Position numbers and translations under genes: made by a program. Of a stretch of DNA of 43,983 nt, positions 1 through 43,983 are shown one piece after another. The stretch covers positions 1 to 43,983 of the forward strand of contig CAJJDF010000044.1 of the NCBI GenBank assembly GCA_905182785.1. The letters run 5' to 3'. How positions within the stretch are numbered: the stretch's first letter is position 1; the number at the start of each line of letters is the position of its first letter. The notes beneath the pieces were generated by a model, which was not told the origin of the DNA, made no database searches, and saw only the letters and a list, made by a program, of their open reading frames with translations. Source of the stretch: an uncultured Flavobacteriales bacterium (GTDB taxonomy: Bacteria > Bacteroidota > Bacteroidia > Flavobacteriales_D > CAJJDF01).

Positions 1-1082
1 GAGATAATTGTACTTTTAGAGTTTTTTCCTAAGTGAATCATTTTAGTCCCAGTGTCAGCCATTTGGTGATTATTGGTAACTGCAATAGAATAAAATTCAC
101 CTATAGATGAGTCTCCTTTAAGAATACAAGAAGGATATTTCCAAGTAATTGCTGAACCAGTTTCTACTTGTGTCCAAGAGATTTTTGATTTGTAACCTTC
201 ACAAAGCCCTCTTTTTGTAACAAAGTTAAAGATACCTCCTTTTCCGTTTTTATCACCAGGATACCAGTTTTGTACTGTAGAGTATTTTATTTCAGCTCCA
301 GCCAATGAAACTAACTCAACAACTGCAGCATGCAATTGATTCTCGTCTCTCATTGGTGCAGTACAACCTTCCAAGTAACTTACATGGCTTTCTTCGTCAG
401 CAATCAATAAAGTTCTTTCAAACTGTCCTGTATTGGCTTCGTTTATTCTAAAATAAGTAGATAATTCCATAGGACATCTTACACCTTTTGGGATGTAGCA
501 AAAAGATCCATCGGTAAATACGGCTGAATTTAGTGCTGCATAAAAATTATCACCTTGAGGAACAACTGTTCCTAAATATTTTTTAACTAATTCTGGATGA
601 TTTTGAACAGCATCACTAAATGAGCCAAAAATAATTCCTAGTTCTCCTAGTTTTTCTTTGAATGAAGTAGCAACAGAAACAGAATCCATTACAAAATCCA
701 CTGCAACTCCTTGTAATTTTTTTTGTTCATCCATAGAAATTCCAAGCTTATCCATAGTAGCTTTTATTTCAGGATCAATGTCTTCCCAATTTTTTTCTTC
801 TTTTGAAGGTGATGAATAATAAATAATATCCTGAAAATCTGGTTTTTCATATTTAACATGAGCCCAATCTGGCTCCTTCATATTTTTCCATATTTCAAAT
901 GACTTCAATCTAAAATCAAGAAGCCATTCTGGCTCATTTTTTTTACTAGAAATTAATCGAATAATATCCTCATTCAGTCCTTTTGGAATTTTTTCAGATT
1001 TTACATCCGTAGTAAATCCAAACTCATATTCTTGAGTTTTTAAATCTTCCTTTAAATCGTCTTCTGTATACTTAGTATTCAT
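1..1082 (-). CDS. sufB: SufB, Fe-S cluster assembly scaffold subunit (3' part outside window)
   Basis: SufB is the scaffold subunit of the cytosolic SufBCD complex that builds iron-sulfur clusters. Reading the minus strand from the ATG at 1082 gives 360 codons open to the window edge; family members are about 480 residues, so the C-terminal quarter, including the SufD-interacting end, is missing. Recognisable stretches are the N-terminal [18 protein letters not shown], the [11 protein letters not shown] segment, the [20 protein letters not shown] block and the [20 protein letters not shown] block, which are typical of SufB rather than SufD. The start lies 20 bases after the stop of the SufA-like gene, so the two are very probably co-transcribed. 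In related bacteria sufC and sufD follow; that would place them beyond coordinate 1. Confident. Confidence 0.96.
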
Positions 1083-1102
1083 TGTTGTTGCTTTAAAAAA
1101 AA

Positions 1103-1426
1103 TTAAAGAGAAAAACTTTCACCACATCCACAAGTTCTATCCGCATTAGGGTTTGAAAATACAAATCCTTTTCCGTTCAATCCTCCAGAAAAATCTAGTT
1201 CGGTTCCAAGTAGGTATAAATAACTCTTTTTATCTACTACCACTTTTATTCCATTATCTTCTATCACTTTATCAGTATCGGTAATTTGATTGTCAAAATC
1301 AAGTTCATACATTAAACCAGAACATCCTCCTCCCTTAACTCCAACACGGATAAAGTGATTAATTTGCCCTTCGTCTTCCATCAGTCGAATTGCTTGTTTT
1401 TTTGCGTTATCACTAACTTTAATCAT
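1103..1426 (-). CDS. HesB/IscA/SufA-family iron-sulfur cluster carrier
   Basis: A 107-residue A-type carrier that receives Fe-S clusters from the SufBCD scaffold and passes them to apoproteins. The three family cysteines are visible: Cys35 in [11 protein letters not shown] and Cys99/Cys101 in the C-terminal CGCGESF motif. An upstream in-frame start would add eleven residues (MLCRIIINNNT) but would lie inside the -7 promoter element at 1457-1464, so [10 protein letters not shown] at 1426 is chosen; that start also fits the family length. It is the first gene of the suf operon here, followed after 20 bases by sufB. Whether it should be named SufA or ErpA cannot be settled from sequence alone, but the position next to sufB favours a Suf role. 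Confidence 0.93.
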
Positions 1427-1456
1427 GGTGTTATTATTTATAATAATTCTACATAA

Positions 1457-1464
1457 CAAAAATA
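1457..1464 (-). promoter_or_regulatory. Candidate -7 promoter element of the suf operon
   Basis: On the minus strand this reads TATTTTTG, an exact match to the Bacteroidota -7 consensus TAnnTTTG. Initiation a few bases downstream would leave a leader of about 25 bases before the ATG at 1426. No clear TTTG -33 element was found at the usual spacing, so the call rests on the -7 match and its position. Confidence 0.45.
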
Positions 1465-1539
1465 GATAAAAAACTATCGCTTGTAAAGGAAAGAAGGGTT
1501 TATTTTTAATTAATCTAAATAACGATTTTAGTTATTTTT

Positions 1540-3114
1540 CTAAAATTTGAAACCAATGAATTCAACATTTTGTTCTTTCGTTATTTTACTCAAATTTTTA
1601 TTTTTTAATTTCGATTCTGCCCAAGCTAAACAATCAAAATACTCGAAAGGAATATTTTCATATGTGTTTTTCGTTTCGGAATTTAGGATTGAAACTAGAT
1701 TTTCTAATTGTTCTTCTAGGTCATACTTATCAAAATTGTAACCACTGACTTTTTGGATAAATTTCAAAACAATAGTTTCGTATTCAAATAGCTTATTCCT
1801 TGTTTTAAGAAATCGTTTAGTAGATTTTATAGTGTAATTTACTAATTCTTTATTGTCTAATTCCAAATGAATAAAGAGATTGAGGATTTCTGCAAAGGAA
1901 TAAATTTCTTGTGCTTTATCAATATCAATGTCATTCAAAAGTGAGTTCGTCCATTTAAGCGATTCATTAAATTTATCTTGCACAAAAAGAATATGTGCCA
2001 TGTTATAATACAAAAAGGCTAATCTGGATTCGTTTATTTCTTGCTTATTATCTTCAATAAATTCGCTAATTATAGGTGATATTTTATCAAACCTCTTAAA
2101 ATTACAAGTCAGTTTTACGAGTAATAATTCTAAGCTTAGCAAGCTTGATTTAATTTTCAACACTAAATCTTTACTGCCATTTTCTTCATGAGTTTTGTTT
2201 AGGATCTTTAGTTTATTGTAAAGTTTTTGGGCTTTATCAATGTCTGAGTTTTTCATTGATAAGTATACACCGTTTGTAAGCGTAGAAATCAAAATGTTTG
2301 GCTCGTCAGTAAATTCATTTGGATTTTCTTCAATCAGTTTTATTGTTTTTAATACAGATTTTAAGCTACTTGCATAATCATATATGGCAAAGCAATAGGC
2401 TCCTTGAATGTGATTGAATAAATAATGTAATCCAATTTTGTTTTCAGGTATCTGAATTTCGTTAAGTTTTTTTCCAATTTCATTTTTAAGTAGTTCAACT
2501 TCTTTGTTTGTTCTCGCTCTTCCAATTTTATTTAATTGCTGAAACAACAATGCCTTTAGTCGCCAAAGCTCTGATTTTATTGTTAAGTTTTTAAGGATAT
2601 CTTGTTCTTCATTGCTTAAAATCTCTATTTTTTGTGAATCTACCGATTGATAGTTGTCTTTCTCTATCAAACTTTTTTCCCAAAGTATTAACTCTGCTAA
2701 GAGATGATTTTTATTGTACTTAACGGCTTGTTTCTTTGCAGAAAGAATTCTTTTTTTACATTGTTTGTAAAGAGATTTATTAAACAGAATCTCAATGTAA
2801 TGTAATTCGTTTCTAATTAATTGATCTTTTGATTTTTCAGAATAATAAGCATCTAAACTTTTCAAAATAGTATCATATAACCTAGCCTTCGTAATAGAAA
2901 ATTTATTTGTAAAGGCTTTACCTTTTAGTTTCTCTAGTAATTCTTCCTCGTCATAAAAATCCATTTTTTCTATTAAATCAAATAATATTTGCGCATTATT
3001 TGGAGAAGAAGTGGAGGAGGTGTGCCTAGCGACAAACAATTTAAAATATCTCTTTTCGGCCTTAGTTAAAGACTTAATTAATTGAAATATATGATTAGAG
3101 TATTTGTTTGCCAT
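1540..3114 (-). CDS. Helical-repeat (TPR-like) protein of unknown function
   Basis: A 524-residue cytoplasmic protein without signal peptide or membrane segment. It is almost entirely predicted helix, rich in Leu, Lys, Glu and Asn, with pairs of amphipathic helices such as FLYYNMAHILFVQDKFNESLKW that resemble degenerate tetratricopeptide repeats in the second half. The N-terminus, with LIKSLTKAEKRYFKLFVARH, is of a type I recognise in uncharacterised Bacteroidota proteins. No catalytic motif is visible. It stands alone, with a terminator upstream at 3154-3183 that separates it from the lipoprotein gene and about 110 bases between its end and the suf operon. A scaffolding or regulatory binding role is possible but not shown. 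Confidence 0.85.
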   Translation of the reverse strand: MANKYSNHIFQLIKSLTKAEKRYFKLFVARHTSSTSSPNNAQILFDLIEKMDFYDEEELLEKLKGKAFTNKFSITKARLYDTILKSLDAYYSEKSKDQLIRNELHYIEILFNKSLYKQCKKRILSAKKQAVKYNKNHLLAELILWEKSLIEKDNYQSVDSQKIEILSNEEQDILKNLTIKSELWRLKALLFQQLNKIGRARTNKEVELLKNEIGKKLNEIQIPENKIGLHYLFNHIQGAYCFAIYDYASSLKSVLKTIKLIEENPNEFTDEPNILISTLTNGVYLSMKNSDIDKAQKLYNKLKILNKTHEENGSKDLVLKIKSSLLSLELLLVKLTCNFKRFDKISPIISEFIEDNKQEINESRLAFLYYNMAHILFVQDKFNESLKWTNSLLNDIDIDKAQEIYSFAEILNLFIHLELDNKELVNYTIKSTKRFLKTRNKLFEYETIVLKFIQKVSGYNFDKYDLEEQLENLVSILNSETKNTYENIPFEYFDCLAWAESKLKNKNLSKITKEQNVEFIGFKF

Positions 3115-3153
3115 TCTTTTTTGGTATTGGTTTAAAAAATATTGAGCATAAAA

Positions 3154-3183
3154 AAAACCATCTCGTAATTACGAGATGGTTTT
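3154..3183 (-). terminator. Intrinsic terminator after the lipoprotein gene
   Basis: A perfect 30-base palindrome whose core TCTCGTAATTACGAGA is flanked by AAAACCA and TGGTTTT, followed on the minus strand by a run of T (plus-strand A run 3151-3157). It lies 17 bases past the stop of the 3201-3440 gene and before the next minus-strand gene, so it ends that transcript. Confidence 0.85.
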
Positions 3184-3200
3184 AATAGTTAATTTTAAAT

Positions 3201-3440
3201 TTAGTTTTTAGCTTTTTTGTTTGTTTTTTCTTTGTCTTCTTTTTCTGGGTCGGTAATATCAACATCACCAGACACATCATCAATCAAGTCATCATCACTT
3301 ATTACAATTGGCCCTATGGGACCAGTAATTTGAGAAGATTCCAGTGTATCAGAAGAAATTATATGGCTAAGAGGTTGTTCTTTTGAGCAACTAAACAGCA
3401 ATACAATGGCTAAAAATCCTATGTAAATTATTTTTTTCAT
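3201..3440 (-). CDS. Small acidic lipoprotein, function unknown
   Basis: A 79-residue precursor with a lipoprotein signal peptide: MKK, a hydrophobic core (IIYIGFLAIVLLF) and a lipobox LLFSC with the acylated Cys at residue 18, followed by SKEQ. The mature part is about 60 residues, contains an ITGPIGPIVIS segment and an Asp-rich stretch, and ends in a Lys/Glu tail. It has no recognisable domain and is probably unstructured. It has its own terminator (3154-3183) and sits about 85 bases after tonB on the same strand. Its location is expected to be the periplasmic face of the inner or outer membrane. Confidence 0.7.
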   Translation of the reverse strand: MKKIIYIGFLAIVLLFSCSKEQPLSHIISSDTLESSQITGPIGPIVISDDDLIDDVSGDVDITDPEKEDKEKTNKKAKN

Positions 3441-3524
3441 CTTGTTATCTAATACTAATATACGAAATTTCGTTTAAAATACTCCAACAAGAGTTGCTAA
3501 TTATTTAATGGTATTATTTTTAGT

Positions 3525-4199
3525 TTAACGTAGAGTGAAGTTTACTGGCAGTACAAATCTTACTCGTACTGGTTTTCCTCTTTGTTCTCCTGGTTCCCAT
3601 TTAGGCATTTTTCTCACAGCTTTTTTTGCTATTTCATCTAATCCACTACCAAGACCCCTTATAATCTTAACATCAGTAATTGACCCATCTTTTTCTACTA
3701 CAAATTGGATATAGACTTTACCTCTAATGCTTGCTTCTTTAGCCATCTCAGTATATTTGATATTCTTCCCTAAATATTCAAATAATTTTGCTTCTCCTCC
3801 AGGAAAGCTTGGTTGTTTTTCAACAACAGTAAAAATCTCTTCTACTTTAGGAGCTTCCGGTTCTTCAAATAATACTATGTCTTCGTCAACATTTGTTACT
3901 TTAACAATCTCTTCTTCTTTTATTTCTTTTTTATTGTCCACAACTTCTATTACTTCTGGCTCTGGTGGCGGTGGCGGTGGCGGTGGAGGTGGAGGTGGGA
4001 CTATGTTTTCAAGTACTACCATTTCAATAATCTCATCTTCCATTCCTGCTTTTTCTGCGGGTAAATCTCTTTCGCCAATGTTAGCAGAGTTTACATTTAG
4101 TGCAAGAAATATAAGGATAGTAGAGGTTAGTAGTCCCAATAAAAATAGGGATACTTTTTTTCTTTCTAAACTTGCTTCTTCAGTTTTTTTTAATTCCAT
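3525..4199 (-). CDS. TonB-family energy transducer
   Basis: A 224-residue TonB protein that couples the inner-membrane proton gradient to outer-membrane receptors. The order of parts is: short cytoplasmic N-terminus with basic residues, one membrane anchor at about residues 17-36 (SLFLLGLLTSTILIFLALNV), a run of twelve prolines near residues 68-79, an acidic/Val-rich linker, and a C-terminal TonB domain. The domain starts near QPSFPGGEAKLFEYL, continues with IRGKVYIQFVVEKDGSITDVKI and ends with VRVRFVLPVNFTLR. The residue pattern is the Bacteroidota TonB type. No exbB or exbD is adjacent; the pair at 32602-33751 has its own TonB-like partner. Confident on family; which receptors it serves is unknown. 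Confidence 0.93.
   Translation of the reverse strand: MELKKTEEASLERKKVSLFLLGLLTSTILIFLALNVNSANIGERDLPAEKAGMEDEIIEMVVLENIVPPPPPPPPPPPPEPEVIEVVDNKKEIKEEEIVKVTNVDEDIVLFEEPEAPKVEEIFTVVEKQPSFPGGEAKLFEYLGKNIKYTEMAKEASIRGKVYIQFVVEKDGSITDVKIIRGLGSGLDEIAKKAVRKMPKWEPGEQRGKPVRVRFVLPVNFTLR
3963..3998 (-). repeat. Triplet repeat coding for twelve consecutive prolines in TonB
   Basis: Plus-strand GGT/GGC/GGA units repeated twelve times encode an uninterrupted proline run on the minus strand. The third position alternates among several bases, so the array is not a pure microsatellite, but repeat-number change in steps of three would keep the frame and only alter the length of the periplasm-spanning linker. 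Confidence 0.9.
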
Positions 4200-4289
4200 G
4201 TTCTTAGTATTGTAGGATGAAAATACGAATATTTTGTTGATTTAGTATTAAATCAAAATCAATTTTAAGAAATTTTATACATTTCTTAC

Positions 4290-4667
4290 TTATCCAATTA
4301 GCATTTTATATGCTTCAGGATCTAATAATTCACCCAGTTGAGAGTTATCAGAAAGTTTAATCTTTATCATCCATCCAGTTGTGTATGGATCTTCATTCAC
4401 AGACTCTGGTGTTTCTTCTAGTTTATCGTTAAACTCAATAATTTCTCCAGAAAGTGGCATGAATAAATCTGATACAGTTTTAACAGCTTCAATTGTTCCA
4501 AAAACTTCTTCAATTTCTAAATTTTCTCCTTCTGTTTCTATTTCTACGTATACAATTTCTCCTAGCTCTCCTTGTGCAAAATCAGTAATTCCTACTGTAG
4601 CTATATCTCCCTCTATCAAAACCCATTCGTGGTCTTTTGTATACTTTAAATTTTCTGGTAAATTCAT
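4290..4667 (-). CDS. gcvH: Glycine cleavage system H protein
   Basis: A 125-residue lipoyl carrier that shuttles the aminomethyl group between the P, T and L proteins of glycine cleavage. The lipoylation site is Lys63 in [16 protein letters not shown], and the fold-defining N-terminus [20 protein letters not shown] and C-terminal GWMIKIKL are intact; length is normal for the family. gcvP and gcvT are not in the window, which is common because gcvH is often separate in Bacteroidota. A candidate -7 element lies at 4685-4692, giving a very short leader. No glycine-riboswitch-like structure fits in the short upstream gap. Confidence 0.97.
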
Positions 4668-4684
4668 TCTCTATATTGTTTTCT

Positions 4685-4692
4685 CAAAAATA
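4685..4692 (-). promoter_or_regulatory. Candidate -7 promoter element of gcvH
   Basis: Minus strand reads TATTTTTG, an exact TAnnTTTG match 18 bases before the gcvH ATG, and downstream of the terminator of the preceding gene. No good -33 element is seen. Confidence 0.4.
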
Positions 4693-4765
4693 GACAAATT
4701 TTTTAAGCTAGGGCTTTTTTTTAAGTACAAATTACTGTACTTTTTTTGTGTGTTTTATGAAATGT

Positions 4766-4798
4766 AAAAACTGAGTCCTACTAATCTTCAGACTCAGC
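4766..4798 (-). terminator. Intrinsic terminator after the DUF3108 gene
   Basis: Stem CTGAGTC/GACTCAG (4771-4777 and 4791-4797) with a 13-base loop, followed on the minus strand by TTTTT (plus A run 4766-4770). It lies about 30 bases beyond the stop of the DUF3108 gene. Confidence 0.75.
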
Positions 4799-4824
4799 TT
4801 TCTTGCCCTATTTTTAATGTGTTT

Positions 4825-5661
4825 TTATTTATTATTTATTGGACTCATAAGTCCTTCCCAATTTGTTAAAGTTGCTTTTACAGCTCCTACAGATATTTTT
4901 GTTTCTAATAATATAGGAACTTTGTTGTTGTCGTTTGTTACCCAAATAGTCATACTTTCTTCATCTTCCCAAACTCTTCCTTTCATCATGAGTGGTCTTA
5001 ATTTGACACAATCAAATTTTCCTTTTCGAGTTTTAATTGTTTCAGTCCCCAGGTATTTTATTTTGAATGGAAACACTTCGTTATCAATGAACATATCCAT
5101 TGAAAATTCTTGATTTATTTTTGCGTTTTTGTAATCCAATGTTCTAGCATAGTAAAAAGAAGAAAGCATATCTTGAATTCCTAAGGGAACGTCATATTCC
5201 TTTTTGTCTTGCGTTTTTACTTTTTGATTGTCTTGTTTAAAAATGTAATCTTGGTTAATCTTGAATCCACCTTCATTCACTCTTCTAATAAACATCCAAG
5301 GAAATACACCTTCAGCATCTATGTAGCTTTCGTATCTGTCTCTAACTTTAAACACCCAGTTAAATGCTCCAAGAGTTCTCCCGGTTCCTACTACATGAAG
5401 TAAATTTCTTCCTTTGACTTTCTTGTCAGTAGTTTTAACTTCAAGAACAGCTTCTCCTGCATCTATAATTCCGTAGTGCATTCTGTAAGTTAATCTTTCT
5501 CCAGCTTTAAAAGCATTATGTTTTACTGTTCTGTATTTTGCAGCTTTTTCTGCTTTTATTGCTTTGTTTTCTCTATTTCCAAATGCATTAGCATTAGATG
5601 AAAAAATTATGCTTGCTGTGGCAAGAGCTGATATTTTAATTGTTTGTGCTAAACGTTTCAT
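4825..5661 (-). CDS. DUF3108-domain exported protein
   Basis: A 278-residue precursor with a signal peptide (MKRLAQTIKISALATASIIF then SSNANA-F, a plausible signal peptidase I site near residue 26). The mature protein begins with a Lys/Ala-rich stretch and then the DUF3108 beta-sheet domain, recognisable by FKAGERLTYRMHYGIIDAGE near the start, the LHVVGTGRTLGAFNWVFKVRD segment and the late ESMTIWVTNDNNKVPILLET. In Bacteroidota such proteins are periplasmic or outer-membrane associated and uncharacterised; the fold is related to LolA/LolB-like lipid-binding sheets, which is family knowledge and not a demonstrated function. The gene has its own candidate promoter, a 10-bp inverted repeat just before the start, and a terminator after it. 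Confidence 0.85.
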   Translation of the reverse strand: MKRLAQTIKISALATASIIFSSNANAFGNRENKAIKAEKAAKYRTVKHNAFKAGERLTYRMHYGIIDAGEAVLEVKTTDKKVKGRNLLHVVGTGRTLGAFNWVFKVRDRYESYIDAEGVFPWMFIRRVNEGGFKINQDYIFKQDNQKVKTQDKKEYDVPLGIQDMLSSFYYARTLDYKNAKINQEFSMDMFIDNEVFPFKIKYLGTETIKTRKGKFDCVKLRPLMMKGRVWEDEESMTIWVTNDNNKVPILLETKISVGAVKATLTNWEGLMSPINNK

Positions 5662-5665
5662 AGTA

Positions 5666-5695
5666 TTGTTTTAATAGACGCTAGTATTAAAACAA
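5666..5695 (-). promoter_or_regulatory. Perfect 10-bp inverted repeat in the DUF3108 leader
   Basis: TTGTTTTAAT (5666-5675) and ATTAAAACAA (5686-5695) are exact reverse complements around a 10-base spacer. The repeat ends four bases before the ATG codon at 5661-5659, within the predicted leader. It could be a DNA-binding site or an RNA hairpin covering the ribosome landing region. There is no T run, so it is not a terminator. Confidence 0.4.
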
Positions 5696-5704
5696 ACAAT
5701 GTGC

Positions 5705-5712
5705 CAAATTTA
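5705..5712 (-). promoter_or_regulatory. Candidate -7 promoter element of the DUF3108 gene
   Basis: Minus strand reads TAAATTTG (TAnnTTTG), with a TTTG at 5737-5740 as a possible -33 element about 24 bases upstream, slightly longer than usual. It overlaps the last codon of the preceding gene. Confidence 0.4.
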
Positions 5713-5937
5713 TTTTTCTATTTCTTTTTTTTGAAACAAATAATATATATTTACTAAAAGGATAAAGGAATTCAGCAGATAAATAGGGGGTTGTTTTAAT
5801 AATATTCCATAAAAAATAAAAAGTCCTGCCCCAATTAGATTTAACAAACGAAGCTTTCTAATGTCTTTCATCAGAAATGAAACGCCTATAAAAGCCATTG
5901 CTACATATCCTATATATTCTACTATTGAATCGCTCAT
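5710..5937 (-). CDS. Small three-helix membrane protein (YgjV-like)
   Basis: A 75-residue protein with three hydrophobic segments (about residues 7-22, 31-47 and 51-68) separated by the basic turn KDIRKLRLLN and the turn KQPPIYL. The pattern of a first helix, FLMKDIRKLR, then a second and third helix ending in NIYYLFQKK is one I recognise from short Bacteroidota proteins related to the E. coli YgjV membrane family. Database annotation of these as uroporphyrinogen decarboxylase is not supported by anything visible here. The ATG is two bases after the stop of the 309-residue secreted protein gene, so they are co-transcribed. Function unknown. Confidence 0.75.
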   Translation of the reverse strand: MSDSIVEYIGYVAMAFIGVSFLMKDIRKLRLLNLIGAGLFIFYGILLKQPPIYLLNSFILLVNIYYLFQKKEIEK

Positions 5938-5939
5938 AG

Positions 5940-6869
5940 TTAAAAGTAGGTATAATTAAACTTTCTTATTTTGATTGAGTTATTTATTTTATTCTTAATT
6001 AAAATAGCTTGTAAATTTCCGGTTCCTTCATTGTAAAGTAATTCGGCTACTTCAATTTCCGATTCCCATTTGGAAGTATACTTTGAATATCCTACTAAGT
6101 TTTTGTTAGAATCGTAATGAAACGAATAGTAATAATCTAGTTTATTCGATTTTATTTCTACCATTTCGGTTAGTAAATTATTTTTGTAGCTGTACTCAAA
6201 ACTACTATAGTTGTTATCATTAACAGGGAAACTGTGTATTTCTTGCACGGTTACACTGTCTTTTTGGGAAATTACTAAACGTTCAAAAACCGTCTTATCT
6301 GTAAAGCTCCATTCTGTTACTTTATCTCCATTTCGTAATACTTTGTGAGTGATGTACTCGGCACTTTTTTCTTGGTAGCTATTTATATTTATAGTCGTCA
6401 GATTATTACTTAAATTATAGGACGTACCTAATATTTGGATAGCTTGTTTATCATCTTCATAAAAAATACTTTTTACTTTAATATTTTTGTCACTTGCTTG
6501 TTTTACGGTTATTAATCTGTTGTTTTTATAATAACGCCATTCCACCAAGGTGTCACTTTTGTTGGAATAAAAATTATTAGTGTAATAAAACCTTTCTATT
6601 CTTCCTTCTTCGTCAAATAAAAAGTGGTTTGATTTCCCTTTTATTAGATTTATTCCACGCAATTCTTTTTTGCTGAAAAAAGTAACGGTTATCGTTTTTA
6701 TTCTTTTTCTTTTTATTGCTTGTGAATTAAAATAAGATTCACTTTGTAATACTTGCGCTTTTGTGTTCTCAATAAATTGAGAATGACAATTACCTGCAAT
6801 AACAATAAATCCCAATGTTGCAATTAAGCTAGGGATAAGCTTTATAAAAGATGAATTAATTAAATTCAA
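5940..6869 (-). CDS. Secreted protein of unknown function
   Basis: A 309-residue precursor. The N-terminus (MNLINSSFIKLIPSLIATLGF then IVIAGNCHSQ-F) is a signal peptide; the Cys in AGNCHS makes a lipoprotein conceivable but the context is not a standard lipobox. The mature part is rich in Tyr, Asn and Ser and alternates short beta strands with turns, with repeated units of the type FDEEGRIERFYY, WRYYKNNRLITV, FEYSYKNNLLTEMV and FHYDSNKNLVGYSKY. These resemble the degenerate YD/Rhs-like or WG-like repeats of surface proteins but are too diverged to name. It heads a probable two-gene unit with the small membrane protein. Function unknown. Confidence 0.7.
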   Translation of the reverse strand: MNLINSSFIKLIPSLIATLGFIVIAGNCHSQFIENTKAQVLQSESYFNSQAIKRKRIKTITVTFFSKKELRGINLIKGKSNHFLFDEEGRIERFYYTNNFYSNKSDTLVEWRYYKNNRLITVKQASDKNIKVKSIFYEDDKQAIQILGTSYNLSNNLTTININSYQEKSAEYITHKVLRNGDKVTEWSFTDKTVFERLVISQKDSVTVQEIHSFPVNDNNYSSFEYSYKNNLLTEMVEIKSNKLDYYYSFHYDSNKNLVGYSKYTSKWESEIEVAELLYNEGTGNLQAILIKNKINNSIKIRKFNYTYF

Positions 6870-7047
6870 AAGTTAGTGTTTAGTTTGTTTACTACTTTAG
6901 TTTACAACAATAATACCTGAAATAGAAGATTTATATTTTTGTGAATACTAATTTACACAAAGAAAGGTCAAATTTGGCTTAGTTTTAGCCTTTAATAAAC
7001 ACATCTTTTAACAGATATTTTTAATATCTTTACTAAAATTTTGAACA

Positions 7048-7548
7048 GTGATAAAAGCAAAAGTAAATCAATCGGAATTTGATGTAGAAATAGTCTCAGA
7101 AACAGAGATAAAACTAAATTCTGAGTCCAATCAATTGGATGTAATCTCGTTGTCGAATTCTAAAAAACATTTAATCTTGGGTAATAAATCCTATAGCATT
7201 GAATATGTATCTTTTGATAAAGAGAAAAAAGAAGCTGTATTGAAAGTGAATAACAGTACTTACAAAGTAGCACTTAAAGATAAATACGACTTACTACTTA
7301 AAGATTTGGGGATGAGCAGCATGGCTACTAAAGTAGTGAAAGAAATAAAAGCACCAATGCCAGGTCTTGTAGTTTCTATTGAAGTAGAGAAGGGGCAAAG
7401 TGTAAAAGTTGGGGATGCTGTTTTGATTTTAGAAGCAATGAAAATGGAGAATGTTATAAAATCTCCTATTGACGGAGTTATAAAATCGATTAAAGCAGAA
7501 AAATCAACTACAGTCGATAAAAATACAATATTAGTCGAATTTGAATAA
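7048..7548 (+). CDS. Biotin carboxyl carrier protein of an acyl-CoA carboxylase
   Basis: A 166-residue carrier subunit. The C-terminal half (about residues 98-166) is a biotinyl domain with the site LEAMKMENV (biotinylated Lys132), preceded by the family signature IKAPMPGLVVSIEVEKGQ and followed by SPIDGVIKSI. The N-terminal 85 residues are the beta-rich region seen in carriers of propionyl-CoA or acetyl-CoA carboxylase complexes. The start is GTG at 7048; a TGA three bases further upstream in frame excludes a longer form and there is no early ATG. The biotin carboxylase and carboxyltransferase genes are not in the window, so the substrate cannot be fixed. It is followed after 16 bases by the YceI-like gene. 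Confidence 0.9.
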   Translation: MIKAKVNQSEFDVEIVSETEIKLNSESNQLDVISLSNSKKHLILGNKSYSIEYVSFDKEKKEAVLKVNNSTYKVALKDKYDLLLKDLGMSSMATKVVKEIKAPMPGLVVSIEVEKGQSVKVGDAVLILEAMKMENVIKSPIDGVIKSIKAEKSTTVDKNTILVEFE

Positions 7549-7564
7549 TAAAAATAAATAAATT

Positions 7565-8191
7565 ATGAGGAAGTTACAATTAGGAGTTATTACAGTGTTT
7601 ATTGGGCTTATGTCCTGTGGAGAAGAGAAAGTGGAAGCAGTTAAAAGTGGTTTTGACGAAGTAAAGTATCAAATTGATGCAGAATCTATTTCATTGGATT
7701 TTATGGCGTACAAAACAACTGGAAAAATAGGAGTTGGAGGGGAGTTTGGTAAAATAAATGTTACTGCATCAGAGCTTGCTGATGTAAAAGAAAAAGCACT
7801 AAACAATGTTTCTTTCTCTGTTCCGATTTCTAGTCTTTTTACAGGAAATAAATCAAGAGATTGGAAACTGGTAAACTTGTTTTTTGGTGTTATGGATAAA
7901 ACAGAGTTTCTTTCTGGAACTTTTCATTCTCACGAAGCAAACATGGAAGATGGTAAAGGAGTTATGGATTTAACAATGAATGGTAAAACAGTTGACTTAC
8001 CTTATAACTATTCACTTAAAGGTGACTCTATGTTTATTTCAACTACTCTTAATGTACTGGAGTGGGATGGGCAAGAAGCAATGGACTCATTGAATGAAGC
8101 TTGCTATGACCTGCATAAAGGAGCTGATGGAATAAGTAAAACTTGGAGCGAAGTAGATATTAAAGCTTCAGTAGTTATTGCAAAAAAGTAA
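7565..8191 (+). CDS. YceI-like lipoprotein
   Basis: A 208-residue precursor with lipobox GLMSCGEE (acylated Cys18). The mature protein has the eight-stranded YceI/lipocalin-like layout of polyisoprenoid-binding proteins, recognisable in YQIDAESISLDFMAYKTTGK near the start, the LNNVSFSVPISSL segment and the GVMDLTMNGKTVDLPYNYSL segment. This family binds long isoprenoid chains in the periplasm in characterised members; that ligand is inferred here from family membership only. The gene follows the biotin carrier gene by 16 bases and ends at a strong terminator (8210-8243). Confidence 0.85.
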   Translation: MRKLQLGVITVFIGLMSCGEEKVEAVKSGFDEVKYQIDAESISLDFMAYKTTGKIGVGGEFGKINVTASELADVKEKALNNVSFSVPISSLFTGNKSRDWKLVNLFFGVMDKTEFLSGTFHSHEANMEDGKGVMDLTMNGKTVDLPYNYSLKGDSMFISTTLNVLEWDGQEAMDSLNEACYDLHKGADGISKTWSEVDIKASVVIAKK

Positions 8192-8209
8192 TTTTTAATT
8201 AAATTTATT

Positions 8210-8243
8210 GCCATCAATCTTACTTTAGATTGATGGCTTTTTT
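8210..8243 (+). terminator. Strong intrinsic terminator between the YceI-like gene and tilS
   Basis: A perfect 11-bp stem GCCATCAATCT/AGATTGATGGC (8210-8220 and 8227-8237) with loop TACTTT and a six-T tail. It is only 10 bases upstream of the chosen tilS start codon, and another in-frame ATG (8233) lies inside its 3' arm. Confidence 0.9.
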
Positions 8244-8253
8244 ATATATTCTT

Positions 8254-9570
8254 ATGTTAGCTACACTTAAATTATCCTTAAAAGAAATAGAAGATTACCA
8301 AAACAAGAAATTTCTTCTTGCAATTAGTGGGGGAATAGATTCTATGGTTTTACTTTCTTTGTTTTCAGAATTGGGATTAAATTTTTCTGTTGCTCACTGT
8401 AATTTTAAATTAAGAGAAACAGAAGCTAACAAAGATCAAGATTTTGTAAAGCAAAGTGCAAGGGATAAAAAAGCTCATTTTTACACCATAGATTTTGATA
8501 CGCTAGCCTATAAGAAAGAGAATAAGCTCTCTACACAAATGGCAGCTAGAAAATTGAGGTACAACTGGTTTAATGAAATAAAAAAACAGCATAATTATGA
8601 TTACATAGTTACTGCACACCATTTGGATGATAATGTGGAAACTGTGTTGCTCAACTTAACAAGAGGGACAGGGATAAATGGAATTGTTGGAATGAAATCA
8701 GTCTCTAATTTTATATTTAGACCTTTACTCAAAATTTCAAAACAAAAAATTATAGAATTTTCGGATGAAAATAATGTAGATTTTAGAGAAGACCAAAGCA
8801 ATGAATCGAACGATTATAAAAGGAATAAAATAAGGAATCAAATTATGCCTTTGTTTCAAGAAATGAACCCTTCATTTACTGAAACGATGGGACAAAATAT
8901 AGAACATTTTGATTCGGTAAATTCAATTTACACTAAATTTGTAGAGAATCAATTGGGAGATTTTGTGATTAAAACACAAGGAGATTCTTTTTTTATAGAG
9001 ATTAAAAAAATCAAGAATAAAACACAAATTTCATATGAGTTCTTAAGCCGATTCAATTTTAATTATTCTCAAGTATTACAACTAAATTCTTCACTTATGG
9101 AAGGAAATAGTACAGGAAAATATTTTTACTCTTCTTCTCATAAATTATTAATAGACAGAAAGCAATTGATACTTTCTCCCAATTTAAATACTGATGAAGT
9201 GACAGTTGCAATAAATAAAATAGACAAATTTGTAACCTACCCTATACAACTCACGTTTAATGAAGTACCAAAAGAAGAATTTGAGTTAAAATTAGATAGT
9301 TCTCATGCATTTTTGGATGCAGATAAATTAAGGTATCCACTTCATTTGAGAGTCTGGAAAAAGGGAGATTCATTTAGTCCATTTGGTATGGTAGGCAAGA
9401 AAAAAATTAGTGATTACTTGATTGATGAAAAAATATCAAGAATCGAAAAGGAAAAAACCTATGTCCTTATTTCAAATGATGAAATAGTATGGTTAGTTGG
9501 ACAAAGAATAAGTGATAACTATAAGGTTTCTGCTGCCACAAATAAAGTATTGAATATTATTTTAAAGTAG
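8254..9570 (+). CDS. tilS: tRNA(Ile)-lysidine synthetase
   Basis: TilS attaches lysine to C34 of the AUA-decoding tRNA(Ile), using ATP. The 438-residue product has the N-terminal PP-loop ATPase signature SGGIDS (residues 25-30 in FLLAISGGIDSMVLL), the following VAHCNFKLR and AHHLDDNVET motifs, and the RPLL segment, then a long C-terminal tRNA-binding part ending with SPFGMVGKKKISDYLIDEKI, typical of full-length TilS. The ATG at 8254 is used because the alternatives at 8230 (TTG) and 8233 (ATG) lie in the arm of the preceding terminator. There is almost no room for a promoter between terminator and start, so expression probably depends on readthrough or on a promoter inside the upstream gene. 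It is followed after 4 bases by the next gene. Confidence 0.95.
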   Translation: MLATLKLSLKEIEDYQNKKFLLAISGGIDSMVLLSLFSELGLNFSVAHCNFKLRETEANKDQDFVKQSARDKKAHFYTIDFDTLAYKKENKLSTQMAARKLRYNWFNEIKKQHNYDYIVTAHHLDDNVETVLLNLTRGTGINGIVGMKSVSNFIFRPLLKISKQKIIEFSDENNVDFREDQSNESNDYKRNKIRNQIMPLFQEMNPSFTETMGQNIEHFDSVNSIYTKFVENQLGDFVIKTQGDSFFIEIKKIKNKTQISYEFLSRFNFNYSQVLQLNSSLMEGNSTGKYFYSSSHKLLIDRKQLILSPNLNTDEVTVAINKIDKFVTYPIQLTFNEVPKEEFELKLDSSHAFLDADKLRYPLHLRVWKKGDSFSPFGMVGKKKISDYLIDEKISRIEKEKTYVLISNDEIVWLVGQRISDNYKVSAATNKVLNIILK

Positions 9571-9574
9571 ATAT

Positions 9575-9865
9575 ATGGAAAATGTAGTAACAAAAAAGAT
9601 TGAAAAGGAAGAGGTCGAAAATCTTAGGTTCCCTAATAAACCAATCAAAGTAAGAACCAAAGAAGAGCAGATTGCTCTGGTTCTTAAATTAAAAAAGGCA
9701 GAACAATTAGGTAATTTATTTCATAATAAAATTGAAATTATATTTCAAGATGAGGAAGGGCTTAAAGAGTTAAACACAACCATTTGGGCAGTAGGAGAAG
9801 ATCATATTTTACTCAAAAAAGGAGTGTTTATTCCTGTAAATAGAATAGTCTCTATAGTTTTGTAG
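9575..9865 (+). CDS. Conserved small protein downstream of tilS
   Basis: A 96-residue cytoplasmic protein with a basic/acidic helical N-terminal half (EKEEVENLRFPNKPIKVRTK, then EEQIALVLKLKKAEQLGN) and a beta-rich C-terminal half (NKIEIIFQDEEG, then TTIWAVGEDHILLKKG and VFIPVNRIVSIVL). The second half resembles the small beta-barrel cores found in RNA- or protein-binding proteins, but no family could be named. The ATG lies 4 bases after the tilS stop, so the two form one transcription unit. The gene ends 84 bases before dxs. Confidence 0.85.
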   Translation: MENVVTKKIEKEEVENLRFPNKPIKVRTKEEQIALVLKLKKAEQLGNLFHNKIEIIFQDEEGLKELNTTIWAVGEDHILLKKGVFIPVNRIVSIVL

Positions 9866-9949
9866 CAGAAAAGTTATTTTTTGTTAAACAAAATCACATT
9901 ATACAATAAATTGTTTTATCTTTAATTTCTGACAGAAAACCATTAATAT

Positions 9950-11893
9950 ATGCCCTTTCAAGCAGGAGAATTACTCCAAAAAGTTAACAGCCCCGAAGAT
10001 TTAAAAAGTGAGGTTTCATTAGAAGAATTACCTCAGTTTTGTAAAGAATTAAGGCAATTTATTGTAGATGTGGTTTCTGAGAAAGGAGGTCATTTTGGAG
10101 CAAGTCTTGGAGTTGTAGAATTAACTTCTGCCATTCATTATGTATTCAATACCCCTTACGATCAATTAGTTTGGGATGTAGGACATCAAGCTTACGGACA
10201 CAAAATAATAACTGGAAGAAAAGATGTTTTCGATACTAATAGAGTTTATAAAGGAATAAGTGGATTTCCTAAAAGAAGTGAAAGTGAATATGACACATTC
10301 GGTGTGGGTCACTCGTCCACTTCTATTTCAGCAGCTTTGGGAATGGCAGTTGCAAGTCAAATAAAAGGGGAGCACGAAAAACAACACATTGCAGTAATTG
10401 GAGACGGAGCCATGACTGCAGGATTAGCATTTGAAGGATTGAATCATGGAGGAATAGAAAACTCAAATATGATTGTTGTTTTAAATGACAATTGCATGTC
10501 TATTGATCCAAATGTAGGTGCCCTAAAAGAATATTTAAGAGATTTATCTGCTTCGCAACCTTACAATAAAGTAAAAGATGAAGTTTGGAGTTTACTAGGT
10601 AAATTAAGTTCTTTTGGTGCTAGTGCCCAGCAAATTGTTCACAAAGTTAGTGATGCTTTGAAAGGAAGCATCTATCAAAAAAGTAATTTTTTCGAATCGC
10701 TAAACTTTAGGTATTTCGGACCAGTAGATGGGCATGATTCGCAAGCTATGGTGAAGTTATTTGAAGAAATAAAACATTTGCCAGGCCCAAAAATTGTTCA
10801 TTGTTTAACAGAAAAAGGAAAAGGATTTAAACCAGCAGAGGATGGTGATACAACATTATGGCATGCTCCAGGAGTTTTTAATAAAGAAACTGGGGAGATT
10901 GTAAAAGTGTTGCCAAAATCTACGGATGCACCAAAATTCCAAGATGTATTTGGACATACCATAGTTGAATTAGCAGAGAAAAATTTAAAAATTGCAGGAG
11001 TAACACCAGCAATGCCCTCAGGATGTTCTTTGAATATTATGATGAAAGCAATGCCAGACAGAGCATTTGATGTAGGAATTGCAGAACAGCATGCCGTTAC
11101 TTTTTCGGCAGGTTTGGCAACACAAGGATTAATTCCTTATTGTAATATTTACTCTACATTCATGCAAAGGGCATATGATCAAGTGTTACATGATGTGGCA
11201 ATACAAAACTTGAATGTAGTATTTTGTTTAGATAGAGGAGGTTTAGTGGGTGCTGATGGACCAACACACCACGGAGCCTACGACATGGCTTACATGAGAA
11301 GTATTCCTAATATGATTGTGTCTGCACCCATGGATGAATTGGAGCTAAGAAACTTAATGTTTACTGCACAAGCGGATGAGAATGGACCGTTTTCTATTCG
11401 TTATCCAAGAGGAAAAGGAATTATTCCAGATTGGAAAAAACCGTTTCAAAAATTGACTATTGGACAAGGGAGAAAATTGAAAAATGGAACTGATATCGCT
11501 ATTTTGACAATTGGGATTACAGGAACTTTTATTGCTAAAATAGAAGACGATTTTACTGAAAAAGGATTAAGTGTGGCACATTATGATATGCGATTCTTGA
11601 AACCTTTGGACGAAACAATTTTGCACGAAGTGTTCTCAAAATTTGGCAAAGTAATTACTGTAGAAGACGGAACAATTATAGGTGGATTGGGAAGTGCAGT
11701 GCTAGAATTTATGGCTGATAATGGTTATCAAGCACAAGTAAAAAGATTGGGAATTCCCGATAAATATATTGAGCATGGAACACAAGCTGAGTTGTACAAA
11801 GAATGTGGTTTTGATGCAAATTCTATACTTGAATGTGTAGAAGAAATGGTGCAGAATACTGCTGTTGTAAAAACTATTGGGAAACAAAACTAA
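9950..11893 (+). CDS. dxs: 1-deoxy-D-xylulose-5-phosphate synthase
   Basis: Dxs condenses pyruvate and glyceraldehyde 3-phosphate with thiamine diphosphate, the first and usually rate-controlling step of the MEP isoprenoid pathway. The 647 residues show VGHQAYGHKIITGR, the GHSSTSISAALG block, the thiamine-diphosphate motif starting GDGAMTAG (residues 151-158) and ending NDN (to residue 181), the transketolase-type pyrimidine domain (DRAFDVGIAEQHAVTFSAGL) and the C-terminal domain. Length is normal. The gene ends with a stop that overlaps the stop of the convergent 11890-12351 gene by 4 bases, leaving no space for a terminator. The partner dxr is on the opposite strand at 15501-16655. Confidence 0.98.
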   Translation: MPFQAGELLQKVNSPEDLKSEVSLEELPQFCKELRQFIVDVVSEKGGHFGASLGVVELTSAIHYVFNTPYDQLVWDVGHQAYGHKIITGRKDVFDTNRVYKGISGFPKRSESEYDTFGVGHSSTSISAALGMAVASQIKGEHEKQHIAVIGDGAMTAGLAFEGLNHGGIENSNMIVVLNDNCMSIDPNVGALKEYLRDLSASQPYNKVKDEVWSLLGKLSSFGASAQQIVHKVSDALKGSIYQKSNFFESLNFRYFGPVDGHDSQAMVKLFEEIKHLPGPKIVHCLTEKGKGFKPAEDGDTTLWHAPGVFNKETGEIVKVLPKSTDAPKFQDVFGHTIVELAEKNLKIAGVTPAMPSGCSLNIMMKAMPDRAFDVGIAEQHAVTFSAGLATQGLIPYCNIYSTFMQRAYDQVLHDVAIQNLNVVFCLDRGGLVGADGPTHHGAYDMAYMRSIPNMIVSAPMDELELRNLMFTAQADENGPFSIRYPRGKGIIPDWKKPFQKLTIGQGRKLKNGTDIAILTIGITGTFIAKIEDDFTEKGLSVAHYDMRFLKPLDETILHEVFSKFGKVITVEDGTIIGGLGSAVLEFMADNGYQAQVKRLGIPDKYIEHGTQAELYKECGFDANSILECVEEMVQNTAVVKTIGKQN

Positions 11894-12351
11894 ACCAACT
11901 CCTCCAAAACTTTAAACATTTTTCCATCACTAGGTTGGCAACCGTTTTTTATCATGGCAAATAATTCGGTTTCTCTTGTTTGAGTATACTTCTTACTCGT
12001 TCTATAAGCTTTAATAGATGCTTTTTTTTCTTCTATTGCTTTGAGAACAGCCTCATTGTCCAAGAATGATACTGAATTACTCTCAAGACCTATTAATTCG
12101 GCTTGGTCTTTTCCGTAATGAAAATACTTGATGTCGTTTTCTGTAGCAAATTCTACGTATTCCATTTTCATCAAAACAGAATTATAAATCACATCACTAA
12201 ATGCAGCTATGAGTTCATTTACTTTATTGTTGTCAGTTTTTTTTATCTCAATCCATAACTCAGAATCGATTCCATTCACGGCCAAAAATTCTTTGAATTC
12301 TTGTTCAAAATGTTTCAACTCTTCGATTGTTAGTTCTCTGTAAAGTGGCAT
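11890..12351 (-). CDS. DUF6495-like protein
   Basis: A 153-residue soluble protein. The N-terminus (YRELTIEELKHFEQEFKEFL and then AVNGID), the middle YFHYGKDQAELIGLES and the end (KKYTQTRETELFAMIKNGCQ, then PSDGKMFKVLEEL) match my recollection of a Bacteroidota-specific family listed as DUF6495; this name is from memory and should be treated as tentative. No catalytic motif is apparent. The ATG at 12351 lies four bases after the kinase stop codon, so it is the last gene of the dxr-rseP-kinase unit. Its stop overlaps that of dxs in convergent orientation. Function unknown. Confidence 0.8.
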   Translation of the reverse strand: MPLYRELTIEELKHFEQEFKEFLAVNGIDSELWIEIKKTDNNKVNELIAAFSDVIYNSVLMKMEYVEFATENDIKYFHYGKDQAELIGLESNSVSFLDNEAVLKAIEEKKASIKAYRTSKKYTQTRETELFAMIKNGCQPSDGKMFKVLEELV

Positions 12352-12355
12352 TTAT

Positions 12356-13897
12356 TTATTTTTTCAATATAATTCTAAACGTAGTTCCTTGGTCTATTTT
12401 GGACTGTAGAACAATTATTTTTCCGCCTAATTGTTCTTCTACAATCCTTTTTACAAGGCTTAACCCTAATCCCCATCCTCTTTCTTTGGTAGAAAATCCT
12501 GGATTAAAAATAGTTTTAAAATTTGAAGAAGGAATTCCTTTTCCAGTATCAGTTATGTCAATTAATACTCTGTTTTCTTTGTCTTGAACCAAATAACTAA
12601 CCGAACCTTTTTCACCATAGATGGCGTCTATCGCGTTTTTAGTGATATTTTCTATCACCCATTCAAACAAAGAAGTATTGATATTTGCAATGGCATCTTT
12701 GTCGCCCTTTACAATCAGCTCTACTTTTTTTGAAACTCTAGATCTAAGGTAATTGGTAGACTCGGATACTGAAGTGAAAATATTTTCTTCCTTAGTTTTT
12801 ATAGTAGAACCAATTTTAGAAAAGCGATCTGTTATAGTATTCAGTCTGTCAATATCTTTGTTCATTTCTTTAATGGAAGAGTCGGGAACTCCATCTGCTT
12901 TTATAATTTCTACCCATGCCATCAAGGATGAAAGAGGAGTGCCTAATTGGTGAGCCGTTTCTTTTGCCATTCCTGCCCAAACTTGATTTTGTTCTGCTTT
13001 TCTGAACGAACTAAAAAGAAAATAAGCAACCATTAAAAAGAGAAAAATAATTACAAATTGTACCCAAGGGTAAAATCGCAACTGTTTCAAAAGACTCGAT
13101 TCCGAATAATAGATATAGCCTGTATTTTTGCCAAATGAAACGGTTATTTTTTCATTCTCATTTGCCATTTCGTAAACAGTTTTGGAAATAGAAATACTAT
13201 CTTTTATTTTTGCATAATCTATATTTACGGTTCTTTTTATAACACCAGTAGCAGAATCTATATAAAGGATTGGAATAGAAGCAGAGCTTGTGATTAGTTC
13301 GTTTTCAAACGATTGTATTAAAGAGTCGCTTTTTGTTTTTAATTCTAAGAATAATCTTGAATTATCAAAATGCAGAATTTGATATTGCAGAAGAGTGTTT
13401 GGGATTTTTATCTGTTTATTTTTACTGTCCCATTCTATTATTAATTTTTTTAGAGAGTCTTCATAATCTTTTTTTGTGTCAAAATCCTTTTCGTAAAACG
13501 TTAGACCTGAGCTTGAAATAGAAATTTTTTCTTCTCCACTTTTATAATCTACAACTTCTAATACAATAGGAATATTAAGGTTTTTTTCTAAGAATGATAT
13601 GGCAAATGTGTAATCGTTTTGTTCTCTACCAAATTCTTTTACGGCCATTGCGTAATCATTGATGTTGTCGCTTTCTTCTTGGCTTAATTGCTTAAAAGTC
13701 TCGTTGGTTAGGTTTACCAATTGGACTTGTTTCTTTACGGTTTCACTCCATAATTTCACTCTCAATCTTTCTTCATCTTGAATTTCCGAGGCTAAGTGAT
13801 TGGTGTACCACAAAGAAATTCCAATGATTAATAGTGCTACAATGGATAAGATTACTTTCCATATCTGTTTGGATGAATATAATTTTTTTGATTTCAA
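12356..13897 (-). CDS. Orphan membrane sensor histidine kinase
   Basis: A 513-residue kinase. Membrane segments at about residues 12-31 and 278-297 flank a roughly 245-residue extracytoplasmic sensor region with no domain I recognise. The kinase core follows directly with no HAMP or PAS domain: H-box AKETAHQLGTPLSSL (His316), N-box NITKNAIDAI near 425, G1 DTGKGIP near 460 and G2 WGLGLSLVKRIV near 480. No response regulator is adjacent, so its partner is elsewhere. The gene sits downstream of rseP and a 55-residue membrane protein and is followed after 4 bases by the DUF6495-like gene. Co-location with rseP hints at an envelope signal, but that is inference. Confidence 0.9.
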   Translation of the reverse strand: MKSKKLYSSKQIWKVILSIVALLIIGISLWYTNHLASEIQDEERLRVKLWSETVKKQVQLVNLTNETFKQLSQEESDNINDYAMAVKEFGREQNDYTFAISFLEKNLNIPIVLEVVDYKSGEEKISISSSGLTFYEKDFDTKKDYEDSLKKLIIEWDSKNKQIKIPNTLLQYQILHFDNSRLFLELKTKSDSLIQSFENELITSSASIPILYIDSATGVIKRTVNIDYAKIKDSISISKTVYEMANENEKITVSFGKNTGYIYYSESSLLKQLRFYPWVQFVIIFLFLMVAYFLFSSFRKAEQNQVWAGMAKETAHQLGTPLSSLMAWVEIIKADGVPDSSIKEMNKDIDRLNTITDRFSKIGSTIKTKEENIFTSVSESTNYLRSRVSKKVELIVKGDKDAIANINTSLFEWVIENITKNAIDAIYGEKGSVSYLVQDKENRVLIDITDTGKGIPSSNFKTIFNPGFSTKERGWGLGLSLVKRIVEEQLGGKIIVLQSKIDQGTTFRIILKK

Positions 13898-13950
13898 ACT
13901 TTTCTATTCTTAATTAATATTGAAATATAACAATTTTAAAGCTGTTTCCT

Positions 13951-14118
13951 TTATTTAGGGTTGAGAACTAAATTCTCTAGCATAAAATAAATACCTCCCA
14001 CAATAAAGATAGAAACGACAAAGTACCTCCAAAAATTGTACCCTCTAGCTTTTTGTGTAGCTGCCATAAAAAATGCAATTACTACCACTAATATTCCTAT
14101 TCCAATGTAATACAACAT
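13951..14118 (-). CDS. 55-residue membrane protein directly after rseP
   Basis: A short gene whose ATG lies four bases after the rseP stop. The product begins MLYYIGIGILVVVIAFFMAA, continues with the loop TQKARGYNFWRY, has a second hydrophobic helix (FVVSIFIVGGIYFML) and ends ENLVLNPK. Two membrane helices joined by a positively charged loop suggest an inner-membrane hairpin with both ends outside. The close spacing to rseP and the well-formed helix-loop-helix pattern make a real gene likely. It may modulate the protease or the kinase on either side, but no function can be read from the sequence. Confidence 0.7.
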   Translation of the reverse strand: MLYYIGIGILVVVIAFFMAATQKARGYNFWRYFVVSIFIVGGIYFMLENLVLNPK

Positions 14119-14122
14119 GAGA

Positions 14123-15472
14123 TTATTTGTTTATGAATTCTAAAACAGCTTTATACACATCATTTCCATTTGCCAGAAGCATAACAGTTAATAAAATTAA
14201 GATTCCAAACAGCTGTGCTTTTTCCATAAATTTATCGCTAGGAGGTCTTCCAGATATCATTTCATAAATCAAGAACATAGCATGTCCTCCATCCAATGCT
14301 GGTATAGGTAGAATGTTCATGAAAGCAAGAATTACAGATAAAAAAGCGGTTCTCGACCAAAATATTTTCCAATCCCATTCCGTTGGGAATATTTTTGCAA
14401 TTGTACCAAAACCGCCTACTTGTTTTAGTGCTTCTGTTTTAGTGAAAATTAATTGAAATTGTTTTATGTAGTCTTTTAATGTGTTATAGCCTAATCTCAT
14501 TCCTTCTGGCCATGATTGAGCAAAAGAATAATTTACGTGTGTTGGTTTAAATAGAGTTAATAATTCACGTGATTGTTGAAACCCTATTTTGTAAGAAGTA
14601 TCAAATTCTCCAGAAAATGGAATTATTTCATCTCCACGTTTTATTCTCATTTGAAAAGAGTCCACTTCATTTTCTTTAAATGAATTTAATGCTTTGATTA
14701 AGTTCTTGAATAACACAACATCTTTGTTATTTATAGATAAAATTCTGTCGCCACTTTTCAACCCAATTTTATTTCCTATAGAGTTTTCAATAACTGAATC
14801 AATACGGTTTGGGAATTGAGGAATAAAAGCAGGAATCTTATTCTTAAGCATAAAATCAATGGCTTGATCAGAGATTGTTACGTTCCTTATTTCTCCATTT
14901 CTTTCTATTTTAAAATTCTTTGATTGATTGATTAAAATGGATTTATTAATCTCACCTAAGTCATCAATTTTTTCACCTTCTACTTCCAGTATTTTATCCC
15001 CATTCATAAAAAAATCTTCGCCTTTTATTTCTTCAGCAAGTACTTCTATTCCATAGGTGTAATCTTCGTTTTTTACGTAATCCTTTCCCCAAAAATAAGC
15101 AACCATTGCGTATAAAAAAATGGCTAAAACTATATTGACAGAAACTCCTCCCAGCATCACAATTAGTCTTTGCCAAGCTGGTTTTGATCTAAATTCATAC
15201 GGTTTTGGTGGTAGTTTCATTTGCTCGGTATCCATAGATTCGTCTATCATCCCAGATATTTTCACGAATCCCCCAAGTGGTAACCAACCTATTCCGTATT
15301 CGGTATCTCCTTTCTTGAATTTGAATAAAGAAAACCAAGGATTGAAAAATAAATAAAACTTTTCTACTCTTATCTTGAACAAACGAGCAGGAATAAAATG
15401 ACCCAATTCGTGAAGAACGACAAGGATAGCAAGTGCTAAAATTAACTGTACGATTATGACAAATGTGCCCAT
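14123..15472 (-). CDS. rseP: RseP-type site-2 membrane metalloprotease
   Basis: A 449-residue intramembrane zinc protease (peptidase family M50B) that in characterised bacteria cuts anti-sigma factors within the membrane and clears signal-peptide remnants. The zinc motif HELGH is at residues 21-25 in the first membrane helix, the second-site motif PALDGGHAMFLIYE is near residue 395, and between them are the GGFVKI turn and a periplasmic region with two PDZ-like segments (LEVEGEKIDDL and KSGDRILSINNKD). The gene follows dxr by 28 bases, a common bacterial arrangement, and is followed after four bases by the small membrane protein. Its anti-sigma substrate is not in the window. Confidence 0.95.
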   Translation of the reverse strand: MGTFVIIVQLILALAILVVLHELGHFIPARLFKIRVEKFYLFFNPWFSLFKFKKGDTEYGIGWLPLGGFVKISGMIDESMDTEQMKLPPKPYEFRSKPAWQRLIVMLGGVSVNIVLAIFLYAMVAYFWGKDYVKNEDYTYGIEVLAEEIKGEDFFMNGDKILEVEGEKIDDLGEINKSILINQSKNFKIERNGEIRNVTISDQAIDFMLKNKIPAFIPQFPNRIDSVIENSIGNKIGLKSGDRILSINNKDVVLFKNLIKALNSFKENEVDSFQMRIKRGDEIIPFSGEFDTSYKIGFQQSRELLTLFKPTHVNYSFAQSWPEGMRLGYNTLKDYIKQFQLIFTKTEALKQVGGFGTIAKIFPTEWDWKIFWSRTAFLSVILAFMNILPIPALDGGHAMFLIYEMISGRPPSDKFMEKAQLFGILILLTVMLLANGNDVYKAVLEFINK

Positions 15473-15500
15473 AATTTAATTGTGTGTTTTGTTTATCGGT

Positions 15501-16655
15501 TTAATTACAAAAATCGGTTGCAATTTGTCTTGCTAGTTTATTTGTTTCTATGTAATCTTCTAGAGTTGGCTTGGATATAAACTCTGTTTTTTCCAAAGTC
15601 TTTTCATTGATATCTCCAATATCTAAGAAAGAAATTTTTCCATCCAAAAATGCTTCGTTTGTAATTTCGTTTGCTGCATTAAGAACACAAGCAGAATTTC
15701 CTCCAGTTTCAATTACATCAAAAGCTAACCTTAGGTTTTTAAACGTATTTAAATCTGGTTTTTCAAAAGTTAGTGATGGATAATCGAAAAAACTAAACCG
15801 TTTAAAATTCGATTTTGGTCTTTCGGGGTAAGTTAAAGCATATTGAATAGGAACTTTCATACTTGGGATTCCCATTTGCGCTAAAATACTACTGTCTTCA
15901 AATTGTACAGCCGAGTGAATAATAGATTGAGGATGAACCACCACTTCAATTTTTGAAGCAGGAACTCCAAACAGCCATTTAGCCTCTATCACTTCCAATC
16001 CTTTGTTCATGAGCGAAGCAGAATCGATTGTAATTTTTGCTCCCATTTCCCAGTTAGGATGTTTTAAAGCTTGTTCTCTCGTTACAGTTTTTAGCTCTTC
16101 AAGCGTTTTCCCTCTAAACGGACCCCCTGAAGCAGTCAAGATTATTTTCTCTATTTTATTATCAAAATTCCCCATCAAACATTGAAAAATTGCTGAATGT
16201 TCAGAATCTATAGGGTAAATATTTACTCCTTTTTGTTGAGCTAGTTTTGTAACAATATCACCAGCAACAACTAAAGTTTCTTTGTTGGCAAGAGCAATGT
16301 TCTTCCCTGCATTTATTGCATTAATGGTAGGCAATAATCCAGAATATCCTACAGTTGCGGTAAGCACGGTTTCAATTTCAGTCATTTCTACAACTTGTGC
16401 TAGGGATTCTTCTCCGGCATATACTTTTATGTCGTGTTCCCACAAAGCATCTTTCACTTTTTTATGAAGTGATTCATCTACTATAACAACTGTATTGGGT
16501 TTGTATTTAAGAGATTGAGCAATTAGTAAATCTGCATTTTTATTTGCTGTAAGGGTAATTAACTCAAATTTATCTGGAAATTGTTCAATAACTTCCAATG
16601 CTTGTGTTCCTATAGATCCAGTTGACCCTAGAATTGCGATTCCTTTTTTACTCAT
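15501..16655 (-). CDS. dxr: 1-deoxy-D-xylulose-5-phosphate reductoisomerase
   Basis: Dxr (IspC) converts DXP to 2-C-methyl-D-erythritol 4-phosphate with NADPH, the second MEP step. The 384-residue product shows the Rossmann start AILGSTGSIGTQALEVI, the central IYPIDSEHSAIFQCL block with the metal ligands, the substrate loop ASGGPFRG, HPNWEMGAKITIDSASLMNK and VVHPQSIIHSAVQF. Length is typical. It lies between a GH3-family gene (46 bases upstream) and rseP (28 bases downstream), all on one strand. dxs is nearby but convergent, so the two are not co-transcribed. Confidence 0.98.
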   Translation of the reverse strand: MSKKGIAILGSTGSIGTQALEVIEQFPDKFELITLTANKNADLLIAQSLKYKPNTVVIVDESLHKKVKDALWEHDIKVYAGEESLAQVVEMTEIETVLTATVGYSGLLPTINAINAGKNIALANKETLVVAGDIVTKLAQQKGVNIYPIDSEHSAIFQCLMGNFDNKIEKIILTASGGPFRGKTLEELKTVTREQALKHPNWEMGAKITIDSASLMNKGLEVIEAKWLFGVPASKIEVVVHPQSIIHSAVQFEDSSILAQMGIPSMKVPIQYALTYPERPKSNFKRFSFFDYPSLTFEKPDLNTFKNLRLAFDVIETGGNSACVLNAANEITNEAFLDGKISFLDIGDINEKTLEKTEFISKPTLEDYIETNKLARQIATDFCN

Positions 16656-16701
16656 TGTTTTTGTTTTGCTAGGGATAAAGTTATGATTTTTTAGACTTTA
16701 A

Positions 16702-18195
16702 TTACGAAAGAATCTCCTCCATCAATTTTCTGTCGTTACTTAGTCTAGGAATTTTGTTTTGTCCACCTAGTTTTCCTTTCGTTTTTAACCAACTATCGAA
16801 TGTGTTTTTAGGTAAAACATGCAATACAGGATTTTCCAAAATCAATATTCTTTTTGCTTCGTAATCGGAATTTAAGCTTTTTAATGTTTCATCCAAAACG
16901 GCAATAAACTCTTGGTTATTTTGCGGAGGATTGACAAATTCTATAGCCCATTCGTGGGCTCCTTTTTCTTTACCTAATATATATATTGGAGCAACCGTAT
17001 ATTCTTTGAAACTAGCTCCAGTTCTTTCGCAGGCTTTGGTAATGGCAATGTCGGTATTTTCAATAATTAACTCTTCTCCAAACGCATTAATAAAATGCTT
17101 GGTACGTCCCGTTACTTTTATCTTGAAAGGGGATAGGGAAGTGAATTTGACTGTGTCGCCTACCAAATATCTCCATAAACCTCCGTTTGTTGAAATCACC
17201 AAAGCATAGTTTTTATTCAATTCTACTTCTTCTAAGCTTATTGCATTGGAATTGGTTCCATCGAATTCATTCATAGGAATAAACTCGTAAAATATTCCGT
17301 AATCAAGCATTAGCAACATATCATCAGTTTTGTTTTCGTTTTGTAACGAAAAAAAACCTTCCGAAGCATTATAAGTTTGGTAGTAATTTAGTTTCTTAGA
17401 GTTTATTATAGAATCAAATTGTGGTTTGTACGGATCAAAATTTACACCTCCGTGCATATACAATTCAAGGTTTGGCCATATTTCATTGATGGTTTTTCCT
17501 TCGGCAACTTCTATTATTTTATTCAATAAAACTAGCATCCAAGAAGGAACACCTGCAATAATTTTCACATCTTCTTTGAGAGAGGATTCAGCCATTTTCA
17601 GGATTTTTTCTTCCCAATTTTCCATCAAGGTTATTTGCCTGTTGGGAGTTCTTCTTATCTCTGCCCAAAACGGTAAATTCTTTACAATGATAGCCGATAA
17701 ATCACCAAAATAACTCCCTTCATTTAGTTGATTAACGGAAGTGTTTCCTCCAAGGATTAAATGTTTTCCAGAGAATAATTTTGCTCCGGGATTATTGTGG
17801 TAATAAATACTCAATAAATCTTTTCCTCCTTTATAATGGCAATCTTGAATGGCTTCTTGGGTTACCGGAATCAGTTTGCTTTTGGCATTTGTAGTTCCAG
17901 AAGATTTAGAAAACCACTGTGTTTTTCCTGGCCACAAGATATTTTCTTCTCCAGCTATAGATTTTTCTATATAGGGAAATATATCTTCGTATGTGTGAAG
18001 CGGAATGTTATTTTTGAATTCTCGGTAACTGGGAGTAGTTGCGAATCCGTATTGTTTTCCAAATTCGGTTTCTTTGGCTCTATCCAACAAAGAATCCCAT
18101 ACGCCATTTTGGGTGATAATGGGATTGAATGTAAAATGCTCTATTTGGTCTATTCTTTTCTTTATAATCCAAGAAAAAATAGTGTCAAAAGGCAT
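16702..18195 (-). CDS. GH3-family acyl-adenylating enzyme
   Basis: A 497-residue protein of the GH3 family, whose plant members adenylate hormone carboxylates and join them to amino acids. The three adenylation motifs are visible: SSGTTNAKSK at residues 98-107, YNASEG in the middle, and YLVGDTVKF followed by KVTGRTKHFINAFGEEL near the start of the C-terminal lid. The N-terminus (DTIFSWIIKKRIDQIEHF) is typical of Bacteroidota members. The bacterial acid substrate is unknown; a link with acyl or isoprenoid metabolism cannot be inferred from dxr being next to it. It lies 46 bases before dxr and probably belongs to the same transcript. Confidence 0.92.
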   Translation of the reverse strand: MPFDTIFSWIIKKRIDQIEHFTFNPIITQNGVWDSLLDRAKETEFGKQYGFATTPSYREFKNNIPLHTYEDIFPYIEKSIAGEENILWPGKTQWFSKSSGTTNAKSKLIPVTQEAIQDCHYKGGKDLLSIYYHNNPGAKLFSGKHLILGGNTSVNQLNEGSYFGDLSAIIVKNLPFWAEIRRTPNRQITLMENWEEKILKMAESSLKEDVKIIAGVPSWMLVLLNKIIEVAEGKTINEIWPNLELYMHGGVNFDPYKPQFDSIINSKKLNYYQTYNASEGFFSLQNENKTDDMLLMLDYGIFYEFIPMNEFDGTNSNAISLEEVELNKNYALVISTNGGLWRYLVGDTVKFTSLSPFKIKVTGRTKHFINAFGEELIIENTDIAITKACERTGASFKEYTVAPIYILGKEKGAHEWAIEFVNPPQNNQEFIAVLDETLKSLNSDYEAKRILILENPVLHVLPKNTFDSWLKTKGKLGGQNKIPRLSNDRKLMEEILS

Positions 18196-18244
18196 AGAAA
18201 TAAGATTTTACTCAATTAATAGGTTTTTAACCGCCCATTTATTT

Positions 18245-18340
18245 TTATCCAAAAATAAGGTAAGCTACAATCCCTAATGCTAGAGCTGTATAGATGTAAC
18301 CTATTGTAGCTGAGTTTTCGTGAAAATAGTTATCAGACAT
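18245..18340 (-). CDS. Possible 31-residue single-helix membrane peptide
   Basis: A short frame reading MSDNYFHENSATIGYIYTAL followed by ALGIVAYLIFG. It has a polar N-terminus and one hydrophobic helix ending at the C-terminus. It fills the gap between the Bax-inhibitor-1 gene and the GH3 gene, 49 bases before the latter and on the same strand. Composition looks protein-like, but the frame is short enough to arise by chance, and conservation cannot be tested here. Confidence 0.4.
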   Translation of the reverse strand: MSDNYFHENSATIGYIYTALALGIVAYLIFG

Positions 18341-18394
18341 TGTGTTTGTTTTTTTGTAAAAGTAATACTTATTTGAGAGATGACAAAACTAAAA

Positions 18395-19123
18395 TCAATC
18401 TCTCCCACCAATTAATCTCAATAAAAATAAGAATAGATTAATGAAGTCTAGGTACAAGGTTAATGCTCCATAAACAGCTCTTTTTTGAGTTGATGCTGTT
18501 CCGATTTCTGAGCCTTCTCCAATTCTTTTTAATTTTTGAACATCATAAGCTGTTAGTCCAGTAAAGATTACTACACCCAATACACTTATTACGTAACTCA
18601 TGAAGCTGCTCTGCATAAAGAAATTAACGACCATAGCAATTACTATCCCTATTAATCCAATATACAAAATGTTTCCTAGCTTGGTTAAATCTGTGGTGGT
18701 TGTATATCCTACAACAGCCATTATTGCAAAAACGGAAGAAGCAGAGAAGAAGGCAGAATAGATATCTCCCAAGTTGTAACGAATGAATAGTGTACTAAAA
18801 CTTATTCCCATTAATAAGGCAAATGAAATAAATAAAATAAGCATACTTGGAGCACTTAGCCTGTTATATCCTAAGGACATAGCGAAAACAAAACCCAATG
18901 GGGCAAAAGCTGCAATATAATACAAAGGATAAACTGACCCCGTAGTAAAATTTATTAAATACTCTCCAACTAAACCTGAAGTATGGAAATACCAAGCTAT
19001 AAATCCTGTGATGAATAACCCGACAAACATATAGGTAAAAACTTTAGCCATAAATGACTTCGCTAATGATTGCTCATAAACCCCAGAGTCTATACTTTGC
19101 TGAAAGTTGTTTGTTTCTCTCAT
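18395..19123 (-). CDS. Bax inhibitor-1/YccA family membrane protein
   Basis: A 242-residue integral membrane protein with about seven hydrophobic segments. The family is recognised from the N-terminal SLAKSFMAKVFTYMFVGLFI, the FAPLGFVFAMSL segment and the late GLTAYDVQKLKRIGEGSEIG, which carries the conserved YD pair, then TQKRAVYGALTLYLDFINLF. Bacterial members (YbhL, YccA, BsYetJ) act as pH-sensitive calcium leak channels or as modulators of the FtsH protease; which applies is unknown. It is 25 bases after folE and probably ends the M23-merR-PTPS-folE transcript. Confidence 0.93.
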   Translation of the reverse strand: MRETNNFQQSIDSGVYEQSLAKSFMAKVFTYMFVGLFITGFIAWYFHTSGLVGEYLINFTTGSVYPLYYIAAFAPLGFVFAMSLGYNRLSAPSMLILFISFALLMGISFSTLFIRYNLGDIYSAFFSASSVFAIMAVVGYTTTTDLTKLGNILYIGLIGIVIAMVVNFFMQSSFMSYVISVLGVVIFTGLTAYDVQKLKRIGEGSEIGTASTQKRAVYGALTLYLDFINLFLFLLRLIGGRD

Positions 19124-19148
19124 TATTTTAAGCTTTTATTTTTTATTG

Positions 19149-19745
19149 TTAATGCAGTCTCGAAGATACTAATTTTATAAATTCTTGCCTAGTTGCTTCT
19201 TCTAAAAATAACCCTGTAAATGCACTGGTTGTAGTTACGGAGTTTTGTTTTTCTACGCCTCTCATTTGCATGCACATATGACTGGCTTCAATTACTACTG
19301 CAACCCCTAAAGGGTTTAATGTTTCTTGAATACAATCTCTTATTTCGTTTGTCAATCTTTCTTGTACTTGCAGTCTTCTTGCAAATGCATCTACCACTCT
19401 TGGTAATTTACTGAGTCCCACGATTTTTCCGTTAGGAATATAAGCAATATGTGCTTTTCCGAAGAAAGGGAGCATGTGATGTTCGCACAAAGAATATACT
19501 TCAATGTCTTTCACAATTACCATTTGGCTATAGTCTTCGCTAAACATTGCAGACTTCATTATTTCTGCCGGATCAATGTCGTAACCGTGAGTCAAGAATT
19601 GCATTGATTTAGCAACTCTTTCGGGAGTTTTTAGCAACCCCTCTCTTTGAGGGTCTTCTCCTATGTCAGATAAGATTTTTTCATAAAATCCAGACATTTT
19701 CTCAGTCAATTCTTTATCGTATTCTTCTGTTTTTTTGTATCCCAT
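19149..19745 (-). CDS. folE: GTP cyclohydrolase I
   Basis: FolE opens the GTP ring to give dihydroneopterin triphosphate, the entry to folate and biopterin-type cofactors. The 198-residue form starting [10 protein letters not shown] has the zinc ligands Cys87 and His90 in [11 protein letters not shown] and Cys158 in [10 protein letters not shown], plus [21 protein letters not shown] longer in-frame start at 19793 would overlap the upstream gene by 44 bases and add a non-family extension, whereas the ATG at 19745 follows that gene's stop by four bases, so the shorter form is preferred. The neighbouring PTPS-family enzyme uses the FolE product as substrate. Confidence 0.97.
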
Positions 19746-19749
19746 TTTC

Positions 19750-20172
19750 TTAATTTTCTCCGAAGTACTCAACAGAATTGTTTTCTGTTTCATTTATTTT
19801 TACACTTACTAATTTTGCCCCTTTTTTCTCTATGTCTTCTTCTATTTCTTCCCAAATTGAAACTGCAACAACCTCTGTGGTAGTGTTTTTGTCTTTCAAG
19901 AAATCTACATCTAAATTTAAGTTCTTATGATCCAACTTATCTATTACTTTAGATTTTAGTATTTTGCTAAGGTCTTTGAGGTTCATAACAAATCCAGTTT
20001 CAGGATCTATCTCTCCTTTTACTTTTACTATTAATTCGTAATTGTGACCGTGCCAATTGGGATTGGAACACCCTCCAAATGTACTATTGTTTTTTTCTTC
20101 GCTCCATTTAGGATTCCATAGCTTGTGAGCAGAGGAAAATCTTTCTCGTCTTATGATGGTAACTTCTTTCAT
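19750..20172 (-). CDS. PTPS/QueD-family 6-pyruvoyl- or 6-carboxytetrahydropterin synthase
   Basis: A 140-residue enzyme acting on dihydroneopterin triphosphate. Zinc ligands are His16 (SSAHKLW), His41 and His43 (HGHNY); Cys35 is the catalytic thiol and Asp81/His82 complete the site, with a conserved Glu in [13 protein letters not shown]. The spacing [11 protein letters not shown], with five residues between Cys and HGH, is that of eukaryotic-type PTPS (PTPS-II); bacterial QueD usually has three. A role in biopterin-type cofactor synthesis is therefore as likely as queuosine synthesis. The gene starts at the base next to the merR-type stop codon and ends four bases before folE, so the three are tightly coupled. 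Confidence 0.9.
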
Positions 20173-20502
20173 TTATTTTAATAATTGCCCTAAAGTAGTT
20201 TTTATATTATTCAATTTCAACTCTATTTCATCTGATTTGGAATGAATTGTTATATTTTCTTTAATATGCTCCTTTGCTCCTGCCAAAGTAAATCCTTTTT
20301 CTTTAACTAGGTGGTAGATCTTATGAATGATTTTAATGTCTTTCTGGGTGAATTTACGTTTACCGCTCTCTGTTTTTTTTGGAGATAATTGTTTAAATTC
20401 TTTCTCCCAAAATCGAATAAGTGATGAGTTTACATTAAAAATTTTGGATACTTCTCCAATAGAGTAATACAATTTATTTTTGTCAAAATTTAGTGTAATC
20501 AT
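20173..20502 (-). CDS. MerR-type DNA-binding protein without effector domain
   Basis: A 109-residue protein whose first 75 residues form a MerR winged helix-turn-helix: YYSIGEVSKIFNVNSSLIRF, then WEKEF, KRKFTQKDIKIIHKIYHLVK and GFTLAGAKEHI. The remaining 30 residues are a short helix and cannot hold a ligand domain. Similar stand-alone MerR proteins are frequent in Bacteroidota next to M23 peptidase genes. Here it lies 10 bases after the peptidase and directly abuts the pterin enzyme. Its target is unknown; autoregulation of this operon is a reasonable but untested idea. Confidence 0.9.
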   Translation of the reverse strand: MITLNFDKNKLYYSIGEVSKIFNVNSSLIRFWEKEFKQLSPKKTESGKRKFTQKDIKIIHKIYHLVKEKGFTLAGAKEHIKENITIHSKSDEIELKLNNIKTTLGQLLK

Positions 20503-20512
20503 TTTTTAGTTT

Positions 20513-21469
20513 TTAATCCAATGATGAACCTCCAGTGGTTTTAGCTTTTTCAAGCATTTGTTGGTATTGATAGGGTGTAATATCATTATAAAAGAAGTTT
20601 ATAGGGTCTATTTTATGCCCGTTTTTTATCACTTCATAATGCAAATGTGGTGCAGTCGATTTCCCTGTACTTCCTACTAATCCTATTAGTTCTCCTCTTT
20701 TTACTTTTTTACCTACTCTAGTTTTAAACTCACTCATGTGAGCATAGTGAGATTTATAACCAAAGCCGTGATTTATTATCACATGATTTCCATATCCCCC
20801 TGTACTATATTCCATAGTTTCTATAACTCCATTTCCCGAAGCATATATTTTTGAACCAGTCGGAGAGGTAAAATCTAATCCCGAATGCATTTTTGGAACA
20901 TTATAAATAGGATCATTTCTAATTCCAAAAGAAGAAGAAAGCCTTGTTAATTCTTTATCCTCTATTGGAATGATTGAGGGAACAGCTTGTAATAATTTCT
21001 CTTTATTTATTGCTAACTCTATTACTGTTTCAAATGACTTTGATTGCCCAACCACACTATTTGTAAGTGAATTAAGTCTTTCTTTTAGTGAAACAACATA
21101 GTTTTCATGTGTTTTTTCACCTGGAATTGTTTTTCTATCTAAGTCTTTATTCTCGTAAGGTTCTGCTTCAAATATTACCCGATATAGGTTGTTGTCGATT
21201 TCCTGAAGATTTTTTAAAACGGCTACAATTGTATCCATTTCTGAGTTGATGGATTGATAGTTAGATTCTAAAAATTCAATTTTTTTCTGAGCCCTTCTTG
21301 TAGAATAATCTTGAATAAAGGGATAAGCAATTAAGATTATAATTCCAGCAATTACAATCCCAACACTCGTGTACTTTAGAATTTTCTTTAATATTTCATT
21401 AAGAGTTAATTCAATTTTTTGGTATTGAAGTGTATTGGGGTCGTATTTATATTTTGCTCTTTTGCTCAT
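20513..21469 (-). CDS. Membrane-anchored M23 (LytM-type) peptidase
   Basis: A 318-residue protein with one membrane segment at about residues 34-52, a helical region (55-165) likely to be coiled coil, and a C-terminal M23 domain. Zinc ligands His195 and Asp199 (HSGLD) and His277 (HLHYE) and the catalytic His244 (HYAH) are all present, so an active peptidoglycan endopeptidase is expected, in contrast to degenerate EnvC-like members. The catalytic domain should face the periplasm. It heads the five-gene minus-strand unit and has an exact -7 promoter match at 21500-21507. Confidence 0.94.
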   Translation of the reverse strand: MSKRAKYKYDPNTLQYQKIELTLNEILKKILKYTSVGIVIAGIIILIAYPFIQDYSTRRAQKKIEFLESNYQSINSEMDTIVAVLKNLQEIDNNLYRVIFEAEPYENKDLDRKTIPGEKTHENYVVSLKERLNSLTNSVVGQSKSFETVIELAINKEKLLQAVPSIIPIEDKELTRLSSSFGIRNDPIYNVPKMHSGLDFTSPTGSKIYASGNGVIETMEYSTGGYGNHVIINHGFGYKSHYAHMSEFKTRVGKKVKRGELIGLVGSTGKSTAPHLHYEVIKNGHKIDPINFFYNDITPYQYQQMLEKAKTTGGSSLD

Positions 21470-21499
21470 TTGTGCCTTTTATCTTTTTCAAGACTAAAT

Positions 21500-21507
21500 C
21501 AAAGATA
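21500..21507 (-). promoter_or_regulatory. Candidate -7 promoter element of the M23 peptidase operon
   Basis: Minus strand reads TATCTTTG, an exact TAnnTTTG match 30 bases before the ATG. No obvious -33 element. Confidence 0.45.
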
Positions 21508-21587
21508 CAAAAAAGGATGAATATTTCGGTTCACTTTTTTGTTGTATAAACAATTGATAAATAAAGGATTTGAATATTCGACTTGAA

Positions 21588-23999
21588 TTAAAAACTTCCT
21601 CTTATAGATAAAGTGAAATTTCTTCCTAATCCACTAATTCCTGATGCAAATTGCTTGTAATGTGCATCCAAAATGTTGTCTACACTTCCTTGTACGGTAA
21701 TGCTTTGAGTTAAATTATAAGAAGCGTTTAATCCGAAGATAGCCCACGCTGGAGTCCCGTCAAGTGTTGCTTCTTCTGGATTGTCTGTTGTTCCTGGTCC
21801 ATAATCGGCAAGGTCTTTCTTTGCATTAAACATAGAGTTTAGTTGTATCCTTATTTTTTTATTGGTGTAAGTAAAATTCAATCTTCCAAAAACAGGAGGG
21901 ATGTGCGACAATTTTGTTTCGTCAGTTAAGTTTTTACCAACGATATAGTTTATCGATCCGTTCATACTTAATGCAGCAGTGAAATTGATTCTTGCATCAA
22001 AAGATCCACCATAAATCATTGCAGAATTTATATTCTGGTTAGACTCTAAATTTACTTTGTCTCCTCTAAATACTATAGAATCTTGCCCATTTATTTGGTA
22101 GTCACTTTTTACTATTGCGTTATTTATTGCTGTATAGAATCCAGCAATTTTAATTGCTAAATATTCTCTGTCTTTTCTTTCCCACCTTTTAGAGAAATTA
22201 AGTTCGTAATTGTAAACGTATTCTGGTTTTAAGTTGTTGTTTGGAACAACTAGGTTTCCATCTTTCTCAAATACTTTTCCGTAGTCATCTACATTAGGGG
22301 ACCTAAAGCCAGATGAACCAATTAATTCACCTCTAAAACCATGTTCGTCTTTATATTTTAAACTAATACTTCCCGAAGGTGCTCCTGTATTAAATTTTAT
22401 TTCACTGAAAGGAAAGTTAATTAAAAAGGTATCGGTAAAAGAAGAGTAGTTTACGAAGTAACTGTAACGAGCACCAAAAGTAGCGGTTAGTTTTTTGTAT
22501 AATTTTTTATCCATTGAAGCGTAAATTGCTCCAGAGCTAATTCTATTATCTCCATTTGGATAACGAGTTTGGGTTGCTATTTCTTCGTTACTATTTATGT
22601 TCTTTTCAGTAGCTGAAGACCTCACAATGTTATGACTTAACTCGGCTCCGTAATAAAGGACTTCTTTGTCAGATAATTTTTTCAAAAAATCAGCATTTAA
22701 ACTGTACACATATACATTTTCATTTTCGGAAAACAATTGAGTATCTTGATACCTTCTTGAAATTCTGTCTTCGTCTATTTTTTGAAATGCAGCCATAAGA
22801 GTAAAGTAGTCTGCAAATTTCATTTCTTTTTTTGATTCAAATTTAAGTGCAGAGAGCAACCTTTTTTGTGGCCCATAATACCATTCGGCATATTTCAACG
22901 CTCCATTTCTGTATTCATTCAATTTATCAAATCTATTGATAGCACTAGATTGTGAATATTGTAAATTTAATCCTAGGATATAGTCGTCATTTATTTTATA
23001 AGTAAACTTTTGTAATAAGTCTAATTGGTTGTAGCTAGTTTTTGGGTGAGAGTTTTGATTCGGATTAGACACCATAGAGTCTATTCCGTTTAGGGTAGTA
23101 ACATAATTGTTGATTTTCCCAAAGTTTTCGTAACCGTGATTCCTGTTCTTTCCCATTTTAATATCATCAAAACTTGAAAAGGTAAAAGAGGTTAAACTTC
23201 CCCATTTTTTTCTTCCGTAACTAAAGTGAAGGTGGTTGGTTTTTTCTCCATTTGCACTTCCAGCTCTTGTCATGAAATTTGTTCTGGACACTGCATTTGA
23301 GTCTAAAGATAATTCTGGATTTTTGGTATGAAAATGAATTACCCCTCCAAGTGCATCACTTCCGTAAATTACTGAACCTGGACCGTAGAAAACATCAGTA
23401 CTCTCAAAAATGTTATTATCAACTGTAATGGAATTTTGAAGATGACCACCTCTATAAATAGCATTATTTAATCTAACCCCATCTATTACAAGTAAAATTT
23501 TATTGGCTTCAAATCCTCTAATTATTGGACTTCCGCCACCAGATTGTGATTTTTGAACCAAAATATTACTATTTTTTTGTAACATGTCCGCAGTAGTTTG
23601 CGGCATAGATTGTTTCATTTCTGCAGAGCTTATTTTTTCAATACGCACAGTAGAAAAATCTTTTTGGATACTTTCTCTTGGAGGTTTTATATCAATCACA
23701 GGCAACATAATTTCATTAATCATTTTCACAATATACTCGTTCTCTATTATTTGTGAAAAAGTTCTTTTTTCTTTGGCAAATGATTGGTGAGAAAAATAGA
23801 TGAGTTCTTTTATTTCAAAATCATTTAGGCTCACTTTACCATTTAAATCACTGTAGAGTTTTATTGTTTTAGACCGGTTTGTAACCAAGACATTATTGAT
23901 CGGTTTTTCAGTTTGGTAATTCTTAATTGTCACAGTTTGTCCTATTCCAACAAATTGGAACAATAGAAAAACGAGTATGATAATTTTTATTTTGAACAT
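21588..23999 (-). CDS. TonB-dependent outer-membrane receptor
   Basis: An 803-residue receptor. It has a signal peptide (MFKIKIIILVFLLFQFVGIG-Q), a short carboxypeptidase-regulatory-like segment to about residue 95, a plug domain (IEKISSAEMKQSMPQTTADM, SPIIRGFEANKILLVIDGVR, then YGPGSVIYGSDALGGVIHF) and a 22-strand barrel ending in NFTLSIRGSF with the terminal Phe needed for outer-membrane insertion. The plug and the FRSPNVDDYGKVFE block resemble heme/hemoglobin and cobalamin/siderophore receptors, but the ligand cannot be assigned. There is no SusD partner and no FecIR-type sigma/anti-sigma pair alongside. It has its own candidate promoter and faces a divergent hydrolase gene. Confidence 0.95.
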   Translation of the reverse strand: MFKIKIIILVFLLFQFVGIGQTVTIKNYQTEKPINNVLVTNRSKTIKLYSDLNGKVSLNDFEIKELIYFSHQSFAKEKRTFSQIIENEYIVKMINEIMLPVIDIKPPRESIQKDFSTVRIEKISSAEMKQSMPQTTADMLQKNSNILVQKSQSGGGSPIIRGFEANKILLVIDGVRLNNAIYRGGHLQNSITVDNNIFESTDVFYGPGSVIYGSDALGGVIHFHTKNPELSLDSNAVSRTNFMTRAGSANGEKTNHLHFSYGRKKWGSLTSFTFSSFDDIKMGKNRNHGYENFGKINNYVTTLNGIDSMVSNPNQNSHPKTSYNQLDLLQKFTYKINDDYILGLNLQYSQSSAINRFDKLNEYRNGALKYAEWYYGPQKRLLSALKFESKKEMKFADYFTLMAAFQKIDEDRISRRYQDTQLFSENENVYVYSLNADFLKKLSDKEVLYYGAELSHNIVRSSATEKNINSNEEIATQTRYPNGDNRISSGAIYASMDKKLYKKLTATFGARYSYFVNYSSFTDTFLINFPFSEIKFNTGAPSGSISLKYKDEHGFRGELIGSSGFRSPNVDDYGKVFEKDGNLVVPNNNLKPEYVYNYELNFSKRWERKDREYLAIKIAGFYTAINNAIVKSDYQINGQDSIVFRGDKVNLESNQNINSAMIYGGSFDARINFTAALSMNGSINYIVGKNLTDETKLSHIPPVFGRLNFTYTNKKIRIQLNSMFNAKKDLADYGPGTTDNPEEATLDGTPAWAIFGLNASYNLTQSITVQGSVDNILDAHYKQFASGISGLGRNFTLSIRGSF

Positions 24000-24055
24000 T
24001 TAGTACTTTTCATTTAGAGTATTTTGGCTACAAAAACTTTACCAAAGTAGAGAAA

Positions 24056-24063
24056 CAAAGATA
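24056..24063 (-). promoter_or_regulatory. Candidate -7 promoter element of the TonB-dependent receptor
   Basis: Minus strand reads TATCTTTG (exact TAnnTTTG), 56 bases before the receptor ATG. The 189-base divergent gap otherwise shows only AT-rich short palindromes (for example ATCATT/AATGAT) and no riboswitch-like structure. Confidence 0.45.
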
Positions 24064-24188
24064 TATTTTTAAGTTTTATTTTATGCTTTTAAAACTTATC
24101 ATTTTTAATGATGAAACTTTAAGCTTTAAGTTGTAAATTTATCCTTTACAAAATCGATTAATAACCCTATTAAACATTTTATAATTAA

Positions 24189-25571
24189 ATGATTATTAAA
24201 AAGTTACTTCTGTTTTTATTTATTTTAATTAATTTCTTTTCTTACTCACAAGAGATAGAAGGAGACTGGTATGGAGAAATGGTTCTTGGAGCTAGAACTG
24301 CGAAACTAATATTATCTATTGGTGATGATTTAGAGAAACTAACAATTACAGAGAAGAATCCTTTCACGTTCGAATTAGATAGTTTTTATTATTATGAAAA
24401 TGAAGTTGTTTTTTATCTCAATCGAATAAATTCAAAATTTGTAGGAAAGCTAGATAGAGAATTTATAAAGGGGGAATGGACCCAAAACGGGATGGTTTTT
24501 CCACTTGTTTTTTCAAGAGATGAAAACAGTGTTGCAGAAGAATTAAAGCGTCCACAAACTCCAATTCCACCTTTCGATTATTATACCGAAGAATTAACTA
24601 TAGAAAACCAAAACTCATCTATCAGTTTATCAGGAACTTTAACTTTGCCAGCTAAGGATGAAAAGCAATATCCTGTTGTGGTTCTTATTTCTGGTTCTGG
24701 TCCGCAGGATAGAGACAGTGAAATGTTGGGACATAAATCTTTTGCTGTAATTACTGATCATCTTGCCAAACAAGGAATAGGAACTTTTAGATATGACGAA
24801 AGAGGAGTGGGGAAATCTACTGGGAAATATGTTGGGAGTGATTTGAATGATTTTTATAATGATGTGGATGCAATTGTGAATCAATTGTTGGAACGAAAAG
24901 AAGTAAAAATTTTAGGGTTATTTGGGCACAGTGAGGGAGGAATTATTGCTCCACTATATGCTTCAGAAAATAAAAAGAAAATAGATTTTGTGATAATGAT
25001 GGGAGCTCCAGGAGTTCCTATCCCTGAATTGATGCACAAGCAAAGAAGGAATCAATATGAAATTGCAGGAATGGGCGAAGAGGCAATTTTGGCAAATAGA
25101 GAAATGTTTGATAAAATTGATGTTGCGGTTCTCAATTCAACTTCTCAAGAAGAAAAAGTTACAGCAATTAAAGAGATTACAAAAGAAAAATACACAAAAG
25201 ACGGACTGAGCGAAATGGAAGTTAACTCTGTAACTAATCAAATCTTGGTATTTGTAGACAGGCCTTGGTACAATAGTTTTATTGTAATAGAACCTCAAGA
25301 TTATTTAAGAAAAATAAAATGCCCAGTGTTGGCAATGGGAGGAGGAAAAGATATTCAATTAGATTCAGAATCAAACTTGAGAGGAATTTCTGAGGCTTTG
25401 AATTCTAAAAGATTTTACAAAGTAGATAATACGATTGTTACTTTTGGAAGTTTGAATCATCTAATGCAGCCTGCAGTTACAGGAAATGTGGCTGAATATG
25501 CAAAAATTGAAACAACTATAGATAGAGGCGTATTATTTACAATTTCGGAATGGATAAAAGAATTAAAATAA
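24189..25571 (+). CDS. Secreted alpha/beta hydrolase
   Basis: A 460-residue precursor with signal peptide (MIIKKLLLFLFILINFFSYS-Q), a beta-rich N-terminal domain (about 22-125) and an alpha/beta-hydrolase domain. The catalytic triad is visible as Ser248 in GHSEGG, Asp388 in GGGKDIQLD and His424 in SLNHLMQP; the ISGSGPQDRD and RYDERGVGKS motifs are typical of the serine aminopeptidase/S9-like hydrolase group common in Bacteroidota. Substrate unknown; acyl ester or peptide are both possible. It is the first gene of a unit with ctaA (7 bases on) and the LytS/LytTR pair. Confidence 0.9.
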   Translation: MIIKKLLLFLFILINFFSYSQEIEGDWYGEMVLGARTAKLILSIGDDLEKLTITEKNPFTFELDSFYYYENEVVFYLNRINSKFVGKLDREFIKGEWTQNGMVFPLVFSRDENSVAEELKRPQTPIPPFDYYTEELTIENQNSSISLSGTLTLPAKDEKQYPVVVLISGSGPQDRDSEMLGHKSFAVITDHLAKQGIGTFRYDERGVGKSTGKYVGSDLNDFYNDVDAIVNQLLERKEVKILGLFGHSEGGIIAPLYASENKKKIDFVIMMGAPGVPIPELMHKQRRNQYEIAGMGEEAILANREMFDKIDVAVLNSTSQEEKVTAIKEITKEKYTKDGLSEMEVNSVTNQILVFVDRPWYNSFIVIEPQDYLRKIKCPVLAMGGGKDIQLDSESNLRGISEALNSKRFYKVDNTIVTFGSLNHLMQPAVTGNVAEYAKIETTIDRGVLFTISEWIKELK

Positions 25572-25578
25572 AAAAGAA

Positions 25579-26616
25579 ATGAAAAGCTTAAAAGTGTTTA
25601 CTTGGATAGTATTGATAAATATATACTTAGTAATTGTTGCAGGAAGTATTGTGCGTATGTCTGGATCCGGAATGGGATGTCCAGATTGGCCTAAGTGTTT
25701 TGGCTATTTAATACCGCCAACAGAACAAAGTCAATTAGAATGGAAGGATAATCATGCCTTTGAAAAAGGTCAAATAATAATTCTGGATGAATCTTTAGTG
25801 GTAGCAAAATCTAATTTTACTACTGCCATTTCAGTTAATCAAAATAATTGGGAGAGTTATACCAAACACGATTACGCAGTATTTAATGTATACCATACTT
25901 GGATAGAATATATAAATCGACTATTTGGTGCGCTCTTAGGGTTCTTCGCTTTATTAATGATTTATTTCGCAGCAAAAAAATGGAAAGTCAATAAATGGTT
26001 TTTGTCGCTTTCGCTCATTCAGTTGTTTTTTATTTTGTTTCAGGCTTGGCTTGGTAAATTAACTGTAGATACGAATCTTAATCCTTATATGATTACTTAT
26101 CACATGCTAGGAGTTACCGTTATGATTGTGATTCAATTGTTGTTACTGAAATTAATTAGCAGAGAAAATACACAAGCCAAATCAGAAGGTAATAAACTAC
26201 ACGACACTATAAAAAAGGTAGCATTTGCAGGAATTGTATTAATGATAATTCAAATTATTCTTGGAACACAAGTAAGGCAACAAACCGATTTAATGATGGA
26301 TGCAGGAATAGGACGTGAATTAATTCCGCAAGGATTTGATTATGTGTTTTATATTCACCGTTCGTTTTCATTTTTGTTAGTCTTTGCAATAGGATATCTG
26401 TATTTAAAACTGAAAAAGAACTCCATTTTTGTAAAACCACTTAACTATTTGGTTGTTTTCACAGTGCTAGAAATCATAGCAGGAATTGTGTTATTTTATT
26501 TTGGAATGCAAGCTTTTGCTCAACCTATTCATATTATTTTGGCAATTCTTATCTATGGATTTTTTGTAGAATTGTTTTTGAGAACACTCTCGAAACTTCA
26601 ATCTTCGGTAGATTAA
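25579..26616 (+). CDS. ctaA: Heme A synthase (CtaA/Cox15 family)
   Basis: A 345-residue membrane protein that oxidises heme O to heme A for aa3-type cytochrome oxidases. Eight hydrophobic segments are seen. Conserved elements are VAGSIVRMSGSGMGCPDWPK at the N-terminus, the His in HTWIEYINRLFG, ITYHMLGV, YIHRSFSF and QPIHIILA, giving the expected heme-ligand histidines. The Cys-containing MGCPDWPKC loop is the variant usual in Bacteroidota. The gene follows the hydrolase by 7 bases and precedes the kinase by 36. ctaB and oxidase genes are not in the window. Confidence 0.95.
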   Translation: MKSLKVFTWIVLINIYLVIVAGSIVRMSGSGMGCPDWPKCFGYLIPPTEQSQLEWKDNHAFEKGQIIILDESLVVAKSNFTTAISVNQNNWESYTKHDYAVFNVYHTWIEYINRLFGALLGFFALLMIYFAAKKWKVNKWFLSLSLIQLFFILFQAWLGKLTVDTNLNPYMITYHMLGVTVMIVIQLLLLKLISRENTQAKSEGNKLHDTIKKVAFAGIVLMIIQIILGTQVRQQTDLMMDAGIGRELIPQGFDYVFYIHRSFSFLLVFAIGYLYLKLKKNSIFVKPLNYLVVFTVLEIIAGIVLFYFGMQAFAQPIHIILAILIYGFFVELFLRTLSKLQSSVD

Positions 26617-26652
26617 TTTTTATTCTGCGTAAAAAAATGTATTTTAGATTTG

Positions 26653-27720
26653 ATGGCAAATTCCAATGAAATAAAACTAAATAATAGAACTCAGTATTGT
26701 TTGTTTCAAACAATTGGTTGGGGTCTATTTGTTGTAATTGTAGGTTTTTTAAATTCTAATGACGGAGGAAGTAGAGTAAACCTTGTTCTTTTTTTAGGAT
26801 TAGTATTTGGTGTAAATTTATTAATCAGTCATTTTTACCGAATTCAAATAATCCGATTCAATTGGATATTGAAACCAATTGGAAATTTATTAATAAGGAT
26901 ATTAATTGCAAGTCTCGTTTTAGGGATTATGTTTTCAATAACTACTAGTTTAATAAGATTAGGAATAGGGCAAGCTGGAGATTCTTTTTTTGCAATAGAT
27001 ATTATAATTCTTGGTGTCTTGGTTTATTTCATTTGGAGTATTCTCTATTTTGTTTATTTACTTTTTTATAAAGTAAGAAGAGAGCAGTTCAAAAACATGG
27101 AGATGCACGCGCTTAATACCGAGGTAGAACTAAAGAATCTGCGTTCACAATTGAATCCTCATTTTATGTTCAATGCAATGAATAGCATTAGAGCCTTAGT
27201 GGATGAAGATCCTGAGCAATCAAAAAAAGCAATAACTCAATTGTCTAACGTGTTAAGAAATGCCTTAGTTTATAGTAAGAAAAATCTGATTAGCATAAAG
27301 GACGAAATGGCAATTGTAGATGATTATTTGAGCCTTGAGAAGATTAGATACGAAGAAAGATTACAAGTAAGGAAAGAGATAGATGAGAAGAGTTTATCGG
27401 TTCTTATTCCTCCACTTTTATTGCAAACGATTACCGAAAATGCAATAAAGCACGGAATTGCTAAATTGATGAGAGGTGGGATCATTAGTTATGAAATAAG
27501 GATTATAGAGAACTATTTATCTGTTATAGTTTCTAACACAGGAACACTGGATGAAAGTCACCAATCCGAAACAGGGATAGGAGTGAAGAACACAATAAAA
27601 AGATTGAAACTGATTTATGGGAATGATGCCACATTTGATTTAAGGCAAGTAGCAGATGAGGTAAAGTCAGAAATATTAATATTATTAAACGCCCCCAATG
27701 AGAACAATAATAGTAGATGA
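26653..27720 (+). CDS. LytS/YehU-type sensor histidine kinase
   Basis: A 355-residue kinase of the His_kinase family that pairs with LytTR regulators. Four membrane segments occupy about residues 15-140, then comes the phosphoacceptor block LKNLRSQLNPHFMFNAMNSI (His170), a helical dimerisation region, and an ATPase domain with LLLQTITENAIKHGI and the short GIGVKNTIKRLK. There is no extracytoplasmic sensor domain beyond short loops. An in-frame TTG just before the ATG is ignored. The last 23 bases overlap the response regulator gene, evidence of translational coupling. Confidence 0.94.
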   Translation: MANSNEIKLNNRTQYCLFQTIGWGLFVVIVGFLNSNDGGSRVNLVLFLGLVFGVNLLISHFYRIQIIRFNWILKPIGNLLIRILIASLVLGIMFSITTSLIRLGIGQAGDSFFAIDIIILGVLVYFIWSILYFVYLLFYKVRREQFKNMEMHALNTEVELKNLRSQLNPHFMFNAMNSIRALVDEDPEQSKKAITQLSNVLRNALVYSKKNLISIKDEMAIVDDYLSLEKIRYEERLQVRKEIDEKSLSVLIPPLLLQTITENAIKHGIAKLMRGGIISYEIRIIENYLSVIVSNTGTLDESHQSETGIGVKNTIKRLKLIYGNDATFDLRQVADEVKSEILILLNAPNENNNSR

Positions 27721-28423
27721 TGAAAGACTAGCAAGAAAGGAGCTTCATGCATTACTGAAAGAACATTCGTTTATTGATGTAATTGAAGAATGCGCTAATG
27801 CCTTTGAAGCGAAAATAGCAATAGAAAAACTAAAACCAGATTTAGTTTTTTTGGATATTCAAATGCCAGAAAAAACAGGTTTTGATTTGTTACAAGAATT
27901 AGAATTTACACCTCATATTATTTTTGTAACCGCTTATGATGAATATGCAATTAAGGCATTTGAAGTAAATGCATTTGATTATATTCTTAAGCCTGTAGAT
28001 CCGGAAAGATTAGCTAAAACATTGGGTAAAATAAAAGAAGAAATAGAAAGCGAAGAGGCAGAAGAGGAACAAATTAGTACCGAAAGACTTTCTTACGGAG
28101 ATAAAATATTTATAAAGGATGGAGAAAAATGTTGGTTTGTAAAATTAGAAGATATCCGCTATTTTGAATCGGTAGGGAATTATATAAAAGTATATTTTGA
28201 TGACAATAAACCACTGCTATTGAGGTCGCTAAATAAAATTGAGGAGAGACTTGAAGACAAACAGTTTTTTAGAACTAATAGAAAAAACATAGTGAATGTA
28301 GCATGGGTGAGTAAAGTGGATAATTGGTTTAGTGGAGGATTAAAGCTAACTTTAAAAACAGGCGAAGAAATTGAGGTTTCGAGAAGGCAGGCCCAAAAAT
28401 TTCGTGAAATAATGAGTTTATAA
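27698..28423 (+). CDS. LytTR-family response regulator
   Basis: A 241-residue regulator with a receiver domain (residues 1-115; acidic pocket DDE at 7-9, phosphoacceptor Asp53 in LVFLDIQMPEK, Lys in DYILKPVDP) joined through an acidic linker (EEIESEEAEEEQ) to a LytTR DNA-binding domain that includes FESVGNYIKVYF, FRTNRKNIVN and the final VSRRQAQKFREI. It forms a cognate pair with the kinase upstream, whose gene it overlaps. LytTR sites are direct repeats; none was identified with confidence in this window. Being in one unit with heme A synthase suggests, but does not prove, a link with respiration. Confidence 0.95.
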   Translation: MRTIIVDDERLARKELHALLKEHSFIDVIEECANAFEAKIAIEKLKPDLVFLDIQMPEKTGFDLLQELEFTPHIIFVTAYDEYAIKAFEVNAFDYILKPVDPERLAKTLGKIKEEIESEEAEEEQISTERLSYGDKIFIKDGEKCWFVKLEDIRYFESVGNYIKVYFDDNKPLLLRSLNKIEERLEDKQFFRTNRKNIVNVAWVSKVDNWFSGGLKLTLKTGEEIEVSRRQAQKFREIMSL

Positions 28424-28427
28424 TTGA

Positions 28428-29225
28428 ATGAAGAACATTCCTAAAACATATGAAATTGCTATACAAGCCTCTATTGAAGCTGGAATTGCGATTATGGAAG
28501 TTTTTCACTCCAATGATTTAGGAGTTATTATTAAAGCAGATAATTCTCCAGTGACAAAAGCAGATATAATTTCTACAGATATAATTTCTTCCTATTTAAA
28601 AGAAACTCATATTCCAATTATAGGAGAGGAGGATGAACCAGAAAAGTATGAAATAAGAGAGAAATGGAGCAAAGTTTGGATTGTAGATCCCTTAGACGGA
28701 ACAAAGGAGTTTGTAAAAAAGACGAAAGAATTTACAGTAAATATTGGACTTGTAGAGAATGGATTGCCAATTTTTGGAGTTATTTATGTGCCATCAACTC
28801 AGGAGTTATTCTTTGGTGGAGAAGAAACGGGAAGTTACAAATTCATTCACAAGGTAAAAGAGGAACTTGGCTCACAAATAAATAATGCTATCCATTTGCC
28901 AACAGAAGAAACTCCTCACGATACTATTGTGGTAACAGGAGGAAGAAACACACAACTAAGCTTTTTTAATGAGTCTCCAAGAATACAGAAACTAAATTAT
29001 TCTGAATTTACATTTATACAACTTTCTAGCTCTCTCAAGTTTTGTAGAATTGCGGAAGGAAAAATGGATATTTATCCTCGTGATTATCCCTGTATGGAAT
29101 GGGATACTGCTGCAGGTCATGCTATTGTGAATGGTGTTGGGAAAGACTTGTTTGACATCAACACGAATAAAAAATTAACTTATAACAAAGATGATTTATA
29201 CAACCCTTTCTTCCTATTAATATAG
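28428..29225 (+). CDS. cysQ: 3'(2'),5'-bisphosphate nucleotidase
   Basis: CysQ hydrolyses 3'-phosphoadenosine 5'-phosphate to AMP, removing a by-product of sulfate assimilation and acyl-carrier activation. The 265-residue product has the metal-binding motifs of the inositol-monophosphatase superfamily: Glu67 in IIGEEDEP, Asp87 and Asp90 in WIVDPLDGTKEF, and the late CMEWDTAAGHAIV. SPVTKAD near residue 40 is also typical. The start lies four bases after the response regulator stop. Sulfate assimilation genes are not in the window. Confidence 0.95.
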   Translation: MKNIPKTYEIAIQASIEAGIAIMEVFHSNDLGVIIKADNSPVTKADIISTDIISSYLKETHIPIIGEEDEPEKYEIREKWSKVWIVDPLDGTKEFVKKTKEFTVNIGLVENGLPIFGVIYVPSTQELFFGGEETGSYKFIHKVKEELGSQINNAIHLPTEETPHDTIVVTGGRNTQLSFFNESPRIQKLNYSEFTFIQLSSSLKFCRIAEGKMDIYPRDYPCMEWDTAAGHAIVNGVGKDLFDINTNKKLTYNKDDLYNPFFLLI

Positions 29226-29314
29226 TTAGACAACAAGTTAATACTGAGTATTTTTATTTTTGGCATTGAACTTGTGTATAACACTTCAAATGTTCGATTT
29301 ATTCAGCATATTAG

Positions 29315-29344
29315 TTGATTATTGAAAATAGATTGTTATTTTTA
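29315..29344 (+). promoter_or_regulatory. Candidate promoter of the OmpA-family gene
   Basis: TTG at 29315-29317 and TATTTTTA at 29337-29344 are separated by 19 bases, a good spacing for Bacteroidota -33/-7 elements, with one mismatch to TAnnTTTG. Initiation would give a very short leader before 29365. An exact TATTTTTG also occurs at 29255-29262 and could be an alternative upstream start. Confidence 0.3.
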
Positions 29345-29364
29345 AAACTTATAAAAGAAAAATT

Positions 29365-30531
29365 ATGAAAAAGAAGTATATTATTGGAGCAATCCTTTCA
29401 TTTGCAGTACTTGGAACAGCAGTAGCGCAAGACAATGAAAACCTTGTAAAAAACGGAAGTTTTGAAGAGACAAAAGGGAAGTTGAAAAGATTAAAACAAG
29501 TAGATAAAGCAGAAGATTGGTTTTCGCCAACTTCGTTAAGAGCCGATTTGTTTTCTACAAAAGCAGCAGGAACAGAAATAGGAGTTCCGCAAAATGCTTA
29601 TGGAAAAGAAGAAGCTTCTGACGGAGACAATTATGCAGGAATTATCGCTTATTCTTACAGAGGAAAAGACCCAAGAACATACATAGCAAAAGAGCTAGAT
29701 ATGAAATTGGAAAAAGGAGTGAGGTATTGTATTTCTTATGACGTAAGTCTTTCCGATTTATCTAAATATGCAGTAAATAATCTAGGAGCACATTTGTCTA
29801 AAAGACCATTTGAAGTAGATGGGAAGAAAGATATAGTACTAGGAAAGAAAGAAACAGTTGTAAAAGTTGGAGATAACAAAGTGTTTGAAAAAAGATACAG
29901 TTGGGAAAAAATGTGTGCAGAATATGAAGGAGTAGGAGGTGAAAGATTTATTACAATCGGAAACTTTGATGAAACTGCAGAGACTAAGTTTCTTAAATTA
30001 AGAAAGAAAAAAGATTTTAAAGGAACTCAAGTTCCAATGGCTTACTATTATATTGATAATGTAAAAGTAGTAATTATAGAAGAAGGAGAATCTTGTAATT
30101 GTGATGATGTAGTCGAGTCTGAAGTTGAAAGAATAATTTACAGCAAAGCAAGTACTTCAATAGAAGGATTTACAGTAGAAGAAAAAATTGATAACTCTAC
30201 AGTTTATTTTGCTTATTTAAAAGCAAATTTATTGCCTAATACAAAAGATGATTTGGATGTATTAGCTGAGGTAATGATTGAAAATCCTCAACTTAGATTG
30301 ACTGTTTTTGGTCACACAACTAAAGATGAAGCACTGGCAGCAAGATCTAAAGAAGAACATTTAGGATTGGCTGATAGAAGAATAGGAAATGTAATTGAAT
30401 ATTTAAAAAGTCACGGAATTAGTGAAGACAGATTTAAAAGAGAAGTAATGAATGATTCAGCTCCAGACTCTGATGAAGGAACTATGGTAGCGAAAGCTAA
30501 AAATAGAAGAGTTACTTTTAAAAAACAATAG
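29365..30531 (+). CDS. OmpA-family protein with N-terminal carbohydrate-binding-like domain
   Basis: A 388-residue precursor with signal peptide (MKKKYIIGAILSFAVLGTAV, then AQ at the cleavage site). Residues about 25-235 form a jelly-roll-like domain opening with ENLVKNGSFEE and containing repeated aromatic strands, typical of carbohydrate-binding or choice-of-anchor modules. A short linker with the CNCDD cysteine pair leads to a C-terminal OmpA/MotB-like domain (LPNTKDDLDVLAEVMIENPQ, then LRLTVFGHTT and LADRRIGNVIEYLKSHGI and the final KNRRVTFKK) expected to hold peptidoglycan. It probably tethers the outer membrane or a surface layer to the wall. It is monocistronic, with a terminator directly after it. 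Confidence 0.9.
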   Translation: MKKKYIIGAILSFAVLGTAVAQDNENLVKNGSFEETKGKLKRLKQVDKAEDWFSPTSLRADLFSTKAAGTEIGVPQNAYGKEEASDGDNYAGIIAYSYRGKDPRTYIAKELDMKLEKGVRYCISYDVSLSDLSKYAVNNLGAHLSKRPFEVDGKKDIVLGKKETVVKVGDNKVFEKRYSWEKMCAEYEGVGGERFITIGNFDETAETKFLKLRKKKDFKGTQVPMAYYYIDNVKVVIIEEGESCNCDDVVESEVERIIYSKASTSIEGFTVEEKIDNSTVYFAYLKANLLPNTKDDLDVLAEVMIENPQLRLTVFGHTTKDEALAARSKEEHLGLADRRIGNVIEYLKSHGISEDRFKREVMNDSAPDSDEGTMVAKAKNRRVTFKKQ

Positions 30532-30548
30532 AAAATAATAATAGGATG

Positions 30549-30580
30549 AAAAGACTCAGTGAAAGCTGGGTCTTTTTTTT
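30549..30580 (+). terminator. Intrinsic terminator after the OmpA-family gene
   Basis: Stem AAAAGACTCAG/CTGGGTCTTTT (30549-30559 and 30566-30576, one G-T wobble) with a 6-base loop, followed by eight T in all. It lies between convergent genes; on the minus strand its tail is four T, so it may also help to end folC. Confidence 0.85.
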
Positions 30581-30588
30581 GGATAATA

Positions 30589-31809
30589 TTAAAGAATATC
30601 AGCAACAATAAAGTTGCTGCCTGTGATAACAATGAAATTATTCTTGTTGGATTCATTCTTAGCTTTCTCAAGCCCTTTAGAAACCGATTTATAAGATTTT
30701 CCAGTTATTCCGATCTTAGATGCTATCTTTTTTAACTCCTTTCCTTTAAGAATCCTTTCATTAGAAGAAGAGCAAAAATAGAATTGGGTATTTTCAGGAA
30801 ATAACTGTAACATATTTTCGTGATTTTTATCGTCTGCCATTCCAATTATTACTTGCAATTTTTGGAATGAGTAAGTTTCAATCTCTTTTATTAAAGACTC
30901 AATTCCGTTTAGATTATGAGCTGTGTCAAGAACTATAAAAGGATTTTTACTAATGAGTTGAAATCTTCCAAGTAATTTGGTGTTTTTAATCACATTTTTC
31001 AATCCATTTTTTATACTTACTTTATCAATTTTCCAGCCGGTTTTATTTAATACTTCAATGGTTTGCAAACATGTTTTAGCATTTTTTTGTTGGATGTTTC
31101 CTTTCAAATCCAATTCGTATTTTTCTTCTATATTTTCGTCTGAAAAATAAATAGGAGATTTTAATTCGTTTGCTATTTTTTCAAAAATAGGTTTGGTAAT
31201 TGAATTGGTTTCACCAATTACAACAGGAGTATTTTTTTTTATTATCCCGCCTTTTTCTTTTGCAATGAGCTCTATGGTGTCGCCAAGGATAGCCGTATGT
31301 TCTAGTGAGATATTTGTAATAAGAGAAACTTCAGGTGAAATTATATTCGTAGAATCTAATCTTCCTCCAAGGCCAGTTTCTATGACATTGATGTCTGTTT
31401 GTTTTTTTTCGAAATAATGAAAAGCCAAACCTACAGTCCATTCAAAGAAAGAAGGGGTTATTTCTTGCAATAAATTCTTGTTTGTATGAACGAATTCAAT
31501 GACTTCTTTTTGGGAAATAGATTCTCCGTTTATTCTTATTCTTTCTCTAAAATCTTTGAGGTGAGGCGAAGTATACAACCCCACTTTGTAACCCGCTTCT
31601 TGAAGCACAGAGGCAATCATATGCGAAGTAGAACCTTTCCCATTGGTTCCGGCAACATGAATAGTCTTGATGTTGTGTTGTGGATTGTTTAGCAATTCAC
31701 AAATCTTAGTGATATTACCTAAATCAGCTTTGTAAGCTTTTCCTCCTAATTTTTGGTATTGTGGAAGTTGAGAGAATAAAAAGGCTAAAGTTTCTTGATA
31801 AGAATTCAA
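30589..31809 (-). CDS. folC: Folylpolyglutamate synthase / dihydrofolate synthase
   Basis: FolC adds glutamates to folate, and in most bacteria also makes dihydrofolate from dihydropteroate. The 406-residue product starts with MNSYQETLAFLFSQLPQYQK and has the P-loop HVAGTNGKGSTSHM (54-61), TSPHLKDFRERI, NVIETGLGGRLDSTN, SLITNISLEHTAILGDT and, in the C-terminal ligase domain, VLDTAHNLNG. Length is normal. It is 7 bases after the TonB-like gene, ending the exbB-exbD-tonB-folC unit, an arrangement seen in other Bacteroidota. Its functional link with the Ton genes is not obvious. Confidence 0.95.
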   Translation of the reverse strand: MNSYQETLAFLFSQLPQYQKLGGKAYKADLGNITKICELLNNPQHNIKTIHVAGTNGKGSTSHMIASVLQEAGYKVGLYTSPHLKDFRERIRINGESISQKEVIEFVHTNKNLLQEITPSFFEWTVGLAFHYFEKKQTDINVIETGLGGRLDSTNIISPEVSLITNISLEHTAILGDTIELIAKEKGGIIKKNTPVVIGETNSITKPIFEKIANELKSPIYFSDENIEEKYELDLKGNIQQKNAKTCLQTIEVLNKTGWKIDKVSIKNGLKNVIKNTKLLGRFQLISKNPFIVLDTAHNLNGIESLIKEIETYSFQKLQVIIGMADDKNHENMLQLFPENTQFYFCSSSNERILKGKELKKIASKIGITGKSYKSVSKGLEKAKNESNKNNFIVITGSNFIVADIL

Positions 31810-31816
31810 GGTAGAT

Positions 31817-32542
31817 TTATTGAAGCGTGTAATTAATTAAACGGTAAGCAATGCTTATTTCTTCTCGTTTACTATTAGCAGAAAACATGTATTTTAAGCC
31901 GTCTCGCTTTGCTTTATTTAAAAGAACAGCATCCGAGGTTGTAGTTTCTCTCCTGCTTGATAATACCTGTACACTAGTCACTCTTCCTTTTCTATTTACA
32001 AAAAGTTTAACTAATACTTTTCCTTGTTCTTGAGTTGGGTTTTTGAATTCTGGATTAGATCCATCTCCCGAACCTATTTTACCAAAACCTTTTAATCCAG
32101 GACCATTTCCCTCATTTTCTCCAATTCCAGAATCGTTACCTTTTCCATCCTCCGAACCTTGTCCTTCTCCACTTCCATCTCCACCAAAAGCATTTGCAGC
32201 AGAAGCCTGAGCATTTGCTTTCTTTTCGGTAGTTGTTGTAGATGAAGTTTTACTGGCTTTTTTATCTGATTTTTTAACAGCAGATTCAGTTTTTTGAGTA
32301 ACCACAGGTTCTACCACATTTTGAGACTCTTCTGATACAGTTTCAGATTCTGAAGGAGAAGCACTGCTTCCGCCCCTAGAACTAGATCCACTTGGAGTGA
32401 AATCCATCAACAAAATTACAGGCTCTTTTTCCACTTTCTTTGTGTCCATAGTGAAAGCAAATAGCAAAAGGATTACAAGCAAGTGTGTAACACCTGATAT
32501 AATTAATCCTAATTTCCTATTTTTCTTTTCGTCCTTACTCAT
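31817..32542 (-). CDS. TonB-family protein with Ser/Gly-rich linker
   Basis: A 241-residue partner of the adjacent ExbB/ExbD. After a basic N-terminus there is one membrane helix (about residues 11-30, LGLIISGVTHLLVILLLFAF). A low-complexity periplasmic linker rich in Ser, Gly, Lys and Glu occupies about residues 50-170 and contains GGDGSGEGQGSEDGKGNDSG. The C-terminal domain starts with GKVLVKLFVNRKGRVTSVQV. The linker replaces the proline-rich spacer of the other TonB at 3525-4199. The C-terminal domain is short and diverged, so a TolA-like role cannot be excluded. It is 59 bases after exbD and 7 before folC. Confidence 0.88.
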   Translation of the reverse strand: MSKDEKKNRKLGLIISGVTHLLVILLLFAFTMDTKKVEKEPVILLMDFTPSGSSSRGGSSASPSESETVSEESQNVVEPVVTQKTESAVKKSDKKASKTSSTTTTEKKANAQASAANAFGGDGSGEGQGSEDGKGNDSGIGENEGNGPGLKGFGKIGSGDGSNPEFKNPTQEQGKVLVKLFVNRKGRVTSVQVLSSRRETTTSDAVLLNKAKRDGLKYMFSANSKREEISIAYRLINYTLQ

Positions 32543-32601
32543 TGTACTGTATGTTTCTTTGTTTAACGAAGTTTACACAAAAGAGTTTTAATTAAAACTC
32601 T

Positions 32602-32991
32602 TTATTTATCCGCCATGATGGCAATTTTCATTTTTCTTTCCTTTGCTAAGGAAATAATTTGAATAGCAATTCCGTAGTCTGAAGTCTTATCTCCGTACAA
32701 TGCAACTAATCTAGTTGTATCTGAAGCAATTGCTGTTTCTATTGCATCTCCTAACTGTTCGAACTGAATTACTTTTTTATTCAATAAAATGGTATTATCA
32801 GGCTGTATCACAACAGTTGCTAATGCTGAACCAGGTTCGGCAGTTTCTCCTCCTTGCGGTAAATCTACATCTACTGCATTTTTTGCTAAGGCAGATAAGA
32901 TGATAAAGAATATCAAAAGCAAGAATACTAAATCCGTCATGGAAGACATTCCACCTTCTATTTTGACTTTATTTTGACTTATTAAACTCAT
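32602..32991 (-). CDS. exbD: ExbD/TolR-family biopolymer transport protein
   Basis: A 129-residue proton-channel subunit. One membrane helix follows the functional Asp: SSMTDLVFLLLIFFIILSAL near residues 17-38, with the essential Asp in MTDLVF. The periplasmic domain (VDVDLPQGGET onward) has the ExbD/TolR fold ending with ERKMKIAIMADK. The ATG at 32991 (MSLISQNKVKIEGG) is preferred to one ten codons upstream because the longer form would add a segment outside the family pattern. It lies 67 bases after exbB; a short repeat fills part of that gap. Confidence 0.93.
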   Translation of the reverse strand: MSLISQNKVKIEGGMSSMTDLVFLLLIFFIILSALAKNAVDVDLPQGGETAEPGSALATVVIQPDNTILLNKKVIQFEQLGDAIETAIASDTTRLVALYGDKTSDYGIAIQIISLAKERKMKIAIMADK

Positions 32992-33031
32992 ATAAATTAA
33001 TTTTTGTATCGATAAATTCAATGAAAACCTT

Positions 33032-33057
33032 TGTCACATTGAGCGGAGTCGAAATGC
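33032..33057. repeat. Intergenic repeat-like sequence between exbB and exbD
   Basis: A 26-base stretch containing TTGAGCGGAGTCGAAATG. It is more G+C-rich than its surroundings and resembles, from memory, a short palindromic element scattered through many flavobacterial genomes (usually written as the complement, CGACTCCGCTCA with flanks). Only one copy is present in this window, so the repeat status is from recall and not from a comparison. It abuts the exbB stop codon. Confidence 0.4.
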
Positions 33058-33058
33058 G

Positions 33059-33751
33059 TTAGTTTCCTGGCTCTTCCAATATATCAATAAACTCTATCGA
33101 GTGAGCCTCCATGTTTTGTACAACTTTAGATACTCTTGACACTAAAAAATTGTAAAAGAAATAAGCTAAAATTCCTACGATAAGTCCGGCAACTGTTGTT
33201 ACCATTGCCATCATAATTCCTCCTGAAAGTGTTTCAAGAAAATCAGCTTTTATTCCTGTATTCTTCAAATCATAAAATACTTTTATCATTCCCAATACTG
33301 TCCCCAAGAAACCAATCATTGGAGCAATCCCAGAAATTGTCGCTAGTGCAGATACATTGTTTTCTAGCCTAGAGATTTCCAATTTACCCACGTTCTCTAC
33401 AGATGCTTTTATGTCTTGCATTGGTTTCCCAATTCTAGAAACTCCTTTGTCTACCATTCTTGCGATTGGACTATCTGTGGATGCACACAAGTTTTTTGCA
33501 GAATCTAATTTTCCTTCTTGTACATAATCTTTTATCCTAGACATGAACTGGTCTTCTTCGTTCCCAGCTTTTCTCAATGCCATAAATCTTTCTACAAAAA
33601 TAAAAATTGCATAAATAGACATCAGTAACAATGGAATTAGAATATACCACGAGTTAGACTCTACTATAATTTCCATTATAGACATATCAGGTGCAGCATT
33701 ATTTGCAAGTGAATCGGCTAAAGCTCCAGTATTATCAGCAGTTTGTATCAT
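33059..33751 (-). CDS. exbB: ExbB/TolQ/MotA-family proton channel subunit
   Basis: A 230-residue protein with three membrane segments: one near residues 35-52 (YILIPLLLMSIYAIFIFVER) and two in the C-terminal half (ATISGIAPMIGFLGTVLGMI and MVTTVAGLIVGILAYFFYNF), the layout of ExbB. The conserved GFLGTVLGMI and the Thr/Gly pattern of the last helix are those of the proton-channel family. It forms the ExbB5-ExbD2-type motor with the next gene and energises the TonB protein encoded third in the unit. Confidence 0.94.
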   Translation of the reverse strand: MIQTADNTGALADSLANNAAPDMSIMEIIVESNSWYILIPLLLMSIYAIFIFVERFMALRKAGNEEDQFMSRIKDYVQEGKLDSAKNLCASTDSPIARMVDKGVSRIGKPMQDIKASVENVGKLEISRLENNVSALATISGIAPMIGFLGTVLGMIKVFYDLKNTGIKADFLETLSGGIMMAMVTTVAGLIVGILAYFFYNFLVSRVSKVVQNMEAHSIEFIDILEEPGN

Positions 33752-33863
33752 TGGGTTAGGTTTTTAGTTTTAATAACAAGATAAAATTACACTTCTCATC
33801 CTAAGTTCATATTGTAATTGTGTTTAATTGTAAACACAATGATGTTAGTTTTATTGTTGAGCA

Positions 33864-33896
33864 CAAAAAAAACCTCTCAGTTTTGTGAGAGGTTTT
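33864..33896 (-). terminator. Intrinsic terminator after nhaD
   Basis: Perfect 11-bp stem AAAACCTCTCA/TGAGAGGTTTT (33869-33879 and 33886-33896) with loop GTTTTG, followed on the minus strand by a run of T (plus A run from 33864). It lies 22 bases past the nhaD stop and separates it from exbB. Confidence 0.88.
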
Positions 33897-33918
33897 GAAT
33901 TTATTTTTTGAATTTATT

Positions 33919-35208
33919 TTATAGATGCATTAAATAGAAAACACCTATTCCTGTTAAGTATCCAACTAATGCCAACCAAGCAATGTTTTTCAAATACCAA
34001 AAGAAAGATATTTTTTCCATTCCCATAGCTACAACCCCAGCAGCCGATCCTATAATCAACATACTTCCTCCTGTTCCTGCAGCAAAGGCAATTAAGTGCC
34101 ATTCAGGTGCGTCAGTTGCCATATTTGGAAACATTCCCATACTTGCAGCAACCAAAGGAACATTATCTACAATTGCAGATGCTCCACCAAGAATTAATAT
34201 AAAAGGATTTATTCCAATACCTTCTACTACATTATTTCCAAAATCTAAAATCAACCCTAATGATTCCAGAGCTGCAACTGTCATTAAGATTCCTAAGAAA
34301 AATAATAAACTTGGCATTTCAATTCTTCCAAGTGCTTTATGAACCGGACTGTGCTGACCTTCAATATCTCCATGGCTAAAGCTTCTGTTACTAAAGAACT
34401 CTGCAAAAATCGTAAAAAAGCCTAACGAAATCATCATTCCCATATAAGGAGGTAAATGAGTAAGAGTTTTAAATACCGGCACAGCAACTATTAGTAATAG
34501 TCCTATGTAAAGCATTCTTGCCCCATATTTATTAGTTTCTTTAACTTCTTCTGGAGCTTCAAATTCTCCTTTAAAAGCAGGTAAATAACCAGCAATTAAT
34601 GTTGGGATTACCATACAAGCTAATGAGGGTAAAATTAAATATTCAATTAAATAAAGTGTAGACACTTTTTCTCCCATCCAAAGCATTGTAGTTGTTACAT
34701 CACCTATTGGAGACCAAGCACCACCAGCATTTGCTGTAATAATAATCATACCTGCAAACCACAACCTGTCTTCTTTGCTTGTTACTAATTTCCTTAAAAT
34801 AGTGATTAGAACAATAGTAGCCGTAAGGTTGTCAATAATTGCAGAAAGGATAAAAGCTAAAATAGCTACAATCCACAATAGTTTTCTCTTTTTATTGGTC
34901 TTAATAAACTTTTTAATAGTTGCAAATCCATCAAAATAATCAATGATTTCTACAATTGTCATTGCTCCAATTAAGAAAATCAAGATTTCACAAGTTTTTC
35001 CAAAATGATGTAACAAAACTGCCTCTAAGGTAGAAGCTTCTTTTCCATGTTCTGTAATCTCAAATACGGGTAAGTGAGATACTGCAACAACAGCCCAAGC
35101 TGCTCCCATCATTAATAAGGCAGGTACTAACTTATCAATCTTTAAATTGTGCTCAAGAGTGATTGCTAGATACCCAAGAATAAATATAATTACTACTACT
35201 AATTCCAT
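33919..35208 (-). CDS. nhaD: NhaD-type Na+/H+ antiporter
   Basis: A 429-residue antiporter of the ArsB/NhaD superfamily that exports sodium in exchange for protons. About eleven or twelve hydrophobic segments are seen, together with family motifs HHFGKTCEILIFLIGAMTIV, AIIDNLTATIVLITILRKLV, NAGGAWSPIGDVTTTMLWMG and, in the second half, GGASAIVDNVPLVAASMGMF, the inverted-repeat counterparts with the acidic ion-binding Asp residues. It suits a marine or alkaline habitat. It follows the dehydrogenase gene on the same strand with a 12-base gap and is ended by a good terminator. Confidence 0.95.
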   Translation of the reverse strand: MELVVVIIFILGYLAITLEHNLKIDKLVPALLMMGAAWAVVAVSHLPVFEITEHGKEASTLEAVLLHHFGKTCEILIFLIGAMTIVEIIDYFDGFATIKKFIKTNKKRKLLWIVAILAFILSAIIDNLTATIVLITILRKLVTSKEDRLWFAGMIIITANAGGAWSPIGDVTTTMLWMGEKVSTLYLIEYLILPSLACMVIPTLIAGYLPAFKGEFEAPEEVKETNKYGARMLYIGLLLIVAVPVFKTLTHLPPYMGMMISLGFFTIFAEFFSNRSFSHGDIEGQHSPVHKALGRIEMPSLLFFLGILMTVAALESLGLILDFGNNVVEGIGINPFILILGGASAIVDNVPLVAASMGMFPNMATDAPEWHLIAFAAGTGGSMLIIGSAAGVVAMGMEKISFFWYLKNIAWLALVGYLTGIGVFYLMHL

Positions 35209-35220
35209 TTTTGTTGATTT

Positions 35221-36453
35221 TTAGATAAGTTTTTTTAGTGCGATTTCAAATGCTGTTTTCGCAATGTTTGTTTTTGAGTTGTTGGTATTGTAAGACGCTT
35301 GAATTGCATTTTTAATAATGTCAGAAGTATCTTCAAATATAGAAGCGTCTGTCATTACTGGCGGTAAATCATTACTCATTAAATAAGCAAAAACTCTTGC
35401 CATTCCACAATTTGCAATGAAATCTGGGATAATACTTATTTTGTTATCTGCATATTCTGCAATTGGACCAAAGAAAATTTCTTGATCTGCAAATGGAACA
35501 TTGGCACCACAAGCAATGACCTCAATTCCTGAAGTAATCATTTTGTCTACCTGGTCTTGTTTAATTAGTCTTGATGCTGCACAAGGAATAAAAACTTCTG
35601 CTTTTATATCCCAAATTCTTGAGTTTATTTCATCAAAAGGAATCATGTCTGGGTGAGATAAAGCATTTCCATTTTTATTAACAAAAAGTTCTCTTATTTC
35701 TTCTAAAGAAAATCCATCTTCCTTAATTAATCCTCCGTCACGGTCAATTATTCCAACAATTTTAGCTCCACTTTGTGCCAAATAATAAGCTCCTGCAGAA
35801 CCTACATTTCCCCAACCTTGTACCACAACTCTTTTGCCTGCAATATCTCCTCCGTAAATATCATAAAAGTGCTTTACCGATTCTGCAACTCCCCATCCAG
35901 TAATCATATCAGCAACCACGTATTTGTTTGTAGCTTTAGGCGTGTAATTAGTGTCTTCTATTACTTGTAACACTCCTCTCCTCAATTGGCCAATTCTATG
36001 AATTTTTTGAGGTTCTGTAGGTTGAAAATGTCCGTTAAAAACTCCTTCTTGGGGATGCCAAACGCCACAGTCTTCCGTGATTGGAATTACTTCGTGAATT
36101 TCGTCTACATTCAAATCTCCACCTGTTCCATAGTAGTTTTTTAATAAAGGGGCTACAGCATGGTACCATCTTTTCAAAACTCCAATTTTTCTTGGGTCAT
36201 TTGGGTCAAAATTAATTCCAGATTTTGCTCCTCCAATTGCTGGTCCAGAAACCGAAAATTTAACTTCCATAGTTTTAGCTAAAGATGTTACCTCGTGTTT
36301 GTCTAGTCCCACTCTCATTCTAGTCCCACCTCCGGCAGCACCACCTCTAAGAGAATTTATTACAACCCAACCTTCTGCTTCGGTTTCAGAATCTTTCCAT
36401 TCAAAAACGATTTCTGGTTGTTTGTTTTCAAATTTCTTTAATAAGTCTTTCAT
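35221..36453 (-). CDS. Glu/Leu/Phe/Val dehydrogenase family protein
   Basis: A 410-residue NAD(P)-dependent amino-acid dehydrogenase. The substrate domain has GGAAGGGTRMRVG and the catalytic Lys in IGGAKSGINFDPND, followed by GTGGDLNVDEIHEV; the nucleotide domain has VVQGWGNVGSAGAYYLAQ. The C-terminal helical part is intact. The start MKDLLKKFENKQPEIVFEW at 36453 is chosen; upstream in-frame ATG codons would add 7 or 29 residues without family support. Bacteroidota members of this type are usually annotated only to superfamily level, and the amino-acid specificity cannot be read here. It is probably co-transcribed with nhaD. Confidence 0.93.
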   Translation of the reverse strand: MKDLLKKFENKQPEIVFEWKDSETEAEGWVVINSLRGGAAGGGTRMRVGLDKHEVTSLAKTMEVKFSVSGPAIGGAKSGINFDPNDPRKIGVLKRWYHAVAPLLKNYYGTGGDLNVDEIHEVIPITEDCGVWHPQEGVFNGHFQPTEPQKIHRIGQLRRGVLQVIEDTNYTPKATNKYVVADMITGWGVAESVKHFYDIYGGDIAGKRVVVQGWGNVGSAGAYYLAQSGAKIVGIIDRDGGLIKEDGFSLEEIRELFVNKNGNALSHPDMIPFDEINSRIWDIKAEVFIPCAASRLIKQDQVDKMITSGIEVIACGANVPFADQEIFFGPIAEYADNKISIIPDFIANCGMARVFAYLMSNDLPPVMTDASIFEDTSDIIKNAIQASYNTNNSKTNIAKTAFEIALKKLI

Positions 36454-36573
36454 AGTTGCTGATTTAGTATGCATTTGGTTTTTACCAAAAATTGTGAAAA
36501 AATAATTCACGAAATTAATAAAACTAGCCGTTTGTACCAAGTTAATTATAAAACATTATTCGTTTTGTTGCAC

Positions 36574-36607
36574 AAAAAAAAGCCATCTTTTATAAAAGAA
36601 TGGCTTT
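36574..36607 (-). terminator. Intrinsic terminator after the universal stress protein gene
   Basis: Outer stem AAAGCCAT/ATGGCTTT (36579-36586 and 36600-36607) continued by CTTTTA/TAAAAG with one bulged base, followed on the minus strand by a T run (plus A run 36574-36580). It lies 22 bases beyond the stop at 36629. Confidence 0.85.
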
Positions 36608-36628
36608 CTTATTTTTATAAAAATAGGA

Positions 36629-37450
36629 TTACATAGAATACCCTGATTTGATATCAACAGGGTTTACACACAACACAGGTATTTCTGCTTCGTTTGTAAT
36701 GATTTGCTCTTCTCTTCTATTGGCAAATAAACTTCCAAAAATATTAGCTTTAAGTGAATTAATAATTGCAATTAAATCAGCATCATTTTCTTTAGCATAT
36801 TTAATGATTTCTTTTTCAAAATCTGATTTCGGTTCGGTAACGATAATTGCCATGTCAATACCCTTTGATAGGTAATATTTTTTAGCAAAATGAACGTTAT
36901 TTTTTAGTTTAGCATACAAAGATTTGTCTTTTTCGTATTTAGCTATAATGTGAATTTTTGAATTAAAGTATTTAGCTATGTCAGCTACTTCATCTAATTT
37001 TTGTTTAGAATCTTCTGTCATGTCCATTGGCACTACAATATTATCATATCCAGTACTCTTTATTCCTTTATTTTGAACAACAATAAATGGTTTCTCTGAA
37101 TGTGTGATTACTTTCATTGCATCTCCACCTCTTAAGTTTTGAATAAGACCTCTTGGTCCGTGAGTTCCCATAATGATTAATTGCGCATCTACTTCTTTAG
37201 CTGCATATCCAATTTCATTAATAAAATTACCAATACGAACCATTGATGATACCTGTATATCACCTACGTTTTTAGATTCTAACTGTTTTGCAATTTTAAG
37301 TTTCGCACCTTCAACACCTACATTTTCAATTATTACATGAAGTACAAAAACTTCTCCTTTAGTAAAACTAGCTAATTTTAAAGCGTGTTCAATTGCAGTA
37401 TCTGATACTGCTGAAAAATCAGTTGCAACAATAATTTTATTAATGTTCAT
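36629..37450 (-). CDS. Tandem-domain universal stress protein
   Basis: A 273-residue protein with two UspA domains. The first (1-145) starts with KIIVATDFSAVSDTAIEHAL and carries the nucleotide-binding signature LIIMGTHGPRGLIQNLRGGD followed by the ITHSEKPFIVV strand. The second (155-267) starts with IVVPMDMTEDSKQKLDEVAD and has a degenerate form of the loop (IAIINSLKANIFGSLFAN), so ATP binding may be limited to the first domain. Such proteins act in the cytoplasm under starvation, oxidative or envelope stress. Monocistronic, with a candidate -7 element upstream and a terminator downstream. Confidence 0.93.
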   Translation of the reverse strand: MNINKIIVATDFSAVSDTAIEHALKLASFTKGEVFVLHVIIENVGVEGAKLKIAKQLESKNVGDIQVSSMVRIGNFINEIGYAAKEVDAQLIIMGTHGPRGLIQNLRGGDAMKVITHSEKPFIVVQNKGIKSTGYDNIVVPMDMTEDSKQKLDEVADIAKYFNSKIHIIAKYEKDKSLYAKLKNNVHFAKKYYLSKGIDMAIIVTEPKSDFEKEIIKYAKENDADLIAIINSLKANIFGSLFANRREEQIITNEAEIPVLCVNPVDIKSGYSM

Positions 37451-37504
37451 AGGTTAATTTTTAATTTCTTAGTGTATAAATATAAGTGATTTTTATTTAC
37501 TTAA

Positions 37505-37512
37505 CAAAAATA
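37505..37512 (-). promoter_or_regulatory. Candidate -7 promoter element of the universal stress gene
   Basis: Minus strand reads TATTTTTG (exact TAnnTTTG), 55 bases before the ATG at 37450. It sits in the divergent gap with the uvrC promoter on the other strand; initiation from it points away from uvrC. Confidence 0.4.
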
Positions 37513-37538
37513 CAAATTTTGTCAGGATTTTTTTTTAA

Positions 37539-37573
37539 TTTGATGATAATTATTACATTATATTTTAACTTTG
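37539..37573 (+). promoter_or_regulatory. Promoter of uvrC with full -33 and -7 elements
   Basis: TTTG at 37539-37542, a 23-base spacer, then TAACTTTG at 37566-37573, an exact TAnnTTTG. Initiation at the usual distance falls at about 37578-37580, immediately before the TTG start codon at 37581, so the mRNA would be leaderless or nearly so. Confidence 0.55.
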
Positions 37574-37580
37574 ATTCGAA

Positions 37581-39380
37581 TTGAAGACAACAGAAAACAT
37601 ATCGAATATTTTAGAAGTCTTGCCTTCATCTCCGGGAGTTTATCGCTATTTTGATTCCAAAGGGGTTATTATTTATGTGGGTAAGGCTAAAAATTTAAAA
37701 AACAGAGTTCGTTCTTATTTCAATTCAAAAAACCTAGACAATAGAAAGACTAGAGTTCTTGTAAGTAAAATTGTAGATATTAAATACATTGTTACTCCAA
37801 CAGAGTATGATGCACTTTTATTAGAGAATACACTTATAAAAAAACACCAACCGAGGTATAATATTTTATTAAAAGACGATAAAACATACCCTTATATTTG
37901 TATTAAAAAGGAGCGTTTTCCAAGAATATTTTCTACCCGTTATGTTATAAAAGACAAATCAGATTATTTTGGACCGTACAGTAGTCCTAGAATTATGAAG
38001 ATAATTCTTTCTCTTATCAAGGAAATTTATCAAATAAGGAGTTGTTCTTTCAATCTTTCAAAGGAAAATGTTGAAGCCAAAAAATTTAAAGTTTGTCTCG
38101 ACTTCCACCTTAAAAAATGTTTGGGGCCTTGTGAGGGTTTTCAGTCTGAAGAAAATTATGCTCAGAGTATTACACAAATAAAACAGATTCTAAAAGGAGA
38201 AACAAAAAGTGTAATTGATTATTTGAAAAAGGAAATGATTGAGTTTTCAGAAAACTTGGAGTTTGAAAAAGCACAATCCAATCTCCAAAAAATGGAGTTA
38301 CTTAAAAATTACCAGTCCAAGTCTACGGTTGTTAATCCTAAGATTAGTGATGTAGATATTTTTACAATCGATTCGGATGTGAACGCAGGTTATGTTAATT
38401 TTATAAAAGTGATAAATGGAACGGTTGTTCAATCGAGTACAATAGAAATAAAAAAGAAACTGGAAGAAACTAACGAAGAAATGCTTCAGTTGGCCATTTT
38501 GGAATTGAGAAATAAATTTAACAGTACCTCTAAAACGATTTTCACTTCTATTCCTGTGGATTATGAAATGGATGAGTCAGTAAAGATGATTGTTCCCCAG
38601 AAGGGAGACAAGAAAAAGCTGATAGATTTCTCTTTGCATAATGTTCGTCAGTTTAAGTTTGATAAACTGAAAACATTGAGCATTGTAGATCCCGAAAGGC
38701 ACTCTAAACGAATTGTGGATCAGATACAGAAAGATTTGAGGCTGAAAGAAAAGCCAATACACATTGAGTGTTTTGATAATTCAAATTTTCAAGGAACGAA
38801 TGCAGTTGCTGCTTGTGTTGTTTTTAAAAACGCAAAACCATCAAAAAAAGATTACCGTAATTTTAATATTAAAACTGTAGTAGGGCCAGATGATTTTGCT
38901 TCTATGGAAGAAGTGGTTTACAGAAGATATAAAAGATTAAGAGACGAAAATCAACCTTTGCCACAGCTTGTGATAGTGGATGGAGGGAAGGGGCAATTGA
39001 GTTCTGGTGTAAAGGCTTTGAAAGATTTAGGATTGTTTGGAAAAATTGCTATTGTGGGAATTGCCAAAAGACTGGAAGAGATTTATTTTCCGGGAGACTC
39101 TTTGCCTTTGTATATCGATAAAAAATCAGAATCATTGAAAACGATTCAGCATTTAAGAAATGAAGCACATAGATTTGGAATTACTCACCACAGGAACAAA
39201 AGAAGTAAGAATGCTTTTGCTTCGGAATTAGAAGAGATAAAGGGAATAGGAGAAGTAACAATAAAGTCTTTGCTTACCCATTTTAAATACGTGAAAAACA
39301 TAAAAGTGGCGACCAATGAACAATTATTGGAAGTGGTGAATCAAAAACAAGCTAAAGCCATTAGGGATTTTTATAATTAA
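37581..39380 (+). CDS. uvrC: Excinuclease ABC subunit C
   Basis: UvrC makes both incisions in nucleotide excision repair. The 599-residue product has an N-terminal GIY-YIG nuclease (SPGVYRYFDSKGVIIYVGKA, then KNLKNRVRSYF), the linker KCLGPCEGF with a Cys pattern that can bind a metal cluster in some members, a UVR-like helix pair near 200-235, the RNase H-like second nuclease (IECFDNSNFQGTNAVAACVV, then VIVDGGKGQLSSG) and C-terminal helix-hairpin-helix motifs (LEEIKGIGEVTIKSLLTHFK). The start codon is TTG; no ATG occurs near the expected N-terminus. Followed 62 bases later by ruvB with its own promoter match. Confidence 0.97.
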   Translation: MKTTENISNILEVLPSSPGVYRYFDSKGVIIYVGKAKNLKNRVRSYFNSKNLDNRKTRVLVSKIVDIKYIVTPTEYDALLLENTLIKKHQPRYNILLKDDKTYPYICIKKERFPRIFSTRYVIKDKSDYFGPYSSPRIMKIILSLIKEIYQIRSCSFNLSKENVEAKKFKVCLDFHLKKCLGPCEGFQSEENYAQSITQIKQILKGETKSVIDYLKKEMIEFSENLEFEKAQSNLQKMELLKNYQSKSTVVNPKISDVDIFTIDSDVNAGYVNFIKVINGTVVQSSTIEIKKKLEETNEEMLQLAILELRNKFNSTSKTIFTSIPVDYEMDESVKMIVPQKGDKKKLIDFSLHNVRQFKFDKLKTLSIVDPERHSKRIVDQIQKDLRLKEKPIHIECFDNSNFQGTNAVAACVVFKNAKPSKKDYRNFNIKTVVGPDDFASMEEVVYRRYKRLRDENQPLPQLVIVDGGKGQLSSGVKALKDLGLFGKIAIVGIAKRLEEIYFPGDSLPLYIDKKSESLKTIQHLRNEAHRFGITHHRNKRSKNAFASELEEIKGIGEVTIKSLLTHFKYVKNIKVATNEQLLEVVNQKQAKAIRDFYN

Positions 39381-39416
39381 CATAATTATTCATCCACAAC
39401 CAATCACTATTTTTTT

Positions 39417-39424
39417 TATATTTG
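39417..39424 (+). promoter_or_regulatory. Candidate -7 promoter element of ruvB
   Basis: TATATTTG, an exact TAnnTTTG, 18 bases before the ruvB ATG. No TTTG is found at the -33 position, so strength is uncertain; ruvB may also be read through from uvrC. Confidence 0.4.
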
Positions 39425-39442
39425 ATAAATCATTAAAAAGTA

Positions 39443-40471
39443 ATGGAAGAAGAATCATTTGATTTTAGAGAAGAGGCAGAGAATCAAAGTCCAGAAATGG
39501 AAATTGAGAAAGTGTTACGTCCAAAATCTTTTGATGATTTTGCTGGACAGAAAAAAGTAACGGATAACCTCCAAATTTTTGTGCAAGCAGCCAAGCAAAG
39601 AAATGAAGCGCTTGACCATGTTTTACTTCACGGCCCTCCGGGATTAGGAAAAACAACTTTGGCAAATATCATTGCCAATGAATTGGGAGTAGGATTCAAA
39701 GTAACTTCAGGACCTGTATTGGATAAGCCAGGAGATCTTGCCGGATTATTGACAAACTTAGACGAAGGAGATGTTCTTTTTATTGATGAAATTCATAGAT
39801 TGAGCCCAATCATTGAAGAATATTTATATTCTGCAATGGAAGATTATCGCATAGATATCATGATAGATACTGGGCCAAATGCTAGGTCGGTACAAATAGA
39901 ATTGAGCCAATTTACTTTGATTGGGGCAACTACTCGTTCGGGATTATTGACGGCTCCACTGAGAGCAAGATTTGGAATAAACTCACGGTTAGAATATTAC
40001 GACACTAAATTATTGACTGATATCGTAGAGCGCTCAGCAGGAATATTGGACATGCCGATAGAATATGATGCGGCTCACGAAATTGCAAGTAGAAGTAGAG
40101 GAACTCCTAGAATTGCGAATGCATTATTACGAAGAGTAAGAGATTTTGCTCAAGTAAAAGGGGATGGAAACATTGATAAAGCCATTACAAAAATAGGGTT
40201 GGAAGCTTTGAATGTAGACGCAAACGGATTGGATGAAATGGACAATAAAATCCTTTCGGCAATTATAAATAAATTTGCTGGAGGACCAGTAGGAATAAAA
40301 ACGATTGCGACTGCTGTAAGTGAACAGGATGACACCATAGAAGAAGTGTATGAGCCGTTTTTGATAAAAGAAGGATACTTAATGCGTACCTCTAGAGGAA
40401 GGCAAGCTACCGAAAAAGCTTATAAGCACTTGGGTGTAGAAAAAGGTTTTTCTCAGGGAGGATTGTTTTAA
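39443..40471 (+). CDS. ruvB: Holliday junction branch migration ATPase RuvB
   Basis: RuvB is the hexameric AAA+ motor that drives branch migration with RuvA. The 342-residue protein has [12 protein letters not shown], Walker [11 protein letters not shown] (64-72), Walker [10 protein letters not shown] (112-120), sensor 1 [20 protein letters not shown] and sensor 2/arginine-finger regions, and a winged-helix end with [17 protein letters not shown]. Length and motifs are complete. ruvA and ruvC are not present, which is normal in Bacteroidota. No clear terminator follows within the 308-base gap. Confidence 0.98.
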
Positions 40472-40779
40472 TCTTATTGAAATGTCAACTGTACCTATTA
40501 AAACTCTTACTTTGTGATAACACAGTTTGGATTTGGATTTTTAACTTTCCGTGTATGGTGTTTTAGCATATGGCACGTTACTATGCACTATAAATGTTGT
40601 TAGCAAATGTACGTTTATCATTAAGGCATTTTTTCTAAATTTATTTTTCCGTTTTTTATGAAATCTCCTTTTTGAAATTATTCAAATTAGATATGATTAG
40701 GCGACAAAATAATTGCATAATTAACTATAAATCAACACTTAGATCTTGAAAACCAGAATATGGGACACAAAATGTTTAA
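40472..40779. other. Gap after ruvB with decayed repeat sequence, no gene
   Basis: No frame longer than about a dozen codons is credible here. Around 40560-40606 the sequence (GCATATGGCACG, then TACTATGCAC and GTTGTTAGC) contains a GCATA/TATGC inverted pair and a GTTAGC end, similar in style to the palindromes further right, but without a second arm that would complete a long stem. It may be the worn left end of the cassette-like region. No clear intrinsic terminator for ruvB was found. Confidence 0.4.
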
Positions 40780-41229
40780 CTACTTACTCCATCTGTATCC
40801 GAAATTAAAAATCGCTTTTGATCCAAATGATAATGGGGAATCATCAAGTGGGTTAAATTCAATGGATACAATAGGATATCCTTTTTTTCCTTTCGTAAAA
40901 CTAGATTGCAAGTAGAGATTAAATGGGAATGGTCTTACTCCGATGATTACTTTAGTATTATTAAACTTTTTACCTATTCCCAATTTACCAGTAACAATTG
41001 ATGGTAACGCTAATCCTGCTTCATATTCAAAAATAAAATTATTGTCATTGATATGTGTTCTTCCCCAAAGAACTGAAGTTCCCGGGAAAAATAGAGAGGA
41101 ACTGGACCAATCTTCAAGATAGGCAACACCAAAATTCCATTCTACAAAAGAATTCTTTGATTTTCCCTGGGCTTCACTGTTACCAGAGAAAAAAAATGAT
41201 AAAAGAGAAATCAAAAGTAGTTTTTTCAT
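40780..41229 (-). CDS. Secreted orphan protein, probably small beta-barrel
   Basis: A 149-residue precursor with a clear signal peptide (MKKLLLISLLSFFFSGNSEA-Q). The mature 128 residues are rich in Gly, Phe, Ser and Asn and alternate hydrophobic and polar residues (FVEWNFGVAYLEDW, FIFEYEAGLALPSI, VIIGVRPFPFNLYLQSSF), ending in AIFNFGYRWSK, as expected for a small outer-membrane or periplasmic beta-barrel. No family recognised. It is the leftmost gene of the minus-strand orphan series; an incomplete palindrome (41251-41271) lies between it and the next one. Confidence 0.65.
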   Translation of the reverse strand: MKKLLLISLLSFFFSGNSEAQGKSKNSFVEWNFGVAYLEDWSSSSLFFPGTSVLWGRTHINDNNFIFEYEAGLALPSIVTGKLGIGKKFNNTKVIIGVRPFPFNLYLQSSFTKGKKGYPIVSIEFNPLDDSPLSFGSKAIFNFGYRWSK

Positions 41230-41250
41230 AATATTTATTTTTTAATTAAT

Positions 41251-41271
41251 GCCGCTTATACACTGTTAGTA
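41251..41271 (-). repeat. Half of a palindromic element (single arm)
   Basis: GCCGCTTATACACT followed by GTTAGTA. It has the arrangement of the right-hand arm of the folded elements at 41607-41660 and 42134-42269 (arm then GTT), placed just after a minus-strand stop codon, but the complementary left arm is absent and the next gene starts at 41229. ACTGTTAGT here is the exact reverse complement of ACTAACAGT at 41609-41617, so the gene at 41277-41585 is flanked by a 9-bp inverted repeat. Confidence 0.4.
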
Positions 41272-41276
41272 TTAGT

Positions 41277-41585
41277 CTATTTGAAATTATCATTAAAAGA
41301 CCTCATGATTTTATCATTCGGTGATGAAAATAGAGCAAAAATGTTATCCGCATTCGCAGTTGATTTTAATGATATAGTAATCCCGTGGTCTGTTTTTGCT
41401 AGTCCAATATCTAAAGAGCCAACCGCAAAAAAGTTGTTGAATTTTGCGTTCAATTGATTAATGCTGTCATTTTGTTCAATCTTTTTAAAGCCACCAGCTT
41501 CTAAAGCAGACTTACATTTAATTTTTGCTTCTACTAATGTTCCATTAAATTGAAGACTTTTCTCTTTACTTTTTCTAATTGCCAT
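41277..41585 (-). CDS. Orphan 102-residue soluble protein
   Basis: A small basic protein without signal peptide or membrane segment. It reads as helix (LVEAKIKCKSALEAGGFKKI), then beta strands (NQLNAKFNNFFAVGSLDIGL, HGITISLKSTANADNIFALF) and a C-terminal helix with NDKIMRSFNDNF. This alpha-beta pattern resembles small proteins of unknown function seen singly in many bacteria; I cannot name a family. The gene lies between a half-palindrome and a complete palindrome, both with GTT ends, as expected for a mobile cassette. Confidence 0.65.
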   Translation of the reverse strand: MAIRKSKEKSLQFNGTLVEAKIKCKSALEAGGFKKIEQNDSINQLNAKFNNFFAVGSLDIGLAKTDHGITISLKSTANADNIFALFSSPNDKIMRSFNDNFK

Positions 41586-41606
41586 AACTTTTTAAGTTTT
41601 AATTAA

Positions 41607-41660
41607 GACTAACAGTAAATGTAAAGGGCGTTTTAATGCCCTTTACATAATGTTGTGGGC
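41607..41660 (-). repeat. attC-like palindrome 1
   Basis: A perfect 11-bp stem ATGTAAAGGGC/GCCCTTTACAT (41619-41629 and 41638-41648, 8-base loop). On the plus strand it is bracketed by GACTAAC on the left (AAC 41611-41613, 5-base spacer) and GTTGTGGGC on the right (GTT 41652-41654, 3-base spacer). Read on the minus strand this is AAC-stem-GTT, the layout of an integron attC site. It overlaps the 16-bp GTTGTGGGCTGGTTTT that runs into the stop codon of the next gene. There is no T run, so a classical terminator is unlikely. The outer heptamers do not fit RYYYAAC/GTTRRRY exactly. Confidence 0.5.
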
Positions 41661-41665
41661 TGGTT

Positions 41666-41959
41666 TTATTCAATGATTTCCCATTGCATATTTTCACCAT
41701 CATAAATAACTTTTACAGTATACTTGAATTTTTCTCCTTCTTCATTTGTTTCAAGTATCCCACTGTATTCATTTCCTCCTTTATGGGCGAGAAGGAAGCT
41801 TTCAATTTTTATTCCTGTAATACCCTCTTTTTCCCAAGTTTCGTTCATACTTACTTTTACTTCTTCAGCTAATTCATTTGTTGATAAGCTACAAGAGGTA
41901 GCAAAAAATAACATCAATATAAATACACCTTTGCTAAGATTTTTGATAATTTTTTTCAT
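41666..41959 (-). CDS. Small orphan lipoprotein
   Basis: A 97-residue precursor with signal peptide and lipobox (KGVFILMLFFATSCSLS, acylated Cys23). The mature 75 residues are an acidic alpha/beta domain: a helix (ELAEEVKVSMNETWEKE), then strands GIKIESFLLAHKGGNEYSGI, KFKYTVKVIYDG and MQWEIIE. The layout resembles small secreted domains with a helix packed on a sheet, but no family is certain. The start is 12 bases from repeat copy A; palindrome 1 follows the stop. Confidence 0.7.
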   Translation of the reverse strand: MKKIIKNLSKGVFILMLFFATSCSLSTNELAEEVKVSMNETWEKEGITGIKIESFLLAHKGGNEYSGILETNEEGEKFKYTVKVIYDGENMQWEIIE

Positions 41960-41971
41960 TTTTTCCTCTGT

Positions 41972-42047
41972 TTTAAATTTTCCTACTCTTAAGGTTTTTC
42001 AGAATGCACCCCGTTTTTTTAGTGGTTGCTGGTCTCCACTTTTGTCT
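41972..42047 (-). repeat. 76-bp repeat, copy A
   Basis: Aligns without gaps to copy B at 43063-43138, with 63 of 76 bases identical by hand count; the first 17 bases (TTTAAATTTTCCTACTC) are the same. It lies 12 bases upstream of the 41666-41959 gene start. In one minus-strand frame both copies encode DKS..Q..LKK.G.F and a stop, so they may be remnants of the end of a coding sequence or a shared leader. Confidence 0.75.
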
Positions 42048-42133
42048 GTCAATTTCACAAAATATTTTTTTTAAGAACTATCAAAATTATCCTTTGGTGG
42101 TTATCTTGTCTGTTTCATTCCTGTATATCGTTT

Positions 42134-42269
42134 TTTCAACGTTTTGCAAATAGGCGCAGGCAGGGATTTTAACCACTAAACTTCCTACGAAGAACGTAGC
42201 TTTAAATTCACCACTTTCCTTGCTTACGAAACACGAAAACCCTGCTTGCGCTTATTTGTGGTTATGGGC
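42134..42269 (-). repeat. attC-like palindrome 2 (long, with inner hairpin)
   Basis: Outer arms CAAATAGGCGCAGGCAGGG (42147-42165) and CCCTGCTTGCGCTTATTTG (42240-42258) pair over 19 positions, 17 as Watson-Crick and two as G-T wobble when the plus strand folds. Inside is a second hairpin CTACG/CGTAG (42185-42189 and 42195-42199). On the plus strand the element is bracketed by AAC (42138-42140, 6-base spacer) and GTT (42261-42263, 2-base spacer). GTTATGGGCTGGTTTT (42261-42276) nearly repeats the sequence at palindrome 1 and again lies just before a minus-strand stop codon. Size and asymmetry resemble integron attC sites. Confidence 0.55.
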
Positions 42270-42281
42270 TGGTTTTGAATA

Positions 42282-43052
42282 TTAATTTTCTTCTCTCTTT
42301 CTAATTGCAAGTGGAATAGCAAATTTTGGTAAAAATGAGATTAGATTAGTTACCAGTTTCAAAATGTAATTATAGATTTCTTTGTATATATAAAATGCGA
42401 TAAGCAAAAGAAAAGCTCCAGCAATACTCATAACACCTATTTTCATATATTCTCCAAAATTTTCATAATCACCAAAAATTTGTTGAGGAGCCAACCCACT
42501 AAACACCTCCATTCCTGGAAAAATACTTAATAATAATGTAGGATATTCACTTAATGGCGCATATACAAAAGAGCCCACTAAGGTCGCAATGATTTGGAGT
42601 ATTCCCGCATATAAAAATAGAATAAACAGTAATTCACCTATCACTAAAATTAATTTCGGTAAAGTTTTTACAAAAATAAAGGACAATAGATAATCATATT
42701 CGATGACTTTCATTTGCTCTGTTCGCTTTTTTAAAACACTAAATAAAGCCCAAGCAGTTAAAATGCTAATTGCAAAACCAAGGATTAGGCCAACAACAGC
42801 ACCTGCTTTTTTACCACCACTTAAATAATCGTTTGAAATGTAGCTTTTTACAAAGCCAGAATCTCCAAACAATCCATCAAAGCTTAGATAAATTCCGCCT
42901 AGCAGAAGTCCAATTGCTAATACGGTAAGTAAAAGAATAATAATGTTTTTAAAAACATTTCCATCATCCAGTTTTCCTAAAAAAGGAATAACTAATTTGT
43001 TGTAACCTTTATCAGCTACTGATAATGATACAAAAGGTAAATTTTTTTCCAT
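42282..43052 (-). CDS. Orphan multi-pass membrane protein
   Basis: A 256-residue protein with four convincing membrane segments: about 35-57 (NIIILLLTVLAIGLLLGGIY), 84-106 (AGAVVGLILGFAISILTAWA), 130-160 (TLPKLILVIGELLFILFLYA and following) and 208-226 (IGVMSIAGAFLLLIAFYIYK). A hydrophilic region follows the first helix and a basic tail (AIRKREEN) ends it. No transport or enzyme signature was recognised. The start is 10 bases from repeat copy B and the stop is directly followed by palindrome 2, the same arrangement as the lipoprotein gene to its left. Confidence 0.7.
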   Translation of the reverse strand: MEKNLPFVSLSVADKGYNKLVIPFLGKLDDGNVFKNIIILLLTVLAIGLLLGGIYLSFDGLFGDSGFVKSYISNDYLSGGKKAGAVVGLILGFAISILTAWALFSVLKKRTEQMKVIEYDYLLSFIFVKTLPKLILVIGELLFILFLYAGILQIIATLVGSFVYAPLSEYPTLLLSIFPGMEVFSGLAPQQIFGDYENFGEYMKIGVMSIAGAFLLLIAFYIYKEIYNYILKLVTNLISFLPKFAIPLAIRKREEN

Positions 43053-43062
43053 TGTCTATAAA

Positions 43063-43138
43063 TTTAAATTTTCCTACTCATATGGCTTTTCAGAATACGC
43101 CCCATTTTTTAAGTGATATCTGGCCTTCACTTTTATCT
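43063..43138 (-). repeat. 76-bp repeat, copy B
   Basis: Ungapped partner of copy A (41972-42047). It lies 10 bases upstream of the 42282-43052 start. Most differences from copy A are transitions. The gap 43053-43696 that contains it otherwise holds an isolated plus-strand promoter, a terminator-like hairpin and no convincing gene. Confidence 0.75.
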
Positions 43139-43279
43139 TATTTTATTTTCCTAATCATGTCAGTTCTTTTTTTTATTGCACCTACACTAAACCCAGAACG
43201 GTTGATATAAAAGAAACTTAGTGCAGACAATAAGTACTATATTTAAGTTTATTACCTAGTTAAATATAAACATTTTATT

Positions 43280-43314
43280 TTTGTTTTCTTCTTAAAGGAA
43301 AAAATTTATATTTG
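43280..43314 (+). promoter_or_regulatory. Isolated plus-strand promoter in a gene-free gap
   Basis: TTTG at 43280-43283, a 23-base spacer and TATATTTG at 43307-43314 (exact TAnnTTTG). This is the same spacing as the uvrC promoter. No annotated gene lies downstream on this strand within the window; the first ATG is at 43330. Confidence 0.45.
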
Positions 43315-43329
43315 AAGGTCTTTATAAAT

Positions 43330-43407
43330 ATGCACATAATTTTCAACTTAGCACTTATTCGCTATGTTTTGTATACGTTATTTATTCTTTTTTTTCTTGT
43401 CTTTTGA
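43330..43407 (+). other. Possible 25-residue hydrophobic peptide
   Basis: Starting at the ATG at 43330 the frame reads MHIIFNLALIRYVLYTLFIL followed by FFLVF and a stop. It would form one membrane helix with a single central Arg. It begins about ten bases after the likely start of transcription from the 43280-43314 promoter. Such peptides occur as type I toxins and as small membrane regulators, but AT-rich DNA also produces them by chance. Confidence 0.25.
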
Positions 43408-43604
43408 CTTCTCTCCAAAATTTGAGAAACAGATGGATTCATCTCTTTATTCGGTAATGTAATCACAGACTTTTTCAAATTTTTGTAATCAATTTAATCC
43501 TTACGACCAACCATAAGGATAAGTGTTATAAACTTCACTTTTTTTCTTTTACACAAAAGATGTTTAGCTCTATCTTCATCAATTTGAATTGATTTTTCAT
43601 TCAT
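43372..43604 (-). pseudogene. Possible relic of a small gene interrupted by a stop
   Basis: From the ATG at 43604 the minus strand reads MNEKSIQIDEDRAKHLLCKR and sixteen more residues, meets TAA at 43496-43494, then stays open in the same frame for forty further codons (IDYKNLKKSVITLPNKEMNP and onward, rich in Lys/Arg) to a TAG at 43374-43372. The composition on both sides of the TAA is protein-like. It could be a broken gene or chance; no family recognised. Confidence 0.2.
43521..43550 (+). terminator. Weak terminator-like hairpin downstream of the isolated promoter
   Basis: Stem AAGTG/CACTT (43521-43525 and 43536-43540) with a 10-base loop, followed by TTTTTCTTTT. Immediately before it is ATCCTTA/TAAGGAT (43497-43503 and 43514-43520). 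With the promoter at 43280-43314 this would define a transcript of roughly 230 bases. Confidence 0.35.
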
Positions 43605-43696
43605 TAAAGTTCTTTCTTTAGATTTAGTAAAAGACAGAAATTAATTTGCATCGAGATTTTTAATGCGACTTGGGAACAAATGAATTATTTCAATAC

Positions 43697-43983
43697 TTAT
43701 TTCAAATACTTCTCCAACAAGCTAGAAACAGTTTGAGATTCAGAATTTGAACTAATTTCATCCAAAGTTTCTTGATTCAACATTTCTTTCGCTTTTGCTT
43801 CTACCAATAACAATGGCTTTTCATCTGGTGGTTCTGGGAAAAGGTTTTGTTCTTTGAATAACCTTCTTGTAACGGTAGCGATTTCGTGGGCTTCTTCGTA
43901 ATTTTTTTGTTGCTCCAATAAATAAGCCAAAGCAATTAATCCATAAGCATCTTCGGGATCTTTGTTTGCCTCTGCCCTTAGCT
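43697..43983 (-). CDS. C-terminal part of a TPR-containing protein (5' end outside window)
   Basis: The minus-strand frame is open from the window edge to the stop at 43697, giving 94 to 95 residues of a longer protein. The visible part starts LRAEANKDPEDAYGLIALAY and continues LLEQQKNYEEAHEIATVTRR, an A-type/B-type helix pair of a tetratricopeptide repeat (Asp-Ala-Tyr...Ala-Tyr...Tyr-Glu-Glu-Ala pattern), then an acidic tail with PPDEKPLLLVEAKAKEML and SSLLEKYLK. No in-frame ATG is needed within the window. The size of the full protein and its partner are unknown. Confidence 0.7.
   Translation of the reverse strand, partial: LRAEANKDPEDAYGLIALAYLLEQQKNYEEAHEIATVTRRLFKEQNLFPEPPDEKPLLLVEAKAKEMLNQETLDEISSNSESQTVSSLLEKYLK

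Follow-up and report, generated by a model that had tools for sequence, protein, structure and literature searches.

The window analysed here, a stretch of 43,983 nt from an uncultured member of the Flavobacteriales, carries a block of small genes next to ruvB (39443-40471, plus strand; Pfam RuvB domains), a conserved neighbour with the insertion locus at its 3' side. The ORF list gives four minus-strand frames of 256, 97, 102 and 149 aa between 40780 and 43052. These are gene A (42282-43052), by reading a 256-aa membrane protein, gene B (41666-41959), by reading a 97-aa lipoprotein, the 102-aa gene of cassette C (41277-41585), and gene D (40780-41229), by reading a 149-aa secreted protein, all on the minus strand and with attC-like sites in between. 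Cassette C as a unit spans 41265-41613 (minus strand), starting with GTTAGTCTTAAT.. and ending in ..AAC. A Pfam search of the four proteins found no family up to E 0.1, and the description of the block in the sequence-only reading, as four short genes in one orientation, holds. There was also no NCBIfam match for genes A and D, and the single match of gene B (15.6 bits) lay below the cut-off of 225.

Of the attC-like sites, site 2 (42138-42263, minus strand, 126 nt), bounded by R'' ..CCAGCCCATAAC and R' GTTG.., scored highest (17, runner-up 14.5) when an anchored hairpin scan was run over the whole window; the largest hairpins in three Markov copies of the window scored 14.5, 13.1 and 12.4. 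This anchored scan had taken over from an earlier hairpin scan, which was dropped for its many chance matches. Site 2 was also recovered by a covariance model, R1 (48.1 bits, E 1.5e-9), trained on 27 sites from other genomes (24 from the anchored scan, two from L074 and one from L071), with the window absent from the training set. Copies of it, 78-89% identical, occur in G006, G007, G029 (two), G031 and G033, and its fold energy taken alone is unimpressive (z -1.63). Sites 1, 3 and 5 do not stand out in the anchored hairpin score or the R1 model. Site 1 (43197-43379, minus strand), whose ends were placed by reading (in gene orientation, R'' AAC at 43379-43377 and R' GTT at 43199-43197), encloses the hairpin ranked third in the window (43215-43368), whose score of 12.9 does not exceed those of the Markov copies, and has matches of 79-81% at two places in G005, one of which falls within a site found by R1 (L067 10641-10770; 27.4 bits, E 2.7e-4). 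It is likely a decayed site, weak on its own. Site 5 (40543-40601, minus strand, 59 nt), the last before the 3' end of ruvB, is matched at 78% over exactly 40543-40601 in G002 and over 40551-40601 in G053, and is likely a further site of the block. R1 did not recover it.

The short palindrome at 41611-41654 (site 3, minus strand, 44 nt; AAC..GCATTAAAACGC..GTT) scored 12 in the scan, which is not above the Markov copies. Its loop type, searched with a pattern derived from window and array sites, occurred as five different copies in 2.4 Mb of partly overlapping DNA and not at all in one Markov copy; the four copies outside the window all lay within arrays or recombinase contigs, and the type was seen in arrays of G027 (L216) and G053 (L222) and on a recombinase contig of G038 (L187). 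This supports site 3 as a subtype with a recurring loop. Of the two palindromes originally described as attC-like, the long one was thus upheld by R1 and the Markov comparison, whereas the short one failed by scan score and stands as a recurring-loop subtype. A reported half palindrome is real: its AAC (41267-41265, minus strand) closes the 102-aa cassette as R'', but the other arm is missing. Overall, the four-gene block is supported as a partly decayed row of mobile cassettes of an integron-like gene-capture system.

Two copies of a 76-bp repeat had been counted as part of the array. The pair is real (83% identical), but both copies are DUF805 RNA (RF03081) above the gathering score of 51.1, one at 43067-43135 (minus strand, 77.2 bits) as leader of the 256-aa gene and the other at 41976-42044 (minus strand, 80.8 bits) as leader of the 97-aa gene, and the repeat was therefore rejected as a recombination site and placed outside the capture machinery. 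Rfam files this element as a cis-regulatory RNA, not as a capture element. It was matched at E ≤ 1e-3 in 16 of 60 genomes, and R1 placed a site within about 1.5 kb of 3 of 25 other loci searched, so that no general link between the RNA and the sites is claimed. No paper on the DUF805 motif was found in the open-access literature, preprints not included. The 256-aa protein had a match in 7 of 298 other genomes of the order, and there was no R1 site within about 1.5 kb of its homologues (L270-L273).

R1 matches were found in 43 of 60 genomes of the order, the window's own genome included, a count in which G029 and G044 are not independent because of overlap with the R1 training set. The own genome held 13 sites at E ≤ 1e-3, site 2 among them, and several were the sole site found on their contig. 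A literal search of this genome for GTTRTGGGCTGGTTTT returned only the two known copies; this rarity is no refutation, because the letters are the R box of single cassettes, which differ between cassettes, and the further copies that had been sought there are provided by the R1 sites. Taken together, the 82 R1 matches agreed with an imperfect hairpin bounded by R'' ..AAC and R' GTT.., its stem conserved in structure. In their alignment, which was fitted to the model, 91.4% of cells were paired against 65.3% after shuffling, and double changes numbered 393 against 129; pairs with two-sided change (16 of 21) were not above the shuffles (mean 14.9). On the top strand 63 A.C stood against 29 G.T, which favours the bottom strand (28 sites, one out of register); the energies calculated for top and bottom strand gave a mixed picture.

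The cassette ends were analysed over 101 sites, made up of 28 of the 51 rows of one R1 set and 73 of the 82 rows of another, with same-DNA duplicates, antisense twins, cut-off and weak rows excluded, as well as all rows of the window, L045, L046, L051, L065-L067, L069, L071, L072 and L081. AAC or GTT was missing at the model place in 7 of the 101. Cassette starts (GTT...) were complementary to their own ends (...AAC) at a mean of 5.19 of 6 variable positions, where the maximum of 5000 permutations was 2.90. At each of positions 4-9, agreement was 84-93% within a cassette, compared with 26-53% for pairs from other cassettes and 26-63% when these came from the same locus (69 cassettes); 57 of the 69 reached at least 8 of 9 positions, and ORF orientation was uniform in 67. 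In the window, the start of cassette C agrees with its reverse-complemented end at 8 of positions 1-9 and reads A at position 11 where that end reads G. The ends of cassette A agree at 7 of 9, and those of cassette B, at 4 of 9, are not complementary.

The R boxes of canonical integrons follow the consensus GTTRRRY / RYYYAAC. Only 1 of 57 cassettes fitted GTTRRRY, which bears out the earlier remark that the boxes depart from the class 1 consensus; they belong to a separate site type and are more than worn class 1 boxes. Position 11 of the cassette starts was A in 57 of 57, and position 11 of the cassette ends never formed a Watson-Crick pair.

In relatives, arrays of these sites lie downstream of an IntI-like tyrosine recombinase, facing the same way, with the recombinase gene 77-348 bp upstream of the first cassette. 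Over 38 loci, the DNA downstream of the recombinases (180 kb) contained 29 hairpins on the recombinase strand and 5 on the other, the upstream DNA (304 kb) 3 and 1, and Markov copies of the downstream DNA 0.33; a downstream site on the recombinase strand was present in 15 of the 38. The count covers 38 of 80 loci, from Bacteroidota or unassigned MAGs; L096, L135, L149 and L156 (Bacteroidota) and other phyla were left out, and L113, L117, L118 and L130 stand outside it, having figured only in a first scan of the loci. Twelve loci, drawn from the 15 with a downstream site on the recombinase strand (L085, L091 and L140 left out), were checked for an attI-like point, and 10 had one, 77-348 bp past the end of the recombinase match. 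GTT plus at least 8 of 11 letters was accepted, and the ten accepted points had 9 or 10. The flank of this point is only partly conserved, L098 and L116 have other, lesser matches elsewhere too, and no such point was found in the window.

By E-value, the best solved fold for the recombinase was the integron integrase 2A3V, with XerA close behind. In the phmmer alignment to 2A3V, residues 14-185 and 244-319 were aligned and chain residues 186-243 left out. The gap from KDR to HxxRH was 57-63 residues in the measurable array recombinases and 68 in L223 of G050, beside sites, compared with 100 in L163 and L164, which are patch-length IntI of other phyla; the gap motif was not found in L092 and L093. 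The measured array recombinases thus lack the IntI-specific patch, and TIGR02249 exceeded its cut-off in none of the 60 genomes (four whole proteins scored 195-217 against 265). Linkage was not uniform: G014 and G035 have 5 and 8 sites, yet their recombinase matches are only at Xer level, and G020, with 56 sites, has only a weak candidate. Two recombinases examined in the window's own family (G001, G005) had no array downstream; R1 found no site in L068 and, in L067, one that is upstream and in the opposite orientation. The recombinase that was to be expected near the array heads such arrays in relatives, but a search of the own genome found no IntI-like protein, only one Xer-level match (27% identity).

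Four genomes of the same genus have different genes after ruvB, and two of the sister genus have none. By blastn, the genes behind ruvB in the window showed no similarity to those in three other genomes of the genus except at the edges and at one site. Cassette-sized variation, which the sequence-only reading had suggested looking for at this locus, was seen across relatives. The 102-aa cassette C has a homologous cassette in G225, from another family (82% over 353 bp), and the similarity in DNA stops exactly at the predicted cassette ends, at both points. As judged from this comparison, one cassette (C) has passed between families with exact ends.

The block behind ruvB is very probably an integron-type cassette cluster without a recombinase, a CALIN in function, that is partly decayed. 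What can be read from the DNA in its favour is the site structure and covariation, the complementary ends, the gene orientation, the attI-like point and recombinase adjacency in relatives, the differing genes behind ruvB within the genus and the one exchanged cassette with exact ends. Each cassette would consist of one gene followed by a hairpin site, with R'' (..YAAC), a stem with a variable loop and R' (GTTR..). The joining of a free cassette circle, folded single-stranded at its own site, to a GTT target would be the work of an IntI-like tyrosine recombinase that another genome provides or that the own genome has lost. This recombinase presumably acts on the sites described here, the bottom strand is the probable folding strand, and the array is probably no longer active in its own genome. 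Excision and insertion of cassettes would depend on the recombinase; the cassette common to two families with exact ends is an indirect sign of such movement.

Other origins of the block were weighed. Small transposons or MITEs with GTT../..AAC terminal inverted repeats, mobilised by a transposase in trans, would account for the inverted repeats, some 9 nt long or slightly more, at the cassette ends, and for sites dispersed across many genomes. A fixed-end transposase would, however, not need ends that vary between units and match within each. The units also run head to tail with one shared site, point one way in 67 of 69 cases, follow a tyrosine recombinase in relatives and carry a covarying hairpin, all of which makes this origin very unlikely. 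Terminators would not be expected to show complementary ends, linkage to a recombinase or a cassette exchanged with exact ends. Nor does a conserved local operon fit a gene set that two sister-genus genomes lack and that, by blastn, resembles nothing behind ruvB in the three other same-genus genomes except at its edges and at one site. The reading of the palindromes as ordinary intergenic repeats (REP-like hairpins or terminators) beside such an operon is contradicted by the agreement of the cassette ends and by the exchanged cassette, and is hence the least credible of all, even though hairpins after genes are common and several sites of the own genome stand alone on their contig.

There is also little to recommend the idea that an integron of known, canonical class, its IntI bearing the patch, made the array and that the patchless recombinases are unrelated neighbours. 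Patch-length IntI do exist in other phyla (L163, L164) and integrons are reported from Bacteroidota in passages of PMC8618304 and PMC9024848, but TIGR02249 was not matched over cut-off in any of the 60 genomes, the measurable recombinases at the head of arrays are of patchless length, and a single cassette in 57 fits GTTRRRY. The cassette-cluster interpretation is preferred, and the original suggestion, an array of integron cassettes or a related capture system whose type in Bacteroidota is diverged or not yet described, is supported by the R1 sites, the relatives' recombinases and the ruvB locus. On this evidence, an integron-like capture system appears to be widespread in Bacteroidota.

Resemblance to integrons extends to the SPxD tail, the fold (best matched by 2A3V, which its entry names IntI4), the one-way cassette array, the R''-stem-loop-stem-R' sites, the complementary cassette ends and the attI-like point. 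The system differs in the lack of the IntI patch (57-63 versus 100 residues from KDR to HxxRH), in R boxes off GTTRRRY (1 of 57), and in the placing of the array, which in relatives is found downstream of the recombinase and points the same way. By the definition in a passage of PMC9668308, a CALIN lacks an integrase and has two or more attC that are less than 4 kb from each other. The window resembles this in its lack of an integrase and in several sites spaced by less than 4 kb, for example the pair 42138-42263 and 41611-41654, identified by the R1 model and the loop pattern; unlike those of CALIN, its sites are of a new type. Parts of PMC8138268 describe an integron-like subgroup of simple tyrosine recombinases in which the integron-specific insertion is not fully conserved, and call this insertion essential for integron function. 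In contrast to that view, as given in those parts, patchless recombinases head cassette arrays here, and they would fit the insertion-less members of the subgroup.

On balance, we lean towards the view that Bacteroidota have a widespread integron class of their own, whose patchless recombinases read the folded site, perhaps by base-pair marks, and which has escaped notice because the IntI patch and canonical attC boxes are what standard searches look for. The marks may be the unpaired position 11 of the cassette ends and the A.C/G.T stem positions. The patchless class could be ancestral, with patch-bearing IntI derived from it. Whether a patchless recombinase can recombine a folded site is the question raised. 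Should the anatomy be a true guide to how the system functions, the IntI patch would be unnecessary for cassette recombination, cassettes could move between families, as in the one case here, and a cassette-capture system that such searches miss would be common in a large environmental phylum.

Downstream of ruvB, the window (contig C44 of a 2.32 Mb genome in 73 contigs) carried four minus-strand ORFs of 256, 97, 102 and 149 aa, confirming the single orientation described in the sequence-only reading; none matched a Pfam family at E ≤ 0.1 or scored over an NCBIfam cut-off. The palindromes said to follow these genes were also recovered: a long one of 126 nt (42138-42263), a short one of 44 nt (41611-41654), and a half palindrome near 41265. 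Two attC-like sites were added (43197-43379 and 40543-40601), neither of which was picked up when the window was searched with R1, a covariance model of the site. The 76-bp repeat reported before two of the genes is a real pair, but was rejected as part of the capture machinery, since it is the DUF805 RNA (RF03081, cis-regulatory class in Rfam), forming the leaders of the 97-aa (41976-42044) and 256-aa (43067-43135) cassette genes. The genome has a third DUF805 RNA at C8:8623-8693, and a weaker copy, under the gathering score, was located amid cassette sites in another genome of the order (G029, C2:24846). S15-Flavobacteria leaders were present in member genomes of the order, and the nearest relatives of its tyrosine recombinases were from named Bacteroidota, two observations that point to the genome being a Bacteroidota.

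Further genomic copies, which the earlier reading had looked to, amounted to just two occurrences for the literal repeat, but R1 found 13 sites in the same genome (E ≤ 1e-3). The model was trained on 27 sites, excluding that of the window, and scored the site at 42138-42263 with 48.1 bits (E 1.5e-9). Across the order, sites were detected in 43 of 60 genomes, this one included, with up to 56 in one genome. Copies of the long palindrome, 78-89% identical, occurred in five of the order's genomes from other families, and had the form AAC-stem-loop-stem-GTT wherever hairpin scans covered them; two genomes (G007 and G029) carried several different elements in succession, mostly of about 125 nt. The short site at 41611-41654 represents a subtype with the loop GCATWAWAACGC, of which five different copies were found in 2.4 Mb of DNA and none in one Markov copy. 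Over 82 R1 matches, pairing held in 91.4% of cells (65.3% when shuffled) and double changes in 393 (129 shuffled), counts that lean towards R1 because the alignment was fitted to it; shifting the partner column by one or two lowered pairing to about 25% and 50%, respectively, and the pairs with two-sided change (16 of 21) were not above shuffles (14.9). Since calculated energies of top versus bottom strand were mixed, the proposal that the bottom strand is the one that folds rests on the stem mismatches, 63 A.C against 29 G.T, in sites chosen by a scan that slightly favoured top-strand G.T.

Comparison of the ruvB locus among relatives, which the earlier reading had called for, showed cassette-sized variation. 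In two genomes of a sister genus (G004 and G005), ruvB was directly followed by a plus-strand gene, which we take to be queG-like, while the inserts differed within the genus of the window: G001 had about 2 kb with minus-strand genes before that plus-strand gene and an R1 site of 31.4 bits; G002 a short site, a different gene and an R1 site of 81.1 bits before the contig end; and G003 two different minus-strand genes, then the contig end, with no R1 site. By blastn, these inserts shared with the window the end of ruvB, the stretch just behind it, one site, and nothing else. The 30 nt just past ruvB (40489-40518) recurred at 93% in G000 (C14:29369-29398) and in part, at 86%, behind ruvB in G001, and are perhaps a shared landing sequence.

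The IntI-like recombinase sought near the array was not found in this genome, whose 73 contigs leave gaps, but such an enzyme adjoins arrays in relatives. A tyrosine recombinase related to integron integrase lay upstream of the sites in G007, in named Bacteroidota that include Flavobacteriaceae (Flavobacterium, Seonamhaeicola, Algibacter, Zunongwangia) and Cyclobacteriaceae (Aquiflexum, Algoriphagus, Cyclobacterium), and in several MAGs. Across 38 loci around recombinases of this kind, an anchored hairpin scan of the downstream DNA (180 kb) yielded 29 sites on the same strand as the recombinase and 5 on the opposite one; the upstream DNA (304 kb) yielded 3 and 1, and three Markov copies of second order, made from the downstream DNA, a mean of 0.33. 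Of the 29, 23 measured 121-127 nt. All 29 came from 15 of the 38 loci; in several of the rest the contig stops very soon downstream. Sites were present with no clear recombinase in G014 and G035, and with a weak one in G020. Within the family of the window, neither recombinase examined (G001, G005) had an array downstream; in one G005 locus (L067, C11, 9120-10770) a recombinase and a site resembling that at 43197-43379 face opposite ways with about 0.7 kb between them, a layout that differs from that of arrays elsewhere.

These recombinases, aligned as 19 sequences, share the tail SPxDxL with IntI and differ from it in lacking the IntI-specific additional domain (patch). The spacing between the KDR and HxxRH motifs was 57-63 residues in measurable array recombinases and 68 in a G050 protein beside sites (L223), compared with 64-67 in Xer and 100 in two IntI of other phyla; the motif was not found in L092 and L093. 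One array recombinase aligned to 2A3V skipped chain residues 186-243. In a tree of 58 sequences, a branch with 100/100 support separated Xer from a side that comprised IntI, the array recombinases and further SPxD proteins; the array recombinases were not one clade, and on the SPxD side the order was weak and some branches were long. Among solved structures, the model of the L090 recombinase (pLDDT 84.8, pTM 0.57) matched 2A3V with the best E-value and XerA with one not far from it. Many aligned recombinases had an extra N-terminal stretch, and three ORFs (L120, L121, L127) were roughly double the usual size, at 676-720 aa. Patchless SPxD recombinases also occurred in Sphingobium, Mesorhizobium, Patescibacteria, Peregrinibacteria and archaeal MAGs (L113, L117, L125, L134, L142, L150 and others); a first scan found no site within 1.5 kb downstream of L113 or 1.0 kb of L117.

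Sixty-nine cassettes were delimited by consecutive sites. Positions 4-9 of the start agreed with the reverse complement of the cassette's own end in 84-93% of cases, compared with 26-53% when ends of other cassettes were paired and 26-63% when both came from one locus; positions 7-9 lie outside R1. Mean agreement across the six positions was 5.19 (maximum over 5000 permutations, 2.90), as must hold when the two ends of a circular cassette each carry part of one site. Fifty-seven cassettes (median length 994 bp) matched at 8 or more of 9 positions; in these, position 11 of the start was always A, and that of the reversed end was G (34), C (14) or T (9), never Watson-Crick with the A. In 67 of the 69 cassettes, the longest ORF ran the same way as the site. 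The first cassette began 77-348 bp past the end of the recombinase match in 10 of 12 recombinase loci, and this start is an attI-like point with a flank that is only partly conserved; L090 and L107 had their matching start at a distance of 1.7 and 2.0 kb. A gene run resembling, by reading, a restriction-modification system was seen in a G044 cassette near the recombinase (L074, 4156-9327).

In the window, cassette C (102-aa gene; 41613 to 41265, minus strand) obeys the same rules: its start and end match in 8 of the 9 positions, and position 11 has A opposite G. Its protein had matches in 4 of 299 genomes, its own included, with an 86% identical homologue in a different family (G225); the DNA similarity (82% across 353 bp) runs from 2 bases before the R' GTT to 1 base after the R'' AAC and ends there on both sides. 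Since cassette A (256-aa gene) fits less well (7/9) and cassette B (97-aa gene) does not (4/9), the window array is partly decayed or rearranged. No R1 site was near homologues of the 256-aa protein.

As the earlier reading had noted of the R boxes, these depart from the GTTRRRY consensus. The system is not an integron by the strict definition, because the patch was looked for and not found and only 1 of 57 cassettes fits this box. An earlier integrase survey selected by the patch (PMC2426708), two papers call it necessary or essential (PMC9668308, PMC8138268), and IntegronFinder 2.0 gave few Bacteroidetes cases (PMC9024848). Among the matches listed from open-access literature, without preprints and most subscription papers, none described a Bacteroidota recombinase that heads arrays without the patch. 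Differing from integrons in recombinase and boxes, this putative capture system would nevertheless work like one, with recombination itself inferred from the sequences.

Follow-up and report, generated by a model that had tools for sequence, protein, structure and literature searches.

Gene content and palindromes of the locus

The window (the whole 43,983-nt stretch analyzed, from an uncultured Flavobacteriales bacterium) includes two palindromes that separate three minus-strand genes. In the direction of transcription, these encode a 256-aa putative membrane protein (42282 to 43052; no Pfam or PADLOC family), a 97-aa lipoprotein-like protein with an N-terminal signal and a Cys (41666 to 41959; no Pfam family), and a 102-aa protein (41277 to 41585; no Pfam family). 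The long palindrome (42138 to 42263, plus strand) follows the first gene, and the short palindrome (41611 to 41654, plus strand) follows the second, each coming immediately past the stop codon. Each of the first two genes is led by a minus-strand DUF805 RNA (RF03081), at 43067 to 43135 (77.2 bits) and 41976 to 42044 (80.8 bits), against a gathering threshold of 51.1 bits. Based on the GTT break-points described below, we infer that the cassette carrying the 97-aa gene spans 41613 to 42139 on the minus strand, starting just past the G in one R' GTT and ending with the G in the following one, and that the 256-aa gene with its RNA belongs to the preceding cassette. The cassette genes lie on the minus strand, so the plus strand corresponds to the “bottom” strand.

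Read on the plus strand, the short palindrome has exactly the order that was originally predicted for it: AAC (41611 to 41613), a 5-nt spacer (AGTAA), a stem arm (ATGTAAAGGGC, 41619 to 41629), an 8-nt loop (GTTTTAAT), the second arm (GCCCTTTACAT, 41638 to 41648), a 3-nt spacer (AAT), and GTT (41652 to 41654). The 11-bp stem is perfect, the element scores 13.0, and after GTT the sequence continues as GTGGGCTGGTTTT up to 41667. Of 60 first-order Markov windows, 1 contained a perfect hairpin with the same geometry, and the RNA folding z score of the element is −3.9.

The GTT and the adjoining R''-side flank form a 16-bp tail (41652 to 41667, plus strand) that abuts the stop codon of the upstream gene, and a second copy (GTTATGGGCTGGTTTT, 42261 to 42276, plus strand) lies in the long palindrome. 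The original prediction took this tail to be common to both palindromes and to sit in both cases at a minus-strand stop codon. Both palindromes do carry it, with one mismatch between the copies, but only one stop codon touches the tail and the other lies 6 nt beyond. We saw neither a third copy nor any tail copy lacking a palindrome in the 2.32-Mb genome, where the sole other place within two mismatches has no GTT and is at chance level. As had been noted, the two spacers sum to eight in both elements (5 + 3 and 6 + 2); the 5 + 3 split that was also claimed for the long palindrome had to be revised to 6 + 2, or to 5 + 1 with one extra G.T pair. Three other sites of this genome (G000:C36:63761, C37:240, and C38:70246) have another R''-side tail in common, GTTGRCAAATCGTT, which suggests that cassettes fall into tail families.

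A homologue of the 97-aa protein (54% identical) is cassette borne in genome G163 (contig C6). That cassette is complete and lies behind an attI-like sequence, with a common 5' region, a DUF805 RNA, the gene, and a site. After the gene it reads ..ATTGAATAAAACCTGCCAATAAC, followed by a 107.7-bit site; at the corresponding point, the window cassette reads ..ATTGAATAAAACCAGCCCACAAC, followed by the short palindrome. The two cassettes align end to end, with the full-size site in place of the small palindrome, and the flank GAATAAAACC[AT]GCC[CA]AYAAC is common to the short-site tail and the G163 cassette. Because G163 has its 107.7-bit site there, the short palindrome occupies the attC position of the cassette. 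Successive cassettes headed by DUF805 RNAs occur in the window as well as in the homologous array of G163 (L235/L227), and a further copy lies in another array locus (L048, 9158 to 9227); this RNA may be a frequent cargo of cassettes or may serve as their leader.

A family of covarying attC-like sites

The long palindrome is bounded by AAC and GTT and has a 25-bp stem and a terminal structure of ~60 nt. BLAST recovered relatives at ≤90% identity from many families, in 50 of the 399 genomes of the order; none came from the window's own genus or family, where weaker sites matching a covariance model (R1, below) do occur. In gene direction, family members consist of a stop codon, ..RCCTATAAC, a short spacer, a stem arm, ~60 nt, the second stem arm, AAAAC or GAACC, and GTTATRGGC.., and the next gene is mostly on the same strand. 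No Rfam family matched the elements in an Rfam search.

In a 32-site set (A2), the AAC and GTT ends are invariant. As in attC sites, these ends flank an imperfect inverted repeat that can fold as a single strand. The stems nonetheless change in a compensated manner, with 59 double-changed pair cells versus 20 in shuffles among 28 sites collected by BLAST only, and 222 versus 81 in the A2 set, which was partly chosen with a complementarity/hairpin scanner and is biased to pairing. This retention of the ends while the stems of the long palindrome's relatives covary makes the originally proposed structure-recognized recombination site the best-supported reading. The two strands also differ: the strand opposite the genes carries a conserved G.T pair (A.C on the gene strand) in 30 of 32 and 28 of 28 sites of the two sets, and it folds more stably in 27 of the 32 when DNA parameters are used. 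Extrahelical bases like those of the attC L arm, where they give strand choice, were not found among the 20 contiguous pairs, which have no conserved bulge.

The R1 model was built from the A2 elements, themselves partly selected for pairing, and scored the long palindrome at 107.1 bits (E = 1.2e-23). With no more than 8 matches scored per genome, R1 sites were found in 251 of the 399 genomes, the majority of those sampled from this large order. The window's own genome has 14, of which 13 exceed 30 bits, and they cluster on contigs C34, C38, and C67. A weak match (6.5 bits, with AACGGTT) lies upstream of the first DUF805 cassette of the window, at 43190 to 43292 (plus strand), and is possibly a decayed site closing the preceding cassette.

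On the plus strand, R1 ranks the short palindrome second to the long site, although with only 13.9 bits (E = 0.014 in 4 kb, 41604 to 41661). Its 5 + 3 spacing is common to other sites of this genome, and it agrees with the attC-like family in spacer geometry, in its position after a stop codon, and in the flank CCWGCC.AYAAC. It begins with AACA, however, and the G after AAC is invariant in all 32 reference sites; on the gene strand, TTACT precedes GTT where the family has AAAAC or GAACC. Because the element departs from the invariant base and also resembles a terminator, its own activity is uncertain.

Arrays, attI-like motif, and cassette boundaries

The sites separate same-strand genes and form arrays of a single orientation in which each unit consists of one or more genes and a site, as in integron arrays. 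Many loci have an attI-like motif, TATAAAYAAGTTA, ~60 to 170 bp after the stop codon of a tyrosine recombinase gene, and a variable cassette start comes next. Within 200 bp after the gene, the motif followed 31 of 79 recombinases in a mostly Bacteroidota set versus 27 of 1,621 other open reading frames (p = 8e-29), and 1 of 31 recombinases of other phyla. This placement is what would be expected of an attI-like site beside the recombinase gene of an integron.

Break-points indicate where exchange would take place. The complete genome G007 has a tandem-duplicated cassette (98.7% identity) whose copies diverge right after GTTA, and in all four matching gene-plus-site pairs, identity stops 0 or +1 nt from GTT. 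These boundaries point to cassette exchange at the GTT of the R' box and, together with the location of the long palindrome's relatives in arrays next to a tyrosine recombinase, bear out the recombination-site reading. Among the cargo are a toxin-antitoxin pair, a D12 methyltransferase, and numerous proteins that belong to no family. The toxin-antitoxin cassette (L235, 4317 to 5103) has an HTH antitoxin and a Gp49/HigB-like toxin followed by a site, as in large chromosomal integrons.

A linked family of tyrosine recombinases

No IntI scored over the TIGR02249 cutoff in the 399 genomes of the order, and it is weaker tyrosine recombinases that adjoin the sites. We found 78 R1 matches in 40 recombinase loci (454 kb) and none in 18 control regions (342 kb, seven of the same genomes). 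Nine of the 40 loci (L047 to L055) owe their selection to nearby elements and are left out of the unbiased evidence; where recombinase score was the only criterion, 6 of 19 loci had sites, versus 0 of the 18 controls (p = 0.02). All 76 tabulated elements are on the recombinase strand, downstream of the gene. A second, independent set comprised 80 loci from named genomes, fetched by recombinase alignment, and ∼69 of 76 elements in it were placed likewise. The order of recombinase and then array was repeated in 19 Bacteroidota loci of that set, including those of Flavobacterium enshiense DK69, F. aciduliphilum DSM 25663, Algoriphagus ornithinivorans DSM 15282, Algibacter onchidii, and Winogradskyella ursingii. 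Exceptions are L165, L168, and a distant L162 site, which are upstream and in the opposite sense; in L165 and L168, related recombinases with divergent upstream sites have the classical integron layout. Named loci of other phyla had no R1 sites, except that a Calditrichia MAG gave two weak matches.

All of the catalytic residues (R, K, H-x-x-R, H, and Y) are conserved in these recombinases. In an alignment, the columns of the IntI-specific insert are empty in 47 of 47 linked recombinases and filled in 12 of 12 canonical IntI proteins, and a quick tree places the linked recombinases on a separate branch, not within IntI. The tree also includes 40 recombinases of the Bacteroidota set without a detected site, many of them at contig ends; in draft genomes, many arrays are cut off at contig edges. 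We found no recombinase of the linked family in the window's own genome. Within the L056 array, two shorter recombinase genes (14326 to 15225 and 17964 to 18863) come right after sites, as if they were cassette cargo, and a Flavo-1 RNA (RF01705; L139, 9847 to 9925, minus strand) adjoins the Algibacter onchidii recombinase gene.

Often, the recombinases have a HARP-like N-terminal domain. That of the L065 recombinase exceeds the Pfam HARP cutoff (PF07443), the only one of seven recombinases scanned to do so. Its predicted structure has a pLDDT of 87.6, and the top PDB match in a Foldseek search was the HARP domain of SMARCAL1 (4o66), followed by XPB, with weak E values (0.04). HARP domains bind forked DNA. 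By analogy, the HARP-like domain could bind the folded site.

Interpretation and alternative explanations

Taken together, these patterns point to integron-like gene capture, widespread among Flavobacteriales and their relatives in Bacteroidota, with a recombinase of a different kind from that of known integrons. The cassette of the window would comprise the DUF805 RNA leader, the 97-aa gene, and a site. If exchange proceeds as in integrons, the strand opposite the genes would extrude as a hairpin, a tyrosine recombinase would recognize the folded structure, exchange would occur at GTT, and the excised gene and site could be reinserted either into a further site of this type or into the attI-like site that adjoins the recombinase gene. 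For the short palindrome itself, positional and geometric evidence supports a role as a site, and we conclude that it is probably an attC-like site, either minimal or decayed, at the close of a mobile cassette of this Bacteroidota system.

A rival view holds that the short palindrome is just an intrinsic, possibly bidirectional, terminator of the gene at 41666 to 41959 that has replaced or overlies a lost attC-like site, so that only the long palindrome recombines. The element does fit the terminator pattern of a G+C-containing hairpin and then a T run after a gene: its perfect 11-bp stem and 8-nt loop are followed by a T-rich tail on the minus strand directly past the stop codon, it was listed by a terminator scan, and its RNA fold is strong. 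A terminator, however, needs neither AAC and GTT brackets at 5 + 3 nt nor a tail in common with a neighboring recombination site, and the palindrome lies precisely where a homologous cassette has its attC-like site. We consider a terminator without a site unlikely, and the two roles are not exclusive; both may be true.

The other alternatives concern the family as a whole. Could the elements be canonical attC sites of an ordinary integron whose IntI was missed by the profile? The AAC/GTT core logic, the cassettes, and the attI-like site are the same, IntI occurs elsewhere in the phylum (in 93 of 345 genomes, almost all of them from classes other than the window's), and R1 gives weak matches beside canonical Bacteroidota IntI (∼15 to 31 bits in L216, L222, and L224, and 38 to 68 bits in L214). 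This explanation is nevertheless very improbable, being already contradicted as to the integrase: the TIGR02249 search found no IntI over the cutoff in the order, the linked recombinases branch apart and uniformly lack the insert, the sites have a conserved G.T pair rather than an extrahelical base, and the recombinase mostly runs toward the array. Hardly credible is the proposal that transposases have dispersed the elements as REP- or MITE-like hairpin repeats. They are palindromic, repeated, and patchily distributed, as such repeats are, but they form tandem arrays on the recombinase strand with same-strand genes on either side, the gene moves with the element, and the break at GTT is on one side.

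Returning to the integron-like system, our judgment is evenly balanced as to whether it represents a second, separately evolved kind of integron. Such an integron would have an XerA-like recombinase, often fused to a HARP-like domain in place of the IntI insert, would capture cassettes via folded single-strand sites, and would supply a mobile gene pool to Flavobacteriales and other Bacteroidia, in which canonical IntI is almost never present. Because surveys for integrons are directed at IntI and its special insert, a gene-capture system of this type could have gone unnoticed. If it works as proposed, the IntI insert is dispensable for single-strand hairpin recombination, the HARP-like domain would be a second solution for recognizing folded sites, and many orphan genes and DUF805 RNA leaders would be explained as cassette cargo.

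Comparison with known systems

Our literature search found no description of this combination of integrase and site; subscription journals and preprints were outside its scope. A close database entry is the NCBIfam model NF040815, an XerA-type “site-specific tyrosine recombinase/integron integrase,” against which the linked recombinases score 204 to 237 bits (cutoff, 220). Its name is an annotation and does not include the linkage to arrays, the attI-like site, or the HARP-like domain. The HARP domain (PF07443), known from SMARCAL1 (4o66), is here fused to a tyrosine recombinase. DUF805 RNA (RF03081) is found here within two successive cassettes, where two full-score copies lead the cassette genes, and likewise in the G163 array.

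The sites of the window's own genome are CALIN-like. In a CALIN, attC sites are clustered but no integrase is present (PMC8618304, PMC9668308), and the own-genome clusters resemble this arrangement in having at least two sites <4 kb apart (484 bp in the window, three sites in 3.2 kb on C34) and no cognate recombinase. They differ from CALINs in that the sites were assigned by the R1 model and not by IntI or attC recognition software.

Canonical arrays of the phylum offer a further comparison. When canonical IntI arrays were scanned for hairpins in general, little turned up. R1 weakly matches some of these arrays, so their sites and those described here may be related. In L214, four R1 sites (834 to 3511) in one orientation lie upstream of a canonical IntI gene (7209 to 8330); at 38 to 68 bits, they stand apart from the weak matches of the other canonical loci.

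Integrons (IntI/attI/attC) are the closest known system overall, with tandem single-direction cassettes, AAC/GTT hairpin sites, a GTT exchange point, and an attI-like site next to the recombinase. The differences lie in both partners. The sites have a conserved G.T wobble and no extrahelical bases, in contrast to attC, and the recombinase, unlike IntI, lacks the insert described as essential for integron function (PMC8138268), falls on a separate branch, and often carries the HARP-like N-terminal domain. The direction of the recombinase gene has a counterpart among integrons: in Treponema, intI runs in the direction of the cassettes (PMC3607928), just as the recombinases described here point toward their arrays.
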